Assembly (NCBI GenBank): GCA_005883215.1
Contig: VAYS01000040.1
Location: forward strand, 1 to 64,000
From: Actinomycetota bacterium
GTDB taxonomy: Bacteria; Actinomycetota; Thermoleophilia; Solirubrobacterales; Solirubrobacteraceae
Direction of reading: 5' to 3'
Length of the DNA: 64,000 nucleotides
In this document: in pieces, positions 1-64,000 of the stretch
Layout of the letters: every line of letters begins with the position of its first letter
Position numbering within the stretch: the first letter of the stretch is position 1
Program-made: the position numbers and the translations under genes
Notes under the pieces: model-generated
Told to the model about the DNA's origin: nothing
Seen by the model: the letters and a program-made list of their open reading frames with translations, nothing else
Database searches by the model: none

Positions 1-411
1 AGCCATGGCCGACGCGTCAAGCACCAGCACCACCGGGGCGCCGAGGAGTTTCGCCACCTGGGCGGTCGAGGCCCGCTCGGCCAGCGGCCCCACCCCGTCG
101 AACATGCCCATGACTCCCTCGATCAGCGCCAGGTCGCCACCCGCGGCGCCATGGGCGAACAGCCCGCCCACCAGGTCTTCGCCGACCAGGAAGGCGTCGA
201 GGTTTCGCGATGGGCGCCCGGCGGCCAGCGAGTGGTGTGAGGGATCGATGAAGTCCGGCCCGACCTTGAAGGGCGCTGTCCGCACGCCCCGAGCGTGCAG
301 GGCGGCGAGCAGGCCGGCCACGATCGTGGTCTTGCCCGAGCCTGAACCGGGCGCCGCCACGACCAGACGGGGTCCCAGCTTCGTGGTCACCGCGCCGGAC
401 GGTAGTACCAT
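1..411 (-). CDS. cobB: Cobyrinate a,c-diamide synthase, N-terminal part (cut by window edge)
   Basis: Reads leftward off the window; the visible 137 codons are the N-terminal ATPase part of a CobB/CbiA-type enzyme. This family uses ATP and glutamine to amidate the a and c side chains of (hydrogeno)cobyrinate in corrin ring synthesis in the cytoplasm. Residues about 14-25 read VVAAPGSGSGKTTI, the modified P-loop of the family. PFKVGPDFIDPSHH and LIEGVMGMFDG follow at the spacing expected for CobB/CbiA. The start chosen is the ATG at 411; a GTG six codons in is an alternative. The gene is divergent from the B12-riboswitch operon, so that riboswitch is on the wrong strand to control it. Whether CobB or CbiA specificity applies cannot be told from this part. 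Confidence 0.9.
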   Translation of the reverse strand, partial: MVLPSGAVTTKLGPRLVVAAPGSGSGKTTIVAGLLAALHARGVRTAPFKVGPDFIDPSHHSLAAGRPSRNLDAFLVGEDLVGGLFAHGAAGGDLALIEGVMGMFDGVGPLAERASTAQVAKLLGAPVVLVLDASAMA

Positions 412-423
412 CACTCGCCAAAG

Positions 424-585
424 ACGGTCGGTGGTCAAGGGAAGCCGGTGAGAAACCGGCGCGGACCCGCCACTGTGACCGGGGAAGTCCACCGCGTGCG
501 CGACGCGCAGCCACTGGGAGCCACCGGCGACTGGGAAGGCGCGGCAGATAGTCCCGGAAGCCAGGAGACCTGCCGCCGGCCACAA
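424..585 (+). ncRNA. Cobalamin (B12) riboswitch
   Basis: The conserved adenosylcobalamin aptamer core is legible: GGGAAGCCGGTGAGAAACCG near 455-474, then GCGGACCCGCCACTGTGACC at about 461-481 downstream of it, and the B12 box AGCCAGGAGACCTGCC around 559-574. It lies on the + strand immediately before the DUF4430/ECF operon, with a Shine-Dalgarno at 603-610 about 30 nt past the B12 box. No obvious U-tract terminator is seen between box and start codon, so control of translation start is the simpler guess. Exact ends are approximate. Confidence 0.93.
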
Positions 586-617
586 GCCGACAAGCCCTCG
601 TGGAAAGGGGTGGCTCT

Positions 618-1877
618 ATGCCAATCCAAGGAGCCTGTTCGCTTCGGCGAACGCACTTCGCCGTCGCGGTATGCGCCGCCGTGCTCACGGTGACGCTACT
701 GGGCGCGCTTCCGGCCGGCGCGCGAGCAACGACAGTCACCGTCCGCGTCGAAGGCGCGAACTCGACGCTGGTTCCGCTTACCCAGGTAACCGCACCCAGC
801 GCTCCGGTGAGCGGCGACGGCGGCGCCCACTCATGCCCGGGCAATACCGTCGCCGGCGCGCTCGACGCGGCCACGGCCCACAGCTGGTCGGGCACCTGGT
901 TCTCGTTCGGTGACTACCTGGTGGCAACGATCCTGGGCGAGACCCATGACTCCAACGCCTCCGACTCGGATGGCACCTACTGGGCCACGTGGACCAACCA
1001 CGCGTCCAACAACGGCGTGTGCAGCACCCCGCTCAACGAGGGCGACGACGAGCTCTTCTTCGTCGACTGCTTCAGATCACCCTGCGGTGTCGGGCAATCG
1101 CCCGCCGCGATCCTTGGATTAGGCGCTCCGGCCACGGCACAACAGGGCTCGCCGTTCTCGGTCAGCGTAACCGCCTATCCCTACGGCGGCGGAAGCCCCA
1201 GCGGCGCCTCGGGCGCCACGGTGACCGTCCGGCCCGGTGGCCAGACCTTCGCCACGGACTCTTCGGGCAACGCCAACGTCACCCTTGGATCCACGGGGTC
1301 GTTCACCCTGCAGGCGACCAAGTCCGGCGACCTGCGCTCCGAGACGCGCGGCGTTTGCGTGCACAACGGCAACGACGGCAACTGCGGCACCTCGTCCGCG
1401 ACCTCCGGGGGGTCGACCGGCTCCGCGGGGACCACGGCCGGCTCCACCAGCGGCTCGACCCCGGGGGGTCCGACCGCCGGGGGCGCCGCCTCGCCGCTGC
1501 TGAAGAACCCGGTCGCCCACATCACCGGGGTGCGGGAGGGTCGTCACTTCCGGCGCCGGCGGGGCCCGCGCGTGCTGACCGGGACGGTGATCCCCGACTC
1601 CTCGGGCCTGCGCGAGGTTCGGCTGCGCCTCGAGCGCAGGCACAACCGCCGCTGCCAGGGCTATGACGGGCGCCGCGAGCGCTTGCGGCCGATCCGCTGC
1701 GGCGCCCTGCACGCCCCGTGGTGGGGGATCGGGGCCCAGCGCCGGTTCTCCTACCTGTTGCCGTTCGCCCTGCCCAGCGGCCGCTATGTCCTGGACGTCG
1801 AGGCGATCTCGGCCGACGGGCGCCGCGACGACGTCCTCCAGCGCGGGCGCAACCGCATCGTGTTCTGGGTCGGGTAG
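618..1877 (+). CDS. Exported DUF4430 (transcobalamin C-terminal-like) protein with Ig-like and basic C-terminal domains
   Basis: First gene behind the B12 riboswitch, 419 residues. The ATG at 618 is preceded by GAAAGGGG at 603-610; an in-frame GTG at 600 is less likely because it would swallow that site. Residues about 10-35 form a signal peptide ending near GARA. Residues about 36-150 match the DUF4430 plan: a beta strand TVTVRVEG, an aLDAA helix, then YWATWTNHAS and NEGDDELFFVDCF. Next comes an Ig-like/invasin-type repeat (about 155-245), a Ser/Thr/Gly linker, and a 120-residue Arg-rich C-terminal domain that I do not recognise. In animals this fold is the C-terminal half of transcobalamin and contacts cobalamin. 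A role as an extracellular corrinoid-binding protein feeding the downstream ECF transporter is inferred from fold and riboswitch. Confidence 0.8.
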   Translation: MPIQGACSLRRTHFAVAVCAAVLTVTLLGALPAGARATTVTVRVEGANSTLVPLTQVTAPSAPVSGDGGAHSCPGNTVAGALDAATAHSWSGTWFSFGDYLVATILGETHDSNASDSDGTYWATWTNHASNNGVCSTPLNEGDDELFFVDCFRSPCGVGQSPAAILGLGAPATAQQGSPFSVSVTAYPYGGGSPSGASGATVTVRPGGQTFATDSSGNANVTLGSTGSFTLQATKSGDLRSETRGVCVHNGNDGNCGTSSATSGGSTGSAGTTAGSTSGSTPGGPTAGGAASPLLKNPVAHITGVREGRHFRRRRGPRVLTGTVIPDSSGLREVRLRLERRHNRRCQGYDGRRERLRPIRCGALHAPWWGIGAQRRFSYLLPFALPSGRYVLDVEAISADGRRDDVLQRGRNRIVFWVG

Positions 1878-1880
1878 TCG

Positions 1881-2681
1881 GTGGGGCGGGCTGGGCAGCG
1901 GCGGCTGGGCGCCTGGGTGGCCGGGTGGGTTGGGACCGCCGCGCTGGCGATCGGGGCGGGTCCGGCGATCTCGGCGGTCCCGGCCGTCGCGACCGCGTCT
2001 GCGACCGCTCCGGCAGCCAGGGTCCAGACGATGCTCGTCGGGCGCACGGCCACGCTGTTCGCTCCCGCGCGCGTGAGCGCGCGCGCGGGCCGGCTGCGGG
2101 TGGGGCGCCGCGTCTGTGCGGTGGCGGCCAACACGCCGCTGGCCGTCCTGATCGCTGCCCGTCGGCTCGGCGGGCCGGCCTTTCGCACGCGCGACTACGG
2201 CCACTGCACGCGCTCGGCGCGCAACGGCGGATCGCTGTTCGTCTACCAGGTCGGCCCGGACCGCAACCGGGGTCGCGACGGATGGGTCTACAAGGTGGAC
2301 GGCCACATCGGCACGACCGGGGCGGCCGATCCGGCGGGTCCGCTGGGGGACGGGCGGCGCCTGCGCGGCGGCCAGCGCGTTGTGTGGTTTTGGTGCACGC
2401 TGTCCGCGCGCGAGACGTGCCAGCCCACGCTGGAGCTGGCGCCGTCGGCGGCCCGGGTCGGTCCGGGCAGCCCGGTCCGGGTCGTGGTCCGGGCCGACGA
2501 CGACCTCGGCCGCCGCCGTCCCCAGCCCGGCGCGGTGGTCTCGCTGGGAACGGCGACCGCGGTCACGGCCGGCGACGGCAGCGCGACCGTGACCGCGCCG
2601 CCCGCGGCGGGCGCCTATCTCATCCGGGCCCGGGCCGCCGGTCTGGTCGACGCCTTCCCCGAGGAGCTGCGGGTCGGATGA
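1881..2681 (+). CDS. Exported DUF4430-like protein with Ig-like C-terminal domain
   Basis: 266 residues from a GTG three nucleotides after the previous stop, so translation is probably coupled. A hydrophobic stretch (about residues 10-40, AWVAGWVGTAALAIGAG) acts as signal peptide. The middle (about 50-175) carries GWVYKVDGHIG and a GQRVVWFW ending, which resemble the gWxYxVNG and GDxVxw signatures of DUF4430/transcobalamin C-terminal domains, but the domain is divergent and Cys-containing. The last 80 residues look like a beta-sandwich (SPVRVVVRAD to LVDAFPEELRVG) such as a bacterial Ig-like domain. Member of the riboswitch operon; corrinoid binding is inferred, not shown. Its stop overlaps the next start as ATGA. 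Confidence 0.72.
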   Translation: MGRAGQRRLGAWVAGWVGTAALAIGAGPAISAVPAVATASATAPAARVQTMLVGRTATLFAPARVSARAGRLRVGRRVCAVAANTPLAVLIAARRLGGPAFRTRDYGHCTRSARNGGSLFVYQVGPDRNRGRDGWVYKVDGHIGTTGAADPAGPLGDGRRLRGGQRVVWFWCTLSARETCQPTLELAPSAARVGPGSPVRVVVRADDDLGRRRPQPGAVVSLGTATAVTAGDGSATVTAPPAAGAYLIRARAAGLVDAFPEELRVG

Positions 2682-3613
2682 GGCGGCGGACGCGCGCCGG
2701 GCTGCTGCTGGCCGGCCTGCTGGCGGGGATCAGCGGCTGTGGCCTCGGGCCCGGCCGCACCCCCGGCGGGGTGGGTCTGGCGGTAACCGATGACTTCGGG
2801 CGGGCGACCGTCTTCGACTCCGGCGCCCCGCGCGTGTCGGGCCAGGACACCGTCATGCGCCTGCTGGAGCGCAATGTCACCATCACCACCCGCTACGGGG
2901 GCGGCTTCGTGCAGAGCATCGACGGACGCTCGGGCGGCCATGTCGCCGAGCGGCCGATCGACTGGTTCTACTACGTCAATGGCAGCGAGGCCGAAAAGGG
3001 CGCCGCCGCCACCGTCGTGCACCCGGGCGATCGTGTCTGGTGGGATCGCCACGACTGGGGCGCGGCGATGGACACCCCGGCTGTGGTGGGCTCCTTTCCC
3101 GAGCCCTTCCTGCATGGACGCGCCGGCCGGAGGCTGCCGGTCCGAGTCGATTGCCTCGGCGCCGACCCGGGACCCTGCCGGATGGTCGCCGAACGCCTGG
3201 GTGCCGCGGGGGTGCCCACGGTCGGGCGCGGGTCGCCCGGCCCGGCGGCGGGCGGGGCGAGCGCGCTGCGGGTGCTGGTGGGCGTCTGGCGCGCCCTGCG
3301 CCGCGATCCCACGGCCGCCCGTCTGGAGGGGGGACCGGTCAGCAGCGGCGTCTACGCGCGGCCGACCGCGTCGGGGGCGAGCATCGAGCTGCTCGACGAG
3401 CGTGGCCGTCGGGCGCAAGCCCTGGGTCCGGCCGGCGGTCTGGTGGCGGCCACACGCAGCGAGGGCGATATGCCGGTTTGGGTGGTCACCGGCACCGATT
3501 CGGCCGGGGTAAGGCAAGCGGCCGGCGCGCTGCGCCCCGAGGTGTTGCGCCACCGCTTCGCCGTGGCGGTGGGCCCGGGCGCCAGCGTGGCGCTGCCCGA
3601 GGCACCGCGATGA
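2678..3613 (+). CDS. DUF4430 lipoprotein
   Basis: 311 residues; the ATG overlaps the upstream stop (ATGA). The N-terminus is a lipoprotein signal, LLLAGLLAGISGC, with the lipobox Cys at about residue 21, so the mature protein should be anchored to the outer face of the membrane. Residues about 30-125 are the clearest DUF4430 match in the operon: VSGQDTVMRLLERN, then IDWFYYVNGSEAEKGAA and HPGDRVWWDRHDW. About 185 residues follow that I cannot assign. Being membrane-tethered and next to the ECF T subunit gene, it is the best candidate for the surface acceptor that hands a corrinoid to the transporter (inference). Stop and the next ATG overlap by 4 nt. Confidence 0.82.
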   Translation: MRRRTRAGLLLAGLLAGISGCGLGPGRTPGGVGLAVTDDFGRATVFDSGAPRVSGQDTVMRLLERNVTITTRYGGGFVQSIDGRSGGHVAERPIDWFYYVNGSEAEKGAAATVVHPGDRVWWDRHDWGAAMDTPAVVGSFPEPFLHGRAGRRLPVRVDCLGADPGPCRMVAERLGAAGVPTVGRGSPGPAAGGASALRVLVGVWRALRRDPTAARLEGGPVSSGVYARPTASGASIELLDERGRRAQALGPAGGLVAATRSEGDMPVWVVTGTDSAGVRQAAGALRPEVLRHRFAVAVGPGASVALPEAPR

Positions 3614-4503
3614 CCTACCACCGCCAGGCGACGCCCCTGCACGCGGCCCGGGTCGTCGCGGGGGGCGGGTTCTGCCTGGCGCTGGTCCTCTGCGCAGTCA
3701 TCGCGGATCACCCCCTCGTGCTGGGGGCTCTGCTGGTCGCCGTCCTGGGCGCGGGCGTCGGTGCTCGCTGCCTGGGAGAGCTAGGTCGGGTGCTGCGCTA
3801 CGCCCTTCCCCTGGCGCTGATCGCGGCGGCCCTCAACCCGTTGTTTTCTCATCAGGGGTTGACCGTCCTCGCGCGCCTGGGAGACGTGCCTCCGTTCGGC
3901 CAGCTCGATGTGACCCTCGAGGCACTCGTCTTCGGCGCGGTGTTCGCGCTCAAGCTGCTGGTGGTCGTGCTGGCTCTGGCCCTCCTGAGCAGCACCGTCG
4001 ATCCCGACGAGATGCTTCGCGTGGTGCGTCGCGTGTCGCTGCGCTCGGCGCTGACCGCGTCGCTGGCCACGCGAATGTGGACGGTGCTCGAACGCGACGC
4101 GCGACGGCTGGCCGAAGCCCGGCGCTGCCGAGCCGACTGGCGAGAGGGCGGCGCCGGACGCGCCGCCCGGGTGGCGGCGGCGGCGGTAGTGGTCCGCGCC
4201 GTGGCGGCCGGCGCGCTCGAGCGCGCGGTAGACGTAGCGGCCACCCTTGAGATCAGGGGCTACGGCTCGGTACGCCGGCCACCGAGGCACGCCTTGCCCT
4301 GGTCGCGGCACGACCTGGACTTCGCCTCCGCGGGGTTGGCGCTGGTGAGCTTGACCGTGGCCTCGCGACTGGCGGGCGTGGGGGACTTCGACACCTATCC
4401 GACCGTGCACGGCTCGGTGGGGCTCCCGGAGGGATTGCTGGTCGCCGTCCTGCTCGGGGTGGCGCTGCTCCCGTTCACCGATCGCCGGGGGGTGACGGGG
4501 TGA
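3610..4503 (+). CDS. ecfT: ECF transporter transmembrane T subunit (CbiQ/EcfT family)
   Basis: 297 residues with four to six hydrophobic spans (around 12-60, 65-80, 110-130, 235-255, 268-290). The long cytoplasmic region between about 130 and 230 carries the coupling motif LEIRGYGS (about 212-219), the counterpart of the family's A-R-G helix that docks on the ATPases. T subunits transmit ATP hydrolysis to a substrate-binding S subunit. ATGA overlap upstream and GTGA overlap downstream place it in one translationally coupled run with the double ATPase and the S subunit. Substrate is inferred to be a corrinoid from the riboswitch; nothing in this subunit specifies it. Confidence 0.9.
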   Translation: MTYHRQATPLHAARVVAGGGFCLALVLCAVIADHPLVLGALLVAVLGAGVGARCLGELGRVLRYALPLALIAAALNPLFSHQGLTVLARLGDVPPFGQLDVTLEALVFGAVFALKLLVVVLALALLSSTVDPDEMLRVVRRVSLRSALTASLATRMWTVLERDARRLAEARRCRADWREGGAGRAARVAAAAVVVRAVAAGALERAVDVAATLEIRGYGSVRRPPRHALPWSRHDLDFASAGLALVSLTVASRLAGVGDFDTYPTVHGSVGLPEGLLVAVLLGVALLPFTDRRGVTG

Positions 4504-6137
4504 GCGTCCTGTGCATGGAGCAGGTGACCTATGCCTATCCGGGCGCGCCGCGGCCGGCGCTGCGCAACCTGAGCCTGGAGCTGGCCGGGGGAGAGTTCTG
4601 CGTGCTGGCCGGAGGCTCCGCGTCGGGGAAATCGACCCTGCTGCGAGCCGCGTGCGGGCTGGTGCCGCATTTTTACGGGGGGGTGTTCAGCGGCCGGGTC
4701 ACGGTCGGCGACCTGGACTCCCGCGACCACGGACCCGACCACATGGCGCGCGTGACCGGCACGCTGCTCCAGGATCCCGAGACCCAAATCGTGATGAGCA
4801 CGGTGCGCGCCGAGCTGTCGCTGCCGCTGGAGAACCGCGGCTACCGTCCGGCCGCGGTGGCCCGCGGCGTAGAAGAGGTGGCCCTAGCCCTGGGCATCGA
4901 GAGCCTCCTGGACCGTTCAACGGCCACGCTGTCGGGGGGCGAGCTCCAGCGGGTCGCGCTAGGCGCCGCGCTCGCCGGACAGCCGCTGCTCATCCTCTTG
5001 GACGAGCCCACGTCCCAGCTCGATCCCGTCGCCGGCGACGAGCTGATCGGTTTACTGCGCCGGCTCAACGAGGAGTGGGGGACCACGGTGCTCCTGATCG
5101 AGCACCGGCTCGAGCGCTGTCTGGCCGCCGCCGATCGGGTGATCGCCCTCGTCGACGGGGCGATCGCCTGGGACGGCGATCCCGCCGGCTTTCAGGAATG
5201 GGCCGGTCGCGAGAGGGCAGAGCTCCAGACGCCGGCGGCGCGCCTGATCGCCGCGGCCGGGCTGCACCCGGCGCCGGTTGGGGTAAAGCAGGCGCGCGCC
5301 ATCCTGTGCGACCACGGGCTGGAGGCCGAGCCGGCCGGCGAGCCCGGCGGCGAGGCCCATTCCCGCCGGGGCGTCATGTCTCGCCGCCCGGGCCGCTGGC
5401 GTCGCCGTGCGAGGGGCGCCGAGCCCGCACTGGAGGTGCGGGGCCTGTGGCACGAGCTGCGCGCGGGCCCGGCGATCCTGCGGGGCGTGAATCTGACCTT
5501 GGCGGCGGGGGAGCGGGTAGCCCTCATGGGCCGAAACGGAGCGGGGAAGTCCACCCTCCTTCGCCACGCCAACGGGCTGCTGTCGCCCACCCGCGGACGG
5601 CTGCACCGCGCCGGGCGCGTCGCGCTGCTGCTCCAGAACCCGGGCGACTACTTCCTGCACGAGCGGGTGGGGGAGGAGGCCCCGCCCGACGCGCTCGCCC
5701 TGGTCGGGCTCGACGGCATGGCGGATCGTCACCCGCGCGACCTCTCGGGCGGCGAACGCCAGCGCCTGGCCTTGGCCGTCGTCCTCGGCGCCGGGGACCG
5801 ACCGGCGAGCGTGGTGGCGCTCGATGAACCCACGCGGGGGATGGACCGGGGCTCCAAGGCCGAGCTCGCCGAGCGCCTGGGCGGGCTGGCCCGGCGCGGG
5901 GCGGCGGTGCTGGTGGCCACGCACGAGGTCGAGTTCGCGGCGTCGTTCGCCGAGCGGGTGGTGCTGCTCGCCGAGGGCCGCGTGATCGCCGACGCCGAGG
6001 CGCGCGAGGTGCTGGCGGGGGGCTGGTATTTCGCCACCGAGACCGCGCGCATCCTGGGCGGGGAGGGCGGCGCGGTGCGGCCCGAGCAGGGGGCGGAGCT
6101 GCTGCGCCGGCGGCTGAGGCTGGAGGTGGCGGGGTGA
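4500..6137 (+). CDS. ecfA: ECF transporter ATPase, two ABC domains fused (EcfA-EcfA')
   Basis: 545 residues containing two complete ABC ATPase units in one chain. First unit: Walker A GGSASGKST (about 38-46), signature LSGGELQR (about 143-150), Walker B LILLDEPTSQLD (about 164). A 60-residue Arg/Glu-rich linker follows. Second unit: Walker A GRNGAGKST (about 344-352), signature LSGGERQR (about 415) and VVALDEPT (about 438). The second unit is shortened between the Q-loop (QNPGDYFLHERVGEE) and the signature compared with typical EcfA. Starts at a GTG overlapping the ecfT stop (GTGA). Couples ATP hydrolysis to uptake through EcfT and the S subunit encoded immediately downstream. Confidence 0.93.
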   Translation: MSVLCMEQVTYAYPGAPRPALRNLSLELAGGEFCVLAGGSASGKSTLLRAACGLVPHFYGGVFSGRVTVGDLDSRDHGPDHMARVTGTLLQDPETQIVMSTVRAELSLPLENRGYRPAAVARGVEEVALALGIESLLDRSTATLSGGELQRVALGAALAGQPLLILLDEPTSQLDPVAGDELIGLLRRLNEEWGTTVLLIEHRLERCLAAADRVIALVDGAIAWDGDPAGFQEWAGRERAELQTPAARLIAAAGLHPAPVGVKQARAILCDHGLEAEPAGEPGGEAHSRRGVMSRRPGRWRRRARGAEPALEVRGLWHELRAGPAILRGVNLTLAAGERVALMGRNGAGKSTLLRHANGLLSPTRGRLHRAGRVALLLQNPGDYFLHERVGEEAPPDALALVGLDGMADRHPRDLSGGERQRLALAVVLGAGDRPASVVALDEPTRGMDRGSKAELAERLGGLARRGAAVLVATHEVEFAASFAERVVLLAEGRVIADAEAREVLAGGWYFATETARILGGEGGAVRPEQGAELLRRRLRLEVAG

Positions 6138-7915
6138 GCTGGCCCGTTGCCTCGCTGATCCTGCTGGGGCTGGCCCTGGTCGGCGGGTTTGCTTGGTATG
6201 AGCGCTCCCGTCCGTCTTCGCGCACCGTCGCCCTGGTGGCGACGCTGGCCGCCCTGGCCGCGCTGGGCCGGGTGGCGTTCGGGGCGATCCCTGACGTCAA
6301 GCCCACTACCGACATAGTGCTGCTGTCGGGCTATGCCCTGGGCGGGGCGCCCGGCTTCGTCATCGGGGCGCTGGCGGCGCTGACGTCGAACCTGTTCTTC
6401 GGCCAAGGGCCCTGGACCCCGTGGCAGATGTTCGCCTGGGGATCGGCGGGTGTGCTGGGCGCCGGGCTGGCAACCGTCGGCGGACGGCGCCTGGGCAGGG
6501 TCCCGCTGGCGATCGCCTGCGCGGTGATGGGCCTGCTATTCGGGGCGATCATGAACCTGTTCACCTGGACGGACACCGGGGCCGGCAACCTCAACCAGTA
6601 CCTGGTCATTTCCGGCCAGGCGCTGCCCTTCGACCTCACCCACGCCGCCGCCAACCTGGCCTTCTGCCTGGCCTTCGGGCCGGCGCTGGTGCGGGCTCTG
6701 GGTCGCTTCCGGGCGCGCTTTGAGATCGTCTGGCGCCCGGCGGGAGCGGCGCCGGTCGCCGTCGCGCTGGCGCTGGTGGCCGCTGCCGCGCTGGTGCCCG
6801 CCCGGGCGCAGGCGGCACGCGATCCGACGGCTGCGCGGGCCACCTCCTACCTCCTGCGGGCCCAGAACGCCGACGGCGGATTCGGCGCGGCGCGGGGAGA
6901 GTCATCGACCCAGATGTACAGCGCCTGGGTCGCCCTGGGGCTGGCCGCGGCGGGACGCGACCCCAGCGCCGTAGCGCACGCCGGGCACTCGGTGACCGAC
7001 TACATCGTGGCCACGGGCCGCGACGTGACGAGCATCGGGGACATCGAGCGGACGGTCCTCGCGCTGCGCGCGGGCGGCAGGCCCGCCCGCCTGTCGGGCC
7101 GCGACCTGGTCGGCGAGGTGCTGCGGCGCCAGTCGGCGCGGGGCGACTTCGGAGGCCAGGTCAACTACACCGCCTTTGCCATCCTCGCCCTTCGGGCCGC
7201 GGGTCGATCGGCGCACGACGCCGCGCTGCGCCGAGCGCGGCGTTGGCTGGAGCGCGAGCCTGACGCCGACGGCGGATTCAACTTCCTCGCCCGCGGCGGT
7301 GCCAGTGACATCGACGACACCGCCGGAGCGGTGGAGGCATTGGTCGCCGCGGGGGGGCGCGGGGTGAAGGCGGTGCGATCCGCGCTGGGCTTCCTGGCGC
7401 ACCGCCAGAATCCCGACGGAGGCTTTCCCCTGCAGCCCGGGGGGTCCTCCAACGCGCAGTCCACCGCCTGGGCGATCCAGGCGCTGATCGCCGGCGGGCG
7501 CGATCCCGCCCGCGTGCACCGGCGGGGCGGACGCTCGCCCCTGGGCTTCCTGCGCTCGCTGTCGGCTCCCGACGGGTCGATCCGCTATTCGCGCACCAGC
7601 GCGCAGACCCCGGTGTGGGTCACCGGCCAAGCCCTGACCGCGCTCGCCGGGCGGCCGTTCCCGATCCGGGCCCGACCGGGGTGGGGCCACGCCCGGGCCC
7701 GCGCCCGCGGCGCCAGCTCCTCCGCTTCTGCCGCCGCGGGCACGGGTCGTTCCTCGCCCCCGACCACGGGCGCCCGCGGCGCGCGCCGCGCGGGCGCCGG
7801 AGCCGGGCGGGGGCCGGGTTCGGCGCTCGGCGGGCTCGCGCTGCAGCGGCGGCTGGCCGTGGTGGTGCAGGCCGTGCGGGCGGTGGAGGGGATGCTCGCG
7901 GTGATGCTCGACTAG
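6134..7915 (+). CDS. ECF S subunit fused to an alpha/alpha-toroid (prenyltransferase/squalene-cyclase-type repeats)
   Basis: 593 residues from a GTG overlapping the ecfA stop. Residues about 1-200 form an integral-membrane S-component-like domain of about six helices (LILLGLALVGGFAWY at the N-terminus; IPDVKPTTDIVLLSGYALGG resembles S-component loops). A further hydrophobic span (about 205-228) ends in PARAQA, suggesting the rest is outside the cell. Residues about 235-515 hold at least five alpha/alpha repeats with xxDGGF turns: NADGGFGAARG, GDFGGQVNYT, DADGGFNFLARG, NPDGGFPLQPGG and APDGSIRYSR. These are typical of the terpene-cyclase/prenyltransferase toroid, which is also the N-terminal fold of transcobalamin. 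No cyclase DxDD motif is present. An Arg/Ala/Ser-rich tail ends the protein. Proposed role: membrane receptor plus external corrinoid-binding barrel (inference). Confidence 0.85.
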   Translation: MSWPVASLILLGLALVGGFAWYERSRPSSRTVALVATLAALAALGRVAFGAIPDVKPTTDIVLLSGYALGGAPGFVIGALAALTSNLFFGQGPWTPWQMFAWGSAGVLGAGLATVGGRRLGRVPLAIACAVMGLLFGAIMNLFTWTDTGAGNLNQYLVISGQALPFDLTHAAANLAFCLAFGPALVRALGRFRARFEIVWRPAGAAPVAVALALVAAAALVPARAQAARDPTAARATSYLLRAQNADGGFGAARGESSTQMYSAWVALGLAAAGRDPSAVAHAGHSVTDYIVATGRDVTSIGDIERTVLALRAGGRPARLSGRDLVGEVLRRQSARGDFGGQVNYTAFAILALRAAGRSAHDAALRRARRWLEREPDADGGFNFLARGGASDIDDTAGAVEALVAAGGRGVKAVRSALGFLAHRQNPDGGFPLQPGGSSNAQSTAWAIQALIAGGRDPARVHRRGGRSPLGFLRSLSAPDGSIRYSRTSAQTPVWVTGQALTALAGRPFPIRARPGWGHARARARGASSSASAAAGTGRSSPPTTGARGARRAGAGAGRGPGSALGGLALQRRLAVVVQAVRAVEGMLAVMLD

Positions 7916-7919
7916 CGGT

Positions 7920-8420
7920 TCAGGCGCCGCTGGCGCGCGGAGGACGCTCGTCGCCCGGGCGCGTGCCGGCCTCGGGAGGTTGCGCCTCGGCGCGCGGCGG
8001 AAGCGGCTGGTAGGGAGCCCATAGGCCCTGCGGCGGCGCGGTGGCGCCGGTCGGCCGCAAGCCGCGCGCGCCCGCCCCGGTCGGCGGTCGGAGCGTGCCC
8101 CCGGTCTCGCGCGCCAGCCAGGCGGCGACCTTCTCGACGTTCCCGGAGTTCTTGCCATAGTCGGCCAGCGTTCCGGGCAGGGAGGACCGGCTCGTGACCT
8201 CCACGGTCGTGCAGTCGGCGCCGCGCTCCTCGAGGCGCAGCGTCACCCGCTCACCCCAACTCCGGATCGACATCGGCACCTTGAAAGTGACCGTCCCCGC
8301 CGACTCATCCTCGTCCTTGACCATGGCCTTGCCGAGCGCTTGGCCCACCTCCAGACAGCGAGCGTATGACTCTGACCGCGGGAGCGGGACGTCGATTACC
8401 TGGGTACGGCTAAGCGCCAT
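7920..8420 (-). CDS. Conserved hypothetical protein, possible lipid-binding-like (SRPBCC-type) fold
   Basis: 166 residues on the minus strand, convergent with the ECF operon (4 nt between stops). No signal peptide. Residues 1-112 alternate strands and a helix (TQVIDVPLPRSESYARCLE, then VTFKVPMSIRSWGERVTLRL, TTVEVTSRSS), and finish with a helix NSGNVEKVAAWLARE, an arrangement like small polyketide-cyclase/START-type domains. The last 50 residues are Pro/Arg/Ala-rich and probably disordered. I do not recognise a named family and assign no function. Its ATG faces pntAA across a 71-nt spacer that must hold both promoters. Confidence 0.6.
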   Translation of the reverse strand: MALSRTQVIDVPLPRSESYARCLEVGQALGKAMVKDEDESAGTVTFKVPMSIRSWGERVTLRLEERGADCTTVEVTSRSSLPGTLADYGKNSGNVEKVAAWLARETGGTLRPPTGAGARGLRPTGATAPPQGLWAPYQPLPPRAEAQPPEAGTRPGDERPPRASGA

Positions 8421-8491
8421 GGTTTGGTCCCCGATGGGCCGGCCAGCGGGCGAACGTGATTCTAGGGTGGTCAGCTAACGTGCCCCGCCCG

Positions 8492-9631
8492 ATGCGGGTA
8501 GGCGTACCCACCGAGACCGCCGCAGGCGAGCGCCGCGTGGCGCTGGTGCCCGACGTGGTGCGGCGTCTGGGCGCCAAGGACATCGACGTCGTCATCCAGG
8601 CCGGGGCGGGCGCCGGGGCGCTGATCCCCGACGAGCAGTTCACCGACGCCGGCGCCGCGGTGGCGCCCTCCGCCGAGGAGGTGTGGAGGGCGGACGCCGT
8701 GGTCAAGGTGGCCCCGCCCAGCGAGCACGAGGTCACCGGGCTCGGCGCCGACAGCGTCCTGATCGGCTTCCTGGCCCCGCTCACCGGCGCTCGCACGATC
8801 TCGGCGCTGGCCGCCGCCCGCGCGACCGCGTTTGCCATGGAGGCGATCCCGCGGATCTCGCGGGCCCAGTCGATGGACGCGCTGTCCTCCCAGAGCAACG
8901 TCGCCGGCTACCGCGCCACCCTGCTCGGCGCCCAGCACCTGGGCCGCTTCTATCCCATGCTGATGACCGCCGCGGGCACCATCCCCCCGGCCAAGGTGCT
9001 GATCCTGGGCGCCGGGGTGGCCGGCCTGCAGGCGCTCGCCACCGCTCGCCGACTGGGGGCCCAGACCACCGGCTATGACGTGCGGCCCGAGGTGGCCGAG
9101 CAGGTCCAGTCGCTGGGCGCCACCTTCCTCGACCTCGGCGTAGAGGCCGCCGGCGAGGGCGGCTACGCGCGAGAGCTCACCGAGGAGGAGCGAGCCCAGC
9201 AGCAGCAGGCGCTGACCGACGCCATCAAGGGATTTGACGTGGTCATCACCACCGCGCTGGTGCCTGGGCGCCCAGCGCCCAAGCTGGTCACCGCCGAGGC
9301 GGTGCGGGGGATGCGCCCAGGGTCGGTGATCGTCGACCTGGCCGGCGAGGCGGGGGGCAACTGCGAGCTGTCCGAGGCCGGCGAGGTGGTCGTGCGCCAC
9401 GACGTCAAGATCGACGCCCCGCTCAACCTGCCGGCGACGATGCCCGAGCACGCCTCCCAGCTGTATGCCCGCAACGTGCAGGCCCTGCTCGAGCTGTTCG
9501 CCGGCGAGGACGGGGCGCTGGAGCTCGACTTCGACGATGAGATCGTCGCCGGCGCCTGCGTCGTGCGCGAAGGCGAGATCGTCAACGCGGGGGCCAAGGC
9601 CGCGGTGGAGTCCGCCGCCGCTCCCTCCTAG
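8492..9631 (+). CDS. pntAA: NAD(P) transhydrogenase subunit alpha part 1 (domain I)
   Basis: 379 residues, matching the usual 375-385 of the split alpha-1 subunit. This cytoplasmic domain binds NAD(H) and passes hydride to the NADP(H) domain of PntB. The N-terminus MRVGVPTETAAGERRVALVP and the motifs AMEAIPRISRAQSMD, SSQSNVAGYRA and VLILGAGVAGLQALATARRLGA are diagnostic of the AlaDH/PntA family. The ATG at 8492 has no Shine-Dalgarno, but TAACGT lies 10 nt upstream (8476-8481), which suggests a very short leader. An in-frame GTG at 8456 would add residues absent from the family. First gene of pntAA-pntAB-pntB. Confidence 0.95.
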   Translation: MRVGVPTETAAGERRVALVPDVVRRLGAKDIDVVIQAGAGAGALIPDEQFTDAGAAVAPSAEEVWRADAVVKVAPPSEHEVTGLGADSVLIGFLAPLTGARTISALAAARATAFAMEAIPRISRAQSMDALSSQSNVAGYRATLLGAQHLGRFYPMLMTAAGTIPPAKVLILGAGVAGLQALATARRLGAQTTGYDVRPEVAEQVQSLGATFLDLGVEAAGEGGYARELTEEERAQQQQALTDAIKGFDVVITTALVPGRPAPKLVTAEAVRGMRPGSVIVDLAGEAGGNCELSEAGEVVVRHDVKIDAPLNLPATMPEHASQLYARNVQALLELFAGEDGALELDFDDEIVAGACVVREGEIVNAGAKAAVESAAAPS

Positions 9632-9651
9632 ACCCCAGAAGGAGCACTCCG

Positions 9652-9993
9652 ATGCTCGTGACCAACCTGACCATCCTCGTCCTAGCCGGCTTCGTCGGCT
9701 TCGCGGTCATCTCCAAGGTGCCCAACACGCTGCACACGCCGCTGATGTCGGGGACCAACGCGATCCACGGGATCGTCCTGCTCGGCGGGCTCCTGCTGAT
9801 CGGCCTCTCGGGCAACGGCTTCGTCAACAAGCTCCTGCTGGTGATCGCGATCGCCTTCGGCACGATCAACATCGTCGGCGGGTTCCTGGTCACCGACCGG
9901 ATGCTCGAGATGTTCAAGCGCAAGCCCGAACCCCCGCCGGCCAGCGACGGCGACGCTTCTGCGGCCGGCCAGCCCAGCGAGACCGCCAGGTGA
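9652..9993 (+). CDS. pntAB: NAD(P) transhydrogenase subunit alpha part 2 (membrane)
   Basis: 113 residues, about the family length, with three hydrophobic helices (about 3-20, 42-58 and 61-80). It contains the signature PLMSGTNAIHGIVLLGGLLL, the conserved start of membrane domain II. It forms, with the membrane half of PntB, the proton channel that drives NADPH formation. A good Shine-Dalgarno (AGAAGGAG) sits 8 nt before the ATG. The final 20 residues are a polar Pro/Ala tail. The stop overlaps the pntB GTG (GTGA). Confidence 0.95.
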   Translation: MLVTNLTILVLAGFVGFAVISKVPNTLHTPLMSGTNAIHGIVLLGGLLLIGLSGNGFVNKLLLVIAIAFGTINIVGGFLVTDRMLEMFKRKPEPPPASDGDASAAGQPSETAR

Positions 9994-11411
9994 CGCTCCC
10001 GCTGGCCAGCTTCCTGCAGGACCACGACTTCATCCAGGTCCTGTACATCGTCTCCTTCGGCCTGTTCATCTACGGCATGTCGGGGCTCACCGGCCCCCGC
10101 ACCGCGGTCCGCGGCAACCGCATCGCCGCGGCGGGCATGGCGCTGGCGGTCATCGCCACCCTGCTAGATCCGCGCATGGGAAATTGGGGGTTGATAGCGC
10201 TGGGGCTGGTGATCGGCGCCGCGGTCGGGGTCCCGGCCGCGCGCAACGTCAGGATGACGGCGATGCCCCAGATGGTGGCGCTGTTCAACGGCGTCGGCGG
10301 TGGGGCGGTGGCGCTGATCTCGTGGGTGGAGTTCCGCAACACACAGGGCTTTGCCCACACGCCCACCTACGTGGCGGTCTTCTCGCTGTTCGCGGCGATC
10401 GTCGGGTCGGTCTCCTTCTGGGGGTCGAACATCGCCTTCGGCAAGCTGCAGGAGCTGATCCCGGGGCGGCCGATCACCCTCGGGCGTGCCCAGCAGCTGG
10501 TCAACGGCGCGCTGGCGGCCGCGGCGATCGGGCTGGCGGCGGCGATCGTGGCCGGAGGGCACTCGCAGGCCCTGATCATCGGCGTGCTGCTGTGCGCGGC
10601 CGTGCTGGGCAACTTCGTGGTGCTGCCCATCGGCGGCGCCGACATGCCGGTGGTGATCTCGCTGCTCAACGCGTTCACCGGCCTGTCGGCGGCGGCCACC
10701 GGGGTGGCGCTCAACAACCCGGCGCTGATCGTGGCGGGCATGATCGTCGGCGCTTCGGGCACGATCCTCACCAACCTCATGGCGGTCGCCATGAACCGCT
10801 CGGTGCCGGCGATCGTGGCCGGCGGCTTCGGCGGCGGGGGGGTCACCGCCGGGGCCGCCGGGCCCGGCGAGCACGCGGGCACGGTGCGCTCGACCTCGGC
10901 GTCGGACGCGGCGATCCAGATGGCCTACGCGCGCCAGGTGGTGGTGGTGCCGGGGTACGGCATGGCGGTGGCCCAGGCCCAGCACGCGGTACGCGAGATG
11001 GCCAAGGTACTCGAGGATCGCGGCGTCCAGGTCAAGTACGCCATCCATCCGGTGGCCGGACGGATGCCCGGGCACATGAACGTGCTGCTCGCCGAGGCCG
11101 ACGTGCCCTACGAGCAGCTCAAGGAGATGGACGACGTCAACCCCGAGTTCCCGCGCACCGACGTCGCGCTGGTGATCGGCGCCAACGACGTCACCAATCC
11201 GGCCGCCAACAGCAACCCGGACTCGCCGATCTTCGGGATGCCGATCCTCAACGTCAACGAGTCCCAGTCGGTGATCGTGCTCAAGCGTTCGATGAACCCC
11301 GGGTTCGCCGGGATCGACAACGAGCTGTACTACGACCCCAAGACGGCGATGCTGTTCGGCGACGCCAAGGCGTCGGTGGACGACATCACCGCCGAGCTGC
11401 AGGCCCTCTAG
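9990..11411 (+). CDS. pntB: NAD(P) transhydrogenase subunit beta
   Basis: 473 residues: about eight to nine membrane helices (residues 1-275) followed by the soluble NADP(H)-binding domain III (about 290-473). Domain III shows VVVVPGYGMAVAQAQHAV, VKYAIHPVAGRMPGHMNVLLAEA, GANDVTNPAA and MNPGFAGIDN, all standard nucleotide and domain-interface motifs. The membrane part has MPQMVALFNGVGGGA and GADMPVVISLLNAFTGLSAA. It completes the proton-driven NADH to NADPH hydride transfer complex. The start GTG overlaps the pntAB stop by 4 nt. A 7-bp stem-loop lies 39 nt downstream. Confidence 0.96.
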   Translation: MTLPLASFLQDHDFIQVLYIVSFGLFIYGMSGLTGPRTAVRGNRIAAAGMALAVIATLLDPRMGNWGLIALGLVIGAAVGVPAARNVRMTAMPQMVALFNGVGGGAVALISWVEFRNTQGFAHTPTYVAVFSLFAAIVGSVSFWGSNIAFGKLQELIPGRPITLGRAQQLVNGALAAAAIGLAAAIVAGGHSQALIIGVLLCAAVLGNFVVLPIGGADMPVVISLLNAFTGLSAAATGVALNNPALIVAGMIVGASGTILTNLMAVAMNRSVPAIVAGGFGGGGVTAGAAGPGEHAGTVRSTSASDAAIQMAYARQVVVVPGYGMAVAQAQHAVREMAKVLEDRGVQVKYAIHPVAGRMPGHMNVLLAEADVPYEQLKEMDDVNPEFPRTDVALVIGANDVTNPAANSNPDSPIFGMPILNVNESQSVIVLKRSMNPGFAGIDNELYYDPKTAMLFGDAKASVDDITAELQAL

Positions 11412-11449
11412 GGCCCCTCGTCCTTCCTCTGCCGGCCGCGCGGTCGGTC

Positions 11450-11469
11450 GTCGGCGCTAGCTCGCCGAC
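11450..11469. terminator. Stem-loop after pntB, possible terminator
   Basis: GTCGGCG and CGCCGAC form a perfect 7-bp inverted repeat with a 6-nt loop. No T-run follows, so intrinsic termination is uncertain; it may only stabilise the pntB 3' end. Confidence 0.35.
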
Positions 11470-11563
11470 CCGGCTAGTACGCCTGGGGGGTGGTCAAGGA
11501 CTGGCCCGAACGTGTCGATGGTGTAGGCAGACGGCGCAGGGGCTGCCCCGCCCTGCGTCGGCT

Positions 11564-13960
11564 ATGGGGTCGATGAGCCGCCACGCCGCCAACGAGAGTC
11601 CACCGTCCGAGCCGGACGGTCTCGTGGCACCCGGCGCGCAGCCCGGCGCTCCCTCCGTCGGCCAGGTCTCCTGCTCGATGGCCAGCGTCCTGCTCACCCA
11701 GGTGCGCACCACGCGCGGCGAGGAGGCGGTCGCTCGGCTGCTTCAGACGGCCGGGGTCCCCTACACGGCGGCCCACCTCGCCGATCCCGCCAACTGGATC
11801 TGGTACGACGAGGCGATCGCGCTGTTCGAGGCGGCCATCGAGCTGATGGGCGACGAGGAGCTCCCCCGGCGGGTGGGCGAGGAGACGGTTCGCCAGCACG
11901 CGGGAACCCCGGTGGCCACGCTGCTGCGCTCGCTCGGGTCTCCCGAGGCGATCTACGAGCAGCTGGCGGTCGGGGTGACGAAGTTCAGCACCGTCACCGA
12001 GCTGCAGCCGGTCGAGGTCGAGCCCGGGCGGGCGGTGGTGAGGGCCACGGCCCGGCGCGGGTTCCGGCGACACCGCTACCTGTGCGAGTGGACGCAGGGC
12101 CTGCTCTCCCAGCCCACCGCGCTGTTCGGCCTGCCTGCCGCCCGGGTGGAGGAGACCTCCTGCGAAGTGCGCGGGGACCCGCATTGCGAGTACCGGATCG
12201 GCTGGGACGTCGAGGCGGCCGCGAGCATGTCCGATCCGCAGGCCCTGATCTCGGCGCTCGAAGCCCAGATCGTGGCCATGAAGGATCGCCTGGACAGCAT
12301 GTACGCGACGGCCCGCGACCTGATCGCCTTCGACGACCTGGACGCCGCGCTGGCCCGGGTGACCGAGCGCGCCGCCACCGCGGTGCGGGCGCCCAAGTAC
12401 CTGCTCGCCGTGCGCCTCGACCACACGGGCGAGGTGTATGTGCATCACCGCGGGTTCGACGACGAGGACCCCGATCGGGTCGCCAGCGCGCTGCTGGCCG
12501 GCGAGGTGGCTCATGACGACGACTCGCGCCTGATCGCCGAGGTGGCCTCCACCCGTCGCCGCTACGGGTGGCTGATGGCGGCGACCCCAACCGACGCGGG
12601 GTCGTCGGCCGGCGCCTTCTTCGCCCAGGAGCGCGACCAGCTCGACGTCTACGCCCGCTACGCCGCGGCGGTGCTCGATCTGGCTACCGCGCTGGAGGAC
12701 GCCTCCTGGCGGGCCGACCACGATCCGCTCACCGAGCTCTACAACCGTCGCCGGCTGACCACCGAGCTCGAGCGCCAGCTGCACCACGCCGCGCGCTATC
12801 GCCGCTCGGGCGCCCTGATCATGCTCGATCTGGACAAGTTCAAGATCGTCAACGACTCCTACGGCCACGCCGCCGGCGATCGCCTGCTCAAATCGGTGGC
12901 CGAGGTGCTCTCCCGCCGGGTGCGCGAGACCGACGTGGTCGGGCGCCTGGGGGGGGACGAGTTCGCAGTGATCCTGCCCGAGGCGGACCTGGCCCAGGCC
13001 CTGACCCTGGCCGAGAGCCTGCGGGTCCTGGTCAAGGAGATCCAGTCGGAGCTCCCGGTGGAGCTGGGCGTGAGCATGGGCGTCGTGGTGTTTCACGCCG
13101 CCCACCGCCTCAGCGTCGATGAGGCGATGGTCGCCGCCGACGTCGCCCTGTACCGCGCCAAGGAGCTGGGCGGAGACGCGGTCGAGGTCTACTCGGGACA
13201 GGCCCGGGCGGCGCTGAGCCGGGCCGGGCGCCTCCAGGACGCCCTGCGCGAGGATCGCCTGGTCCTCCACGCCCAGCCGCTTGTCGATCTGCAAAGCGGC
13301 CATGTCGCGCGCCGCGAGCTGCTGCTGCGGATGGTGGGCGCAGACGGCGAGATCAGCGCCCCCGGCACCTTCCTGCCCATCGCCGAGCAGTTCGGTCTGA
13401 GCGCCAAGCTCGACCGCTGGGTCGTCGGACGCGCGCTGGTCCTGGCCCGGGCGGGGGAGGCCGTCAGCGTCAACCTCGCCGACTCCTCGATTGGCGACCG
13501 GGAGATCCTCGAGTCGCTGCGCGCCGCCATCGGCGACGGGCTCGATCCGGCGAAGGTGGTCTTCGAGCTCGGCGAGGCGGCGGCCGAGCGCAACCTCCAC
13601 GGAGCCCGGGCCTTCATCGCGGCGCTGGGGGAGCTGGGCTGCGAGGTGGCCCTGGATGACTTCGGCGCCGGCTTTGGCTCGCTGGCCTCCCTGCAGGAGC
13701 TGGGGGCGCGGTATGTGAAGATCGACCTGGGCCTGGTGGGTGCCCTCGCGCGCGACGAGGTCGCCGCCCGGGTGGTCCACGCGATCGTCGACGTGGGCCA
13801 CGCCCTGGGCAAGCTGATGGTCGCCGAGGGCGTCGAAGACGAGGCCACGCTGGAGGCCGTCCGCCGCTGCGGCGTCGACTACGCCCAGGGCTTTCACCTC
13901 GGGCGGCCGCTGCCGCTCCAGGCGCCGGGAGCGGCCTCGGCCTCCGACGCCGCCGCCTAG
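11564..13960 (+). CDS. Sensor protein with V4R-like, GAF-like, GGDEF and EAL domains (cyclic-di-GMP turnover)
   Basis: 798 residues. Residues about 40-215 resemble the small-ligand V4R/hydrocarbon-binding fold, ending in EETSCEVRGDPHCEYRIGW with the paired Cys seen there (tentative). About 235-375 is GAF-like. The diguanylate cyclase domain (about 385-545) has an intact GGDEF motif at 463-467 and DLDKFKIVNDSYGHAAGD. The EAL phosphodiesterase domain (about 560-790) has ELL instead of EAL at 585-587. It keeps the acid residue and the other catalytic signatures: VNLAD, FELGEA, DDFGAGFGS, KIDLGLV, AEGVED and QGFHLGRP. Both activities are therefore possible. Start taken at ATG 11564; ATG 11573 is equally possible. 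Its stop is 3 nt from the convergent methyltransferase. Confidence 0.88.
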   Translation: MGSMSRHAANESPPSEPDGLVAPGAQPGAPSVGQVSCSMASVLLTQVRTTRGEEAVARLLQTAGVPYTAAHLADPANWIWYDEAIALFEAAIELMGDEELPRRVGEETVRQHAGTPVATLLRSLGSPEAIYEQLAVGVTKFSTVTELQPVEVEPGRAVVRATARRGFRRHRYLCEWTQGLLSQPTALFGLPAARVEETSCEVRGDPHCEYRIGWDVEAAASMSDPQALISALEAQIVAMKDRLDSMYATARDLIAFDDLDAALARVTERAATAVRAPKYLLAVRLDHTGEVYVHHRGFDDEDPDRVASALLAGEVAHDDDSRLIAEVASTRRRYGWLMAATPTDAGSSAGAFFAQERDQLDVYARYAAAVLDLATALEDASWRADHDPLTELYNRRRLTTELERQLHHAARYRRSGALIMLDLDKFKIVNDSYGHAAGDRLLKSVAEVLSRRVRETDVVGRLGGDEFAVILPEADLAQALTLAESLRVLVKEIQSELPVELGVSMGVVVFHAAHRLSVDEAMVAADVALYRAKELGGDAVEVYSGQARAALSRAGRLQDALREDRLVLHAQPLVDLQSGHVARRELLLRMVGADGEISAPGTFLPIAEQFGLSAKLDRWVVGRALVLARAGEAVSVNLADSSIGDREILESLRAAIGDGLDPAKVVFELGEAAAERNLHGARAFIAALGELGCEVALDDFGAGFGSLASLQELGARYVKIDLGLVGALARDEVAARVVHAIVDVGHALGKLMVAEGVEDEATLEAVRRCGVDYAQGFHLGRPLPLQAPGAASASDAAA

Positions 13961-13963
13961 AGA

Positions 13964-14806
13964 TCAGGCTCGGCGCGCGCTTGCCCCGAGCATCCGCTCG
14001 GGCATCGACAGGCGTTCGTCGGCCTGGTGGTAGGGCTGCGCGGCCTCGCGCAGCCGCGCCTCGATCGTCCGTCGGTCCTTCTCGTTCAGGCCGGCGAGCA
14101 GCGCCCGGATCGGGCCCGCCAGGCGGCCGGTCAGCTCGAACCAGTGCTCGAAGGACTCATACTCGACGACGTCGTCGAGCTGCTGGATGTGGACCGACTC
14201 GAGGCCGGCGTCCTCGAGCAGGCGCTGAAGGCGGGTCCGGTCGGCCAGCGCCCACAGACCGGGAGCCCCCGGCTCGGGGGGCGGGGCCCCGAGCTGGGCC
14301 ATAATCGTCTGCATGGGCAGCGCCGCCCAGGGGTTGGAGATCGCATCCGACCACACGGTCAGCGCCGCTCGACCGCCGGGGGCCAGCACCCGCGCCGTCT
14401 CGCGCAGCGCTGCGGCCGGGTCGGCCATGAGCATGTAGCCCATCCGGCACAGCACCACCTCGACCGCTCCGTCGGGCAGGTCGATCGCCTCGGCGTCCAC
14501 GACCCGGCACTCGACGTTCTCGGCGCCCTCCGCGGCCAGGCGCCGACGGGCGGTGTCGACCATCGCCTCGGCGAAGTCGGTGCAGATCACCTGGCCCTCG
14601 GCGCCCACCGCGCGCGCCGCCCCCAAGCTCAGCGTGCCCGGTCCAGCGGCCAGCTCGAGCACGCGATCACCGCGTCCCGGCGACGCCTCCTCGAGCATCC
14701 ACTCGGCGGCGATACCCAGCTGATAGTCCACCCACGCCGTCAGCTCGTCCCAGTCGGGCGCGACGGCCGTCCAGCTCTTAAGCGACGCGGCGCGAAAGTC
14801 CTCCAC
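13964..14806 (-). CDS. Class I SAM-dependent methyltransferase
   Basis: 280 residues from a GTG. The SAM-binding motif I VLELAAGPGTLSLGAA (about 49-64), the acidic motif II ICTDFAEAMVDTARR and CRMGYMLMADPAAALRE place it in the UbiE/COQ5-like class I group. The C-terminal 100 residues (helical, with VEYESFEHWFELTGRLAGP) probably shape a substrate pocket. The substrate is unknown. On the complementary strand TAGGAT sits 9 nt before the start codon, with no Shine-Dalgarno, so the transcript may be nearly leaderless. It is divergent from the thiC riboswitch; no functional link is evident. Confidence 0.82.
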   Translation of the reverse strand: MEDFRAASLKSWTAVAPDWDELTAWVDYQLGIAAEWMLEEASPGRGDRVLELAAGPGTLSLGAARAVGAEGQVICTDFAEAMVDTARRRLAAEGAENVECRVVDAEAIDLPDGAVEVVLCRMGYMLMADPAAALRETARVLAPGGRAALTVWSDAISNPWAALPMQTIMAQLGAPPPEPGAPGLWALADRTRLQRLLEDAGLESVHIQQLDDVVEYESFEHWFELTGRLAGPIRALLAGLNEKDRRTIEARLREAAQPYHQADERLSMPERMLGASARRA

Positions 14807-14927
14807 CGAGCCCCGATCCTACCCTGCCCGGCTGCGGACCGGCGGGCGCCGGCGATAGCAGCCCCCGGGGCCGAGCCGGCGCCGTCGACGCCCGGGCCCG
14901 GGCGCTATCGTGCGCCACGCACCGCAT

Positions 14928-16674
<1,747 letters not shown>

Positions 16675-16678
<4 letters not shown>

Positions 16679-18327
16679 ACGACACCGGGGATGGCGTCCG
16701 TCCCACCGGCGAGCGGGCCTACCGCGATGGCACCGGCACCTTTCACCCGCCCCAGCGCCGCGTGGAGGACGGTCGCCGGCAGCGCGTCGGGCGCACGGTC
16801 GAGGTCGACGCGTGCGTGATCGGCTCGGGGGCGGGGGGCGCGCCGGTGGCCAAGGAGCTCGCCGAGGGGGGCATGCGGGTGGCGGTGCTCGAGGAGGGGG
16901 ACTGGTGGGAGACGGAGCAGTTCAACGCCCGGCCCCGCGAGATGATGCCCCAGCTGTACCGCGACGCCGGGCAGGTCGTCACCCTGGGCACCCCGCCGAT
17001 CGTGCTGCCGCTGGGCCGGGCGGTGGGGGGGACGACGGTGGTGAACTCGGGGACTTGCTTTCGCACCCCGGGGCCGGTGCTCGAGCTGTGGCGGCGGGAG
17101 TTCGGCCTGGAGGCGCTCGGCGAGGCCGAGCTCGAGCCCTACTTTCGCCGCGTGGAGCGGATCCTCAACGTCAGCCAGGTGCCGCCGGCGCTGGCGGGCC
17201 GCAACGCCGAGGTGGTGCGGCGGGGGGCCGAGCGCCTGGGTCTGTCGGGCGATTACCTGTACCGCAACGTGCGCGGCTGCGTGGGCACCGGCGTGTGCGC
17301 CTACGGCTGCCCCACCGGGGCCAAGCAGCACGTGGGGATCACCTACCTCCCCCGGGCGTGGGCGGCGGGGGCGGTCACCTACGCCTCGACCCGGGCCGAG
17401 CGCCTGGACATGGCCGGCAACCAGGTGCGCGGCGTCATCGCCCGTGCCGCCGGCGGGGGCACTCTGCGGGTCCGCTGCCCCCGCGTGATCCTGTCCTGCG
17501 GCACGATCCACACCCCGCTCTTCCTGCGCCGCCAGGGGATCGGAGGCGCCTCGGGCCAGCTCGCCCGCAACCTCTCCATCCACCCCGCCACCGGGGTGCG
17601 CGCCGGCTTCGACGAGCGCATCGACCAGTGGGACGGGGTGCCGCAGAGCTACTACGTCGACGCGCTCGCCGACGAGGGCATCATGCTCGAGGGCGCCGCC
17701 GGGCCTCCCGACTACCTGGCCATGTCCACCCCCCACACCGGGCCCGAGCACCGGGAGACGATGCTCCGCGCCCGCACGCTGGCTAGCTTCGGGGTGATGG
17801 TCTCCGACAGCTCGCGCGGGCGGGTGGTGCGCGCCCCGGGTCGGGGGCGGGGCGGGGCCCTCGTCCGCTATGACCTCGACGACGCCGACACCGCCCGCTT
17901 CAAGCGCGGCATAGAGCTGCTGTGCGACATCTACTGGGCGGCGGGGGCGCGCGAGGTGGTCCTGCCGATCGCCGGCCTGCCCACCCTGCACGACGGCGAC
18001 TCCGGCCCGCTGCGCCGAGCCCGCGTGCGGGCGCGGGATCTGACGCTGATGGCCTTTCACCCCCTGGGGACGGCCCGGGCCGGGGCCGACCCGGCGCGCG
18101 CGGTCGTGGACCCAGGGCTCGCCGTGCACGGGGTGCGGGGGCTCTACGTCAGCGACGGCAGCGTCGTGCCCTCCTCGCTCGGGGTAAATCCGCAGATCAC
18201 GATCATGGCCCTAGCCACGCGCCTGGCCTTCGCCCTGCTCGGCGCCCCGGCCCCGGCGGGCGAGCCCGCCCCCGAGCACATGGCGCGACCCGCCATCCAT
18301 CGGGCGCACGCCGCCGTCGGCGGCTAG
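16675..18327 (+). CDS. GMC-family FAD-dependent oxidoreductase
   Basis: 550 residues. The FAD-binding motif VDACVIGSGAGGAPVAKELA is at about 42-61, followed by LEEGD, the GMC segment LPLGRAVGGTTVVNSGTCFR, and the C-terminal HPLGTARAG and NPQITIMALATRLA with the catalytic-region His. GCVGTGVCAYGCPTGAK (about 203-219) is a Cys cluster common in long-chain alcohol oxidase- and sorbose-dehydrogenase-like members. Substrate unknown; alcohols or sugars are the usual family range. GTG start overlapping the upstream small gene points to a two-subunit enzyme. Confidence 0.85.
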
Positions 18328-18414
18328 GCGCCCCCGGGCCGGCCCGGCGCGCCCGGGCGGGGCGCGTCCGAGCGCCGGCACGCGCCGGGCGCGGGGGCTG
18401 GAAGACTGTCGCCC

Positions 18415-20223
18415 GTGCTAGCCCGCCCGGACGCCCTGGCCGCCCTCTCCCAGGAGAGCTTTGACCTGGTCGTCGTGGGCGGCGGCATCACCGGCGCCGG
18501 CGTGGCGCTCGACGCCGCCAGCCGGGGCTACTCGGTCGCGTTGGTCGAGCGCGCGGACTTCGCCTCCGGGACTTCCAGCCGCTCGAGCAAGCTGGTCCAC
18601 GGCGGGTTGCGCTACCTGCAGAACTTCGACCTCGGGCTGGTGCGCGAGGCGCTGCTCGAGCGCCAGCTGCTGGTCGAGCTGGCCCCCCACCTGGTGCGCC
18701 CGCTCCCGCTCGTGGTGCCGGCCTTCGAGGGCACGCGCCCGGACCGCATGATGGGGGTGGGGCTGAATCTCTACGACGTGATGGCCGTCGATCGCCTGCG
18801 CGGGCGGCGGACGCGGGGGCGCGGGGACGAGCGCCCGCGCCGAGGTGAGCGCACCCGGCGGCGCGGACCGGCCCGCGCCGCCCGGCGAGCTCCGGGCCGG
18901 CGCCCATCCACCGCGGCCGGGGCGGCGAGCGACGGCCGCGGTGCGCCCGAGGACCAGGGCAGCTCGTGGAGCCCCGAGCGCCACCGGATCATCGGTGGTG
19001 AAGAGGTGGTCGAGCTGCTCCCCGCCCTGGCCTCGCGCTCGCCGACCGCCGGCTACCTGTTCTTTGACTGCCAGACCGACGACTCCCGCCTCGTGCTGAC
19101 CGTCCTGGGCGAGGCCGAGCGCTTCGGCGCGGTGTGCGCCAATCGCCTCGAGGTGACCGCGCTGGTGGTCGACGACGGCCGGGCCGCCGGGGTGAGGGTG
19201 CTCGATTGCGAGAGCGCGGAGTCGTTCGCCGTGCGCGCGGACGCGGTCATCAACGCCACCGGCGTGTGGGCCGACCGGCTGCGCCCGGAGGAGCTCCACG
19301 ACGAAGCCGAGGTGCCCCGGATCAGACCCAGCCGCGGCACCCATATCACGCTGAGCCCCGAGGACCTGCCGCTGGTGGCCGGGGCGATCGTGCCCGCCGC
19401 CGGCAACCGCACGATCTTTGCCCTTCCTTGGCTGGGACGCAGCTTGATCGGCACCACCGACAACGACTACGAGGGCGAGCTCGAGCACGTCCAGCCCGCC
19501 AAGGAGGACGTCGAGTACCTGTTGGACGCGGTCAACGGGCACTTCGGCACCGACCTGGGCCCCGACCGCGTCACCGGCGGCTACGCGGGGGTGCGCCCCC
19601 TGATCGCCACCGGCGACCCGAAGAAGTCGGTCGACATCTCGCGCAAGGCCGAGCTGTATGAGACCTCGAGCGGCATGATCACCATCACCGGAGGCAAGCT
19701 CACCACCTGGCGTCGTATGGCCAAGATGGCCGTGGACCGCCTGGTCGAGCGCGAGGCCCGCGACGCCCCCTGCCGCACCCACGAGATCCCCCTGGGACAG
19801 GCGGTGCAACCCGACGAGCTGCCCCGCGTGGAGGGGGTCCCGCCGGAGTCCTACGCGGCGCTCGCCGCGCGCTACGGGCACGCCGCCGGGGAGGTGCTCG
19901 AGCTGGCCGCGGGACGCGGCGAGCTGGCCCAGCCGATCGTCCCCGGCCTGCCCGACCTGCTCGCCGAGGTGGTACAGGCGGCGCGCCGGGAGCAGGCGCG
20001 GTCGGTGGGGGACGTGCTGCTGCGACGCACCCGCCTGGGCCTGCTGGCGGCCGAGGAGCTGCTCGGCTCCGAACGAGCCGCCGCGCGCGTGGCCGCGACC
20101 CTGGGCGCCGAGCTCGACTGGGACGAGCGGGCGGTGGCCGCCCAGCTCGAGGGCTTCGAGGGCGAGGCCAGGGCCGAGGGGATCCGCGTCGCCGCCACGT
20201 TCGCTGACCGTCCGGCCCCCTAA
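18415..20223 (+). CDS. glpD: Aerobic glycerol-3-phosphate dehydrogenase
   Basis: 602 residues. It oxidises sn-glycerol-3-phosphate to dihydroxyacetone phosphate and passes electrons to the quinone pool from the inner face of the membrane. The N-terminal FAD motif VVVGGGITGAGVALDAASRG, SSKLVHGGLRYLQ, FALPWLGRSLIGTTDNDYEG and TITGGKLTTWRRMA are all typical. The C-terminal DAO_C domain (about 470-600) is complete. An Arg-rich low-complexity insert of about 45-55 residues (about 128-185) separates NLYDVMAVDRL from ERHRIIGGEEVVELLP and makes it longer than the usual 550-570. GTG start with no Shine-Dalgarno. Confidence 0.93.
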   Translation: MLARPDALAALSQESFDLVVVGGGITGAGVALDAASRGYSVALVERADFASGTSSRSSKLVHGGLRYLQNFDLGLVREALLERQLLVELAPHLVRPLPLVVPAFEGTRPDRMMGVGLNLYDVMAVDRLRGRRTRGRGDERPRRGERTRRRGPARAARRAPGRRPSTAAGAASDGRGAPEDQGSSWSPERHRIIGGEEVVELLPALASRSPTAGYLFFDCQTDDSRLVLTVLGEAERFGAVCANRLEVTALVVDDGRAAGVRVLDCESAESFAVRADAVINATGVWADRLRPEELHDEAEVPRIRPSRGTHITLSPEDLPLVAGAIVPAAGNRTIFALPWLGRSLIGTTDNDYEGELEHVQPAKEDVEYLLDAVNGHFGTDLGPDRVTGGYAGVRPLIATGDPKKSVDISRKAELYETSSGMITITGGKLTTWRRMAKMAVDRLVEREARDAPCRTHEIPLGQAVQPDELPRVEGVPPESYAALAARYGHAAGEVLELAAGRGELAQPIVPGLPDLLAEVVQAARREQARSVGDVLLRRTRLGLLAAEELLGSERAAARVAATLGAELDWDERAVAAQLEGFEGEARAEGIRVAATFADRPAP

Positions 20224-20236
20224 GCTTCCCGCCTCC

Positions 20237-21754
20237 GTGACCCCTATCACCCGCATCGCAGGCATGCTCGGCGCCGCCGCGGCCGTGGCCGCCTCCGGAG
20301 CCCTGGCGGCGCCCGCGGGGGCGGGGCCGTTCGCCGGTCGCACGATCGACGGCCCCAGCCCCGACATCGTGGGCAGCGCCCAGATCTCGATGGCCCGCGA
20401 CGGCACCGCGGCGCTCGTCTATCTGCGCAACGACGGCGGCGTCCCCCATGTATTCGGCGCCATGCTGATCAGCGGCGGTTGGCGTTCGCTGGGACGACTG
20501 GACGGCGGGCTGAGCGCCGCCGCCGACCAGCCGACCGTGGCCGCGGGGAACCTCGGGCGGGCGCAGTTCGCCTTCCTCAGCGGGGGAAGCCTGTTCGGGG
20601 TGGTCGTGCCGGGCCGGCCCGAGGTCGTCGCGCTGGTCCAGCCCCGTCCTAGTGGCGCCGATCTGCGCCCCACCGCGCCGGCGCTGATAGCGCCCGCGGC
20701 CGCCACCCCCAGCGCCGCCATGTCGCAGCACGGCCAGGGCTACGTCGCGTTCACCGTGCCCGCGGTGGCTTCCACGCTGGCCGGGAGCCCGGCCACCGCC
20801 GCCCGGGTTCGGGTGGCGTGGCTGGCGCGCAAGCAAACCTCCTTCGCCGTCAGCGATCCCCTGAACATCAATCCCGGCGCCAACGCCGGCGACGGGCCCC
20901 AGCGCCGGCCGCGGCTCGCCGCCTCCTCAGACGGCAGCGCCGAGGTGGCGTGGGGAGAGGCCGGGGGCGACGGGCGCGTCCACGTATTTGCCCGGCGCGT
21001 GGTCCACACCGCGATCAGCACTGCACCGCAGGACCTGACCGTGCCCGCTCTCAGCGGTCACCCCGGGCACGACGGCGACAGCCCGGCGCTGGCCCTGGAC
21101 GACAACGGCAGCCTCGGCTGGGCCGTCCTGCGCCAGGCCTTCGACGATCCGAGCGGCGTCCACACCCGCGCCTTTCAGCGGCGGCTGGTGGGGAGCGCCT
21201 TTGACCCCCCGGGGGAGATCGACGGCCAGCCCAGCTCCGGCTCGGAGGGAGTCGACGCGCCCAGCGTGGCCCTGAGCGGTCTCGGCGAGGGCCTGGCGGC
21301 GGTGGGCCTGTCGGGCAGTCACCAGGTGGTCGCGGCGGTGGGGACCGGAACCAGCTTTGCCCGCCTGCAGCGCGTGGACTCCGGCGCGAGCACGATCGCG
21401 GCGGAGCCGGCGGTGGCCATGGGCGGAAAGCACGTCGGCATGGTGGCGTGGGTCCGGTCGAGCGGCCCCACGGATCCGGCGTCGGTGCACGCGCGCGTGC
21501 TCCGCACCGGCAAGTTCGGCCCCGAGCTGGTGCTCTCCCGGCCCACCTTCGGGCCGGTCGACGGCACCCAGCCCCTGACCGCCGGCGCGGACCGCCAGAG
21601 CAACGTGCTCGTGTGCTTCGTCGAGGGACCGCCCACCGTCCGGCGGATCGTGGTCGGCGGCCTCACCAAGCCGGCCCCGGGCAAGGCGGTCACGGCCGGC
21701 CGGCGCGCGCGGCGGGCCGCCGCCGCCTCGCTGGTGCAGGCGAGCGGGGGCTAG
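20237..21754 (+). CDS. Exported protein of unknown function, beta-propeller-like
   Basis: 505 residues from a GTG; TAAGCT lies 10 nt upstream and no Shine-Dalgarno is present. Residues 1-30 are a signal peptide (MLGAAAAVAASGALAAPAGAG). The remainder is beta-rich with repeated blades of the form ISMARDGTAALVYLR, RPRLAASSDGSAEVAWGEA, SPALALDDNGSLGWAVL and PAVAMGGKHVGMVAWVRSS, roughly 60-70 residues apart, as in secreted propeller-like proteins of this bacterial group. No catalytic motif is recognisable. A basic/Ala tail ends the chain. It sits between glpD and folP with no evident functional link. Confidence 0.65.
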   Translation: MTPITRIAGMLGAAAAVAASGALAAPAGAGPFAGRTIDGPSPDIVGSAQISMARDGTAALVYLRNDGGVPHVFGAMLISGGWRSLGRLDGGLSAAADQPTVAAGNLGRAQFAFLSGGSLFGVVVPGRPEVVALVQPRPSGADLRPTAPALIAPAAATPSAAMSQHGQGYVAFTVPAVASTLAGSPATAARVRVAWLARKQTSFAVSDPLNINPGANAGDGPQRRPRLAASSDGSAEVAWGEAGGDGRVHVFARRVVHTAISTAPQDLTVPALSGHPGHDGDSPALALDDNGSLGWAVLRQAFDDPSGVHTRAFQRRLVGSAFDPPGEIDGQPSSGSEGVDAPSVALSGLGEGLAAVGLSGSHQVVAAVGTGTSFARLQRVDSGASTIAAEPAVAMGGKHVGMVAWVRSSGPTDPASVHARVLRTGKFGPELVLSRPTFGPVDGTQPLTAGADRQSNVLVCFVEGPPTVRRIVVGGLTKPAPGKAVTAGRRARRAAAASLVQASGG

Positions 21755-21818
21755 CACGGCCCCGCTCCGGCTGCGCGCGGGCCCCGGGGTCCTCGAGCTC
21801 GGCGGGCGCCCGCTGCTC

Positions 21819-22670
21819 ATGGGGGTGCTCAACGCCACCCCGGACTCGTTTTCGGACGCCGGGCAGCTGGCGGCCGAGGAGGCCCGACTGGCGCGCCTGC
21901 GCGAGCTGGTGGGCGCCGGCGCCGACCTCGTCGACGTCGGCGGCGAATCGGCGGTGACCGATCGCCCCGCGGTGCCGGTGGCCGAAGAGATCGAGCGGGT
22001 GCTTCCGGTGATCGAGCGCGCGGTGGCCGAGTTTGACGGGCCGGTCTCGGTCGACACCTACAAGCCGGAGGTGGCGGCGGCGGCGATCGCCGCCGGCGCC
22101 GGCCTGGTCAACGACACCAGCGGCTTGCGCGACCCGGCGATGGCCGACCTGTGCGCGTCGACCGGCGCCGGCCTGGTGATCATGCACACCCTGGTCGAGT
22201 CCAAGCAGCGCCGCCAGGATCCCCGCCTCTACGGCGAGGACATCGCGGCCGAGGTGGCCCGCTTCCTGGACGAGCGCGTCGAGCTCGCGGTCTCCCGGGG
22301 CGTAGACCGCGAGCAGCTACTGCTCGACCCCGGTCCGGACTTCGCCAAGACCCCGGCCCAGACCCTGCGGCTGCTCCGGGATCTGGGGCCGGTCCGCGCG
22401 CTGGGCCGGCCGCTGCTGCTCGCCGTGTCGCGCAAGGACTTCGTCGGAGCTCTCGTCGGCCGGCCGCCCGGCCAGCGCCTGGCCGGCACGCTGGCCGCGG
22501 TGGGCCATGGCCTCGATCAGGGAGCGCAGGTCCTGCGGGTGCACGACGTGGCTGCCGTGGCCGACTACCTGTCGGTGCGCGCCGCCCTGCGGGGCGAGGA
22601 TCCGGTCCCCGACACGCTGATCCTGGCCGAAGAGCTGCGCCGCGAGCCGGCGGTTCCGCCGGCCGGCTGA
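21819..22670 (+). CDS. folP: Dihydropteroate synthase (5' end uncertain)
   Basis: Condenses p-aminobenzoate with dihydropterin pyrophosphate in folate synthesis. From the first ATG the product has 283 residues: MGVLNATPDSFSDAG, VDVGGESA, PVSVDTYKPEVAAAAI, NDTSGL, LLLDPGPDFAKTPAQTLRLL and LLLAVSRKDFVGALVG, all family motifs. However, VLELGGRPLL, which normally precedes this methionine, is encoded in frame just upstream (21789-21818). No ATG, GTG or TTG lies in frame before it for at least 60 nt. CTG at 21771 or reading through from another start may be used, so the true gene probably begins near 21771. Confidence 0.88.
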   Translation: MGVLNATPDSFSDAGQLAAEEARLARLRELVGAGADLVDVGGESAVTDRPAVPVAEEIERVLPVIERAVAEFDGPVSVDTYKPEVAAAAIAAGAGLVNDTSGLRDPAMADLCASTGAGLVIMHTLVESKQRRQDPRLYGEDIAAEVARFLDERVELAVSRGVDREQLLLDPGPDFAKTPAQTLRLLRDLGPVRALGRPLLLAVSRKDFVGALVGRPPGQRLAGTLAAVGHGLDQGAQVLRVHDVAAVADYLSVRAALRGEDPVPDTLILAEELRREPAVPPAG

Positions 22671-22776
22671 CGCGCCACCCGGCGCCCCATGATTCCGTCG
22701 GGTGCGGGCGCGATGCTCTGGGCGCTCGAGGTCCCCGCGCGCCCCGCGGCGCGCCCAGCCAGAGGAGGTCGCGCCC

Positions 22777-23475
22777 ATGAGGCTGTTCATCGATACCGGC
22801 TCGGTGGCCGAGGTACGGGAGCTCGCGGCCTGGGGCGTGCTCTCGGGCGCCACCACCAACCCGTCTCTGCTCGCCCGCGAGGACGGCGACCCCGGAGAGG
22901 CGATTCGCCGCATCTGCGAGGCCGTGGACGGGCCGGTGTCGGCGGAGGTGGTCTCCGAGGACCGCGAGACGATGGTCCTCCAGGGCCGCGCGCTGTGCGG
23001 GCTGCACGAACACGTCACGGTTAAGGTCCCCTTCGGGGCCGAGGGCCTGGCCGCCACGGCGCGGCTGGCCGCCGAGGGCATCGACGTCAACGTCACGCTC
23101 GTGTTCTCGGCGGCCCAGGCGCTGCTCGCCGCCCGGGCCGGAGCCCGCTACGTGTCCTGCTTCCTCGGACGCCTCGACGACGTGGCGGTCGACTCCGAGG
23201 CCGTGCTCATCGAGATCGTGCACGCCCTGCGCTCCGAGGAGGCAGCCGAGGTCCTGGCCGCGTCGATCCGCACGCCGGGACACGTGGTCACCGCCGCCCG
23301 GCTGGGCTGTCCGGTGGCCACGGTGCCCGCCTCCGTCCTGCGCCAGATGCTCGTGCATCCGCTGACCGCCAGCGGGATCGCCCGCTTCGAAGCCGACTGG
23401 GCCAGCCGGCCCGAGCTGGCTCGCTGGCTCGACGAGCTGACACCCAGGCCGCGCCTGGCCGTCGCCGCCCGCTAG
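22777..23475 (+). CDS. Transaldolase / fructose-6-phosphate aldolase family protein
   Basis: 232 residues, the size of the short transaldolase-like (FSA/TalC) group. MRLFIDTGSVAEVRELAAWG, GATTNPSLLAR, VTVKVPFG with the Schiff-base Lys at about residue 83, NVTLVFSAAQALLAARAGA and YVSCFLGRLDD are diagnostic. It transfers or cleaves dihydroxyacetone units between sugar phosphates. AGAGGAGG at 22761-22768 sits 8 nt before the ATG. Which of the two activities it has cannot be read from sequence alone. It precedes the Rho-like gene by 73 nt. Confidence 0.9.
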   Translation: MRLFIDTGSVAEVRELAAWGVLSGATTNPSLLAREDGDPGEAIRRICEAVDGPVSAEVVSEDRETMVLQGRALCGLHEHVTVKVPFGAEGLAATARLAAEGIDVNVTLVFSAAQALLAARAGARYVSCFLGRLDDVAVDSEAVLIEIVHALRSEEAAEVLAASIRTPGHVVTAARLGCPVATVPASVLRQMLVHPLTASGIARFEADWASRPELARWLDELTPRPRLAVAAR

Positions 23476-23548
23476 GCTCGCGCCAGGGGTGCCGGCGGCT
23501 GTTCCCACGCCGCCGGGCGCCGACCACCCACGCCAGAAGGAGAACCGC

Positions 23549-24868
23549 ATGTCTGTGCTTGACCCCGACGAGCTGTCCGCCAGCCCACTCGCCGACCTTC
23601 ACGCGCTGGCCTCCGAGCTGGGGCTGGACGGCTACCGTCGCCTGCGCAAGCAGGAGCTGATCGAGGCGCTGCTCGCCCACCAGGGCGCCGAGGGCGGGGC
23701 CGAGCCGGCCGACGGCGGGGCCGAGCCGGCCGAGGGCGGGGCCGAGCCGGCCGACGGCGCGCCGGCCGAAGGCGGGGCCGAGGCCGAGGGCGCCGAGCCG
23801 GCCGCCGCGGCACCGGACGAAGTCACCCCGGACGCCGACGCGGACGATGAGGCCGCCGCCGAGCCGGCCCCCGGGGCCCGGGAGCGGGCCCCCGCGCGAC
23901 CGCGCGGTCGCCGTGCACGCGGCCGGCGGGGCCGCGGCGACGGCGAGGACGGAGCCGAGAGCCGGGCCGAGACATCGGTCGAGGGCGTGGTCGAGCTGCT
24001 GGGCAACGGGTCGGCCTTTCTGCGCGTGCATGGGCCCGAGGCGTCCGACGAGGACGTCTACATCTCCGCCGCCCAGGTGCGGCGCTGCGAGCTGGTCTCC
24101 GGGGACCGCGTATCGGGACGGGTGCGGCCTCCCCGGCGCTCGGAGCGCTACCCATCGCTGATCCGGGTGGACACCATCAACGGGGCGCCCGCCGACGCCG
24201 TGGCCGCGGGTACCCCGTACGAGGAGCTGCCCGCCGCGTATCCCACCGAGCGCTTCGCGCTGGGGGCCGACGACCCCACGCTCAAGGCGATCGAGTGGCT
24301 CACGCCGGTGGGCCGTGGCTCGCGCGTGACGATCGTCGGCCCGCCGCGCGCGGGCAAGACCGAGGCCCTGCGCCGCCTGGGCGCGGCGCTCGGCTCCCAG
24401 GAGGACCTGGCCGTGACCCTGGTGTTGGCCGGGGTGCGTCCGGAGGAGGTCGCCGAGTGGCGCGAGGGGCCCGTCGCGCCGGTTGCGGCGCTGACGCTGG
24501 CCGCGTCGGCCGAGGCTCAAGCCCAGGCGATCGAGCGGGCGGCGGAGACGACCAGGCGCGTCGCCGCTCGCGGCGAGCACGCCGTCCTGCTCATCGACTC
24601 GCTCGAGGCGGTGCATCCCCCCGCCGCGCGCAAGGCGCTCGCCGCGGCGCGCAACGTCGTCGACGGCGGCTCGCTGACCGTGATCGCGACCGCCGACCGG
24701 CCGTTGGGGGGGGAGACGACCGTGATCGCCCTCGACCTCGCGCTGACCAGCACCGGCCGGTTACCCGCCTTGGACTTGGTCGCCAGCGGCACGCTCCGTC
24801 CCGAGCTGCTGGTCGGCGACGCGGGGGCGGAGGCGATCGCCCAGGCGCGCGCCGCGGCGCTGGAATGA
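23549..24868 (+). CDS. Rho-like transcription termination factor, degenerate ATPase
   Basis: 439 residues with a clear Rho architecture: SAP-like N-terminus (LADLHALASELGLDGYRRLR), an acidic Gly/Ala/Glu/Pro repeat region (about 48-110), an Arg-rich patch RGRRARGRRGRG, and a cold-shock RNA-binding domain (about 141-215). An ATPase follows with GPPRAGKTEALRR (about 264) and Walker B VLLIDSLEA (about 348). Compared with canonical Rho, the DEVIFEEFKGTGN stretch (R-loop region) is missing; sequence passes from SLTVIATADRPLGG almost directly to LPALDLVASGTLRPELL. STFDEPP is also not recognisable. Hexameric RNA translocation may be lost or altered. AGAAGGAG lies before the ATG. Confidence 0.8.
   Translation: MSVLDPDELSASPLADLHALASELGLDGYRRLRKQELIEALLAHQGAEGGAEPADGGAEPAEGGAEPADGAPAEGGAEAEGAEPAAAAPDEVTPDADADDEAAAEPAPGARERAPARPRGRRARGRRGRGDGEDGAESRAETSVEGVVELLGNGSAFLRVHGPEASDEDVYISAAQVRRCELVSGDRVSGRVRPPRRSERYPSLIRVDTINGAPADAVAAGTPYEELPAAYPTERFALGADDPTLKAIEWLTPVGRGSRVTIVGPPRAGKTEALRRLGAALGSQEDLAVTLVLAGVRPEEVAEWREGPVAPVAALTLAASAEAQAQAIERAAETTRRVAARGEHAVLLIDSLEAVHPPAARKALAAARNVVDGGSLTVIATADRPLGGETTVIALDLALTSTGRLPALDLVASGTLRPELLVGDAGAEAIAQARAAALE
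23693..23755 (+). repeat. 21-bp tandem repeat inside the Rho-like gene
   Basis: Three near-perfect copies of GGCGGGGCCGAGCCGGCCGA plus one base (23693, 23714, 23735), followed by degenerate copies to about 23790. They encode GGAEPA[DE] heptads in the disordered region between the SAP-like and RNA-binding domains. Copy number is probably variable between strains. Confidence 0.85.
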
Positions 24869-24875
24869 GCGCCGG

Positions 24876-25376
24876 TCAGCGCCGGTAGGCCACCCGGTTC
24901 CAGGAGGGCTCGGGGGCCAGCTCGATCGGCTCGCCGCCGCGGTCGGGCTGTATGTAGGCGAAGGTCTGGCTGTCTTCGTTGAAGGCGATGTCCAGCTCGC
25001 CCTCGGTGACTCGCTGGTCCAGCCACGCGCTGCGGAAGATCAGCCGCCGCAGCCAGTGCACCAGCGAGCGCTCGGCGGGACCAACGAGGTCGGGCCAGCA
25101 GTCGTTGACGTGCTCGCCCAGGGCCGAGGCGGGTTCCTGGATCTCGCCGTTGACGGTGAGATTGACTAGGTCCTCGAGCTCGGCCTCGCCCAACCGGCCA
25201 CCCACGAAGCCCAGCTTGATGGCCGCCTGCTCGCAGCGCTCGGTGAAGTCGCGCTCGTTAAACGTGAAGCGAAGCTCGCCGTATTCGAGGACGAAGTCCT
25301 CACCCGAGTTGTAGTTTCCGCGCCGCGCAGTATCCATTGCCCGCACCGCGGCCTCCCCGCGGGGCGTCGGGATCAT
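24876..25376 (-). CDS. Conserved hypothetical protein
   Basis: 166 residues, soluble, acidic, without export signal. It reads EDFVLEYGELRFTFNERDFTERCEQAA, RLGEAELEDLVNLTVNGEIQ, LVHWLRRLIFRSAWLDQRVTEGELDIAF and ends EPSWNRVAYRR. I recognise no named family. The ATG at 25376 is used here; a second in-frame ATG 13 codons in (MDTARRGNY) is also plausible. Convergent with the Rho-like gene (7 nt between stops), so the two transcripts may share a terminator region. Confidence 0.6.
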   Translation of the reverse strand: MIPTPRGEAAVRAMDTARRGNYNSGEDFVLEYGELRFTFNERDFTERCEQAAIKLGFVGGRLGEAELEDLVNLTVNGEIQEPASALGEHVNDCWPDLVGPAERSLVHWLRRLIFRSAWLDQRVTEGELDIAFNEDSQTFAYIQPDRGGEPIELAPEPSWNRVAYRR

Positions 25377-25486
25377 AGGACGGGTTCCTTCACACGCGCC
25401 GGGGGTGCAGGGGAAATTGCAGCTCCGCCGGGCCCCGCGCCACCGGACTCGCCAAGCGTCGGCCGGCCGTTTAGATTGCCCGGCCG

Positions 25487-26239
25487 ATGGCCGTCGATCT
25501 CCAGGGCCGGGCCGCCGCCATCACCGGTGCCTCGTCGGGCATCGGCGAGGCGGTCGCGCTGTCGCTCTCGCGGGCGGGCGCGGCGGTCGCGCTCGCCGCG
25601 CGCCGAGAGGAGCGCATCGCCGCCCTGGCTGGACGCATCGCCGAGGAGGGGGGCCGCGCCCTGGCCCTCCCCACCGACGTCGCCGACGAAGACCAGGCGC
25701 GGGCGTTCATCGCCCACGCCTACGAGCACCTCGGGCGGCTCGACATCCTGGTCAACAACGCCGGCGTGATGCTGCTCGGACCCGTCGAGGGCGCCGACAC
25801 CGACCACTGGCGGCGGATGGTGGACGTCAACGTCTATGGGCTCCTGTACTGCACCCACGCCGCGCTGCCGGTCATGCGCGAGCAGGGGGGCGGGCACGTG
25901 GTCAACGTCTCCTCGGTGGCCGGGCGCCACGCCCACCTGGGGTCGGCCGTTTACAACCTGACCAAGTTCGGCGTCAACGGGTTCTCAGAGGCGCTGCGCC
26001 AGGAGGCCCTGCACTCCAACATCCGCGTCACCGTGATCGAACCCGGGTTCGTCGACACCGAGCTGGCGGGCCACAACGAGCTCGAGCTAGTGCGCCAGGG
26101 GGTCGAGCGCATGCGCGAGCAGATCGGCGAGGTGCTCACCGCCGAGGACATCGCCGAGGCGATCACCTACGCCGTCACCCGGCCCGAACGGGTGAGCGTC
26201 AACGAGGTGTTGGTGCGCCCCACCCGACAGCAGCGCTAG
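25487..26239 (+). CDS. Short-chain dehydrogenase/reductase (SDR)
   Basis: 250 residues, classical SDR. NAD(P)-binding TGASSGIGEAVALSLSRAGA is at about 13-32, NNAGVML at about 89, and the catalytic Ser-Tyr-Lys set appears as NVSSVAG and YNLTK. PGFVDTELAG follows. The Arg pair AARREER after strand 2 favours NADP(H). The substrate is not predictable. TAGATT lies 9 nt before the ATG with no Shine-Dalgarno. The permease gene follows after 3 nt, so they form an operon. Confidence 0.88.
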   Translation: MAVDLQGRAAAITGASSGIGEAVALSLSRAGAAVALAARREERIAALAGRIAEEGGRALALPTDVADEDQARAFIAHAYEHLGRLDILVNNAGVMLLGPVEGADTDHWRRMVDVNVYGLLYCTHAALPVMREQGGGHVVNVSSVAGRHAHLGSAVYNLTKFGVNGFSEALRQEALHSNIRVTVIEPGFVDTELAGHNELELVRQGVERMREQIGEVLTAEDIAEAITYAVTRPERVSVNEVLVRPTRQQR

Positions 26240-26242
26240 CCC

Positions 26243-28198
26243 GTGGCCCGGCTGACCGAACACGGTCTGCGCCGGGCGGTCGGGGTCCCCGGCCTGTTCG
26301 CCACCGCCTACGGCAACGTCGGCTCCTCGATCTACTACGCCCTGGGCTTGGTCGCCGCCCACGCCCTGGGCCTCACACCGCTGGTGTTCATGTTCGCCGG
26401 GGGCCTGTTCGTCCTGACCGCCAAGACCTACGCCGAGGGCGCGGCGATGTTCCCCGAGGCGGGGGGCGCGTCCTCGTTTGCCCGCCACGCCTTCAACGAG
26501 GTCGTCTCCTTCTTCGCCGGCTGGGCGCTGACGCTCGACTACATCCTGACCATCGCCATCTCGGCGTTCTTCGTGCCGCACTACCTGAGCGCGTTCCCGG
26601 GGCTGCACGGCCTGACCCACAACCCGGGCGACATCATCGGCGGGCTCATCACCGTGGCCGTGCTGGCGGCGCTGAACATCCGGGGGCTGGGGGAGTCGGC
26701 CAAGCTCAACCTGCTGCTCGCCCTGGTGGACCTGACCACCCAGCTCCTGCTGGTGGTCATCGGCTTCGTCCTGGTGCTGAACCCCTCGCTGCTGATCGAT
26801 CAGGTGCACCTGGGCACGGTCCCCAGCTGGAGCCAGGTGATCTTCGCCCTGTCCCTGGCCATGCTCGCCTACACCGGGATCGAGACCGTGTCCAACATGG
26901 CCGAGGAGGCCCGCGACCCGGGGCGCGACGTGCCCAAGGCGGTCAACCTGGTGCTGTTCGCGGTGCTCGGCATCTACGCCGGCATCTCGGTGGTCGCACT
27001 GTCGGCGCTGCCCGTGTGCGACTCGCTGCATCCGCTGGCCCACGGGTGCACCGGAGTGGTGCGCCACGGGCACCGGTTCTTCACCCAGCTCGGGGACACG
27101 TTCCAGAACGACCCGGTGCTGGGGATCATCGAGCATCTGGGCCTGCACGGGACGCTGCTCCACGTCGCCCAGTACTACGTCGGCGCGCTGGCGGCCACGA
27201 TCCTGTTCATCGCCACCAACGCCGGTTTGATCGGGATCTCGCGCCTGTCGTGGTCGCTCGCCGAGCACCGTCAGCTGCCCAGCCTGTTCGCCCGCCTGCA
27301 CGCGAACTTCAGAACGCCGTGGTTCACGATCCTCTTCTTCTCGGCGTTGGCCGGAGTGCTGGTCCTCTGGGGGGACACCAACGTGCTGGGCAACCTCTAC
27401 TCGTTCGGTGCGATGCTGTCGTTCACCACCGCCCACGTGGCGGTGATAGCTCTGCGGGTCAAGGATCCCGACCGCGAGCGGCCCTACCGCATGCCCGGAA
27501 ACGTCCGCATCCGCGGCCGCCTGATCCCCCTGACTGCGGTGGTGGGAGGCCTGGGCACGTTCGCCGCCTGGATCTCGGTGGTGGTGCTCAAGGGCGAGAC
27601 GCGCCTCGTGGGCATCCCCTGGATGGTGCTCGGCCTGGGCGCCTACTTCCTCTACCGCCGTCGCCAGGGGCTGGACCCTCGCCGGCAGTATCGAATCCCC
27701 CGGGCCGAGCGCCCCGCCGGCTTTCAGGCGCTCGCCTACCGCACGGCGCTGGTCCCCATCTTCGGTGGCGACGTGAGTGCCCAGACGCTGTCCAGCGCGG
27801 CCAAGCTAATCGGCTACCAAGGGGTGGTCTACGCGGTTTACGTGCTCCCGGTCCCCAGCCAGCTCTCGCTCGACGCCGGCCTGGAAGAGGAGGAGGCGGC
27901 GGGACGCAGCGTGCTCGAGACGGCGCGTATCAAGGCGCGCCGCGAGCGTATCCGGATCCACACTGACCTGATCCGCACCCGTAATCCGGGCGCGGCGCTG
28001 GTCGACGAGGCCGAGCGCGTGCACGCCGACGTCGTCTACCTGTCCACCCTGCACGCCCCCGCCACTGAGCAACGCATCGGCCCCACGGCCATGTACCTGC
28101 TCAGCCGGCGTCCCTGTCGAGTGATCGTGGAAACCGACAATCGAGTGGGTCCCGGATCGGCGAGCGCTCGGGGCCAGCCCGCCCCCGTGGGGACCTAG
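26243..28198 (+). CDS. APC-family amino acid permease with C-terminal USP-like domain
   Basis: 651 residues. Residues about 1-475 contain twelve membrane helices with the APC motif AYGNVGSSIYYALGLVA in helix 1 and AMLAYTGIETVSNMAEEARDPGRDVPKA in helix 6. This arrangement is typical of amino acid/polyamine symporters. Residues about 495-635 form a universal-stress-protein-like domain: TALVPIFGGDVSAQTL, a dispersed GAALVDEAERVHADVVYLST, and GPTAMYLLSRRPCRVIVE, the G-x9-G(S/T)-like nucleotide-binding end in altered form. Such permease-USP fusions may sense nucleotide or energy state. The substrate is unknown. GTG start 3 nt after the SDR stop. Confidence 0.87.
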   Translation: MARLTEHGLRRAVGVPGLFATAYGNVGSSIYYALGLVAAHALGLTPLVFMFAGGLFVLTAKTYAEGAAMFPEAGGASSFARHAFNEVVSFFAGWALTLDYILTIAISAFFVPHYLSAFPGLHGLTHNPGDIIGGLITVAVLAALNIRGLGESAKLNLLLALVDLTTQLLLVVIGFVLVLNPSLLIDQVHLGTVPSWSQVIFALSLAMLAYTGIETVSNMAEEARDPGRDVPKAVNLVLFAVLGIYAGISVVALSALPVCDSLHPLAHGCTGVVRHGHRFFTQLGDTFQNDPVLGIIEHLGLHGTLLHVAQYYVGALAATILFIATNAGLIGISRLSWSLAEHRQLPSLFARLHANFRTPWFTILFFSALAGVLVLWGDTNVLGNLYSFGAMLSFTTAHVAVIALRVKDPDRERPYRMPGNVRIRGRLIPLTAVVGGLGTFAAWISVVVLKGETRLVGIPWMVLGLGAYFLYRRRQGLDPRRQYRIPRAERPAGFQALAYRTALVPIFGGDVSAQTLSSAAKLIGYQGVVYAVYVLPVPSQLSLDAGLEEEEAAGRSVLETARIKARRERIRIHTDLIRTRNPGAALVDEAERVHADVVYLSTLHAPATEQRIGPTAMYLLSRRPCRVIVETDNRVGPGSASARGQPAPVGT

Positions 28199-28247
28199 CC
28201 CGCGCGGCGCCGTCCCCCTCGCCCGCTCGCCGTCGGCGTGGAGGCTC

Positions 28248-28300
28248 GTGGGGCAAAGTGGAAGATCGAGTTGCGAAGTGGGGGAAAGTGGGTTACAGTG
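28248..28300 (+). promoter_or_regulatory. dcw promoter with MraZ-type operator repeats
   Basis: Five G-rich units start exactly 10 bp apart: GTGGGGCAAA (28248), GTGGAAGATC (28258), GAGTTGCGAA (28268, degenerate), GTGGGGGAAA (28278) and GTGGGTTACA (28288). MraZ is known to bind direct TGGGN repeats at one-helical-turn spacing. Within the array TTGCGA (28271-28276) and TACAGT (28294-28299), 17 bp apart, look like -35 and -10 elements. Bound MraZ would therefore cover the promoter. Confidence 0.82.
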
Positions 28301-28375
28301 CCCGCGCGAACCGGGGTGGAGGAGCTCCTCCCACTCCTCCACCTCGGTTCCCGAGCTATCGCTCGGGGGACACCA

Positions 28376-28810
28376 GTGGCCTTCCGTGGCACCTTCGATC
28401 ACACGCTCGACGCCAAGAACCGGCTCACGATCCCGGCTCGCTACCGCTCGCAGCTGGCCGACGGCGTCGTCCTCACCCAGCCGGCCGACGGCAGCCCCTG
28501 TCTCCAGCTGTGGCGGGCCGAGGAACTCGAGCGGGCAACGGCCCGGATCCTCGAGCAGTTCCGTCCTGGCTCGCGCGAGCGCGAGACGCTCGTCCGCTTC
28601 TTTAACAGCCGCTCGCACGAGACCGAGCTCGACGGCGCCGGGCGGGTGATGGTGCCCGGCTTCCTCGCCGAGAAGGTCGGCCTGGGGCGCGAGGTCGTGG
28701 TCACCGGCGCCGACGAGCGGCTGGAGATCTGGGACCGCCCCGCCTGGGCCAGCTACGAGGCCCAGCTCGACCCGCAACCGATCATCGACCAACTTGGCCA
28801 TTCTGCTTGA
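28376..28810 (+). CDS. mraZ: Transcriptional regulator MraZ
   Basis: 144 residues, the family norm, from a GTG preceded by CGGGGGA. Two AbrB-like halves each carry the DxxxR signature: FDHTLDAKNRLTIPARYR near the N-terminus and LDGAGRVMVPGFLAEKVGL in the second half. MraZ forms ring oligomers on the direct repeats upstream and represses its own cell-division cluster. A longer reading from ATG 28238 would run through the operator and is rejected. One nucleotide separates its stop from rsmH. Confidence 0.93.
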   Translation: MAFRGTFDHTLDAKNRLTIPARYRSQLADGVVLTQPADGSPCLQLWRAEELERATARILEQFRPGSRERETLVRFFNSRSHETELDGAGRVMVPGFLAEKVGLGREVVVTGADERLEIWDRPAWASYEAQLDPQPIIDQLGHSA

Positions 28811-28811
28811 C

Positions 28812-29756
28812 ATGACCGTGACCCACGTGCCCGTTCTGGCGGGCGAGCTGCTCGAGGCGCTCGCCCCCGGCCCGGGCGAGGTCGCGGTCGACTGCACCTT
28901 CGGCGGCGGCGGCCACGCGCGCACGGTGGCCGCCCGCCTGGGTCCCACCGGCACGCTGATCGCGATCGACCGCGACCCTCTGGCCGAGGAGCGCTTCGCC
29001 GAACTGGCCGACGAGCTGGCGTGCGACGCCCGCTTCCTGCGCGCGCCGTTCGCCGAAGGGCTGTCCCAGCTCGAGCAGGAGGGCGTGCGGGCAGACGCGG
29101 TGTACCTCGACCTCGGGCTGTCCTCGATGCAGATCGATACCCGCGAGCGCGGCTTCGCCTACTCCTACGACGCTCCGCTGGATATGCGCATGGATCCCGA
29201 CTCCGAGCTCACCGCGGACGACATCGTCAACGAATGGCCCCAGGCCAGGCTGGCGGGTCTGCTGCGCGAGCTGGGCGAGGAGCGCCACGCCCGGGCGATC
29301 GCCCGGGCCATCGTCCGCCGCCGGGCGGACGAGCCGCTGCACACCACCGCCGAGCTGGTAGACACGATCATCGGCGCGGTTCCCGGGCCCGCCCGCTTCG
29401 GCTCGGGGCATCCCGCCAAGCGCACCTTCCAGGCCCTGCGCATCGCGGTCAACGATGAGCTCGAGCAACTGGACGCCGCCCTGCCGGCGGCTTGGAGGCT
29501 GCTGGGATCTGGTGGGCGCCTGGCCGCCATCGCCTTCCATTCGCTCGAGGACCGCCGGGTCAAGCGCTTCCTGGCCGACCGCGCCCGCGGCTGCATCTGT
29601 CCGCCCGAGCTTCCGGTCTGCGTGTGTGGCCGCGAGCCCGAGGCCGACCTGCTCACCCGCGGGGCGGTCACGCCGTCCGAGCCCGAGCTGGCCGATAACC
29701 CCCGCGCCGCGTCGGCGCGCCTGCGCGCCGCCCGCAAGCGCGAGGCGACCCCATGA
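28812..29756 (+). CDS. rsmH: 16S rRNA (cytosine1402-N4)-methyltransferase
   Basis: 314 residues. The opening THVPVLAGELLEALAPGPGEVAVDCTFGGGGHA carries the SAM motif. YLDLGLSSMQID, SYDAPLDMRMD, KRTFQALRIAVNDEL and AIAFHSLEDRRVKRF are all RsmH signatures. It methylates C1402 in the ribosomal decoding centre. ATG 28812 is preferred; an in-frame TTG at 28794 would overlap mraZ. The stop overlaps the ftsL-like start as ATGA. Confidence 0.95.
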   Translation: MTVTHVPVLAGELLEALAPGPGEVAVDCTFGGGGHARTVAARLGPTGTLIAIDRDPLAEERFAELADELACDARFLRAPFAEGLSQLEQEGVRADAVYLDLGLSSMQIDTRERGFAYSYDAPLDMRMDPDSELTADDIVNEWPQARLAGLLRELGEERHARAIARAIVRRRADEPLHTTAELVDTIIGAVPGPARFGSGHPAKRTFQALRIAVNDELEQLDAALPAAWRLLGSGGRLAAIAFHSLEDRRVKRFLADRARGCICPPELPVCVCGREPEADLLTRGAVTPSEPELADNPRAASARLRAARKREATP

Positions 29757-30631
29757 CCCCCGCCACCTCGGCCGCCCGCGCCGCCGAGCTCCGCCCCGGA
29801 GGGCGCGGTCACCGGCGTCGATTGGTGCACCGCGTCTCGCCGCCCGCGCCCCGGCGCCTCTCCGGTCCGGCCGGCGCGATCGCTCTGCCCGCACCGCGAC
29901 CGTGGTCGCCTCGCCGGCGCCGCGGCGGGGCCGCTCTGCCCAGCCAGGTGCTGGGTGGCCTGCGGCACGGTCTCCGCGCCGTGCCCGACCATCGCTTCCT
30001 CGACCGGCTCATCCGGGGCCGGGCGTGGATCGGCCTGATCGCCTTCGCCCTGATCGGGATCGTCGCTCTGCAGCTGATGCTGCTCAAGCTCAACACCGGG
30101 ATCGGCCGCGACCTGCAGAAGACCAATACGCTCGCGCGCGAGAACGCCGCCCTGCAGGCCCAGGTCTCGCGCCTGTCGGCAGGCGACCGCATCGCGGCCG
30201 AGGGCCAGCGCTTGGGCCTGGTGATGGCGCCGGCTGGCGAGGCGCGCTTTCTCACCACCCGGGGCGTAATCGACGCCCGCGTTGCCAGTCGGCGGGTGCG
30301 CAACTTCCACGCCCTGGCGCTTAGCGGCGTCAACGGGTCGTCGTCGAGCGTCGGCGGCGCGGATGGCTCGAGCCTCGGCGGCTCGGGCCCCGCGAGCTCG
30401 TCACCCTCGGGCTCGGGCTCCTCGGACTCGGGGTCATCCTCCTCGGGCTCGGGGTCGGGCTCCTCGGCCTCGGGGTCGTCCTCCTCGGACTCCGCCTCGG
30501 GCTCCGGGTCGGCCTCCGGCTCGGGGTCGGCGGCCTCCGGGTCGAGCTCCGGCGGCGCGGGCTCGTCCGCCAGCGCCGGAGCGGGCACCGGCGACGCCTC
30601 GGCGGCGGGCGCCGCGGGATCTGGGAGGTAG
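29753..30631 (+). CDS. ftsL: FtsL/DivIC-like division protein with long Ser/Gly tail
   Basis: 292 residues. An Arg/Pro-rich cytoplasmic segment (1-85) leads to one membrane helix (about 92-112, WIGLIAFALIGIVALQLMLL). A short coiled coil follows (RDLQKTNTLARENAALQAQVSRL) with AAEGQRLGLVMAPAGE after it, the arrangement of FtsL. Its place between rsmH and ftsI supports the assignment. The final 100 residues, outside the membrane, are almost only Ser, Gly, Ala and Asp, which is unusual for FtsL. It is expected to bridge FtsQ and FtsW/FtsI in the divisome. ATGA overlap with rsmH. Confidence 0.78.
   Translation: MTPATSAARAAELRPGGRGHRRRLVHRVSPPAPRRLSGPAGAIALPAPRPWSPRRRRGGAALPSQVLGGLRHGLRAVPDHRFLDRLIRGRAWIGLIAFALIGIVALQLMLLKLNTGIGRDLQKTNTLARENAALQAQVSRLSAGDRIAAEGQRLGLVMAPAGEARFLTTRGVIDARVASRRVRNFHALALSGVNGSSSSVGGADGSSLGGSGPASSSPSGSGSSDSGSSSSGSGSGSSASGSSSSDSASGSGSASGSGSAASGSSSGGAGSSASAGAGTGDASAAGAAGSGR
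30333..30600 (+). repeat. Low-complexity Ser/Gly codon repeat in the ftsL-like gene
   Basis: Irregular repeats of TCG/TCC and GGC/GGG codons (GGCTCGGGCTCCTCGGACTC and variants) encode the Ser-Gly tail. This is coding low complexity, not an interspersed repeat. It is a likely site of length variation and of assembly trouble. Confidence 0.75.
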
Positions 30632-30632
30632 C

Positions 30633-32294
30633 GTGCCCACCACCGAGCGGCGGGTCGGGCAGCTCTTCGCCGTCTTTCTCGTGCTGCTGGCGGTCGCCGG
30701 TGTGCGCACCGCCTACCTGGCCGCCGTCAAGGGTGGCTCGCTGCGCCAGCGGGCCGCCTCGCAGCAGACGACCGCGGTCACCGTGCCCGCCCAGCGCGGG
30801 TCGATCGTCGACCGCCACGGCACGCAGCTGGCGGTGTCCGAGCCCGCCGACGACATCGCCGCCAACCCCCGCCTGATCGTCGATCCGGTGGCCGCGGCGC
30901 GCCGGCTGGCTCCGCTGCTGCACCAGGGCGCCGATGCGATCGCGGTCAAGCTCGCCGCGCGTGGGTCGGGCTTCGTCTACCTGGCCCGCCAGGTGCCCGC
31001 GGACATGGCCGAGCGCATCCGTCGCCTGAACATCGCCGGCCTGCAGTTCACCTCGGTCGACAAGCGCGACTACCCGCGCGGGAGTCTGGCTGCCCAGGTG
31101 CTCGGCACGGTGGGGATCGACGGCAGCGGCCTGTCCGGCCTGGAGTACGCCGACGACCGCGTGCTGCGCGGACACTCGGGCACGCGCCGCGTCACCAGCG
31201 ACGCCCTCGGCCACCCGATCGCCGTCGCCGACGCCAGTCAGGCCGAGCCGGGACACGGCCTCGAGCTCAGCATCGACGCCACGATTCAGAGCCGCGCCGA
31301 GGCGGTGCTGGCCTCGGTGGGACGCACCTACGGGCCGAAGGCGGCGACGGCGATCGTCATGGACCCGCGCAGCGGCGAGATCCTGGCCCTGGCCAACTGG
31401 CCGCCGGTCAACGCCAACCACGTCGCGCGGGCCTCCATCGCCGCGCGCCAGGACCATGCGGTGGGTTTCGACTACGAGCCCGGCTCGACGTTCAAGGCGT
31501 TCACCGTGGCCGGGGCGCTGCAGGAGGGCCTGGTCACGCCCTCGACCCTGTTCGACCTGCCCCCAGAGATCCAGGTGGCCGATCGCACGATCTCAGACGC
31601 CGAGTCGCGTCCGGACGAGACGCTGTCCACGGCGCGCATCCTGGCCCAGTCGAGCAACGTGGGCGCGATCCGGATCGGGCTGCGCCTGGGGCGCAGCCAC
31701 TTCGACTCGTGGGTCCACCGCTTCGGCTTTGGTCGGCCGACCGGCGTGGACCTGCCCGGCGAGGAGCGCGGCCAGGTCCTGCCGCTCGATAGGTACTCAG
31801 GTTCGTCGATGGGCAACCTGCCGATCGGGCAGGGCAACTCGGTGACCCCGATGCAGATGGCGACCGCCTACGCGGCGGTCGCCAACGGGGGGATCCTGCG
31901 CGCGCCCCACCTGGTCCGGGCGGTCGACGGGCATGGCACCCGCGAGCCGACGGGCCGGCGCGTGCTCACCCCGCCGGTGGCGGCCGAGCTGCGTCAGATG
32001 CTCAAGGGCGTCTTCTCCCCCGGAGGCACGGCAAGCGAGGTGTCCATTCCCGGCTACCAGCTGGCGGGCAAGACCGGCACCGCGAACAAGATCGACCCCG
32101 TGACCCACACCTACTCGAGCTCGCGCTACGTGGCCTCGTTCGTGGGCTTTGCGCCTGCACGCCGGCCGCGCCTGCTGTGCGCGGTGATGGTCGACGAGCC
32201 CCAGGGCGCGATCTACGGCGGCGTCGTGGCGGCGCCGGCGTTTGGCCAGATCATGTCGTTCGCCCTGCCCTACCTGCGCGTCCCGCCGGCCTAG
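30633..32294 (+). CDS. ftsI: Penicillin-binding protein FtsI/PBP3 (septal transpeptidase)
   Basis: 553 residues: one N-terminal membrane helix (about 9-29), the PBP dimer/pedestal domain (PAQRGSIVDRHGTQLAVS, RDYPRGSLAAQVLGTVGIDG) and the transpeptidase domain. The active-site Ser is in STFK at 285-288, the SxN motif is SSN at 340-342, and the KTGT motif is at about 480. It cross-links septal peptidoglycan with FtsW. No PASTA domain is present. GTG start 1 nt after the ftsL-like stop with GGGAGGT before it. Confidence 0.95.
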   Translation: MPTTERRVGQLFAVFLVLLAVAGVRTAYLAAVKGGSLRQRAASQQTTAVTVPAQRGSIVDRHGTQLAVSEPADDIAANPRLIVDPVAAARRLAPLLHQGADAIAVKLAARGSGFVYLARQVPADMAERIRRLNIAGLQFTSVDKRDYPRGSLAAQVLGTVGIDGSGLSGLEYADDRVLRGHSGTRRVTSDALGHPIAVADASQAEPGHGLELSIDATIQSRAEAVLASVGRTYGPKAATAIVMDPRSGEILALANWPPVNANHVARASIAARQDHAVGFDYEPGSTFKAFTVAGALQEGLVTPSTLFDLPPEIQVADRTISDAESRPDETLSTARILAQSSNVGAIRIGLRLGRSHFDSWVHRFGFGRPTGVDLPGEERGQVLPLDRYSGSSMGNLPIGQGNSVTPMQMATAYAAVANGGILRAPHLVRAVDGHGTREPTGRRVLTPPVAAELRQMLKGVFSPGGTASEVSIPGYQLAGKTGTANKIDPVTHTYSSSRYVASFVGFAPARRPRLLCAVMVDEPQGAIYGGVVAAPAFGQIMSFALPYLRVPPA

Positions 32295-32325
32295 GTGGGC
32301 TCGCCCGAACCCTAAGATCCGGCCG

Positions 32326-32388
32326 ATGAGCAGCTCCGGCCCTTCGTCGACGCGCCCGCGCGGCCCTTGCCCGCGGCGGCACCGGTGA
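32326..32388 (+). other. 20-codon open frame overlapping the murE start
   Basis: ATG at 32326 sits 7 nt after TAAGAT (32313-32318), a good spacing for a leaderless transcript. The frame ends at a TGA inside GTGA (32385-32388), whose GTG is the likely murE start. It may be a coupling peptide or a trace of a frame error in the murE 5' end. The peptide resembles nothing I know. Confidence 0.35.
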
Positions 32389-33609
32389 GGTTGGCCCAGC
32401 TCATGCCGAGCGCTCCGGCGCCCGCCGCGGCGCTGGAGATCGCCGCGCTGGCCTACGACAGCCGGCGGGTGACTCCGGGGACGCTGTTCTTCTGCGTGCG
32501 GGGGTTCACCACCGACGGCCACGAGCACGCCGGGGAGGCGGTCGCCCGCGGAGCCGCGGCGCTGGTCGTCGAACGCCCGCTGGGACTCGGCGTGCCCGAG
32601 GTGCGGGTGCCCGACGCCCGCGCGGCGATGGCCCCCGCCGCGGCCCGCTTCTACGGAGACCCCACCCGCCGGCTGGCGGTGGTGGGGATCACCGGGACGA
32701 ACGGCAAGACCACCACCGCCTTCGTCGTCCGCTCCCTGCTCGAGGCGGCCGGACGTCCGTGCGCCCTGATGGGGACCGTCAAGTCGGTGGTCGGGGGCCA
32801 GGATCGCCCGGTGGTCCGCACCACGCCGGAGGCGATCGACCTGCAGGCGGCGTTTGCCGAGATGCTCGCCGTTGGAGACCGCTGCTGCGCAATGGAGGTC
32901 TCCTCCCACGCGCTCGAGCTGGGGCGCGTGGAGGACGTCCACTTCACGGTCGCGGTGTTCACCAACCTGACCCAGGACCACCTCGATTTTCATCCGACGA
33001 TGGAGGACTACTTCGCCGCCAAGCGGCGCCTGTTCGCCTCGCCCGAGCACGCGGTGGTCAACCTGGACGACCCCTACGGCGCCCGCCTCGCCCGGGAGCT
33101 GGACCGGGCGGTCACCTTCGCCATCGACTCCCCGGCCGACTACCGGGCGCGCGACGTCGACTCGGACCTCTCGGGCTCGCGCTTCGTCATCGACGCGCCC
33201 CACGGTCCGGTGGACGTCGAGACGCCCCTGCCGGGCCGCTTCAACGTGTCCAACCTCCTGCTGCGGGGGCGACCGCGACCGCGGCAAGCGGCCGCGCATG
33301 GGGGCGATCGCCGCCGCCGGCGCCGACGAGGTGATCGTCACCTCCGACAACCCGCGCTCCGAGGACCCCGAGGCGATCGTGGCCGACATCATGGCCGGGA
33401 TCGCGCCCCCGGCGAGCGAGCGTGTACGGGCGGTGATCGATCGCCGCGAGGCGATCGAGCGCGCGGTGGGGGCGGCCCGCCCGGGCGACGTGGTGGTCAT
33501 CGCCGGCAAGGGCCACGAACAGGGCCAGGAGTTCGCCGCGGGCAGGAGGATCCCCTTCGACGACGTCAGCGTCGCCCGCGAGGCGCTGGCCGCGTCCTCG
33601 GCGGCCTAG
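32385..33609 (+). pseudogene. murE: MurE (meso-diaminopimelate-adding ligase), with internal deletion and frameshift
   Basis: MurE adds the third peptide residue to UDP-MurNAc-L-Ala-D-Glu. The first frame gives a normal N-terminal and central domain: AYDSRRVTPGTLFF, VVGITGTNGKTTTAF (P-loop about 100-111), [26 protein letters not shown] and [10 protein letters not shown]. At 33256-33263 it breaks off. The C-terminal domain resumes one frame over at 33262 with [15 protein letters not shown], then [14 protein letters not shown] and GKGHEQGQ, and stops at 33609. The DNPR motif marks meso-diaminopimelate specificity. About 75-90 residues, including the DYAH region, are absent. As sequenced the gene cannot make a full enzyme. 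Confidence 0.85.
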
Positions 33610-33658
33610 TGGCCTCCCCGCAGATCCACACCCCGGTCGCCAGGAGGAACCACTAGCC

Positions 33659-35098
33659 GTGCGCGCCTGGGCGCCCGAGCGGGTGGCTGAGGCGGCCGGC
33701 GCCCGCCTGGTCGCCCCTGCGCCGGCGCGCGGGGGGGATCCGGGGCCCGCGCGCGCGGTGATCGACTCCCGCGCGGCCGGGCCCGGGGACCTGTTCGTCG
33801 GGCTGGCGGGCGCCACCGCCGACGGGGGACGCTTCGCCCCCCAGGCGCTGGCCGCCGGGGCGTGGGGCGCGCTGGTGGCGCCCGAGCACGCCGAGGCCGC
33901 GCGCCGCGCCGCGCCGGGCGTCCTGCTCGCCGCCGCCGACCCCCTGGCGGCCCTGCAGGCGCTCGCCCGCGCCTGGCGGCGGGCGCTCGGCGCCCGCGTC
34001 CTGGCCATCACCGGATCGACGGGCAAGACCTCGACCAAGGACATCCTCGCCGCGGTGCTGTCCGAGCGCCTGCGCACGGTCGCCAGCCCCGAGAACCTCA
34101 ATACCGAGATCGGCCTGCCGCTGGCCGTCCTGGAGGCGCCGGACGCAACCGAGGCGTTGGTGCTCGAGCTGGCGATGCGGGGGGCCGGCCAGATCGCCGA
34201 GCTCGCCGCCATCGCCGAGCCCGATGTGGGCGTGATCGTCAACGTCGGTCCCGTGCACCTCGAGCTGCTGGGAAGCCTGGAGGCGATCGCCGCGGCCAAG
34301 GCCGAGCTGATCGCCGCGCTGGCGCCGGGGACGACCGCCGTGGTCCCGGCCGGCGAGCCCCTGCTCGTGCCCCACCTGCGCTCTGACCTGCGCACGGTGA
34401 CCTTCGGCCCCGGGGGGGAGGTGCGCCTGGCCGCGGGTCCGCCCCCCGCTGCCGCCGACCATCCGCTCGACGACCGTGCCCCGGTCCGGATCGCCGCCGG
34501 CGACCAGCAGGTCGAGCTCCAGCCGAACTTCGCCTCCGCCCATCAGCTGCAGAACCTGCTCGCCGCCGTGGCCGCCGCTGGCGCCCTGGGGGTGGTGCCG
34601 TCGGGCCGCCTGGACGTGGCCTTCTCCGCCTGGCGGGGCGACCGGGTGGCGCTGCCCGGGGGGATCGTGATCATCAACGACTGCTACAACGCCAACCCCA
34701 TGTCGATGGCCGCCGCGCTCGACGACCTCGCCGCCGGCGCTCCGGGCCGCCGCGTGGCGGTGCTGGGCGACATGCTCGAGCTCGGTCCCGCCGAGGCCGA
34801 CTATCACCGCGAGCTCGGCACCCGCGCCGCGCGCGCCGGGGTGGGAGTGCTGGTGGCCGTCGGCCCGCTGGCCCGAGGGGCGGCGCGGGCCTTCGGGGAA
34901 GCGGGGGAGGTCCACGCGGTCGACAGCGCCGAGCAGGCGGCCGAGCTGACGGCCCGGCTGGTGGGCTCCGGCGACACGGTGCTAATCAAGGGCTCGCGCG
35001 GCGTCGGCCTGGAGATCGTCGCCGAGCGCCTGCTCGCCGAGCGCGACGGGCCCCTCGGCCCGGCCCCCGACCGGGGCGACAAGGCCAGGACCGCCTGA
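33659..35098 (+). CDS. murF: UDP-MurNAc-tripeptide:D-Ala-D-Ala ligase
   Basis: 479 residues from a GTG with CAGGAGG at 33641-33647. RAVIDSRAAGPGDLFVGLAG opens the UDP-binding domain. AITGSTGKTSTKDILAAVL (about 117-135) is the ATP P-loop; NLNTEIGLPLAVLE, ELAMRGAGQIAELAAIA, INDCYNANPMSMAAALD and VLGDMLELGPAEADYHRELG complete the MurF pattern. It adds D-Ala-D-Ala to form the UDP-MurNAc-pentapeptide in the cytoplasm. Unlike murE and murC here, this Mur ligase is intact. Stop and mraY start overlap as TGATG. Confidence 0.95.
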   Translation: MRAWAPERVAEAAGARLVAPAPARGGDPGPARAVIDSRAAGPGDLFVGLAGATADGGRFAPQALAAGAWGALVAPEHAEAARRAAPGVLLAAADPLAALQALARAWRRALGARVLAITGSTGKTSTKDILAAVLSERLRTVASPENLNTEIGLPLAVLEAPDATEALVLELAMRGAGQIAELAAIAEPDVGVIVNVGPVHLELLGSLEAIAAAKAELIAALAPGTTAVVPAGEPLLVPHLRSDLRTVTFGPGGEVRLAAGPPPAAADHPLDDRAPVRIAAGDQQVELQPNFASAHQLQNLLAAVAAAGALGVVPSGRLDVAFSAWRGDRVALPGGIVIINDCYNANPMSMAAALDDLAAGAPGRRVAVLGDMLELGPAEADYHRELGTRAARAGVGVLVAVGPLARGAARAFGEAGEVHAVDSAEQAAELTARLVGSGDTVLIKGSRGVGLEIVAERLLAERDGPLGPAPDRGDKARTA

Positions 35099-36066
35099 TG
35101 GGCCGCGTACTCATCGGGGGCACGGCCGCGCTGCTGATCTGCATCTTCCTGGCCCCCAAGTTCATCGAGCTGCTGCGCAACCGGGAGTTCGGCCAGCGCA
35201 TCCGCGAGGAGGGGCCCGAGGGGCACCACCACAAGGCCGGGACCCCGACCATGGGGGGGATCATCATCTTCCCCGCCATCGCCATCCCCTTTTTGATCCT
35301 CACCGGATACGACTGGCGCGCGGTGGGGGTCCTGGGGACGGCGGTGGCCTGCGCCGTGCTCGGGTTCGCCGACGACTACACCAAGATCGTCAAGCGCCGC
35401 TCGTTGGGGCTGCGCGCCCGGACCAAGCTCGGCGTGACGATCGCCATCTCGCTCGGCCTGTGGTGGGTGGCCACCCACGAGGCCCATCTGGGCAACACCC
35501 TGCGGCTGCGGATCGTCGACTACCAGGTCGACCTCGGCGTCTTTTATCCGGTGCTGGTCTACCTGGTGGTGGCGGGGACCACCAGCGCGGTCAACCTAAC
35601 CGACGGGCTCGACGGCCTGGCCGCCGGCTGCGCCGCCATCCTGCTGCTCGCCTACATCGGGATCACCTTCATCACCACCGGCCAGCAGGACCTGGCGCTG
35701 CTGTCGGCCTGCGGGGTGGGGGCCTGCGTGGGCTTTCTGTGGTTCAACGCCTTCCCGGCGACGATCTTCATGGGCGACACCGGCTCGCTGGGGCTCGGCG
35801 GCGCGATCGCCGGGCTGGCGGTGATGACCAAGACCGAGGTCCTGCTGATCCTGCTGGCCGGGATCTTCGTCGTCGAGGCCCTGTCGGTGGCCATCCAGGT
35901 GTTCTCCTTTCAGACGCTGCGCAAGCGCGTGTTCCTGATGGCTCCCATCCACCACCACTTCGAGCTGATGGCCTGGTCGGAGACCAAGATCATCCTTCGC
36001 TTCTGGATCGTGGCCGCGATCTGCGGGGCGATCGGCTTCACGATCTACCAGCAGACCATCCACTGA
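35098..36066 (+). CDS. mraY: Phospho-MurNAc-pentapeptide translocase
   Basis: 322 residues with about ten membrane helices. HHHKAGTPTMGGIIIF, LGFADDYTKIVKRRSLGL (catalytic Asp pair about 91-92), TSAVNLTDGLDGLAAG, NAFPATIFMGDTGSLGLGG and PIHHHFELMAWSETKI are all conserved in MraY. It transfers phospho-MurNAc-pentapeptide to undecaprenyl phosphate, giving lipid I. Full length; the ATG overlaps the murF stop. Confidence 0.96.
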   Translation: MGRVLIGGTAALLICIFLAPKFIELLRNREFGQRIREEGPEGHHHKAGTPTMGGIIIFPAIAIPFLILTGYDWRAVGVLGTAVACAVLGFADDYTKIVKRRSLGLRARTKLGVTIAISLGLWWVATHEAHLGNTLRLRIVDYQVDLGVFYPVLVYLVVAGTTSAVNLTDGLDGLAAGCAAILLLAYIGITFITTGQQDLALLSACGVGACVGFLWFNAFPATIFMGDTGSLGLGGAIAGLAVMTKTEVLLILLAGIFVVEALSVAIQVFSFQTLRKRVFLMAPIHHHFELMAWSETKIILRFWIVAAICGAIGFTIYQQTIH

Positions 36067-36067
36067 T

Positions 36068-36084
36068 GGGGACCTTCGGTCCCC
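36068..36084 (+). other. Stem-loop between mraY and murD
   Basis: GGGGACC TTC GGTCCCC is a perfect 7-bp hairpin beginning 1 nt after the mraY stop. No T-run follows and murD begins 37 nt later. It is more likely an mRNA-processing or stabilising element than a terminator. Confidence 0.4.
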
Positions 36085-36121
36085 GGGCTCCTCGGCCGGG
36101 TCGCTCGCCCGCGGCGCACTG

Positions 36122-37447
36122 ATGGGGGACCGGCCGCCGCTGCCGCCCGGCCCGTTCCTGGTGGTGGGGCTGGGCCGCTCGGGGCAGGCCGCCGCCCGCG
36201 CCCTGCACGCCCGCGGCGAGCGGGTGATCGCCGTCGACGCCGGGGCCCCCGACGTCGGCGCCCTGGCCGCCGCCGGCATCGAGGTGGCGCTCTCGGTCGA
36301 CGGCACCGAGCAGCTCCCAGGCGCCCGGGCGGTGATCAAGAGCCCGGGCGTGCCCGCCGCCGCGCCCGCGATCGCCGCCGGGCACGAGCGCGCCCTGCCC
36401 GTGCTGGGCGAGCTGGAGCTGGCCTGGCGCCTGCTGGAAAACGAGTTCGTCGCCGTCACCGGCACCAACGGCAAGACCACGACCGCCGAGCTGCTCGGCC
36501 ACCTGCATCGCCAGGCGGGCCGACCGGTGGCGGTGGCCGGCAACGTCGGCACCGCCGTCAGCTCGCTGGTGGGCGAGCTCGACGCCGCCGCGGTGGTGGT
36601 GTGCGAGGCGTCGTCGTTTCAGCTCGAGGACACGCTGGCGTTCGCGCCGGAGGCGGCGGCCCTGCTCAACGTCGCCGAGGACCACCTCGACCGCCACGCC
36701 ACGCTCGACGCCTACGTGGCCGCCAAGCTGCGCGCGTTTGCCAACCAGGGGCCCGGGGACCTGGCGGTGGTCCCGTGCGCGCTGGACGTCGGCCCCCTGC
36801 CCGGTGGCGCGCGGCGGCTGTGCTTCGGCTCGGCGCCCGACGCCGACCTGGCCCTGCGTGACGGGATGCTCGTGTGGCGCGGGGACGAGCTGATGGCCGC
36901 CTCCGACATACGCCTGCGCGGCGCGCACAACCTCGAGAACGCCATGGCCGCGGCCGCCGTCGCCCTGGCCCGGGGGCTCGACGCCGGCGCGGTGCGGGCC
37001 GGTCTGGCCTCGTTCCCGGGCGTGGCCCACCGTCTGGAGGAGGTCGGCGAGCACCGCGGCATCGTGTTCGTCAACGACTCCAAGGCGACGAACATCGCCT
37101 CCACCCTGGTCGCCCTGCGCGCCTTTGCGCCCGGGACCATCCACCTGATCCTCGGCGGCCAGGGCAAGGGCCAGGACTTTCGCGCCCTGCGCGACCCGGT
37201 GGCCGCCGCCGCCCGGCGCGTGCTGCTGATCGGCGAGGACGCGCCGCGCATCGGCGCCGCGCTAAAGCACATCCCGCCGCGGGTGACCCAGTGCGGGGAC
37301 CTCGAGCGGGCGCTGGCCGCCGCCCGACGCGGGGCGCGGCGCGGCGACGTGGTCCTGCTCTCCCCGGCGTGCGCCAGCTTCGACCAGTACCAGGACTTCG
37401 AGGCACGGGGCGAGCACTTCCGGGCCCTGGTGCGCGCGCTTCGATAG
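36122..37447 (+). CDS. murD: UDP-MurNAc-L-alanine:D-glutamate ligase
   Basis: 441 residues. An N-terminal Rossmann domain (LVVGLGRSGQAAARALHARG) precedes the P-loop AVTGTNGKTTTAELLGHL (about 111-128). EASSFQLEDT, LNVAEDHLDRHATLDAYVAAK, LRGAHNLENAMAAAAVA, RLEEVGEHRGIVFVNDSKATN and GGQGKGQDF follow, all standard for MurD. It adds D-Glu to UDP-MurNAc-L-Ala. Intact across the region that is missing in murE and murC. Confidence 0.95.
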   Translation: MGDRPPLPPGPFLVVGLGRSGQAAARALHARGERVIAVDAGAPDVGALAAAGIEVALSVDGTEQLPGARAVIKSPGVPAAAPAIAAGHERALPVLGELELAWRLLENEFVAVTGTNGKTTTAELLGHLHRQAGRPVAVAGNVGTAVSSLVGELDAAAVVVCEASSFQLEDTLAFAPEAAALLNVAEDHLDRHATLDAYVAAKLRAFANQGPGDLAVVPCALDVGPLPGGARRLCFGSAPDADLALRDGMLVWRGDELMAASDIRLRGAHNLENAMAAAAVALARGLDAGAVRAGLASFPGVAHRLEEVGEHRGIVFVNDSKATNIASTLVALRAFAPGTIHLILGGQGKGQDFRALRDPVAAAARRVLLIGEDAPRIGAALKHIPPRVTQCGDLERALAAARRGARRGDVVLLSPACASFDQYQDFEARGEHFRALVRALR

Positions 37448-37501
37448 CGCCCCCGGGGCGGCGCGGGCAGGCTTCTCGGCGCCGGCGTCGAAGGGATTTC
37501 A

Positions 37502-38788
37502 ATGTCCAGTGCGCCGGGGCGCGCCGCCACGCGCCGGTCACCCCAGCCCCTCGAGCAGAGCATCCTGCTCACCGCCACTCTGTGCCTGCTGGCCGCGGGC
37601 GCGGTGATGGTCTACAGCGCCTCCTCGGCGCGCACGCTGCTGCAGGGCCACGGCGACGGCACCGGCTACCTAATCAAGTACTGCCTGTACGGCGGTCTGG
37701 GCCTGCTGGTCATGCGCGCGCTCTCGCGCGGCGGCCTGGACGCCGCCCGGCGCCTCACCGGTCCCCTGCTGGCGGTGTCCTTCGTCCTCCTGCTGGCGGT
37801 CAAGGTGCCCCACCTGGGCATCAAGGTCAACGGCGCCCAGCGCTGGCTGGGCGCCGGCTTCGTCCAGTTTCAGCCCTCCGAGCTGATGAAGCTCGCGCTC
37901 GTGCTCTACGCCGCCGCGCTGCTCGCCCGGCGCCCGGAGCGCGTGCGCTCGGTGAGTGCCCTGGCGCGGCCGCTGCTGGTGGTAGCCGCCGCCGCCTGCC
38001 TGCTGATCGCCGTCGAGCCCGACATCGGCACCGCGCTGGTCATCGGCGTCACGCTCGCCGCGGTGCTGATCGCCGCCGGGGTGCCCTGGCGGGTGCTCGC
38101 CCTGCTGGCCGCCGCGGCGGCCGCGGTCGTCGTCCTCGACGCACTGGCCTCGCCCTACAGCCGCGCCCGTCTGACCTCGTTTCTGCACCCTTACGCCCAC
38201 GCGGGATCCAGCGGCTTTCAGGCGGTGCAGGGCCAGATCGCGATCGGCTCGGGCGGCCTGCTCGGGGTTGGCCCCGGGCGCTCGGTGCAGAAGATCTTCT
38301 ACCTGCCCGAGGCCCACACCGACTTCATCCTGGCGGTGATCGGCGAGGAGCTGGGCCTGCTCGGCGTCTCGGCGCTGCTGTTCCTCTACGGCCTGATCGC
38401 CTACGCCGGGCTGCAGGCCGCGCGCGCCGCGCGCGGCGCCTACGCCCGCCTGGTGGCGGTGGGGATCACCTCCATGATCCTGTGCCAGGCGCTGCTGAAC
38501 GTCTTCGCCGTGCTCGGGCTGGCTCCGCTGACCGGGGTGCCGCTCCCGCTCGTCTCCTACGGCTCGAGCAACCTGGTGATCGTGATGGCGGGGATGGGAC
38601 TGCTGCTCAACGTGGCCGGAGGGGCCAGCCACCTGGCCGCGGTCACCCGCCGCGGCGCGCGCGACGCAGGCGACCGCAAACAGCGACGATGGAACGAAGA
38701 TGGCGCTCAGGCCGATCGTGATAGCCGCCGGCGGGACCGCCGGGCACGTCGTGCCCGCGCTGGCGGTGGCCGCCGAGCTACGGGCTGA
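37502..38788 (+). CDS. ftsW: Septal glycosyltransferase FtsW (SEDS family)
   Basis: 428 residues, about ten membrane helices. MVYSASSARTLL, GAQRWLGAGFVQFQPSELMKLALVLYAA, EPDIGTALVIGVTL, GFQAVQGQIAIGSGGLLGVGPGRS, AHTDFILAVIGEELGLLG and PLVSYGSSNLVIVMAG are SEDS signatures. It polymerises lipid II with FtsI. GAAGGG lies 8 nt before the ATG. The last 30 residues (Arg/Asp/Gly-rich) come from an 89-nt overlap with murG and look like out-of-frame reading; the natural C-terminus may be shorter if an indel is present near 38690. Confidence 0.92.
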   Translation: MSSAPGRAATRRSPQPLEQSILLTATLCLLAAGAVMVYSASSARTLLQGHGDGTGYLIKYCLYGGLGLLVMRALSRGGLDAARRLTGPLLAVSFVLLLAVKVPHLGIKVNGAQRWLGAGFVQFQPSELMKLALVLYAAALLARRPERVRSVSALARPLLVVAAAACLLIAVEPDIGTALVIGVTLAAVLIAAGVPWRVLALLAAAAAAVVVLDALASPYSRARLTSFLHPYAHAGSSGFQAVQGQIAIGSGGLLGVGPGRSVQKIFYLPEAHTDFILAVIGEELGLLGVSALLFLYGLIAYAGLQAARAARGAYARLVAVGITSMILCQALLNVFAVLGLAPLTGVPLPLVSYGSSNLVIVMAGMGLLLNVAGGASHLAAVTRRGARDAGDRKQRRWNEDGAQADRDSRRRDRRARRARAGGGRRATG

Positions 38789-39770
38789 GGGCGCGCGGGT
38801 CGTCTTCGTCGGAGGCCAGCGCGCCGAGCGCCGCCTGGTGCCCGAGGCCGGCTACGAGCTTCGCACCCTGACCGTCGAGGGCCTGGACCGGCGCCACCCC
38901 GTCCGGGCCGCCCGGGCCACCGGGCGTGCCGGGCGCGCGCTGGTCGGCGCCCGCGCGATCCTGGCCGAGGTGCGACCGGGGGCGGTCCTGGGCGGCGGTG
39001 GCTACGTCGCCGGTCCGGTCGGCGCGGCCGCCGTCAGCCGCCGCATCCCGCTCGTGCTGACCGAGGCCGACAGCCACCTGGGCCTGTCCAACCGACTGCT
39101 CGCCCCCGCCGCCCGGCGCGTGTGCCTGGCCTTCCCGATCGCCGGGCGCGATGGGCCCCGCTACCGGGTCACCGGACGCCCCGTCCCGCCCGCCGGTGGC
39201 GACCGGGAGCGGGGCCGCCGCAGCCTGGGGGTGGCCGCCGACGAGCAGCTGGTCCTGGTGTTCGGCGGCTCGCAGGGCGCGCGCTCGATCAACCGGGCGG
39301 CCGCCCTGGGGCTGGCGGGGGGCGACTTCCACGTCCTGCACATCGCCGGCGCGCGCGACTACCCCGAGCTGGCCGCCGGCGAGCTGGGAGAGCGCTATCA
39401 CCTGTACGAGTACCTGGACATCGAGCGCTTCGAGGACGGACTGTCCGCGTGCGACCTGGTGGTGGCCCGGGCCGGGGGCTCGGTGTTCGAGATCGCCGCC
39501 CACGGGCGCCCCTCCGTGCTCGTTCCCTATCCCCACGCCACCGCCGACCACCAGACCGCCAACGCCCGCCATATGGCCCAGGCCGGGGCGGCGGTGGTCC
39601 TCGCCGACGCCGAGCTTACGTCCGCGCGGCTTGCCCGTGAGGTGGCCGCGCTGCTGGGCGATCGTGGGCGGCTGGTGGCGATGGGCCGCTCGGCCACCGC
39701 GGTGGCCCGTCCGCGCGCGGCCCGCGACGTCGCCGAGGAGCTCCTGGGCGCCGCGGAGGCGCGCGGGTGA
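38700..39770 (+). CDS. murG: UDP-GlcNAc:lipid I N-acetylglucosaminyltransferase
   Basis: 356 residues. IVIAAGGTAGHVVPALAVAAEL is the lipid/UDP-binding G-loop. GGGGYVAGPVGAAA, LTEADSHLGLSNRLLA, VTGRPV, VFGGSQGARSINRA, VVARAGGSVFEIAAHGRPSVLVPYP and DHQTANARHM follow in MurG order. It adds GlcNAc to lipid I at the inner membrane face. It overlaps the ftsW reading frame by 89 nt, far more than the 4-nt overlaps elsewhere; a GTG at 38718 is an alternative start. GTGA overlap with murC. Confidence 0.94.
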   Translation: MALRPIVIAAGGTAGHVVPALAVAAELRAEGARVVFVGGQRAERRLVPEAGYELRTLTVEGLDRRHPVRAARATGRAGRALVGARAILAEVRPGAVLGGGGYVAGPVGAAAVSRRIPLVLTEADSHLGLSNRLLAPAARRVCLAFPIAGRDGPRYRVTGRPVPPAGGDRERGRRSLGVAADEQLVLVFGGSQGARSINRAAALGLAGGDFHVLHIAGARDYPELAAGELGERYHLYEYLDIERFEDGLSACDLVVARAGGSVFEIAAHGRPSVLVPYPHATADHQTANARHMAQAGAAVVLADAELTSARLAREVAALLGDRGRLVAMGRSATAVARPRAARDVAEELLGAAEARG

Positions 39771-40937
39771 GCGCTCCGGCGCGTCCTTGGTCGGGGCGGC
39801 GGCTTCACTTCGTGGGCATCGCCGGCGCCGGCATGAGCGGCTACGCGCTCGCCGCCCACGCCCTGGGCGCCGAGGTCAGCGGATCTGACCGCGCCCCGTC
39901 CCCATACCTCGAGCCGCTGGGGCGGGCCGGCATCGCCGCCCCAGCGATCGGCCACGACGCCGGCAACCTGCCGGCCCAGGGGGCCGTCGAGCTCGTCTAC
40001 TCGACCGCCGTCCCGCCCGAGAACCCGGAGCGCCGCGCCGCCCGCGAGCGGGGCCTGCGCGAGCTTCCGCGGGCCGAGCTGCTGGCTGAGCTCACCGCGC
40101 TTCGCCCCACGATCGCGGTCGCCGGCGCCCACGGCAAGACCACCACCGCGGCGATGATCGCCCACGTCCTGCTCGGCCTCGGGCTCGATCCCGCCTTTCT
40201 CATCGGAGGCATCGTGCGCTCCGCCCGGGCCAACGCCGCCTGGGGCGCTGGGGGGTGGCTGGTGGTCGAGGCCGACGAGTCCGACCGCTCGATGCTCTCC
40301 CTCGACGTCGACATCGCCGTGCTCACCAACGTCGAGCTCGACCACCACGTCACCTACCGCTCGCTGGGCGAGCTGCGCGAGGCCTACCGCCAGTTCCTGA
40401 GCGGCCCCGCCCAGGCGGTGGTCTGGGACCGGCCCGAGCTGCTCGAGCTGCGCTCCGGTCCGGTGGTGGCGTTCGAGCCCCAGCAGGTCGCCCTGACCGC
40501 GGGAGGCTCGCGCTTTGACTGGCGCGGGCACCAGGTCCGCCTGGGATCACCCGACCGAGCTGGTCGCCACCCTGGAGGCGGCGCGGACGCTTGACGGCGG
40601 GCGCCTGGTCGCCGCCTTTCAGCCCCATCTCTACTCGCGCACCGCGCACCTGGCCCGCGAGTTCGGGGCCGCGCTGTCGCTGGCCGACCTGATCGTGGTG
40701 CTCGACGTCTACGCCGCCCGCGAGCGCGCCGAGGACTTCCCCGGCGTCAGCGGCCTGCTGGTGGCCCGCGCCGCGGCCGACGTCGCCGGCGGGCGCACGG
40801 TGGTGTGGGCGCCGGCGCTAAAGGACGCCGAGCGCGCGCTGGTCCAGCTCCTGCGCCAACGAGACACGCTGCTGACGCTAGGCGCGGGCGACATCGACGC
40901 GCTTGCTGGGGCGCTGGTGAAGGAGCGCCCGGCATGA
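39767..40937 (+). pseudogene. murC: MurC (UDP-MurNAc:L-alanine ligase), with internal deletion and frameshift
   Basis: The first frame is normal for about 258 residues: LHFVGIAGAGMSGYALAAHA, GSDRAPSPYLEPL, STAVPPENPE, VAGAHGKTTTAAMIAHVL, EADESDRSMLSLDVDIAVLTNVELDHH and FDWRGHQVRL. At 40541-40545 it jumps to another frame, resuming with DHPTELVATLEAARTL, GGRLVAAFQPHLYSRTAHL, LDVYAARERAEDFPGVSG and LLTLGAGDID, and stops at 40937. The PGxHNxxNAxAA helix region and the RRFE and DDYAH segments (about 60-85 residues) are missing. MurC joins L-Ala to UDP-MurNAc, an essential step, so a true loss would need a second copy. ATGA overlap with murB. Confidence 0.85.
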
Positions 40938-41902
40938 GCGCCCGGCCCCCGCCGCCGTCGCCCCCCCCGGCGTCCGACCGGCCGCCTCCCCCCCCGGGGG
41001 TGGAGGCCGACTACCCGCTGGCCCGCCTGAGCACGGTGCGCACCGGCGGACCGGCGAGCCATTTCGCCCGCGTGCACGACCCGGCGCAGGTGGCCGAGCT
41101 GCTGCGCTGGGCGCGGGCGGCCCGCCAGCCCGTCTCGGTGGTCGGATCGGGTTCCAATCTCCTGATCGCCGACGAGGGGGTGGCGGGCCTGGTGATCAAG
41201 CTCGAGGGGCCCCTGGCCTCGATCGAGCGCGAGGGGCTGCGCCTGGTGTGCGGCGGCGCCGCCCGCCTGCCCGCGGTGGCGGCCCGCGCCGCCCAGCTGG
41301 GCCTGGCGGGAATCGAGTTCGGGGTCAACATCCCGGGGACGGTGGGGGGAGCGGTGCGCATGAACGCCAATGCCTATGGCGGCCAGCTCGCCCAGGTGCT
41401 CGAGTGGGTGGAGGTCGCAACGCACGCGGGCCTGTCCCGGCGCGCGCCCGACGAGCTGGGCTTCTCCTACCGCAGCTCCAACCTCGGCCCCGGGGAGGTG
41501 GTGGTCCGCGCCAGCTTTGCCCTCGGCGAGCGCCCCAGCGCGGAGATCAAGGCGGTCCTGGCCGACATGCGGGCCCGCCGTCGCGCCGCCCAGCCCTCGG
41601 GGATAAAGACGTTCGGCTCGACGTTCAAGAACCCAGACGACGAGGGGGGCCGCACGGCGGGCATGCTGCTGGAGGCCGCGGGCCTGCGCGGCCTGCGCAT
41701 CGGCGCGGCGCGCTTCTCGCCCAAGCACGCCAACTTCATCGAGAACACGGGGTCGGCTAGCACCGCCGACATCCTCGCCCTGCTTCACGAAGGGCGGCGC
41801 CGCGTCCGCGAGCGCTTCGGTATCGAGCTCGAGCCCGAGGTCCAGCTGCTGGGCGAGGTCTCCTTTCCCTGGCAGGAATCGTCCAACCGTCCAGGGCCGT
41901 AG
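40934..41902 (+). CDS. murB: UDP-N-acetylenolpyruvoylglucosamine reductase
   Basis: 322 residues. After a Pro-rich N-terminus the FAD domain reads VRTGGPASHFARV, VVGSGSNLLIADEGVAGLVIK and GIEFGVNIPGTVGGAVRMNANAYGG. The substrate domain has FSYRSSNLGPGEVVV and KTFGSTFKNPDDEGGRTAGMLLEAAGLRG, with the type I pattern. HANFIENTGSASTADILALL ends the fold. It reduces enolpyruvyl-UDP-GlcNAc to UDP-MurNAc with NADPH. The ATG overlaps the murC stop. Confidence 0.95.
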   Translation: MSARPPPPSPPPASDRPPPPPGVEADYPLARLSTVRTGGPASHFARVHDPAQVAELLRWARAARQPVSVVGSGSNLLIADEGVAGLVIKLEGPLASIEREGLRLVCGGAARLPAVAARAAQLGLAGIEFGVNIPGTVGGAVRMNANAYGGQLAQVLEWVEVATHAGLSRRAPDELGFSYRSSNLGPGEVVVRASFALGERPSAEIKAVLADMRARRRAAQPSGIKTFGSTFKNPDDEGGRTAGMLLEAAGLRGLRIGAARFSPKHANFIENTGSASTADILALLHEGRRRVRERFGIELEPEVQLLGEVSFPWQESSNRPGP

Positions 41903-41934
41903 GACTCGCGCCCGGGGGGTCGAAGGAGGCTCGG

Positions 41935-41964
41935 ATGCACCGCGCGCCCGGTCTCCGTCCGTGA
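41935..41964 (+). CDS. Nine-codon leader ORF coupled to ftsQ
   Basis: Encodes MHRAPGLRP and stops at a TGA inside GTGA, whose GTG (41961) is the ftsQ start. AAGGAGG at 41923-41929, the strongest Shine-Dalgarno in this area, sits 5 nt before its ATG and not before ftsQ. Ribosomes probably load here and re-initiate at ftsQ. The alternative is a one-base frame error with the true ftsQ start at 41935. Confidence 0.5.
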   Translation: MHRAPGLRP

Positions 41965-43040
41965 TCGCCCTGCGGCTCGGTCCCTTGCGCCTGGGCGCGC
42001 CGCCCCGGCTGGGAGCGCCGCGGCGGTCCCGCGCCCGTGCCCGGCCGAGCGGGCGCCTACGGGCCGGCGTCGGCCGCCGGCCCGGCCCCAGCACGCGCCT
42101 GGGTCGCCTGCGCCGCGCCCGGGGTGCGCGCATCGCCGCTGTGGTGCTGACCTCCGCCCTGTCGCTTGCGCTGGGGTGGCTGTGGCTGCGCGACTCGTTT
42201 CTGGTCTCCGTGGACGACGTCTCGGTGCGCGGGCTGAGCGGGTCCCAGGCACCGGCCATCCGCGACGCCCTGATCGGGGCCGCCCGCGGGATGACCACCC
42301 TGCACGTGCGCCGCGGCGCCGTGCTCTCGGCGGTCTCCGGATTTCCCATCGTGCGCGACGTCCGCCTCAGCACCTCGTTTCCCCACGGCCTGCGCATCGA
42401 CGTGATCGAGCGGCCGCCGATCGCCGTCCTGTCCGGGCCCGGCGCCCGCCTCCCGGTGGCCGCCGACGGGCGGGTGCTGCGCGGCCTGGACCCCCCGGCG
42501 GGTCTGCCGACGATCACCGCGCGCCTGCTCCCGGCGGGCACGACGGTCACCGATCGCCGCGCCCGGGCCGCGCTGGCGCTGCTGGCGGCTGCCCCGGCCG
42601 CGCTGCGACGGGCGGTGACGCGCGTCTCGGTGACTCCTAACCGGGCGGTGGCCGTCCTGCGCTCGAGGACCACGGTCTACTTCGGCACCCCCGACCGGCC
42701 CCACGCCAAGTGGGCGGCGGTCGCCCGCGTGATGGCCGACGCCACGTCCACGGAGGCCACCTATCTGGACGTACGGCTGCCCGAGCGCCCGGCGGCGGGG
42801 GTTCCCGGTGCCCAAGCGCTGTTTGAGCGCGCCCAGGCCGCCCTGCAGGCCGGCGACGGCGGGCTCTCGGCACCGGCAACCGCTGCCGGGGACACCTCCG
42901 CCTCGACCCGTGCCGATGGCGCCTCGGCGACCACGGCCTCGGGCGACTCAGGGGCTACGAGCGGCGCCTCCCCGGACGCCGGCGCCGGCGCGAGCGCGGG
43001 CTCGGGGGCCCCGGGCACCGGAGGCGGCTCGAGTCCCTAG
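41961..43040 (+). CDS. ftsQ: Cell division protein FtsQ
   Basis: 359 residues: an Arg/Pro-rich cytoplasmic N-terminus, one membrane helix (about 55-75, IAAVVLTSALSLALGWLWL) and an external POTRA domain (about 78-148, VSVDDVSVRGLSGSQAPAI). The FtsQ beta domain carries FPIVRDVRLSTSFPHGLRI and VIERPPIAVL, and WAAVARVMADAT and TYLDVRLPERP follow. The last 80 residues are Ala/Ser/Gly/Asp-rich. It links early and late divisome parts (FtsL/FtsB). Probably translated by coupling from the nine-codon ORF upstream. No ftsA follows. Confidence 0.87.
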   Translation: MIALRLGPLRLGAPPRLGAPRRSRARARPSGRLRAGVGRRPGPSTRLGRLRRARGARIAAVVLTSALSLALGWLWLRDSFLVSVDDVSVRGLSGSQAPAIRDALIGAARGMTTLHVRRGAVLSAVSGFPIVRDVRLSTSFPHGLRIDVIERPPIAVLSGPGARLPVAADGRVLRGLDPPAGLPTITARLLPAGTTVTDRRARAALALLAAAPAALRRAVTRVSVTPNRAVAVLRSRTTVYFGTPDRPHAKWAAVARVMADATSTEATYLDVRLPERPAAGVPGAQALFERAQAALQAGDGGLSAPATAAGDTSASTRADGASATTASGDSGATSGASPDAGAGASAGSGAPGTGGGSSP

Positions 43041-43199
43041 ACGAGGGGCTCGGGCCCCTGGGCGCGCCCGGCTCGGGCCCCGAAGCCGCCCGAGGGCGCC
43101 GGTTCGCCCGTCTCGCCCGCCCCGGAACCAGGCGGGAACGGCGACATCCACAGCCTAACCCTCGACTTTAGCTTGATTGCATCGGTCCACCGATTCTCC

Positions 43200-43350
43200 T
43201 GCTAAGGTCGAGAGTTGCGCGATCTGCAACCGATGTTGCAAATGGGGTCGCGGCCGTTGACAACGAGATCGAGCCGTGCTTACTGTGGTTTTCCGGCGCG
43301 GGCTACACCCGCCGGAAAAGCCTCAAGTCTAACTAGAGGGTATGACAGAC
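43200..43350 (+). promoter_or_regulatory. ftsZ promoter region with inverted repeats and leader hairpin
   Basis: TTGACA (43257-43262) and TACTGT (43281-43286) are 18 bp apart, a good -35/-10 pair. Just upstream, GTTGC-gcgatct-GCAAC-cgat-GTTGC (about 43214-43239) makes two overlapping inverted repeats sharing the middle arm, an operator-like arrangement. Downstream, near the expected 5' end of the RNA, TTTTCCGG...CCGGAAAA (about 43289-43319) folds as a stem with an inner CGGG/CCCG stem. AGAGGG precedes the ftsZ ATG by 11 nt. The rest of the 43041-43199 spacer shows nothing I can assign. Confidence 0.6.
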
Positions 43351-43351
43351 A

Positions 43352-44431
43352 ATGGAGAGCGGCAGCTACCTGGCCGTCATTAAGGTCGTTGGCGTCGGAG
43401 GGGGTGGCACCAACGCCGTAAGCCGCATGGTCGACGCCGGGCTGCGTGGCGTCGAGTTCATAGCCGCCAACACCGACGCCCAGGCGTTGCAGATGAGCGA
43501 CGCCGACATCAAGCTCAACATCGGCCACGAGCTGACCAAGGGCCTGGGCGCCGGCGCCAACCCGGAGGTGGGTTTCGGCGCCGCGGCGGAGTCGCGCGAC
43601 GAAATCAAGGAGGGGCTCAAGGGCGCCGACATGGTGTTCGTGACCGCCGGCGAGGGCGGTGGCACCGGCACCGGCGCCGCCCCGGTGATCGCCGACATCG
43701 CCAAGAACGAGATCGGCGCCCTGACCGTCGGCGTCGTCACCCGCCCGTTCGACTTCGAGGGCAGCCAGCGCAATCGCCAGTCCAATGACGGCATCACGCG
43801 CCTGCGCGAGGTGGTCGACACCCTGATCGTGATCCCCAACGAGAAGCTGCTCGCGATCATCGAGCGCCGCACGTCGATGCTCGACGCCTTCCGCGAGGCC
43901 GACAACGTCCTGCGCCAGGGCGTCCAGGGCATCACCGACCTGATCACCATCCCCGGGCTGATCAACCTCGACTTCGCCGACGTGCGCACGATCATGACCG
44001 ACGCCGGCTCGGCGCTGATGGGCATCGGCGTGGCCAACGGCGAGAACCGCGCCGAGGAGGCGGCCAAGGCGGCCATCTCCTCGCCCCTGCTCGAGGAGTC
44101 GGTCGACGGCGCGACCGGGATCCTGCTCAACATCACCGGCGGCCACGACCTGGGCCTGTTCGAGGTCAACTCGGCGGCCGAGATCATCCAGCAGGCGGCC
44201 GACCCCAACTGCAACATCATCTTCGGAGCGGTCATCGACGAGGCCCAGGCCGACAACGTCCGCGTGACCGTGATCGCCACCGGCTTTGACCACGGGCGCT
44301 CGCGCCCGCGGACCACCCGTGAGGACCTGCGCTCGCGCCGGCGCAGCCGCGAGGTGCGCATGGAGGACAGCGAGCGCTCCCAGCTGGAGATCTCCGAGGA
44401 CGAGATCGACGTGCCGCCGTTCCTGCGCTGA
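43352..44431 (+). CDS. ftsZ: Cell division GTPase FtsZ
   Basis: 359 residues. [20 protein letters not shown] opens the nucleotide domain. The tubulin signature GGGTGTG is at 102-108, followed by [24 protein letters not shown]. The T7 loop with its catalytic Asp pair appears as [12 protein letters not shown]. The C-terminal domain is complete, with an Arg-rich linker and the conserved tail DIDVPPFLR, recognised by membrane tethers such as SepF. It polymerises into the division ring. It has its own promoter region and is separated from ftsQ by 311 nt. A hairpin at 44468-44491 may end the transcript. Confidence 0.97.
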
Positions 44432-44467
44432 GCGTCCGCGCGTTCAGGCGATCTCCCGACGCCAACG

Positions 44468-44491
44468 AGACGACCCGAAGAAGGCTCGTCT
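44468..44491 (+). terminator. Hairpin downstream of ftsZ, possible terminator
   Basis: AGACGA and TCGTCT flank an inner CC/GG pair with a 6-nt loop and one C-C mismatch. TTCCTGTCCCCT follows, pyrimidine-rich but not a true T-run. A second hairpin (CGACGC-CCTG-GCGTCG) follows at about 44505-44520. Together they may end the dcw transcript and the convergent collagen-like gene. Confidence 0.45.
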
Positions 44492-44586
44492 TCCTGTCCC
44501 CTCGTCGACGCCCTGGCGTCGGGGCGAAGTTGGTCGCCGCCGGCCGCCACGCCACCTTCAGCGCGGCGACCGGCAGCGAGCCGTGG

Positions 44587-45246
44587 TTAGCCGGTCACCG
44601 CGGTGCTACTGGCGGTGCCCACCTTGATGGCAACTAGTCGGATCTTGGTCGCGATCGTCGAACCGCCGATCCCCGAACACGACAGGGTCGCGCTGCCCGT
44701 GGCGGCGAACGTGTGCGTGAGCTGCACCGCGATCGTGGAGCCCACCGCCAGCGTCTGGTTCAGAGTCGCCAGGCCCGTGTCGTTGTCGCCCTCCGCCGCC
44801 AGCGTGCAGCTGCCCTGGGTCGCTCCTCCTCCGTTGCGCGTCACGTTTGCCTTCGCCGAGATCGCGTAGGACCCGGCGGGCAGGCTCGCGAGCGTCGCGA
44901 CCGTCTTGTCGACTCCGTCGGGAGTCGCGGTCGAGCTGGCGTTCGTGACCTCGATGGCGTTGGATGGGCCGACTGGACCCGGCGGGCCCGGCGGGCCGCC
45001 AGGGGTTCCGCGAGGCCCGCGGGGCCCGCGGAGCTTGGAGGCCTGCTGGCGGATCAGCGCTATGTCCTGGGCCCGGTCGGCATGCTTGCGGCCCTTCTTC
45101 CGCTTTTTCTTCTTGGCGGCCGCGACGCCACCACCGCCGGTCAGCGAGGGCCCTGCGAGCGCCCCGCCCGTACCGGCGCCGACGAAAAGAGCGAGAACCG
45201 CCACCGCCATGGCAGGTGACGGGTGACGCAAGCGTCTGAAATTCAT
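44587..45246 (-). CDS. Exported collagen-like protein
   Basis: 219 residues. The N-terminus (RRLRHPSPAMAVAVLALFVGAG) is a signal peptide of a type very common in Thermoleophilia secreted proteins. A Lys/Arg-rich patch follows (KKKKRKKGRKH), then QDIALIRQQASKLRG and a short Gly-X-Y run, GPRGPRGTPGGPPGPPGPVG. A C-terminal beta-sandwich-like domain (about 110-219) reads ATLASLPAGSYAISAKANVTRN and GSTIAVQLTHTFAATGSATLSC, as in jelly-roll tips of bacterial collagen-like trimers. The role is probably cell-surface or matrix (inferred). The 217-nt spacer to gcvT holds no recognisable element beyond a -10-like TAGCCT. Confidence 0.75.
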   Translation of the reverse strand: MNFRRLRHPSPAMAVAVLALFVGAGTGGALAGPSLTGGGGVAAAKKKKRKKGRKHADRAQDIALIRQQASKLRGPRGPRGTPGGPPGPPGPVGPSNAIEVTNASSTATPDGVDKTVATLASLPAGSYAISAKANVTRNGGGATQGSCTLAAEGDNDTGLATLNQTLAVGSTIAVQLTHTFAATGSATLSCSGIGGSTIATKIRLVAIKVGTASSTAVTG

Positions 45247-45463
45247 CGGTCCTCCCGCAGTAGTAGACGAAGGCCCCACGCTACAGCCAAGTTGCAGGGC
45301 GACCCGTGGCGCTGCGCGAGCCGCAAGCGGCTGGTGACCTGCTTCAGCATCGGGGCCTAGCGGCTGTCCGCGTCGAAGAGCCGCCCATCCTGCGCTAGGG
45401 GCTCGCCCGGCCCTCGGTCTGAGCCCGACCGGCGCCCGCCAGACGGTTGCTAGCCTCGCCCGG

Positions 45464-46555
45464 GTGCCCGCCGCCGACTCGCTGCGCGCCGACTCGCTGC
45501 GCCGCACCCCCCTGTGGGAGCGCCACCGCGACACCGGCGCCCGCCTGGTCGACTTCGCCGGCTGGGAGATGCCGGTCCAATACCAGGGCGTCTCACCCGA
45601 GCACCTCGCCGTGCGCCGCCGGGCGGGGATCTTCGACGTCTCCCACATGGGAGAGGTCGAGACCTCGGGACCCCAGGCGCCGGCCTTCCTGCAGCGGGTG
45701 CTCTCCAACGACGTGGAGCGCATGGCGGTGGGCGGGGCCCAGTACAGCCTGCTGTGCCGCGAGGACGGTGGGATCCTCGACGACCTGTTCACCTATCGGC
45801 TCGAGACCGACCGCTTCCTGACCGTCACCAACGCCTCGCGGCACGCCGAGGACCTCGCCTGGCTGAGCTCCCACGCCGCAGCCTTCGACGTCGACGTCGT
45901 CGACCGCCTCGAGAACTACGCGATGCTGGCCGTCCAGGGCCCGCTGGCCCGCGAGCTGGTGCAGGCGATCGCCGACGACCCGCTTCCCCCGCGCATGGCC
46001 GCCGCCCGCCGGGTGCTCGATGGTCACCCGGCGCTGGTGTGCGGCACGGGCTACACCGGCGAGGACGGGGTCGAGATCCTGTGCGACCCCGCGGCCGCCG
46101 CGCCCCTGTGGGACGGGCTCGTGCGTCGCGGCGCCGTCCCGGCCGGGCTCGGCGCCCGCGACACCCTGCGCCTGGAGGCGTGCTTTCCCCTCTACGGCAA
46201 CGACATCTCCGAGCAGCGCAACCCGATCGAGGCCGGCCTGGGCTGGGCGGCCAAGGAACAGACGGGCTTCCTCGGCGCCGACGCGGTGGCCCGGGCGCGG
46301 GCCCAGGGCACGGCCGAGCGCCTGGTCCCGTTCCGGTTCTCCGGCCCCGGCATCCCGCGGGCGGGGAACCCGGTCATCGAGGGCGGGATGGTGACCAGCG
46401 GCACGATGTCTCCGAGCCTGCGCACCGGCGTCGGCCTGGCCTATCTACCGGCGCGCCGAGCCGAGGTGGGCACCGCGTTTGAGGTCGACGTGCGCGGCAA
46501 GCGGCGCCCGGCGGTGGTGGCGGCAAAGCCGCTGGTCGCCCCGTCCAAGCCCTAG
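45464..46555 (+). CDS. gcvT: Glycine cleavage system T protein (aminomethyltransferase)
   Basis: 363 residues. TPLWERHRDTGARLVDFAGWEMPVQY, VSHMGEVETSG, LSNDVERMAVGGAQYSLLCREDGGILDDL, NASRHAEDL, GTGYTGEDGVEI and LRLEACFPLYGNDI are GcvT signatures. The folate site lies in the conserved FDVSHMGE region. It releases ammonia from lipoyl-bound aminomethyl and forms methylene-THF. The GTG has no Shine-Dalgarno; TAGCCT lies 7 nt upstream, so the mRNA may start at the start codon. I see no glycine riboswitch. First of gcvT-H-PA-PB. Confidence 0.95.
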   Translation: MPAADSLRADSLRRTPLWERHRDTGARLVDFAGWEMPVQYQGVSPEHLAVRRRAGIFDVSHMGEVETSGPQAPAFLQRVLSNDVERMAVGGAQYSLLCREDGGILDDLFTYRLETDRFLTVTNASRHAEDLAWLSSHAAAFDVDVVDRLENYAMLAVQGPLARELVQAIADDPLPPRMAAARRVLDGHPALVCGTGYTGEDGVEILCDPAAAAPLWDGLVRRGAVPAGLGARDTLRLEACFPLYGNDISEQRNPIEAGLGWAAKEQTGFLGADAVARARAQGTAERLVPFRFSGPGIPRAGNPVIEGGMVTSGTMSPSLRTGVGLAYLPARRAEVGTAFEVDVRGKRRPAVVAAKPLVAPSKP

Positions 46556-46580
46556 AGTCCACGCCCCAAGGAGGAGCCGC

Positions 46581-46967
46581 ATGGCCGACGCCGACTACCC
46601 CGAGGACCTGCTGTATCACCCCGAGCACGACTGGGCGCGCCTGGATGGCGAGGAGGCCACGTTCGGGATCACCTGGTACGCCCAGGACGCGCTGGGCGAA
46701 GTGGTGTTCTTTGACCCTCCCGAGGTCGGCACCCCGGTCGCCCGGGACGAGGCCTACGCCGAGGTCGAGTCGGTCAAGGCCGTCTCCGACGTGATCGCCC
46801 CGCTGTCGGGCGAGGTGGTGGCGGTCAACGACGCCCTGGTCGACGCGCCGGAGCGCATCAACGAGGACCCCTACGGCGACGGCTGGCTGGTGCGCGTGCG
46901 CCTCTCGGACCCCGGCGAGCGCGAGCACCTGATGGGCGCCGCCGCCTACGCCGCGGCGCTGCCCTAG
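46581..46967 (+). CDS. gcvH: Glycine cleavage system H protein
   Basis: 128 residues, family length. YHPEHDWARLDGEEATFGITWYAQDALGEVVFFDPPEVG leads to the lipoylation site in VESVKAVSDV, Lys 66. NDALVDAPERINEDPYGDGWLVRV ends the hammerhead fold. The lipoyl arm shuttles the aminomethyl group between P, T and L proteins. AAGGAGGAG sits 6 nt before the ATG. The 66-nt gap to gcvPA holds a GGCCGCC/GGCGGCC hairpin and the AT-rich patch CATATTCATAAG. Confidence 0.96.
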   Translation: MADADYPEDLLYHPEHDWARLDGEEATFGITWYAQDALGEVVFFDPPEVGTPVARDEAYAEVESVKAVSDVIAPLSGEVVAVNDALVDAPERINEDPYGDGWLVRVRLSDPGEREHLMGAAAYAAALP

Positions 46968-47033
46968 GCCGATGGCCGGCGGTGGCCCACATATTCATAA
47001 GGGCCGCCTGGCCGGCGGCCAGGAGGAGGGCCG

Positions 47034-48419
47034 GTGAGCACCTACACCGCGGTCACCGACGGCGATCGCCGGGCGATGCTCGAGGCCATCGGGGTCTCAT
47101 CGATCGAGGATCTGTTCGCCGACATCCCCGCCGAGCTACGCCTGGGGCGGGAGCTGGCTCTGCCCGCCGGGATGACCGAGCAGGACGTCTATGAGCACCT
47201 GCGCGAGCTCGCCGCCCGCAACCGCTCAGCCGAGGACGAGATCACCTTCCTGGGGGCCGGCATGTACGACCACTACGTGCCCGCGGTGGTGGACATGCTG
47301 CTCTCGCGCTCGGAGTTCCTTACCCCCTACACGCCCTATCAGCCCGAGGTCTCCCAGGGCACCCTCCAGGCGATGTTCGAATACCAGACCGCGATCTGCG
47401 AGCTCACCGCCCTGCCGGTCTCCAACGCCTCGGTCTATGAGGGACCTAGCGCGGTGGCCTCGGCCGGCTACCTCGCCCGCCTGGCCAACGGGCGCCGGCG
47501 CTTCGTGGTCTCCCGCGGGGTCCATCCCCACAGCCGCCAGACGCTCGAGACCTACGCCCACGGGTTCGGCGCCGAGATCGTCGAGGTCCCGCTGCGCGAC
47601 GGGGTCACCGACCCGCAGGCCTGGGCCGGGGCTCTGGATGAGGACACCGCGGCCGCCTTCGTCCAGCAGCCCAACTTCCTGGGCGCCGTCGAGGACGTGG
47701 CGCCGCTCGCCGCGGCGGCCCCCGACGGGACCGTGGTCGTCGGCGCCTATGACCCGATCGCCCTGGGCGTGCTCGCGCCCCCCGGCGCGTGCGGCGTGCA
47801 CGTGGCGGTGGGAGAAGGCCAGGGCCTGGGCAACCGCCTGGACTTCGGCGGCCCCTCGTTCGGCTTCTTCGCCGCCACCGACGCGTACCTGCGCCGCATG
47901 CCCGGGCGCATCGCCGGCGAGACCGTCGACGCCGACGGGCGACGCGGCTTCGTGCTCACCCTGCAGACCCGCGAGCAGCACATCCGCCGGGAGAAGGCCA
48001 CGTCGAACATCTGCACCGCCCAGGCCCTCAACGCCCTGGCCGGGATCGTCTACCTGAGCTGGCTCGGGCGGCGCGGCCTGGTCGAGCTGGGGGAACTGCT
48101 GCTCCAGCGCACCGCCTACGCGCGCCAGAGGCTGGGCGCCCTGGACGGGGTGCGCGCGCTGCACGACGCTTCGGTGGTGCGCGAGTTCGCCCTGGGTCTC
48201 GACGTCGAGGGGCTCGAGGGCGTGCGCCGGGTTATCGACCGCTGCGCCGAGCGGGGGATAAACCCGGGATTCGCCCTGGGCAGCGAGCTTCCCGAGCACC
48301 CCGACGGGCTGCTGGTGGCGATCACCGAGCAGCGCAGCCGGGCCGACATCGACCGCCTGGCCGAGGCGCTGGGCGCCGCGTTGGCCGCCGAGCCCCGCCC
48401 CCAGGGGGTTGCGGCGTGA
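47034..48419 (+). CDS. gcvPA: Glycine dehydrogenase (decarboxylating) subunit 1
   Basis: 461 residues from a GTG with AGGAGGAGGG before it. This is the non-PLP-lysine half of the two-subunit P protein. FLGAGMYDHYVPAVVDMLLSRSEFLTPYTPYQPEVSQGTLQAMFEYQT, NASVYEGPSAVASAGY and NRLDFGGPSFGFFA are signature stretches of the N-terminal half. With gcvPB it decarboxylates glycine. GTGA overlap with gcvPB keeps synthesis equimolar. Confidence 0.95.
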   Translation: MSTYTAVTDGDRRAMLEAIGVSSIEDLFADIPAELRLGRELALPAGMTEQDVYEHLRELAARNRSAEDEITFLGAGMYDHYVPAVVDMLLSRSEFLTPYTPYQPEVSQGTLQAMFEYQTAICELTALPVSNASVYEGPSAVASAGYLARLANGRRRFVVSRGVHPHSRQTLETYAHGFGAEIVEVPLRDGVTDPQAWAGALDEDTAAAFVQQPNFLGAVEDVAPLAAAAPDGTVVVGAYDPIALGVLAPPGACGVHVAVGEGQGLGNRLDFGGPSFGFFAATDAYLRRMPGRIAGETVDADGRRGFVLTLQTREQHIRREKATSNICTAQALNALAGIVYLSWLGRRGLVELGELLLQRTAYARQRLGALDGVRALHDASVVREFALGLDVEGLEGVRRVIDRCAERGINPGFALGSELPEHPDGLLVAITEQRSRADIDRLAEALGAALAAEPRPQGVAA

Positions 48420-49978
48420 GCGAGCACTCCCCGCCGCGGAGCGCGACCGAGGGCGCCTCGCCCATGCAGCGCGAGCCCGCGGTGACGATCTTCGAGCGGG
48501 GCGCGCCCGGCCGGCGGTCGTTCGTGTGCCCCGAGCTCGACGTGCCCCGCCGCGACGGCCTGCTGCCCGAGCACCTGCGGCGGGCCGAGCCGCCGCGCCT
48601 GCCCGAGGTCTCCGAGCCCGAGCTGGCGCGCCACTACGTGCGCCTGAGCCGGCGCAACTTCGACCTGGACTCGGGCTTCTATCCGCTCGGCTCGTGCACG
48701 ATGAAGCACAACCCCCGCCTGCACGAGCGCGTCGCCGCTCTCCCCGGCCACGCCCGCCTGCACCCCCTCCAGGATCCCCGCCGGGCCCAGGGCGCGCTGG
48801 AGCTGATGTGGAATCTCGAGCGCGCGCTGGCCGAGATCGCCGGCCTGCCCCACGTCTCGCTACAGCCCTCGGCCGGCTCGCACGGGGAGCTGGCCGGCGT
48901 GCTGCTCACGCGGGCCTACCACGCAGATCGTGGCGAGCGGCGCCACAAGGTCCTGACCCCCGACACCGCCCACGGCACCAACCCGGCGACGGTGACCATG
49001 GCCGGCTATGACGTGGTCAAGGTGGGCACTGCGCCCGACGGCGGCGTCGACATCGAGGACCTGGCGGCCAAGGCCGACACCGACGTGGCGTGCCTGATGC
49101 TCACCAACCCCAACACCCTCGGGCTGTGGGATCGCCACATCGAGCGCATCGCCGCGATCGTCCACGACGTGGGGGCCACGCTCTACTACGACGGCGCCAA
49201 CCTCAACGCGGTGATGGGCGTTTCCCGCCCGGGGGACATCGGCTTCGACATCGTCCACTTCAACCTGCACAAGTCGTTCACCCAGCCCCACGGCGGGGGC
49301 GGCCCGGGATCGGGGCCGATCGCGGTGTCCGACCGCATCGAGCCCTACCTGATGGCGCCCACCATCGTGCGCCGCGCCCCCGCCGAGCCCGGGGGCGGCA
49401 ACGGCGCCCCCGCCGACGGCGCTGCGCTCGAGTTCGACCTGGACTTCGACCGCCCCAAGTCGATCGGCCGGCTGCGCGGCTTTCAGGGCAACTACGGCTG
49501 CTTCGTGCGTGCCTACGCCTACATCCGCTCGCTCGGCGCCGAGGGTCTGCGCGACGCCTCCGAGGTGGCGGTGCTCAACGCCAACTACCTGCTCGCCCGC
49601 CTGCGCCGCGCCGGCGTGGCCGACCTGCTGCCGGCGGCCTATGACCGCCTGTGCATGCACGAGTTCGTGCTCTCCGGCGCGCCGATGAAGCGCGACCTGG
49701 GCATCCGCACCCTGGACCTGGCCAAGCGGCTGCTCGACCACGGCTACCACCCGCCGACGGTGTACTTCCCGCTGCTCGTGGAGGAGGCGCTGCTGATCGA
49801 GCCGACCGAGACCGAGACGCGCGAGACGCTCGACGCCTTCGCCGACGCCGTGGCCGCGATCCTCGCCGAGGCGGCCGAGGACCCCGAGATCGCCCGGCAG
49901 GCCCCCTACACGACGCCCGTGCGCCGGCTCGACGAGGCCGCCGCCGCCAAGCGCCCGGTCATCCGCCAGCCTGCCTAG
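48416..49978 (+). CDS. gcvPB: Glycine dehydrogenase (decarboxylating) subunit 2
   Basis: 520 residues. It carries the PLP lysine in VHFNLHKSFTQPHGGGGPGSG, Lys 286. LGSCTMKHNPRLHERVAALP, SLQPSAGSHGELAGVLLTRAYH, DTAHGTNPATVTMAGYDVV and FQGNYGCFVRAYAYIRSLGAEG are all GcvPB signatures. The C-terminal region runs to the usual length, with an extra Ala/Lys/Arg tail. Starts at a GTG overlapping gcvPA. Its stop overlaps the convergent membrane-protein gene by 4 nt. Confidence 0.95.
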   Translation: MSEHSPPRSATEGASPMQREPAVTIFERGAPGRRSFVCPELDVPRRDGLLPEHLRRAEPPRLPEVSEPELARHYVRLSRRNFDLDSGFYPLGSCTMKHNPRLHERVAALPGHARLHPLQDPRRAQGALELMWNLERALAEIAGLPHVSLQPSAGSHGELAGVLLTRAYHADRGERRHKVLTPDTAHGTNPATVTMAGYDVVKVGTAPDGGVDIEDLAAKADTDVACLMLTNPNTLGLWDRHIERIAAIVHDVGATLYYDGANLNAVMGVSRPGDIGFDIVHFNLHKSFTQPHGGGGPGSGPIAVSDRIEPYLMAPTIVRRAPAEPGGGNGAPADGAALEFDLDFDRPKSIGRLRGFQGNYGCFVRAYAYIRSLGAEGLRDASEVAVLNANYLLARLRRAGVADLLPAAYDRLCMHEFVLSGAPMKRDLGIRTLDLAKRLLDHGYHPPTVYFPLLVEEALLIEPTETETRETLDAFADAVAAILAEAAEDPEIARQAPYTTPVRRLDEAAAAKRPVIRQPA

Positions 49979-50565
49979 CCCGAAGCGGCCCGCCCGCGCC
50001 GGCCGCCGCCGCCGTCGCCCTGGGCGTCCTCGGCCCGCGCCCGGTCCGGTCCGGCGGGCTCGGCCCGCGGCGCACGACGGCTAAGCGCGCCCTGTCCCTC
50101 GGAGGGCCGCCCGGCGTCGGCCGCGGAGCACAGGGCAGAGAACCCCCCGTGCAGGAAGTCGTTGACCGCCGAGACGGCGAGCACGGTGTTGAGCACGCGC
50201 GCCTCCTGGGGGCGCGCCACCCGCAACGCAACCAGCCCCAGCGCGCTCCACGCCCCGGTGCACCGACTGCAGCTGAGCAGCTCGCCCACCGCGTAGCGCA
50301 GGCGCCGCCCCTTGGGGCGCCGCTCGCCCCCCGGGCGCTCCTCGACGAACGGCTGGCGCACCCAGCTCTCGGCCTTCTCCTTGGTCACCAGCTTGGACAG
50401 GGCAAAGCACGCCGCGCCGAGCGGGACCAGCTCGCCCGGCCGCAGCGGCTCGCCGCCGTCGCGCCTTCGCGCGGCGAGCACGAGGGCGCCCAGCAGCGCA
50501 CCGTACCCGGCGCTCAGGGCGGCGTAGTCCACCGGCTGGGTGGGGGTGTCGGAGGCCGAATCCAT
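49975..50565 (-). CDS. DUF1360-like membrane protein
   Basis: 196 residues. Hydrophobic segments at about 13-32, 45-60, 100-115 and 125-140, with LLSCSRCTGAWSALGLVALRV, match the C-x2-C-x-G-x-W pattern of the small DUF1360 membrane family. The last 50 residues are Arg/Ala/Gly-rich and poorly conserved-looking. Function is unknown for the family. The ATG faces trpS across 56 nt. Convergent with gcvPB, overlapping it by 4 nt. Confidence 0.7.
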   Translation of the reverse strand: MDSASDTPTQPVDYAALSAGYGALLGALVLAARRRDGGEPLRPGELVPLGAACFALSKLVTKEKAESWVRQPFVEERPGGERRPKGRRLRYAVGELLSCSRCTGAWSALGLVALRVARPQEARVLNTVLAVSAVNDFLHGGFSALCSAADAGRPSEGQGALSRRAPRAEPAGPDRARAEDAQGDGGGGRRGRAASG

Positions 50566-50621
50566 GTCCCGCGCCTACCCGACCGGCGCGGGCGACGAAC
50601 CCGCCGGTAGCCTGCCGCGAC

Positions 50622-51617
50622 GTGCGGATCTTCTCCGGAATCCAGCCCACCGGACGCAAGCACCTGGGCAACTACATCGGCGCCATCCGCCAGTACGTCG
50701 CCGGCCAGGAGCGCGGGGAGGCCCTGTACTGCATCGTCGACCTGCACGCGATCACCGTGGCCTACGACCCCGTCGAGCTGCGCGAGCGACTGCTCGACAC
50801 GACGGCGATCCTGCTCGCCGCCGGTCTCGATCCCCAGCGCTGCGTCCTGTTTCGCCAGAGCGACGTGGCCGCGCACACCGAGCTGTGCTGGCTGTTGTCC
50901 TCGGTAACCGCGCTGGGCGAGCTGAGCCGCATGCACCAGTTCCGCGACAAGTCGTCCGCCCAGCGGGAGCTGGTCTCCGCTGGGTTGCTGTTCTACCCCG
51001 TGCTGCAGGCCGCCGACGTGCTCGCCTACCGGGCCGAGGAGGTGCCGGTCGGCGAGGACCAGCGCGAGCACCTGGAGCTCATGCGCGAGATCGCCCGCCG
51101 CTTTAACGCCCGCTTCGGCGAGACGCTGGTCGTGCCGCGCCACCGCATCCCCGAGGTGGGCGCCCGGATCATGGACCTCCAGCACCCCGAGACCAAGATG
51201 TCCACCACCGGCACCAGCGAGGAGGGGACGGTCTACGTGCTCGACCCGCCCCAGGCGATCGAGAAGAAGTTCCGCCGGGCGGTGACCGACTCGGGCACCG
51301 ATATCCGCCGGGCGCCGGACAAGCCGGGGGTGAGCAACCTGGTCGAGATCCTGGCCGTGGCCCGCCAGCGCACCCCGGAGGAGATCGAGGGAGAGCTGGC
51401 CGGAGCCGGCTACGGACAGCTCAAGTCGGTCGCCGCCGAGGCGGTGGTCGGGCTGCTGTCCCCGGTACGCGAGCGCTACGAGCAGCTGCGCTCCGACGAG
51501 CGGGCGCTCGAGCAGACGCTGTCCGAGGGCGCTCGGCAGGCCCGGGAGCTCGCCGCCCCCACGCTGGCCGAGGTGCGGGAGCGCATGGGCGTTGGCGGAC
51601 GGCACGGCCCCGGGTGA
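50622..51617 (+). CDS. trpS: Tryptophanyl-tRNA synthetase
   Basis: 331 residues. The class I HIGH-like motif is in SGIQPTGRKHLGNYIGAIRQ, near the N-terminus. YCIVDLHAIT, HTELCWLLSSVTALGELSRMHQFRDKS, VGEDQREHLELMREIARRFN and the KMSKS-like loop TKMSTTGTSEEGTVYVLD follow. It charges tRNA-Trp. In the KMSKS loop the second Lys is replaced (KMSTT). Starts at GTG with TAGCCT 8 nt upstream and no Shine-Dalgarno, suggesting a nearly leaderless mRNA. Confidence 0.95.
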   Translation: MRIFSGIQPTGRKHLGNYIGAIRQYVAGQERGEALYCIVDLHAITVAYDPVELRERLLDTTAILLAAGLDPQRCVLFRQSDVAAHTELCWLLSSVTALGELSRMHQFRDKSSAQRELVSAGLLFYPVLQAADVLAYRAEEVPVGEDQREHLELMREIARRFNARFGETLVVPRHRIPEVGARIMDLQHPETKMSTTGTSEEGTVYVLDPPQAIEKKFRRAVTDSGTDIRRAPDKPGVSNLVEILAVARQRTPEEIEGELAGAGYGQLKSVAAEAVVGLLSPVRERYEQLRSDERALEQTLSEGARQARELAAPTLAEVRERMGVGGRHGPG

Positions 51618-51657
51618 GCCGAGCCGCCCCGTCCACGTCGCCCGCTACGGTGAGCCG

Positions 51658-52449
51658 GTGACCGTCGCCGCGCTCGAGCTCGACCTCGAGGTCTTCAGCG
51701 GTCCGTTTGACCTGCTGCTCACGCTCGTCCTGCGCGAGGAGGTCGACCTGCTCGAGCTCGAGCTCGCCGACATCGTCCTGGCCTACCTCGACCACCTCGA
51801 GGCCACCGATCAACTCGATCTGGAGACGGCGACCGAGTTCATCGTGCTGGTGGCTGCCCTGCTGGAGCTTAAGTCGCGGCTCATGCTCCCGGGCGAGGAA
51901 GAGGAGCTGCTGGATCTCGATCCGGCCGAGGCGGCCGACGAGCTGCTCGAGCGGATGCTCGGCGCGCGGCGCTACCGCCACGCCGCCGCCTACCTCGGCG
52001 AGCGCCTGGCCGCCGAGGCGGGCTATCGCTACCGCAGCGCTCCGCTGCCCGCCGAGCTGCGTCGTAGCTCGCTGCGGGACGCCCGGGCGAGCTACTCGCC
52101 GGATCAGCTGGGCGAGGCCCTGGGCGCCCTGCTGCGCACCCCGCCGACCATCGACCTGCGTCACCTCACCGTGCCGCGGGCGTCGCTGCCCGAGTGTCTG
52201 GCCCGCCTGCGCCGCCTGCTCAGCCGGCGCCAGAGCGTCGCCTTCGACGAGGCGGTCAGGGACGCCGATCGGGTGACGGTGGCCGTCACCCTGTTCGCCT
52301 TGCTCGAGCTGCACCGCCAGGGCGAGGCGAGCTGGGAACAGGCCGAGCCCTTCGGAGAGATCACGGTGCGGGCCGCGGAGCCCGCCCCCGTCCCGGCGCG
52401 CCGGGGCTCCGGCGCCCGGGCACAAACCGCCCGGGCTGGGGAGCGCTAG
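51658..52449 (+). CDS. scpA: Segregation and condensation protein A
   Basis: 263 residues from the GTG at 51658. LDLEVFSGPFDLLLTLVLREEVDLLELELADIVLAYLDHLE and FIVLVAALLELKSRLMLPG form the N-terminal kleisin helices that contact SMC. VTLFALLELHRQGEASWEQAEPFGEITV is the C-terminal winged-helix end. It bridges the SMC heads in the condensin complex with ScpB. A TTG at 51592 would extend it but overlaps trpS and adds residues unlike the family. scpB follows after 2 nt. Confidence 0.92.
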   Translation: MTVAALELDLEVFSGPFDLLLTLVLREEVDLLELELADIVLAYLDHLEATDQLDLETATEFIVLVAALLELKSRLMLPGEEEELLDLDPAEAADELLERMLGARRYRHAAAYLGERLAAEAGYRYRSAPLPAELRRSSLRDARASYSPDQLGEALGALLRTPPTIDLRHLTVPRASLPECLARLRRLLSRRQSVAFDEAVRDADRVTVAVTLFALLELHRQGEASWEQAEPFGEITVRAAEPAPVPARRGSGARAQTARAGER

Positions 52450-52451
52450 CA

Positions 52452-53129
52452 GTGCCCGAGCCCGAGCTGGCGCGGGTGGTGGAGGCGATGCTGTTTCTCT
52501 CGAGCGAGCCGGTGGCGCTCGACGAGCTCGCCGCCGCCGCCCGGGTGGCCCCCGAGGCGGTGTCCGCCGCCCTCGAGCGGTTGGGCGAGGAGTACGCGCC
52601 CGGGCGTCGCGGCCTGGTCCTGCGTGAGCTCTCGGGCGGCTTTACCTTCGCCAGCGATCCGATCGCCGAGCCCGCCGCCCGCCGCCTGCTGGCCAAGCCG
52701 CGCGCGCCGGCGCTCGCCCCGGCTCAGGCCGAGACGCTGGCCATCGTGGCCTACCTGCAGCCGGCCTCTCGCCCCGAGATTGCCCGCATCCGCGGGGTGA
52801 GCTCGGACTCGGCCACCGCCACGCTGCTCGAGCGCGGTCTGATCGAGGAGGCCGGGCGCTCGCAGTTCGGCGCCGTGCTCTACCGCACCACCGAGCTCTT
52901 CCTGCGCCTGTTCGGCCTGCGCGAGCTGGACGATCTGCCAGACCCCTCGCGCTGGGATCCCACTCCCGAGGAGCGCGCGGAGCTGCGCGATCGTCTGCTG
53001 CGGGCCGGCGAGGCCCGCAGCGGGCCCCCCGGCGTCCGGGCGCCCGCCCCGCACGCGCCGGGGCAGCCGCCCGAGGACGAGGCGGCGCCCGAGGAGGCCG
53101 CGACCCCCGAGCCCGCGCGGGCTCCCTAG
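52452..53129 (+). CDS. scpB: Segregation and condensation protein B
   Basis: 225 residues from a GTG 2 nt after scpA. LARVVEAMLFLSSEPVALDELAAAA opens the first winged helix. GGFTFASDPIAEPAARRLL, LAPAQAETLAIVAYLQPASRPEIARIRGVSSDSATATLLERGLIEEAGRSQFG and YRTTELFLRLFGL are ScpB signatures. The C-terminal 50 residues are Pro/Glu/Ala-rich. Partner of ScpA in chromosome condensation. It ends 4 nt inside the convergent rlmN. Confidence 0.94.
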   Translation: MPEPELARVVEAMLFLSSEPVALDELAAAARVAPEAVSAALERLGEEYAPGRRGLVLRELSGGFTFASDPIAEPAARRLLAKPRAPALAPAQAETLAIVAYLQPASRPEIARIRGVSSDSATATLLERGLIEEAGRSQFGAVLYRTTELFLRLFGLRELDDLPDPSRWDPTPEERAELRDRLLRAGEARSGPPGVRAPAPHAPGQPPEDEAAPEEAATPEPARAP

Positions 53130-54151
53130 CCCGCGCCCGCCGGACCGGCCGGTACCCCGGCGGCCCCTGCGCCGGCCGGCGCCCGGGCCGCGAGCTGTCC
53201 GCAGGCCGCGTCGATGTCGCGGCCGCGGGCGAGGCGCACGGTGGTGGGGATCCCCTGGCGCCGGAGCGCCGAGGCAAAGGCGGCGATCGCCTGGGGCCCC
53301 GAGCCCGTGAAGGCGGTGTCGGTGGGGTTAAACGGGATCAGGTTGACCTTGAACGCGCGTCGGTCGAGCAGGCGGGCCAGGGCGAGGGCCTGCTCGTAGC
53401 GGTCGTTGACTCCGGCCAGCATCACGTACTCGATGAACACCCGGCGCCGGCGGCGCGCGTGATACGCGCGGCAGGCGTCCAGGACCCCGGCCAGCGGGTA
53501 GCGCTCGTTGACCGCCATCAGCTGCGAGCGCAGCGCGTCGTCGGGGGCATGCAGCGACAGGGCCAGGCGCACCGGTAGCTCGGATTCGCTCAGGCGGCGG
53601 ATCCCGGGCAGCCAGCCGACGGTGGAGATAGTGGTGCGCCGATGGGTTACGCCGACCTCGGGCAGCCGCGCGCAGGCGCCCAGCACCGCCTGGAGGTTGA
53701 GCATCGGCTCACCCATCCCCATGAACACACAGTGGTCGACCGCGCCCCGGCGGCGAAAATGAAGGACCTGGTCAAGAATCTCCGAGGCGGTCAGGTTGCG
53801 ACCAAAGCGCATCTGGCCGGTGGCGCAGAACGAGCAGGTCAGCGGGCATCCCGACTGCGAGGAGACGCACACCGAACGCCGCTCGTCGCGGTAGCGCATG
53901 AGCACCGCCTCCACCGGACGCCCCTCGTGCGTGCGCAGCAGCGCCTTGAGCGTCCCGTCGCGCGAGCGGTCCTCGCGCTCGAGCGTCAGGCTCGAGAAGG
54001 GCACCTCGGCCGCCAGTCGCTCGCGTAGCCCGGCCGGGAGGTCGGTCATCTCCGCGTATCCCCGGGCGCCACGCGCCGCCCACGCCCACACCTGGCGGGC
54101 GCGAAAGCGCGGTTGGCCGATCAGGGCGTCCTCGAGCCGAGCCAGATCCAC
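53126..54151 (-). CDS. rlmN: 23S rRNA (adenine2503-C2)/tRNA methyltransferase, radical SAM
   Basis: 341 residues from a GTG. The radical SAM cluster motif is CPLTCSFCATGQ. SSQSGCPL, FMGMGEPMLNLQAVL, RTTISTVGWLPGIRRL, LALSLHAPDDALRSQLMAVNERYPL, EYVMLAGVNDRYEQA, NLIPFNPT and IPTTVRLARGRDIDAACGQLA complete the RlmN pattern, the last holding the methyl-carrying Cys. The C-terminal 20 residues are Gly/Ala/Pro-rich. Only 20 nt separate its start codon from that of the divergent rluB. Confidence 0.95.
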   Translation of the reverse strand: MDLARLEDALIGQPRFRARQVWAWAARGARGYAEMTDLPAGLRERLAAEVPFSSLTLEREDRSRDGTLKALLRTHEGRPVEAVLMRYRDERRSVCVSSQSGCPLTCSFCATGQMRFGRNLTASEILDQVLHFRRRGAVDHCVFMGMGEPMLNLQAVLGACARLPEVGVTHRRTTISTVGWLPGIRRLSESELPVRLALSLHAPDDALRSQLMAVNERYPLAGVLDACRAYHARRRRRVFIEYVMLAGVNDRYEQALALARLLDRRAFKVNLIPFNPTDTAFTGSGPQAIAAFASALRRQGIPTTVRLARGRDIDAACGQLAARAPAGAGAAGVPAGPAGAG

Positions 54152-54171
54152 GCGCCTATGGTGCCAGGGCC
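54152..54171. promoter_or_regulatory. 20-nt divergent start region of rlmN and rluB
   Basis: The two start codons are 20 nt apart, so both promoters must lie largely inside the opposite coding sequence. For rluB, TATGGT (54157-54162) sits 9 nt before the ATG, with no Shine-Dalgarno for either gene. Transcription from one should interfere with the other. Confidence 0.55.
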
Positions 54172-54915
54172 ATGCGCCTGGGCCGCTATCTCGCGCACGC
54201 CGGTGTCGCCTCTCGTCGCGCCGCCGAGGAGATCGTCCGGGCCGGACGGGTCACGGTCGACGGCGAGTCCGTGCGCGACCCGGCGCGCGATGTGGACGAG
54301 CGCCACGCCGTGGCGGTAGACGGACGGCCGCTCGCCGGGGCCGAGCCCCGTGTGGTGATCGCGCTGCACAAGCCGACCGGGGTGGTCTCCACCGCCCGCG
54401 ACACCCACGGGCGACCCACCGTCGTCGAGCTGGTGGGGTCCGCCCTCCAGGCGCCGGAGGCCGGGCGCGAACGCGCTACGAGCGGACGCCTGCGCGTGTA
54501 CCCGGTCGGGCGCCTGGACGTCGACACCAGCGGCCTGATCCTGCTCACCAACGACGGCGAGCTGGCCAACGCCCTGCTGCACCCCAGTCGCGGCGTGCCG
54601 CGCACCTACGTCGCCCGGGTCGGCGGCGGACCCGTCCACCAGGCCGCGGTGCAGGCGCTGCGCTCCGGCGTGCGGCTCGACGACGGCCCCACCGCGCCGG
54701 CGCGGGTTCGGCGCTTGGGCCCGGGACGGCTGGAGCTCACCGTCCACGAGGGCCGCAAGCGCCAGGTCCGCCGCATGTGCGAGGCCGTGGGTCACCCCGT
54801 GCTGGCCCTGTCGCGCACGCGCTTTGGCCCCCTGTCGCTGGGCGGCCTGCGCGCGGGCGAGAGCCGGGTGCTGAGCGTCGCCGAGGTCGAGCGCCTGCGG
54901 CGCTTGGGGCCCTGA
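54172..54915 (+). CDS. rluB: Ribosomal large-subunit pseudouridine synthase (RsuA/RluB family)
   Basis: 247 residues. The S4-like RNA-binding domain MRLGRYLAHAGVASRRAAEEIVRAGRVTVDG comes first. The catalytic domain has LHKPTGVVST, YPVGRLDVDTSGLILLTNDGELANALLHPS with the nucleophile Asp in RLDVDTSG, and HEGRKRQVRRMCEAVGHPVLAL. It isomerises a specific uridine in rRNA. RluB, RluE, RluF or RsuA specificity cannot be read directly; RluB is favoured by length and by the usual scpB-neighbouring context. Confidence 0.88.
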   Translation: MRLGRYLAHAGVASRRAAEEIVRAGRVTVDGESVRDPARDVDERHAVAVDGRPLAGAEPRVVIALHKPTGVVSTARDTHGRPTVVELVGSALQAPEAGRERATSGRLRVYPVGRLDVDTSGLILLTNDGELANALLHPSRGVPRTYVARVGGGPVHQAAVQALRSGVRLDDGPTAPARVRRLGPGRLELTVHEGRKRQVRRMCEAVGHPVLALSRTRFGPLSLGGLRAGESRVLSVAEVERLRRLGP

Positions 54916-54949
54916 GAGCGCGGGGCCCTCTGGCACAATGGCGCGCCCT

Positions 54950-55315
54950 ATGCGCCTGTTCGCGCTGCGCGGCGCCACCACCGTTGCGGACAACGAAGCT
55001 CAGACGATCCGCGACGCCACCGCCGAGCTGATCCGCCGGATCGTCGAGGTCAACCAGCTCGAAGCCGACGCCGTGGTGAGCTGCATCTTCACCGCGACCG
55101 ACGACCTAGACGCCGAGTTCCCGGCCGTCGCCGCGCGCGAGCTCGGCTTCCAGCGCGTGCCGCTGCTGTGCGCCCGGGAGATGGGCGTGCCGGGCTCGCT
55201 GCCCCGCGTGATCCGCGTGCTCATCCACTACTACGCGCCCGAGGGGCACGCGGCGCGCCACGTCTATCTGGGCGAGGCCCGGGCGCTGCGCACCGACCTC
55301 GACGCCGCCCAGTAG
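54950..55315 (+). CDS. aroH: Chorismate mutase, AroH type
   Basis: 121 residues, the monofunctional AroH class (trimeric, B. subtilis type). MRLFALRGATTVADNEAQTI, VSCIFTATDDLDAEFPAVAARELG, VPLLCAREMGVPGSLPRVIRVLIHY and VYLGEARALRTDL are signatures holding the active-site Arg and Cys positions. It converts chorismate to prephenate for Phe and Tyr. The ATG at 54950 matches family starts; an ATG four codons earlier (54938) overlaps a CACAAT -10-like element. First of the aromatic amino acid group. Confidence 0.93.
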   Translation: MRLFALRGATTVADNEAQTIRDATAELIRRIVEVNQLEADAVVSCIFTATDDLDAEFPAVAARELGFQRVPLLCAREMGVPGSLPRVIRVLIHYYAPEGHAARHVYLGEARALRTDLDAAQ

Positions 55316-55408
55316 GACGCGACCCCGCCCCCGCGACCCCGGCCGTCCTGCCGACCCGCAGCCACCCGCGGGTGCCGCGTCGGGCGCGCGAGCCGCCACA
55401 ATGGCCCC

Positions 55409-56488
55409 ATGGCCCTCGAGTTCTCCCAGGCGGTGCGCCGGATCCCGGTCTACCCGGCCGCCGAAGGTTACGGCGACTCCGACTCCCTGGCCCGGCTGGC
55501 CTCCAACGAGTCCGCCGAGCCGCCCCTGCCCGAGGTCGTGCGCGCGGCCACGCGCGCCCTGGGCTCTCTCAACCGCTATCCCGACCCCACCAATGCCGAG
55601 CTGCGGCGCGCCCTGTCGGACCGCTACGACGTGCCCGCCTCGCGCATCGCGATCGGCAACGGCTCCTGCGACGTGCTGCTGGCCGCGGGCGAGGCCCTGC
55701 TCGAGCCCGGCGCCGAGGTCGTCTACGCGTGGCCGTCGTTCTCGGTCTATCCCCAGCTGAGCGCGGCCACCGGCGCGCGGGCGATCACCGTCCAGCTCGA
55801 CACCGAGCAGCGCCTGGACCTCGACGCGATGGCCCGCGAGGTGACGGTCGCCTGCCGCCTGGTGATCGTCTGCAACCCCAACAACCCGACCAGCACCGCG
55901 GTGAGCACCGAGCGCGTGGCGGCCTTCCTGGAGCGGATTCCGCCGCACGTGTGCGTGATCGTCGACGAGGCCTACTGCGAGTTTCGCACCGACGAGGATC
56001 CCGACTCGAGCCTCGACCTCCTCGCCCGGCATCCGAACCTGGCGCTGCTGCGCACGTTCTCCAAGGTCTACGGCCTGTGCGGGCTGCGGGTCGGCTTTGC
56101 CCTGTGCGGCTCAGAGGAGCTGCCCCGCGCGCTCGATCAGGTCCGCCAGCCGTTCTTCTGCAACGCCGTGGCCCAGGCCGCCGCCACCGAGGCGCTCAAG
56201 CACCAGGACGCCGTCGCCGACCGCGTGGTGCGTACGGTCGCCGCCCGGATCGAGATGGACGAGCGTCTGCGCGCCCTGGGCCTCGCGCCCGCCGATTCGC
56301 AGGCGAACTTCTGCTGGTTTGACCTGGGCGAAGGGCGCGACGAGGACGAGGTCGTGCGCGGGCTGGGCGAGCGGGGCGTGCTCGTCCGGGCCGGCTCCTC
56401 GCTCGGGCGACCCGGCGCGCTGCGGGTGACCTACGGCCTGCCCGAGGAGAACCGTCGCCTGGTGGACGCGCTGGGAGAACTGCTGTAG
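55409..56488 (+). CDS. hisC: Histidinol-phosphate / aromatic aminotransferase
   Basis: 359 residues, class II aminotransferase. RLASNESAEPPLPEVVRAA, RYPDPTNAELRRALSDRY, GNGSCDVLLAAGEAL, VCNPNNPTST, VDEAYCEF and RTFSKVYGLCGLRVGF with the PLP Lys at 219 are HisC signatures. Placed between aroH and aroF-tyrA-aroA, as in some bacilli, it probably also aminates phenylpyruvate or hydroxyphenylpyruvate (inference from context). CACAAT lies 6 nt before the ATG with no Shine-Dalgarno, so the transcript may be leaderless. Confidence 0.9.
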   Translation: MALEFSQAVRRIPVYPAAEGYGDSDSLARLASNESAEPPLPEVVRAATRALGSLNRYPDPTNAELRRALSDRYDVPASRIAIGNGSCDVLLAAGEALLEPGAEVVYAWPSFSVYPQLSAATGARAITVQLDTEQRLDLDAMAREVTVACRLVIVCNPNNPTSTAVSTERVAAFLERIPPHVCVIVDEAYCEFRTDEDPDSSLDLLARHPNLALLRTFSKVYGLCGLRVGFALCGSEELPRALDQVRQPFFCNAVAQAAATEALKHQDAVADRVVRTVAARIEMDERLRALGLAPADSQANFCWFDLGEGRDEDEVVRGLGERGVLVRAGSSLGRPGALRVTYGLPEENRRLVDALGELL

Positions 56489-56518
56489 CCGCGCGGCGCT
56501 TCTGCTACAAACGAGTTG

Positions 56519-56638
56519 ATGCGCGCCGCCGTCACGACCGCCTCTTCGATTTCCTCCGAGCGCAGATCGGCCGCGCGCGCCCGCCCCGGTGCGTCCCTGA
56601 CGGCACCGCGCTACCTGCGCTATTGGCGATTTAGCTAG
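56519..56638 (+). CDS. Aromatic-rich leader peptide upstream of aroF
   Basis: 39 codons from ATG 56519. The first 30 residues are Ala/Ser/Arg-rich, and the peptide ends RYLRYWRFS before TAG at 56636. Two Tyr, one Trp and one Phe fall within seven residues immediately before the stop and hairpins, which is the pattern of an attenuation leader for aromatic amino acids. No strong Shine-Dalgarno is seen. It lies 30 nt past hisC and 157 nt before aroF. Confidence 0.78.
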   Translation: MRAAVTTASSISSERRSAARARPGASLTAPRYLRYWRFS

Positions 56639-56756
56639 GCGCTCGGCCGTCGACCGCCGCACGCGGCAACCGCCGCTGCCGAGCGCCGCTCCCACCGCGC
56701 ATCGCGCCAGCTGACCGGCCGATGCACGGGCCCGCCCCACGCGGCATGGGCCCCGT
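56638..56756 (+). promoter_or_regulatory. Attenuator-like hairpins between the leader peptide and aroF
   Basis: Three stems are readable. Stem 1: GGCGCTCGGC (56638-56647) with GCCGAGCGCC (56678-56687), 10 perfect pairs starting at the leader stop codon. Stem 2: CCGCGCATCG (56695-56704) with CGATGCACGG (56720-56729), 9 pairs and one mismatch. Stem 3: ACGGGCCC (56726-56733) with GGGCCCCGT (56748-56756), 8 pairs and one bulge. Stems 2 and 3 share 56726-56729, so they exclude each other, as antiterminator and terminator do. CCTTTCTCCT follows stem 3. Confidence 0.65.
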
Positions 56757-56795
56757 CCGTAACCTTTCTCCTACCTCGCAGAAGGGGGTGTGCAG

Positions 56796-57631
56796 ATGAT
56801 GATCGTGATGAAACCGACGGCCACCGAGGAGCAGATCGAGGCCGTCGTGGAGCGCGTCCAGAGCGTCGGCGCCCGCGCCCACATCAGCCGGGGGGCCGAG
56901 CTGACCCTGATCGGCGCCATCGGTGACCGCGAGCTCGTGGCGCGCCTGGAGCTGGAGGGAGCGCCCGGCGTCGAGGAGGTCGTCCCGATCTCCCGGCCCT
57001 ACAAGCTGGCGTCGACGCAGCTGAAGGCCGGCCAGCGCAGCGTGTTCGAGATCAGCGGGCGCCGCGTGGGCGGCGATAACTTCACCCTGATCGCCGGCCC
57101 GTGCACGGTCGAGTCGCGCGACCAGACGCTCGAAACCGCGCGGATCGCCAAGGAGGGGGGCGCGTCGATGTTCCGCGGCGGTGCCTGGCCGAGGTCGGGC
57201 GCAGCGGGCGCCCGGCGCTGCTCAAGCGTGCCGTGTCGGCCACCCTGGACGAGCTGCTGATGGCCGCCGAGTACATCCTCAAGGAGGGCAACGACCAGGT
57301 GCTCTTGTGCGAGCGCGGGATCCGTACGTTCGAGACCTCGCATCGCCGCGCCACCCTCGACCTGATGGCGGTGCCGGTGCTCAAGGAGCTGTCGCACCTG
57401 CCCGTGATCGTCGACCCCAGCCACGCCGCCGGGCGCCGGGATCTGGTCGGGCCCCTGTCGCTCGCCGCTGCCGCCGCGGGCGCGGACGGCATCATCGTCG
57501 AGATCCACCCGGCGCCCGAGGAAGCGATCTGCGACGGGCCTCAGCAGCTGCGGGCCGATTCCTTCGCCGAGTACGCGGCCCAGGTCGAGCGGGCGGCGGG
57601 CTTGGCGGGCAAAGCGCTCAGCACCGTCTAG
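56796..57631 (+). pseudogene. aroF: 3-deoxy-7-phosphoheptulonate synthase (type I beta), with internal deletion and frameshift
   Basis: DAHP synthase, first step of the shikimate pathway. The first frame has the ferredoxin-like N-terminal domain (MIVMKPTATEEQIEAVVERV), PYKLAS, then FTLIAGPCTVESRDQTLETA and GGASMFRGGA. At 57183-57187 it breaks. YKPRTSPYSFQG and the following 50-60 residues are missing. Sequence resumes in another frame with LAEVGRSGRPALLKRAVSATLDELLMAAEYI, LLCERGIRTFE and IVDPSHAAGRRDLV, stopping at 57631. As sequenced it cannot be a working enzyme. GAAGGGGG precedes the ATG. tyrA begins 3 nt later. Confidence 0.85.
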
Positions 57632-57634
57632 CCC

Positions 57635-58705
57635 GTGCGCGTCGCGGTCGTGGGCGTCGGGCTGATCGGCGGGTCCATCGGCCTGGCGGCTCGCCAGCGC
57701 CTGGAGGCGCGGGTCACCGGCTATGACCACGACCCCGGGGTGCTGGCCCAGGCGGCCGAGAAGGGCGCGATCGACGCGGCGGGAGCCGACGTGGCCGAGG
57801 CGGTGACTGGGGCCGAGCTCGCCTTCGTAGCGGTGCCGGTTGGCGCGCTGCCCGCCACCGTCGAGCAGGTGCTGGCCGCGGCGCCGGCCGACTGCGCGGT
57901 CACCGACGTGGGGTCGACCAAGCGACCGGTGCGCGCCGCCGCGCTCGACGAGCGCTTCATCGGCGGCCATCCCCTGGCCGGCGCCGAAACCTCCGGGGTC
58001 ATGAATGCGCGTGCCGACCTGTTCGAGGGCGCGACCTGGTACCTGACGCCGGGCGAACGGGCCTCGGGCGTCCTCTACGAGCGCCTGCACCGGGTGCTGG
58101 CGGCGCTGGGGGCGCGACCGGCGGCAATCGACTCCGAGACGCATGACCGGGTCATGGCCAGCGTCTCGCACCTGCCCCACGTGATCGCCAACGTGCTGGT
58201 GGGCCAGGCCGCCGGGACGCTGAGCGAAGGAGGCGAGCGCATGCCCGCCACGGGCCCCAGCTTCCGCGATGCCACACGGGTGGCGGGGGCCAACGGCGCG
58301 GTCTGGACCGACATCTACCTCTCCAATCGCGACGCGCTGGCCGCCGAGATCGAGGAGACGATCAGGCGGCTGGGCGCGGTGCGCCAAGCGCTGGCCAGCG
58401 CTGACGCTGGGGCGATCGAGCGCTGGAACGACACTGCCGGCGAGCACCGCCAGGCCCTGCTGGAGGTGGGGCTGGCCGGCGGGCCGGTGCGCGAGCTGCG
58501 CGTGTTCGTGCCCAACCGTCCCGGCGTGATCGCCGAGATTGCGCTGGCGCTTGGCCGCGCCGGCGTGAACGTGGTCGACATGGCGCTCTCACCGGCCGAC
58601 GACTTCAGCCGCGGGGTGGTGGCCCTGTGGGTGCGCGGCGATAGCGACGCGGCGCGGGCTCAGGAGTTGATCGCCGCCCTCGACTTCCCGGTGCTGCCCG
58701 CGTGA
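57635..58705 (+). CDS. tyrA: Prephenate dehydrogenase with ACT domain
   Basis: 356 residues from a GTG 3 nt after aroF. The NAD(P) motif VAVVGVGLIGGSIGLAARQ opens the chain. VTDVGSTKRPV, FIGGHPLAGAETSGVMNARADLFEGATWYLTP, DRVMASVSHLPHVIANVL and FRDATRVAGAN are TyrA signatures. Residues about 285-356 form an ACT domain (RELRVFVPNRPGVIAEIALALG), which usually senses Tyr. It oxidises prephenate to hydroxyphenylpyruvate. The stop overlaps aroA as GTGA. Confidence 0.94.
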   Translation: MRVAVVGVGLIGGSIGLAARQRLEARVTGYDHDPGVLAQAAEKGAIDAAGADVAEAVTGAELAFVAVPVGALPATVEQVLAAAPADCAVTDVGSTKRPVRAAALDERFIGGHPLAGAETSGVMNARADLFEGATWYLTPGERASGVLYERLHRVLAALGARPAAIDSETHDRVMASVSHLPHVIANVLVGQAAGTLSEGGERMPATGPSFRDATRVAGANGAVWTDIYLSNRDALAAEIEETIRRLGAVRQALASADAGAIERWNDTAGEHRQALLEVGLAGGPVRELRVFVPNRPGVIAEIALALGRAGVNVVDMALSPADDFSRGVVALWVRGDSDAARAQELIAALDFPVLPA

Positions 58706-60045
58706 GCACCCGCGGCGTGCGCTTTGCCCCCGGCGGGCGTCTGCGCGGCCAGTTCACGCCCCCGGCCGACAAATCGATCTCACACCGGGCCGCCATCCTC
58801 GGTGCGATGGCGTCTGAGCCGGTGCGGATCGCCAACTTTCTCGCGGCGGCCGACACCGCCTCCACCCTCGACGCCATCGACATCCTGGGGGCCCTCGTCG
58901 AACGACGCGACCACGAGTTGGTGGTGCGGGGGACCGGTCTGCGCGAGGCGCGCGAGCCCGACGCGCCCATCGACGTGGGCAACTCGGGCACGCTCATGCG
59001 CCTGCTGGCCGGGTGGTTGGCCGGCCAGGGCGGCGGGCGCTGGACGCTCGACGGCGACGCCTCGATCCGCCGGCGCCCGGTGGATCGGATCGCCGAGCCG
59101 CTGCGCCAGATGGGAGCCGAGATCGAGGCTCGCGACGGGCGCTACCCCCCGTTCACCGTTCACGGCGCGTCCCTGAAGGGGATCTCCTACGAGATGCCGG
59201 TGGCCAGCGCGCAGCTCAAGTCGTGCCTGTTGCTCGCCGGCCTGGCCGCCGACGGCAACACCGAGGTGGTCGAGCCGGCGCCCAGCCGCGACCACACCGA
59301 ACGGCTGTTGAGGGCGGCGGGGGTGACGGTCGAGCGCGACGGCCCGCAGCTTTCGGTGACCAACTGCGACGAGCTGGTGCTGGACCGGGTCGAGGTTCCC
59401 GGCGATATCTCCTCGGCGGCGTTCATGATCGTCGCCGCCCTACTCGTGGCCGGTTCGCGGCTGGAGGTGCACGGGGTGGGGGTCAACTGGACCCGCTGTG
59501 GCCTGCTGCGGGTTATCGAGCGCATGGGCGGCATCGTGCTGGGCGAAGTCGAGTCCCCCGAGCAGGCGGCCCCCGACCGCGAGCCGCTGAGTGACCTCGA
59601 CGTGGCCGCCGCTCCGTTGGTGGCCACCGAGGTCGGGCCCGACGAGGTGCCGTTGCTGATCGACGAGCTCCCGCTGGTCGCGCTGCTGGGCTGCTTCGCC
59701 GACGGGGACACGGTGGTGCGCGGCGCCGGAGAGCTGCGGGTCAAGGAGTCCGACCGCATCGCGGGCGTCGTGGACGGTCTGCGGGGGCTGGGGGCGCGGA
59801 TCGAGGCGCATGAGGACGGCTTCGTGGTCTCCGGCACCGGCGGGCTGCGCGGGGGGCTCCTGGACTGCGCCGGCGACCACCGCCTGGCCATGCTCGGCGC
59901 GGTGGCCGGACTCGCCTCGCGCGAGGGGGTTGAGGTGCTCGACATGGACGCGGCGGCCGTCTCCTACCCCGGCTTCGTCGAGGATCTGGCCGCGCTGGCC
60001 CAATCCGGGCCCCACCTGGGCGAGGCGGGCGGGAAGCGCGCCTAG
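58702..60045 (+). CDS. aroA: 3-phosphoshikimate 1-carboxyvinyltransferase (EPSP synthase)
   Basis: 447 residues. FTPPADKSISHRAAILGAMA (substrate Lys-Ser), VGNSGTLMRLLAGWLAGQ, DASIRRRPVDRIAEPLRQMGA, VASAQLKSCLLLAGLAADG, VPGDISSAAFMIVAALLV and ELRVKESDRIAGVVDGLR are EPSPS signatures. It joins shikimate-3-phosphate with PEP. The first motif (NSGTLMRLLAG rather than NAGTAMR) places it with class II-like enzymes, which can be less glyphosate-sensitive; that is a family trend only. GTGA overlap with tyrA. Confidence 0.95.
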   Translation: MSTRGVRFAPGGRLRGQFTPPADKSISHRAAILGAMASEPVRIANFLAAADTASTLDAIDILGALVERRDHELVVRGTGLREAREPDAPIDVGNSGTLMRLLAGWLAGQGGGRWTLDGDASIRRRPVDRIAEPLRQMGAEIEARDGRYPPFTVHGASLKGISYEMPVASAQLKSCLLLAGLAADGNTEVVEPAPSRDHTERLLRAAGVTVERDGPQLSVTNCDELVLDRVEVPGDISSAAFMIVAALLVAGSRLEVHGVGVNWTRCGLLRVIERMGGIVLGEVESPEQAAPDREPLSDLDVAAAPLVATEVGPDEVPLLIDELPLVALLGCFADGDTVVRGAGELRVKESDRIAGVVDGLRGLGARIEAHEDGFVVSGTGGLRGGLLDCAGDHRLAMLGAVAGLASREGVEVLDMDAAAVSYPGFVEDLAALAQSGPHLGEAGGKRA

Positions 60046-60548
60046 CGGTGCACGACCACCTGCGCTCCGGCGAGGCGGTGGTCGATCTCGGGCGGACCGT
60101 CTCGGCAGATCTCGTCGGCCGGAGCGTGGGCGCACGGATCCGCTCCGAAGGTGATGCGCAGGACCTGGATGCGGTAATGGCCTACGCACCAGCGTCCTCC
60201 GTCGACGCGCAGCGGGCGCAGTCGCACGGCGTATCGCTTGCCCACGCGGTGGGCCCGGACGGCGCGGTCCCCTCCGGTCGAGCAGTTAAGGAAGAAACCG
60301 GTGCCCCGCCGCTGCATGCGCACGGTGTACTCGAACTTCTGCCGAGCGCGGAAGCGGACGGTGAAGGTAGTTCGCCGGCCGCCGCTGTGGGGTCGCACGG
60401 TCATGTGCACCGGCAGAAAGCGCGGCGCTCTGCGGTGGGGCTTGCGCTTCTTGGCCACCGCCGGAGTCCCCCCGAGCAGGCTGGCGCCGACCAGCAAGAG
60501 GGCGCAGGCCAACGCGACGACGCGCGCTCCCACGGGTTTGAGCTCCAT
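60042..60548 (-). CDS. Small exported basic protein, unknown
   Basis: 168 residues. Signal peptide at about residues 5-33 (VVALACALLLVGASLLGGTPAVA), then a KKRKPHRRAPR basic patch and a compact domain. That domain reads TTFTVRFRARQKFEYTVRMQRRG, FFLNCSTGGDRAVRA, VDGGRWCVGHYRIQVLRI and PCAHAPADEICRDG, with five Cys that could pair outside the cell. The beta-rich pattern recalls secreted domains common in this bacterial group; no function is assigned. It overlaps the aroA stop by 4 nt and faces the hydrolase gene over 36 nt. Confidence 0.65.
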   Translation of the reverse strand: MELKPVGARVVALACALLLVGASLLGGTPAVAKKRKPHRRAPRFLPVHMTVRPHSGGRRTTFTVRFRARQKFEYTVRMQRRGTGFFLNCSTGGDRAVRAHRVGKRYAVRLRPLRVDGGRWCVGHYRIQVLRITFGADPCAHAPADEICRDGPPEIDHRLAGAQVVVHR

Positions 60549-60584
60549 GTGCGACACCGCTGGCTTCAACGCCCGAGCACCGCC

Positions 60585-62024
60585 ATGGTTGCGCGTTATG
60601 GCAGCCGGAGGTGGCGAGCGAAAACGCGGATCGGAGCGCTGGGGACGCTCGTACTGGCCGCAGCGCTCGCCATCCACCCCCCCGAGGGGCGCGCCGCGCG
60701 CGGTCAGCTGCGCGTCTTTCAGGACGACCGGCTGCTGTTGCAAGATGGGCCGCGCACGCGCGACGCCACGCTGGACCGGCTGGCCTGGCTGGGGGTCGAC
60801 GTGGTGCGCGTGCAAGTCACCTGGGCGGCGCTGGCCCCCCGCAGCCCGCGCATTGTCCCCCGTAGGCTGGCCTCGTTGGACGGCCTGGTGGCCGCGGCCC
60901 GGCGCCGCGGGATGCGGCCCCTGCTGACGCTGTCCAGTCCCGCTCCGGCGTGGGCCGCGGGTCGCCTGGGGCCGTTTCGCAGCCGGCGCCCCTCGTCGCG
61001 CGCCTACCGGGCGTTCGTCACTCAGCTCGGCCGTCACTTCGACGGCCGCGCTGCGCCGCGCGTGGACCTGTGGGCGCTGTGGAACGAGCCCAACCACCCC
61101 GAGTTCCTCTCACCGCAGCGGTCCCGGCGGGGCGGGCTGCTGGCCCCGGCGATGCTGCGCGCGCTGCTGCGCGCCGGCGGGGCCGGACTGCGCGCCACCG
61201 GCCACGGCGGCGACACGATCCTGATCGGAGAGTGGCTGCCGGTGGGCTCCGGCCAGCCCTGCGGGCTGTGCACCCAGCCGCCGCTGGCCTTCGCGCGCGA
61301 GCTGCTGTGCCTCGACGCACGTGACCGTCCCCTGCGCCGCCGAGCCGCTCGTCGCCATCCGGGCTGCGGCGGCCACTTCCGGCGCCTGCCCGGAACGGCG
61401 TGGTCGGTGCATCCCTACGCCCACGACGGGGACCCGCTGCGCCCGCCGCCTGGGCGCGACGACCTCGGGCCCACCACTTTGGGCCGCCTGCACGCGCTGC
61501 TGGTCCGGGCGGCCCGGGCCGGGCGAGTACGGCGGCATATGCCGCTGTGGGAGACCGAGTTCGGCGTGCAGACCAATCCGCCCGACCGTCGCGTGGGGGT
61601 TCCGCTGGTGGCCCAGGCGCGCTACCTCAACCAGGCGGAGTGGGTGGCCTGGCGTCTGGGCTTCGTACGCGCAGTAGCCCAGTATGCCCTGCGCGACGAT
61701 CTGCCCCTGTCGGGCTTTCAGAGCGGCCTGCTGTTCGCGAATGGGACTCCCAAGCCGGCGCTAGCCGCCTACCGGCTGGCGCTGATCGTGACGCGAGGGA
61801 GGGCGCGAGCCGCCGCGGTGAGGGTCTGGATGCGCCTGCCGCCCCACGCTCGCGCGGTCACCATCCTGCCGCCGGCGGGCCGTGCCGTGCGCGTGCGCGC
61901 GCCCCGCAAGGGCCACTACCTCACCCTACGCCTGCGTCGCCGGTTCCGGCCCCGGGGTCTCTGGCGGGCGCACCTGGACGACGGGAGCGCCAGTCGCCCG
62001 GCGTCCGAGCTCCTGGGGGGCTGA
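60585..62024 (+). CDS. Exported clan-A-like glycoside hydrolase
   Basis: 479 residues. Signal peptide at about residues 14-38 (TRIGALGTLVLAAALAIHPP). A TIM-barrel pattern follows: LDRLAWLGVDVVRVQVTWAALAP, LDGLVAAARRRGMRPLLTLSSPAPAWA, then the acid/base Glu 168 in LWALWNEPNHPEF. WSVHPYAHDG and the likely nucleophile Glu 325 in LWETEFGVQT complete it. Both Glu at these spacings are typical of GH5/GH39-like enzymes. The substrate is unknown. A basic beta-rich tail (about 400-479) may be a binding module. ATG without clear Shine-Dalgarno. Confidence 0.78.
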   Translation: MVARYGSRRWRAKTRIGALGTLVLAAALAIHPPEGRAARGQLRVFQDDRLLLQDGPRTRDATLDRLAWLGVDVVRVQVTWAALAPRSPRIVPRRLASLDGLVAAARRRGMRPLLTLSSPAPAWAAGRLGPFRSRRPSSRAYRAFVTQLGRHFDGRAAPRVDLWALWNEPNHPEFLSPQRSRRGGLLAPAMLRALLRAGGAGLRATGHGGDTILIGEWLPVGSGQPCGLCTQPPLAFARELLCLDARDRPLRRRAARRHPGCGGHFRRLPGTAWSVHPYAHDGDPLRPPPGRDDLGPTTLGRLHALLVRAARAGRVRRHMPLWETEFGVQTNPPDRRVGVPLVAQARYLNQAEWVAWRLGFVRAVAQYALRDDLPLSGFQSGLLFANGTPKPALAAYRLALIVTRGRARAAAVRVWMRLPPHARAVTILPPAGRAVRVRAPRKGHYLTLRLRRRFRPRGLWRAHLDDGSASRPASELLGG

Positions 62025-62075
62025 GCGCCCGAGCCTCCCGGAAGCTCGGAGGCCGCGGCTATCGTCCGGCAGATC

Positions 62076-62696
62076 ATGGTCGTGGCCATCGACGGGCCCG
62101 CCGGAGCGGGGAAGTCCAGTGCCGCCCGGGGGGTCGCACGGGCTTTGGGCTTCTCCTATCTGGACAGCGGCGCCATGTACCGGTGCGTGGCGCTGCTCGC
62201 GATCGAGGGCGGGGTCGGCCCGGCTCGCGCGGCCCAGGCGCTCGAGGTCTCTCCCGGGGAGCGCGTGCTGCTCGCGGGCCGCGACGTAACCGACCGCATT
62301 CGCACGGCGGAGGTGTCTCAGGCCGCGTCGCGGGTGGCCGCGGACCCCGATGTCCGCGCCGCCCTGGTCGAGCACCAGCGGCGACTGCTCTCCCAGGGCG
62401 ACTGGGTGGCCGAAGGTCGGGACATCGCCACCGTGGTCGCGCCCGACGCCGAGGTCAAGGTGTTTCTCACCGCCACCGACGCCGAGCGCGCCCGCCGGCG
62501 CGCGCTCGAGCTGCGGGCATCGCCCGAGCGGGTGCTCGCCGAGCAGCGTGTGCGCGACGAGCGCGACCGCACGCGGCGCGATAGTCCGCTGGTGCCCGCC
62601 GCCGCTGCCACCGTGCTCGATACCACCGAGCTCGACCTGGACACCGTGATCGCGCGGGTGTGCGACCTGGTCGGGCGCCGCAGCCAGGCGTCCTAG
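62076..62696 (+). CDS. cmk: Cytidylate kinase
   Basis: 206 residues. The P-loop AIDGPAGAGKSSAARGVARALG, LDSGAMYRCVALLA, VSQAASRVAADPDVRAALVEHQR, VAEGRDIATVVAPDAEVKVFLTA and RARRRALEL are Cmk signatures. It phosphorylates CMP and dCMP. TATCGT lies 10 nt before the ATG with no Shine-Dalgarno. der begins at the base after its stop, the common cmk-der pair. Confidence 0.95.
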   Translation: MVVAIDGPAGAGKSSAARGVARALGFSYLDSGAMYRCVALLAIEGGVGPARAAQALEVSPGERVLLAGRDVTDRIRTAEVSQAASRVAADPDVRAALVEHQRRLLSQGDWVAEGRDIATVVAPDAEVKVFLTATDAERARRRALELRASPERVLAEQRVRDERDRTRRDSPLVPAAAATVLDTTELDLDTVIARVCDLVGRRSQAS

Positions 62697-64000
62697 ATGC
62701 GGAGCTCGCCTCCCCGCGTGGCGGTGGTCGGCTACCCCAACGTGGGCAAGTCCTCGCTGGTGAACCGCCTCACCGGCAGCCGCGAGGCGGTGGTGCACGA
62801 GCGCCCGGGCGTCACGCGCGACCGCAACGAGGTCGTGGGCGAATGGAACGGACGCCGGTTTGCGCTGGTCGACACCGGCGGCGTCGACTTTGCCGACCAG
62901 GATCCCCTGGCGGAGGCGATTCGCGCCCAGGCACGCGCCGGGCTGGTCGACGCCGCGGCCGTCGTACTGGTGGTGGATGCCCGGGCCGGCGTGAGCCCGG
63001 GCGACGAGGACCTGGCCCGGCTGCTGCGCGCCGCCGAGCGCCCGGTGCTGGTGGCGGCCAACAAGTGCGACACGGCCGCTGACCTTCCGCTGGCTGCCGA
63101 GTTTCACCGCCTGGGCCTGGGCGACCCGCTCGCGGTCTCTGCCGCCCAGGGGCTGGGCACCGGGGACCTCCTCGACCGCCTGTCCCAGCTGCTGCCCGCG
63201 GTCGCCGGCGCCGAGCCCGACCTTGGCGTGCGCCTGGCCATAATCGGTCGCCCCAACGTTGGTAAGTCCTCGCTAGTCAACCGCTTCCTCGGCGAGGAGC
63301 GCGTGATCGTCTCCGAGCGCGCGGGGACCACGCGCGACGCAATCGACCTGCCGTTGAGCTTCGACGGGCGCGATCTGGTCCTGATCGACACCGCCGGCTT
63401 GCGCCGCGCCGCCAAGGTGGCGGAGTCGATCGAGTATTACACCGCCCTGCGCTCGCGCCGCGCGGCCCAGCGCGCCGAGGTCGCGCTCGTCGTATGTGAC
63501 GCCACCGACGGGGTGACCGCCCAGGACTTGCGCATCGCTGAACTGGCGATGCGTTCGGGCTGCGCCACGGCGCTGGTGCTCAACAAGTGGGATCTGGTCG
63601 GCCCGGACTTCGATCTCGACCACCAGCGCGCGCGGGTGCAGCGCAAGCTCCGCCTGCGCCCGCGCGTGCTGACCACCAGCGCCAAGACCGGGCGCCAGGT
63701 CGCCCGCCTGCTCCAGGAAGGCGTGGCCCTGGCCGATCGGGCCGCCGCGCGCATACCCACCCCCGAGCTCAATCGCTTCCTGTCCGAAGCGGTACAAGCC
63801 CGCCAGCCGCCGGCGCGTCGGGGGCAGCGCCTCAAGCTGCTGTACATCGCCCAGATCGGCGAGCGCCCGCCGCGCTTTGCCATCCAGGTCAACGCCCGCT
63901 CGCGGGTAACCCGCGACTACGCCTATTACCTGGAGAACCGGCTTCGCGCGCGCTACGGCATGGACGGGATCCCGCTGGTGATCGATTTCGTCGCCCGCGG
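62697..64000 (+). CDS. der: Ribosome biogenesis GTPase Der (cut by window end)
   Basis: 434 visible residues; the 3' end is outside the window, but nearly the whole protein is present. It has two tandem GTPase domains: G1 motifs GYPNVGKS (12-19) and GRPNVGKS (184-191), G3 DTGG and DTAG, G4 NKCD and NKWD. The C-terminal KH-like domain begins near [18 protein letters not shown] and reads on through [16 protein letters not shown]. It acts in 50S ribosome assembly. The ATG follows the cmk stop directly. Confidence 0.95.

What the first reader, a model, noticed from the sequence alone, without database searches (positions are those of the whole stretch)
424..7915. A split bacterial transcobalamin attached to an ECF transporter, under a B12 riboswitch
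One operon behind a clear cobalamin riboswitch encodes three exported proteins with DUF4430-like regions, a complete ECF energising module, and an S subunit carrying an alpha/alpha toroid. Established knowledge: animal transcobalamin and intrinsic factor consist of an alpha6/alpha6 barrel joined to a small beta domain, and the latter is the fold represented by DUF4430. Here both halves occur in separate chains, one membrane-fused and one lipid-anchored. Inference: the two halves close over a corrinoid outside the cell and pass it to the ECF S domain, replacing BtuF-BtuCD. No btuF, btuC or btuD is in the window.
Basis: partly seen in the sequence, partly recalled or inferred. Interest (0 to 1): 0.88.

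Follow-up and report, generated by a model that had tools for sequence, protein, structure and literature searches.

The report
Two-part bacterial vitamin B12 importer
A bacterium carries what looks like a vitamin B12 import operon in which the two halves of a human-type B12 carrier protein sit on separate chains, one of them joined to the membrane transporter; the kind was predicted in 2007, but this arrangement makes the B12-binding step testable.

Summary
A cobalamin riboswitch (415-591, 74.3 bits) precedes six genes: three exported proteins with DUF4430-like regions (one firm, two weak), EcfT, a double ECF ATPase, and an S subunit fused to an alpha/alpha toroid. The S domain matches L. delbrueckii CbrT, a proven B12 importer (profile E=5.6e-26; next solved chain 0.1). 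Of 61 class genomes, 28 carry this S domain: 24 have the riboswitch upstream, the other 4 stop at contig ends; all 28 carry DUF4430, against 1 of 33 others. Riboswitch-linked BtuC-type permeases occur in 13 of those 33 but 1 of the 28. The window's genome shows no FecCD permease and no CbiC. In 34 of 80 named loci (mostly Firmicutes) toroid and DUF4430 share one chain, and one such chain's predicted fold has B12 carriers as its first 15 PDB matches; in 26 the toroid is fused to S; none has both. The B12/ECF/split-carrier idea is well supported as inference; clamping of a corrinoid and hand-over are untested. It is not new in kind: Burroughs et al. 2007 predicted bacterial transcobalamin-like proteins beside CbiQ/CbiO. 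Not found there: toroid-S fusion, CbrT link, riboswitch, BtuFCD exclusion.

The parts
1..405 (-). 5' part of cobB (cobyrinate a,c-diamide synthase), divergent, cut by contig edge
   Evidence: NCBIfam NF002204 172.9 bits, profile positions 2-125 of 420; contig starts at window base 1
415..591 (+). cobalamin riboswitch
   Evidence: RF00174, 74.3 bits
618..1877 (+). P1: exported protein, divergent DUF4430-like region (res. about 63-153)
   Evidence: hydrophobic N-terminus; no PF14478 match; 24.2 bits with the profile grown from relatives
1881..2681 (+). P2: exported protein, divergent DUF4430-like region
   Evidence: hydrophobic N-terminus; PF14478 12 bits, below cut-off; 27.2 bits with the grown profile
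2678..3613 (+). P3: predicted lipoprotein, DUF4430 (res. 57-123) plus a conserved C-terminal region of unknown fold
   Evidence: PF14478 49.4 bits; lipobox-like ISGC read in the sequence; C-terminal region found in 45 other loci
3610..4503 (+). EcfT (CbiQ-like)
   Evidence: PF02361 52 bits
4500..6137 (+). fused double ECF ATPase
   Evidence: PF00005, two stretches; TIGR04520 best NCBIfam match, below its own cut-off
6134..6760 (+). S domain, CbrT-like
   Evidence: 6fnp_A E=5.4e-15 by phmmer, 5.6e-26 by profile
6740..6796 (+). hydrophobic segment (res. about 203-221) before the toroid: extra membrane helix or former signal peptide
   Evidence: hydropathy; helix 206-219 in the model; signal-like starts, by eye, in 9 of 10 separate toroid ORFs printed
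6815..7693 (+). alpha/alpha toroid
   Evidence: PF13243/PF00432; model pLDDT mostly above 95; Z 27.4 to squalene-hopene cyclase, 21.5 to intrinsic factor

Best explanation
A riboswitch-controlled ECF-type corrinoid (B12) importer. Shown by sequence: riboswitch, ECF module, CbrT-like S domain, firm DUF4430 in a predicted lipoprotein, toroid joined to the S domain after an extra hydrophobic helix. Inferred: when B12 is low the operon is switched on; outside the membrane the lipid-anchored DUF4430 protein(s) and the toroid of the S subunit enclose a corrinoid as the two halves of transcobalamin do, and release it to the S domain, which carries it across with EcfT and the ATPases. It takes the place of BtuFCD in an organism that seems to lack corrin-ring synthesis.
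For: Riboswitch; 24 of 28 S genes in 61 class genomes have it within 7 kb upstream on the same strand, against roughly 0.06 expected by chance (assuming 2.8 Mb genomes); the other 4 stop at contig ends, and those genomes have riboswitch-led DUF4430 genes on other contigs. CbrT match. PF14478 in 28 of 28 S genomes, 1 of 33 others. FecCD within 4 kb behind a riboswitch in 13 of 33 non-S genomes, 1 of 28 S genomes; no FecCD and no CbiC match in the window's genome, yet 3 B12-binding domains. Toroid and DUF4430 on one chain in 34 of 80 named loci; one such chain (L117) has haptocorrin, transcobalamin and intrinsic factor as the first 15 PDB rows, E 1.6e-10 to 9.2e-8, next 1.8e-5. In four genomes of family f3 toroid and DUF4430 lie together behind their own riboswitch, away from the S gene (L147, L148, L149, L152), and in a fifth behind a second riboswitch just downstream of it (L058).
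Against: No binding or transport data. The DUF4430 profile reached no transcobalamin in the PDB by sequence at E up to 10, and the joined-chain profile none among the 60 of 63 rows shown. The window toroid's best structural matches are terpene cyclases. For L117 the TM-scores to carriers are only 0.41-0.48 with rmsd about 24 A, so the two domains are placed differently. 8 of 64 well-covered named loci have no toroid in the locus, 15 of 64 no riboswitch upstream. 9 of 28 S genomes carry a strong FecCD somewhere, and one (G056) has it behind a riboswitch. Fisher tests do not correct for relatedness.
Confidence: 0.75

Rival explanations
1. Same machine, but the natural cargo is a corrinoid precursor (cobinamide or cobyrinate) that the cell finishes itself.
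For: cobB is the divergent neighbour while no CbiC was found; CbrT of L. delbrueckii takes both cobalamin and cobinamide (PMC5997447, passages); salvage of cobinamide and cobyrinate is described in PMC6593275 (passages).
Against: cobB is cut by the contig edge, and other late cob genes were not searched; a CbrT-like transporter may take all of these.
Confidence: 0.3
2. The toroid is cut from the S domain by signal peptidase (an AQA-A site at about residue 225-228, read by eye), so it works as a free extracytoplasmic chain.
For: In relatives the toroid is a separate gene with a signal-like start, by eye in 9 of 10 ORFs printed; residues 201-230 of the model are poorly defined, block means 50-63.
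Against: The joined form is kept in 26 of 80 named loci.
Confidence: 0.25
3. The toroid is an enzyme of the class II terpene cyclase kind, not a ligand clamp.
For: Best structural matches are squalene-hopene cyclase and drimenyl diphosphate synthase; the window copy reads DIDDTA, like the DXDD motif of that class (motif recalled).
Against: DXDD is complete in 23 of 149 toroid rows, at least 15 rows with gaps there included; the 4th position is often S, T, M or I. It travels with B12 transport genes and in 34 of 80 loci shares a chain with DUF4430.
Confidence: 0.05
4. A cobalt transporter under B12 control.
For: EcfT matches CbiQ.
Against: The S domain is CbrT-like; S genomes mostly lack CbiC (present in 2 of 28 against 15 of 33).
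Confidence: 0.04

Closest known systems
Bacterial transcobalamin-like SLBB proteins (Burroughs et al. 2007, PMC1796856; abstract and sections 5, 7, 8, 11 read)
   Same: DUF4430/SLBB-type domains, toroids, operons with CbiO and CbiQ, proposed B12 scavenging, several SLBB proteins in one operon, hosts usually lacking B12 synthesis
   Different: There toroid and SLBB are fused on one chain; here they are on separate chains with the toroid on the S subunit. The words riboswitch, CbrT, S component and BtuF do not occur in its main text
ECF-CbrT of Lactobacillus delbrueckii (PMC5997447, passages; PDB 6fnp)
   Same: CbrT-like S domain, EcfT, ECF ATPases
   Different: The solved CbrT chain has 182 residues and no toroid, and shares its ECF module with other S components. 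DUF4430 and lipoprotein do not occur in the main text; a neighbouring gene cbrS is named without description in the passage seen
Animal transcobalamin / intrinsic factor / haptocorrin
   Same: toroid fold and a DUF4430-type C-terminal domain (the latter stated for vertebrate TCN in PMC4350170, passage)
   Different: those are single secreted chains taken up by receptors (recalled); here two or more chains anchored at a transporter
BtuFCD
   Same: presumed role; the alternative riboswitch-led partner in related genomes
   Different: unrelated to ECF-CbrT (PMC5997447 abstract); no FecCD match in this genome

Membership tests
Cobalamin riboswitch RF00174 | covariance-model score above gathering | tested here: met
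   74.3 against 31.5 bits
ECF transporter | EcfT, two ECF ATPases and an S component encoded together | tested here: met
CbrT cobalamin S components | sequence relation to CbrT rather than to other solved S components | tested here: met
   6fnp E=5.6e-26, next 4hzu_S 0.1; unsolved S families could not be compared
CbrT cobalamin S components | binds and transports cobalamin/cobinamide | not testable with these tools
   needs assay
DUF4430 (PF14478), P3 | score above Pfam gathering | tested here: met
   49.4 against 23.8 bits
DUF4430 (PF14478), P1 and P2 | score above Pfam gathering | tested here: not met
   no match; 12 bits
Transcobalamin / intrinsic factor / haptocorrin | toroid and beta domain on one secreted chain | tested here: not met
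   separate chains in the window; one chain in relatives such as L117
Transcobalamin / intrinsic factor / haptocorrin | toroid fold like the carriers' | tested here: inconclusive
   window toroid: intrinsic factor 2pmv Z 21.5, 233 residues, rmsd 3.0, but squalene-hopene cyclase Z 27.4
Transcobalamin / intrinsic factor / haptocorrin | binds cobalamin between the two domains | not testable with these tools
   needs assay or structure
Class II terpene cyclase | conserved DXDD motif | tested here: not met
   as a family: 23 of 149 toroid rows; the window copy itself has it
BtuFCD | FecCD-family permease | tested here: not met
   0 matches in the 92.9% complete genome; BtuF and BtuD not searched on their own

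The most novel reading that the evidence does not exclude
A domain-swap series at one kind of locus: the presumed B12-holding toroid sits on the DUF4430 chain in many Firmicutes, is a free exported protein in other families of the window's class, and is joined to the CbrT-type S subunit in the window's order. The last would be an ECF transporter whose S subunit carries half of its own substrate-binding protein, the other half coming from a lipoprotein, so that closing of the carrier and docking to the transporter are one event.
Probability: 0.55. Interest if true: 0.75.

Novelty: new variant of a known kind. Interest (0 to 1): 0.62.

Why it matters
ECF transporters are generally taken to bind substrate in the S subunit alone (recalled). 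A system with a dedicated extracellular two-chain binder, part of it tethered to the S subunit, would change that picture and raises a direct question for the reorientation of S subunits in the membrane. It would account for B12 import in genomes without a riboswitch-linked BtuFCD, offers a natural two-part version of transcobalamin for dissecting how the halves share the ligand, and bears on the 2007 proposal that animals obtained their B12 carriers from bacteria (PMC1796856, abstract).

Tried and rejected
Sequence-only link of DUF4430 to solved transcobalamin: profile A5 gave no carrier at E up to 10; the joined-chain profile ranks cyclases first and shows no carrier in 60 of 63 rows. Foldseek with the window S-toroid model shows no carrier in the 50 rows displayed; the second look lists intrinsic factor at rank 34; the S domain was barely tested by either. 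Single-strand folding of the riboswitch with the start region is uninformative (z -0.41). A home-made riboswitch pattern was dropped for covariance-model positions. Anti-phage models: no match for P1, P3 and P6. Riboswitches were placed on the 80 named loci by record coordinates with a short motif check, because contig numbers could not be tied to names; the 17 well-covered loci that seemed to lack one were re-scanned with Rfam, which added L113 (34.1 bits) and L129.

Considered and rejected: cobalt importer; enzyme toroid; chance neighbourhood.

Papers: PMC1796856 abstract and sections 5, 7, 8, 11; PMC5997447, PMC2667541, PMC4350170, PMC8123684, PMC6593275, PMC1949818 passages only; others as search listings. 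No paper in the held library was seen to combine these features in searches; most subscription papers (including a 2009 ECF survey by Rodionov et al., known to me only by recall and citation) are not held, so absence from print is not claimed.
Full report
What is there. A cobalamin riboswitch (415-591) is followed by six closely packed genes on the same strand (618-7915). They encode two exported proteins with divergent DUF4430-like regions, a predicted lipoprotein with a firm DUF4430 domain, EcfT, a double ECF ATPase, and an S subunit with a C-terminal alpha/alpha toroid. cobB lies divergently and is cut by the contig edge. The nearest named relatives are Solirubrobacterales records, so the window is probably from that order (inference).

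Substrate. The S domain (profile of 28 sequences, window included) matches CbrT of L. delbrueckii at 5.6e-26 and the next solved chain at 0.1; a lactobacillar member of the same locus type (L135) also matches CbrT, at 2.3e-12. CbrT transports cobalamin and cobinamide (PMC5997447, passages).

Regulation and co-occurrence. Of 61 genomes of the class, 28 have the S domain and 5 more only a toroid-like match. 24 of the 28 S genes have a riboswitch within 7 kb upstream on the same strand; roughly 0.06 would be expected by chance. The other four (G011, G014, G053, G057) lie at contig ends; in each of these genomes a DUF4430 gene lies behind a riboswitch on another contig. PF14478 is in 28 of 28 S genomes and 1 of 33 others. 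In a draw of 198 genomes of the phylum 35 have PF14478; of the 25 outside the first set, 11 have a riboswitch above the Rfam threshold upstream on the same contig and strand, 6 one below threshold, 8 none there (gene maps drawn for 20 of the 25). Sister genomes were treated as independent in every test.

Alternative to BtuFCD. Strong FecCD permeases (E below 1e-60) occur in 30 of 61 genomes, 9 of them S genomes; FecCD within 4 kb behind a riboswitch occurs in 14 genomes, of which 1 (G056) has the S domain (13 of 33 against 1 of 28, Fisher p=0.0008). The window's genome has no FecCD match, no CbiC and three B12-binding domains. CbiC is in 2 of 28 S genomes and 15 of 33 others. So this looks like an importer in a B12-using organism that cannot make the corrin ring by the usual route, with the caution that the genome is 92.9% complete and that BtuF and BtuD were not searched on their own.

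Two halves. In 34 of 80 named loci (36 chains) toroid and DUF4430 share one chain; in 26 the toroid is fused to the S subunit; no locus has both. In family f3 toroid and DUF4430 form a riboswitch-led unit away from the S gene in four genomes (L147, L148, L149, L152), while in L150 and L151 only DUF4430 was found there; in L058 the pair follows a second riboswitch just downstream of the S gene. The predicted fold of one single-chain member (L117, a Peptococcaceae record, 406 residues, pLDDT 91.0) has haptocorrin, transcobalamin and intrinsic factor as the first 15 PDB rows (E 1.6e-10 to 9.2e-8; next 1.8e-5; TM 0.41-0.48); by the second aligner haptocorrin covers 335 residues from 5 to 402 at Z 19.1, but with rmsd 24.1, so the two domains match in order and not in relative placement, and cyclases matching the toroid alone score higher, up to Z 22.1. 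That vertebrate carriers end in a DUF4430 domain is stated in PMC4350170 (passage).

Window protein. The S-toroid model (520 residues, pLDDT 91.9) has the S helices, an extra helix, a poorly defined linker and a toroid. The toroid matches squalene-hopene cyclase best (Z 27.4) and intrinsic factor at Z 21.5 over 233 residues. The DXDD motif is complete in 23 of 149 toroid rows, gapped rows included, which speaks against an enzyme family. 9 of 10 separate toroid ORFs printed show a signal-like start by eye (no predictor was run), so the extra helix is probably a former signal peptide that puts the toroid outside; it may still be cut.

DUF4430. All 39 aligned domains, chosen by me from 84 high-scoring ones plus the window's, match PF14478; one aromatic column (F in 30, Y in 9) and one tryptophan column (39 of 39) are conserved. 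A conserved aromatic in the extra hairpin was named as important for ligand binding in PMC1949818 (passage); that it is this column is my inference. P1 reads GDYLV and P2 SLFVY at the place I take to correspond.

What is known. Burroughs et al. 2007 proposed bacterial transcobalamin-like proteins, joined to toroids and encoded with CbiO/CbiQ, as B12 scavengers. The present case is therefore a new variant: split chains, toroid on the S subunit, CbrT relation of the S domain, riboswitch, and exclusion of riboswitch-linked BtuFCD.

How sure. B12-type importer: about 0.9. Split-carrier mechanism as stated: about 0.6 to 0.65. Overall 0.75 for the statement given, whose inferred steps are marked.

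Noticed in passing
window 14924-16214: TPP riboswitch (59.3 bits) directly before a thiC-like ORF (named by eye) whose end reads as if frame-shifted near 15990; assembly error or damage not decided.
   Followed up: no
window 3080-3610 (P3 C-terminal region): Region of unknown fold after DUF4430, no Pfam match, found in 45 other loci including Firmicutes.
   Followed up: partly
L137, L138, L181: ATPase and S domain appear in one open frame (stop to stop), a possible ATPase-S fusion.
   Followed up: no
L124, L131, L140: Records titled as archaea with DUF4430, EcfT, ATPase and S, but no toroid and no riboswitch found.
   Followed up: no
L078: Conexibacter copy of the operon without a detected riboswitch, although 8 matches (7 above cut-off) lie in its genome.
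   Followed up: no
G004, G006, G012, G016, G018, G024 and 14 others: 20 of 61 class genomes have neither this S domain nor riboswitch-linked FecCD, though 19 of the 20 carry a cobalamin riboswitch: another B12 transporter, or synthesis.
   Followed up: no
L074, L091: Records titled Bifidobacterium breve and Chlamydiae carry near copies of the Solirubrobacterales operon; perhaps mislabelled bins.
   Followed up: no
G026: Only class genome with DUF4430 but no S-domain match; two copies on a contig with a riboswitch on the opposite strand; genome in about 460 contigs.
   Followed up: no

What the first reader, a model, noticed from the sequence alone, without database searches (positions are those of the whole stretch)
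56519..56795. Tyr/Trp/Phe leader peptide with mutually exclusive hairpins before aroF
A 39-codon frame ends RYLRYWRFS just before its stop. A perfect 10-bp stem begins at that stop, and two further stems share four bases and so compete. This is the layout of ribosome-stalling attenuation, here placed before DAHP synthase, the entry to the aromatic pathway, and sensitive to all three aromatic amino acids at once.
Basis: partly seen in the sequence, partly recalled or inferred. Interest (0 to 1): 0.75.

Follow-up and report, generated by a model that had tools for sequence, protein, structure and literature searches.

The report
Aromatic-sensing leader peptide before DAHP synthase
In front of the gene for the first enzyme of aromatic amino acid synthesis lies a tiny gene, found across one order of soil bacteria, whose last codons call for all three aromatic amino acids and whose stop codon opens an RNA hairpin; it very probably switches the enzyme by where ribosomes stall, but it lacks the paired switch of textbook attenuators.

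Summary
The 39-codon leader (56519-56638) ends RYLRYWRFS, and a perfect 10-bp stem starts at the G of its UAG. The DNA core TGGCGATTTNNNTAGGCG occurs once per genome in 122 of 172 genomes in three families of the order (my count), and 124 of 125 distinct copies precede a DAHP synthase, of two different types (Ibeta and Ialpha). Upstream codons are aromatic-rich only in the leader frame (25.7% against 4.5% and 1.1%). Trp and Phe codons are always present and Tyr in 123 of 124 leaders. In 63 loci found through hisC, with any synonymous codon allowed, Arg was CGA 63/63, Phe UUU 62/63 and stop UAG 63/63. The stem shows compensatory changes. The leader start looks leaderless.

The two further stems that share four bases are peculiar to this window. 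No competing stem, U-tract or hidden Shine-Dalgarno is conserved. A -10-like box lies 31-41 nt before aroF in two thirds of Ibeta members, so the leader may control only part of transcription.

Best reading: a lineage-specific ribosome-position sensor for all three aromatic amino acids, built on one hairpin. How the hairpin changes expression is unknown.

The parts
56503..56511 (+). Extended -10-like box TGCTACAAA of the leader; the start codon follows 7 nt later, so the transcript is predicted to be leaderless or nearly so
   Evidence: TGNTA[ACG]AN within 30 nt before an in-frame start in 78/124 leaders, 1.3% of shuffles; gap to the start 6-15 nt, mostly 7-9; SD-like sequence in only 7/78
56519..56638 (+). 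Leader ORF, 39 codons plus UAG, ending APRYLRYWRFS
   Evidence: homologous endings in 124 loci
56609..56632 (+). Aromatic control codons Tyr, Tyr, Trp and Phe near the end of the leader
   Evidence: Frame-specific aromatic enrichment with synonymous variation; all three aromatic amino acids covered in 123/124 leaders
56624..56641 (+). Invariant core TGGCGATTT-AGC-TAGGCG (Trp, Arg-CGA, Phe-UUU, any, UAG, first stem bases)
56638..56647 (+). 5' arm of stem P1; its first base is the G of the stop codon
   Evidence: compensatory changes at pairs 5, 6, 8 and 4 (L077)
56678..56687 (+). 3' arm of stem P1
56695..56756 (+). Two overlapping stems peculiar to this window (sharing 56726-56729), not conserved
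   Evidence: and the sequence
56760..56765 (+). TAACCT, a TANNNT -10-like box just before aroF
   Evidence: TANNNT in 54/80 Ibeta members, 17 expected, 0/80 in the neighbouring control region; no -35 box
56780..56788 (+). Shine-Dalgarno AGAAGGGGG of aroF
   Evidence: SD-like sequence before 78 aroF genes of the Ibeta set
56796..57631 (+). aroF, type Ibeta DAHP synthase, damaged in this assembly (about 60 codons missing and a frame change near 57185-57197)

Best explanation
A cis-acting, ribosome-position sensor for aromatic aminoacyl-tRNAs that controls DAHP synthase. A leaderless 39-codon ORF is translated behind RNA polymerase. If charged Tyr-, Trp- or Phe-tRNA is short, the ribosome stops on the Tyr/Phe/Trp codons at or before the invariant UGG, about 14 nt short of the first pair of stem P1, and P1 can fold. 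If all three are plentiful, the ribosome runs on through CGA, UUU and the next codon to UAG, and its footprint then covers the whole 5' arm of P1. The stop codon has to be UAG because its G is the first paired base; the slow codon CGA and the UUU probably time the ribosome. Shown here: leader ORF, frame-specific aromatic codons, codon-level invariance, P1 with covariation, leaderless-type start, association with DAHP synthase of two types. Inferred: translation, the footprint geometry, the sign (P1 folded means enzyme on), and the output step, most likely relief of Rho-dependent or other factor-aided termination in the C-rich RNA after the leader, since no conserved intrinsic terminator exists.
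For: Single genomic copy, 124/125 before DAHP synthase of two types. Frame-specific aromatic enrichment with synonymous variation. Trp and Phe in all and Tyr in 123/124 leaders. CGA 63/63, UUU 62/63, UAG 63/63 with free codon choice although CGA is about 6% of Arg and UUU 2% of Phe codons in the target genes, and CGA is 5 of 248 other Arg codons in the leaders. UGG replaced by UAU, another aromatic codon, in two relatives. P1 covariation. CGA is measurably slow in the Salmonella his leader (PMC4046918).
Against: No conserved competing stem or terminator, so the output step is unproven. A promoter-like box between leader and gene could bypass it. Stalling at UUU would mask part of P1, so Phe starvation need not act like Tyr or Trp starvation. 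Two relatives lost the in-frame UAG (L020, L204). No expression data for any member.
Confidence: 0.68

Rival explanations
1. P1 is itself the terminator of the leader transcript. Ribosomes held on the last codons (CGA, UUU, next, UAG) mask its 5' arm and let RNA polymerase read through into aroF; the box before aroF gives basal expression.
For: P1 is the only structure present throughout; in several members fewer than 60 nt separate P1 from the aroF start, leaving no room for another terminator; a promoter-like box follows.
Against: No U-tract after P1; loops of 22-64 nt are long for an intrinsic terminator; most aromatic codons lie upstream of UGG, where a stall leaves P1 free, so starvation would lower expression, the wrong sign for a biosynthetic gene.
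Confidence: 0.15
2. Nascent-peptide arrest: the ending (aromatic)-W-R-F-x arrests the ribosome at or near the stop in response to an aromatic metabolite, as TnaC does for tryptophan.
For: W-R-F is conserved to the last residues before the stop.
Against: Arrest peptides need residues, not codons, yet CGA, UUU and UAG are fixed although other synonyms are far commoner; the residue before the stop varies (S, I, T, R, M, L).
Confidence: 0.1
3. Classical attenuator, with mutually exclusive antiterminator and terminator stems.
For: Leader, control codons and a stem masked by a ribosome at the stop match regions 1 and 2 of classical attenuators; this window has two overlapping further stems.
Against: Those stems do not touch P1 and are not conserved; no conserved partner for the 3' arm; no structure beyond chance downstream; no terminator-like site.
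Confidence: 0.05
4. The conserved core is a DNA or RNA protein-binding site, and the aromatic frame is incidental.
For: Invariance at nucleotide level across the stop codon.
Against: Aromatic enrichment is frame-specific with synonymous variation; UGG changes to another aromatic codon; no conserved complementary partner for the core other than a match to conserved aroF coding sequence.
Confidence: 0.02

Closest known systems
aroR leader of aroF in Corynebacterium glutamicum (PMC11802643, PMC4046766)
   Same: Short leader ORF with aromatic codons (Phe-Tyr-Phe) directly before a DAHP synthase operon in an actinobacterium; transcription rises under Phe limitation
   Different: Reported to respond to Phe and not Tyr; here Trp and Phe codons are always present and Tyr nearly always, with an invariant codon core and one stem starting in the stop codon. 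No sequence comparison with aroR was made here.
Escherichia coli trp and pheA leader attenuators (own knowledge; Rfam Trp_leader, Phe_leader)
   Same: Control codons just before the stop, and a stem arm that a ribosome at the stop masks
   Different: No conserved competing terminator stem or U-tract; predicted leaderless start; three amino acids at once; no Rfam match
Leaderless polycysteine ORF attenuators of mycobacteria (Canestrari 2020, known here only through PMC9031893 and PMC13236596)
   Same: Leaderless actinobacterial upstream ORF with a run of cognate codons
   Different: Other amino acid and genes; described as translational, through a hidden Shine-Dalgarno, which was tested here and not found
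Leader peptides without terminator before cys operons in Mycobacterium (PMC1262725)
   Same: Cognate codons near the stop and no hairpin terminator; Rho proposed
   Different: A conserved stem and codon core are present here; that survey reported no conserved RNA structures for phenylalanine or tyrosine operons in Actinobacteria

Membership tests
Classical ribosome-mediated transcription attenuator | Leader ORF with control codons cognate to the pathway product | tested here: met
Classical ribosome-mediated transcription attenuator | Stem arm placed so that a ribosome at the stop masks it and a stalled one does not | tested here: met
   P1 starts in the UAG in 91/124 members; footprint geometry is own knowledge
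Classical ribosome-mediated transcription attenuator | Mutually exclusive antiterminator and terminator sharing an arm | tested here: not met
Classical ribosome-mediated transcription attenuator | Intrinsic terminator with U-tract before the gene | tested here: not met
   window; after P1 in all members
Classical ribosome-mediated transcription attenuator | Expression rises on starvation for the cognate amino acid | not testable with these tools
   Needs an experiment
Leaderless ORF attenuators of Actinobacteria (polycysteine type) | Leaderless start of the upstream ORF | tested here: met
   By sequence only: -10 to start spacing and lack of SD; transcription start not mapped
Leaderless ORF attenuators of Actinobacteria (polycysteine type) | Regulation through a hidden Shine-Dalgarno of the downstream gene | tested here: not met
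   SD region against the P1 loop and the downstream spacer: no excess; a weak excess against the leader ORF (mean z 0.53) was not followed up
Rfam amino acid leaders, T-box, riboswitches | Match to a covariance model | tested here: not met
Nascent-peptide arrest leader (TnaC type) | Residue-level conservation near the stop | tested here: met
   W-R-F; but codons are fixed too
Nascent-peptide arrest leader (TnaC type) | Ligand-dependent arrest | not testable with these tools
   Needs toeprinting

The most novel reading that the evidence does not exclude
An attenuator with one hairpin and no rival hairpin: the ribosome itself is the only competitor, read out by a fixed codon ruler UGG-CGA-UUU-x-UAG whose stop codon is part of the stem, sensing three amino acids at once and carried over between two different DAHP synthase families. 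It would be a distinct class of leader regulation confined to Solirubrobacterales.
Probability: 0.35. Interest if true: 0.8.

Novelty: new variant of a known kind. Interest (0 to 1): 0.62.

Why it matters
It extends leader-peptide control of the entry to the aromatic pathway to an order of soil bacteria with no such element in the papers found here, shows one leader covering all three end products, and offers a clean natural case of codon-level (CGA, UUU, UAG) invariance that makes the role of slow codons and of a lone stop-codon hairpin directly testable.

Tried and rejected
Search for a conserved partner of the core UGGCGAUUU: none upstream or in the spacer; the one clear excess (GCGAUU) falls, by inspection, on the conserved aroF start codons, and the smaller one for UGGCGA was not traced further. 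Search for partners of either P1 arm and for a hidden Shine-Dalgarno: no excess apart from a weak one against the leader ORF, not followed up. A three-way-junction reading of the P1 loop: an extra hairpin next to the 3' arm is seen by eye in many own-family members but not in those with short C/U-rich loops. Stop-codon readthrough or frameshifting into aroF: spacers vary freely in length, so no frame joins them consistently. Exact core outside the order: one real copy (L088) and two single hits, one without a leader or DAHP synthase (L087) and one not followed up. DAHP synthase upstream regions of sampled genomes in the other families lack it. The whole genome was not available as a file.

Full report
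What is there. The window is part of a Solirubrobacterales genome, judged by the relatives of its hisC gene. The order of genes is chorismate mutase (54938-55315), hisC (55409-56488), the leader, aroF (from 56796), prephenate dehydrogenase (57635-58705), and the ORF at 58702-60045, which I take to be aroA from its sequence. The leader runs from ATG 56519 to TAG 56636-56638, 39 codons, ending APRYLRYWRFS. A perfect 10-bp stem pairs 56638-56647 with 56678-56687, so its first base is the G of the stop codon.

Conservation. In the regions between hisC and aroF of relatives an ORF ends in W-R-F-x-stop in 47 of 56 loci that could be measured. The DNA core TGGCGATTTNNNTAGGCG is found once in each of 124 of 399 genomes of the class and never as the reversed control. 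By my count of that table this is 73 of 106 genomes of the own family, 49 of 66 in two other families of the order, none of 4 in the fourth family, and 2 of 223 outside the order. Of those two, L088 is a true leader before aroF and L087 is unrelated. A phylum sample of 397 genomes gave one further hit outside the order, not followed up. Of 125 distinct occurrences 124 carry the leader and precede a DAHP synthase; for one of them (L061) the contig ends too soon to see the gene there. About a quarter of the genes are of the Ialpha type (TIGR00034), the rest Ibeta (TIGR01361, the window's type). The element therefore goes with the enzyme's role, not with one gene family.

Codons or nucleotides? 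The 12 codons before UGG hold 25.7% aromatic codons in the leader frame against 4.5% and 1.1% in the other frames and 2.8% further upstream, with Tyr written both TAC and TAT. UGG and UUU are fixed and Tyr is present in 123 of 124 leaders, so all three aromatic amino acids are covered. The pattern search fixes the core by construction, so I repeated the test on loci found through hisC, allowing any aromatic codon, any Arg codon, either Phe codon, any third codon and any stop: 63 loci, CGA 63, UUU 62, UAG 63, UGG 61 and UAU 2. In the target genes CGA is about 6% of Arg codons and UUU 2% of Phe codons; elsewhere in the leaders CGA is 5 of 248 Arg codons. Tyr codons in the leaders are also unusually often UAU (GC at third position 53%, against 84% for other two-fold codons). 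Rare, slow codons thus seem to be selected, though shared ancestry inflates the counts. CGA was shown to be slow in the Salmonella his leader (PMC4046918). UAG is explained by P1: its G is the first paired base.

The stem. A helix of at least 9 bp anchored at that G exists in 91 of 124 members against 5.4% of shuffles, with C-G to U-A and U-A to C-G changes at pairs 5 and 6 and G-C to C-G at pair 8, and G-C to A-U at pair 4 in a Patulibacter relative. The 3' arms were chosen as the best helix, so counts of paired bases lean towards the stem, but changes on both sides of a pair are much less exposed to that bias. The P1 domain folds better than shuffles (mean z -3.0); with the 5' arm masked the rest does not (-0.2), nor does the RNA from P1 to the gene (0.1). 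No conserved partner for either arm and no clear hidden Shine-Dalgarno were found; a weak excess of pairing between the SD region and the leader ORF (mean z 0.53) was left open.

Promoters. An extended -10-like box TGNTACAAA lies before the leader start in 78 of 124 members (1.3% of shuffles), mostly 7-9 nt upstream, and Shine-Dalgarno-like sequence is rare there (7 of 78) while it is general before aroF: the leader is predicted to be leaderless. A TANNNT box lies 31-41 nt before aroF in 54 of 80 Ibeta members (17 expected; none in the neighbouring stretch), and the window has TAACCT at 56760-56765. No -35 box goes with it.

Mechanism. By ribosome geometry (own knowledge: the ribosome covers about 12 nt beyond the first base of the A-site codon), a ribosome waiting at UGG or earlier leaves P1 free, and one at UAG covers its whole 10-11-bp arm. 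Starvation for Tyr or Trp then favours folded P1; plenty keeps it open while the ribosome sits at the stop. For a biosynthetic gene folded P1 should mean 'on'. In a classical attenuator the other state would be a terminator using the 3' arm; none is conserved. The RNA from the leader to the gene is C-richer than G-rich in 84% of the Ibeta members measured, which would suit Rho, but that is common in leaders and is only suggestive. The output step is therefore inferred, not shown.

Relation to what is known. Leader control of aroF by Phe-Tyr-Phe is reported in Corynebacterium glutamicum (aroR; PMC11802643, PMC4046766). A survey of Actinobacteria found no conserved RNA structures for phenylalanine or tyrosine operons and described cys leaders without terminators (PMC1262725). 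Leaderless cysteine leaders act as attenuators in mycobacteria (PMC9031893, PMC13236596). No Rfam family matches. No paper on Solirubrobacter leader peptides turned up. I rate it a new variant of a known kind: it works like an attenuator, but two defining features of the classical class were tested and not met.

Noticed in passing
56796-57631: aroF is damaged here: residues about 138-198 of relatives are missing and the frame changes near 57185-57197. No other type I or type II DAHP synthase was found in the assembly, so an assembly error is likelier than a true loss.
   Followed up: partly
L087-L176, for example L051 and L104-L114: The same leader stands before two different DAHP synthase types (Ibeta and Ialpha), which suggests that the enzyme was replaced while the control region stayed.
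   Followed up: partly
L020 and L204: Two relatives have lost the in-frame UAG of the leader core (CCG or CAG instead) while keeping the aromatic run; L204 also keeps a 10-bp P1.
   Followed up: partly
genomes G023, G071, G115: Several own-family genomes of only 1.7-2.1 Mb lack the core before DAHP synthase; possible loss with genome reduction.
   Followed up: no
415-591: Cobalamin riboswitch (RF00174).
   Followed up: no
14924-15030: TPP riboswitch (RF00059).
   Followed up: no
L019 and L027: Public records titled Chlamydiae and Bifidobacterium breve carry this Solirubrobacterales gene order and leader; the records look mislabelled or misbinned.
   Followed up: no
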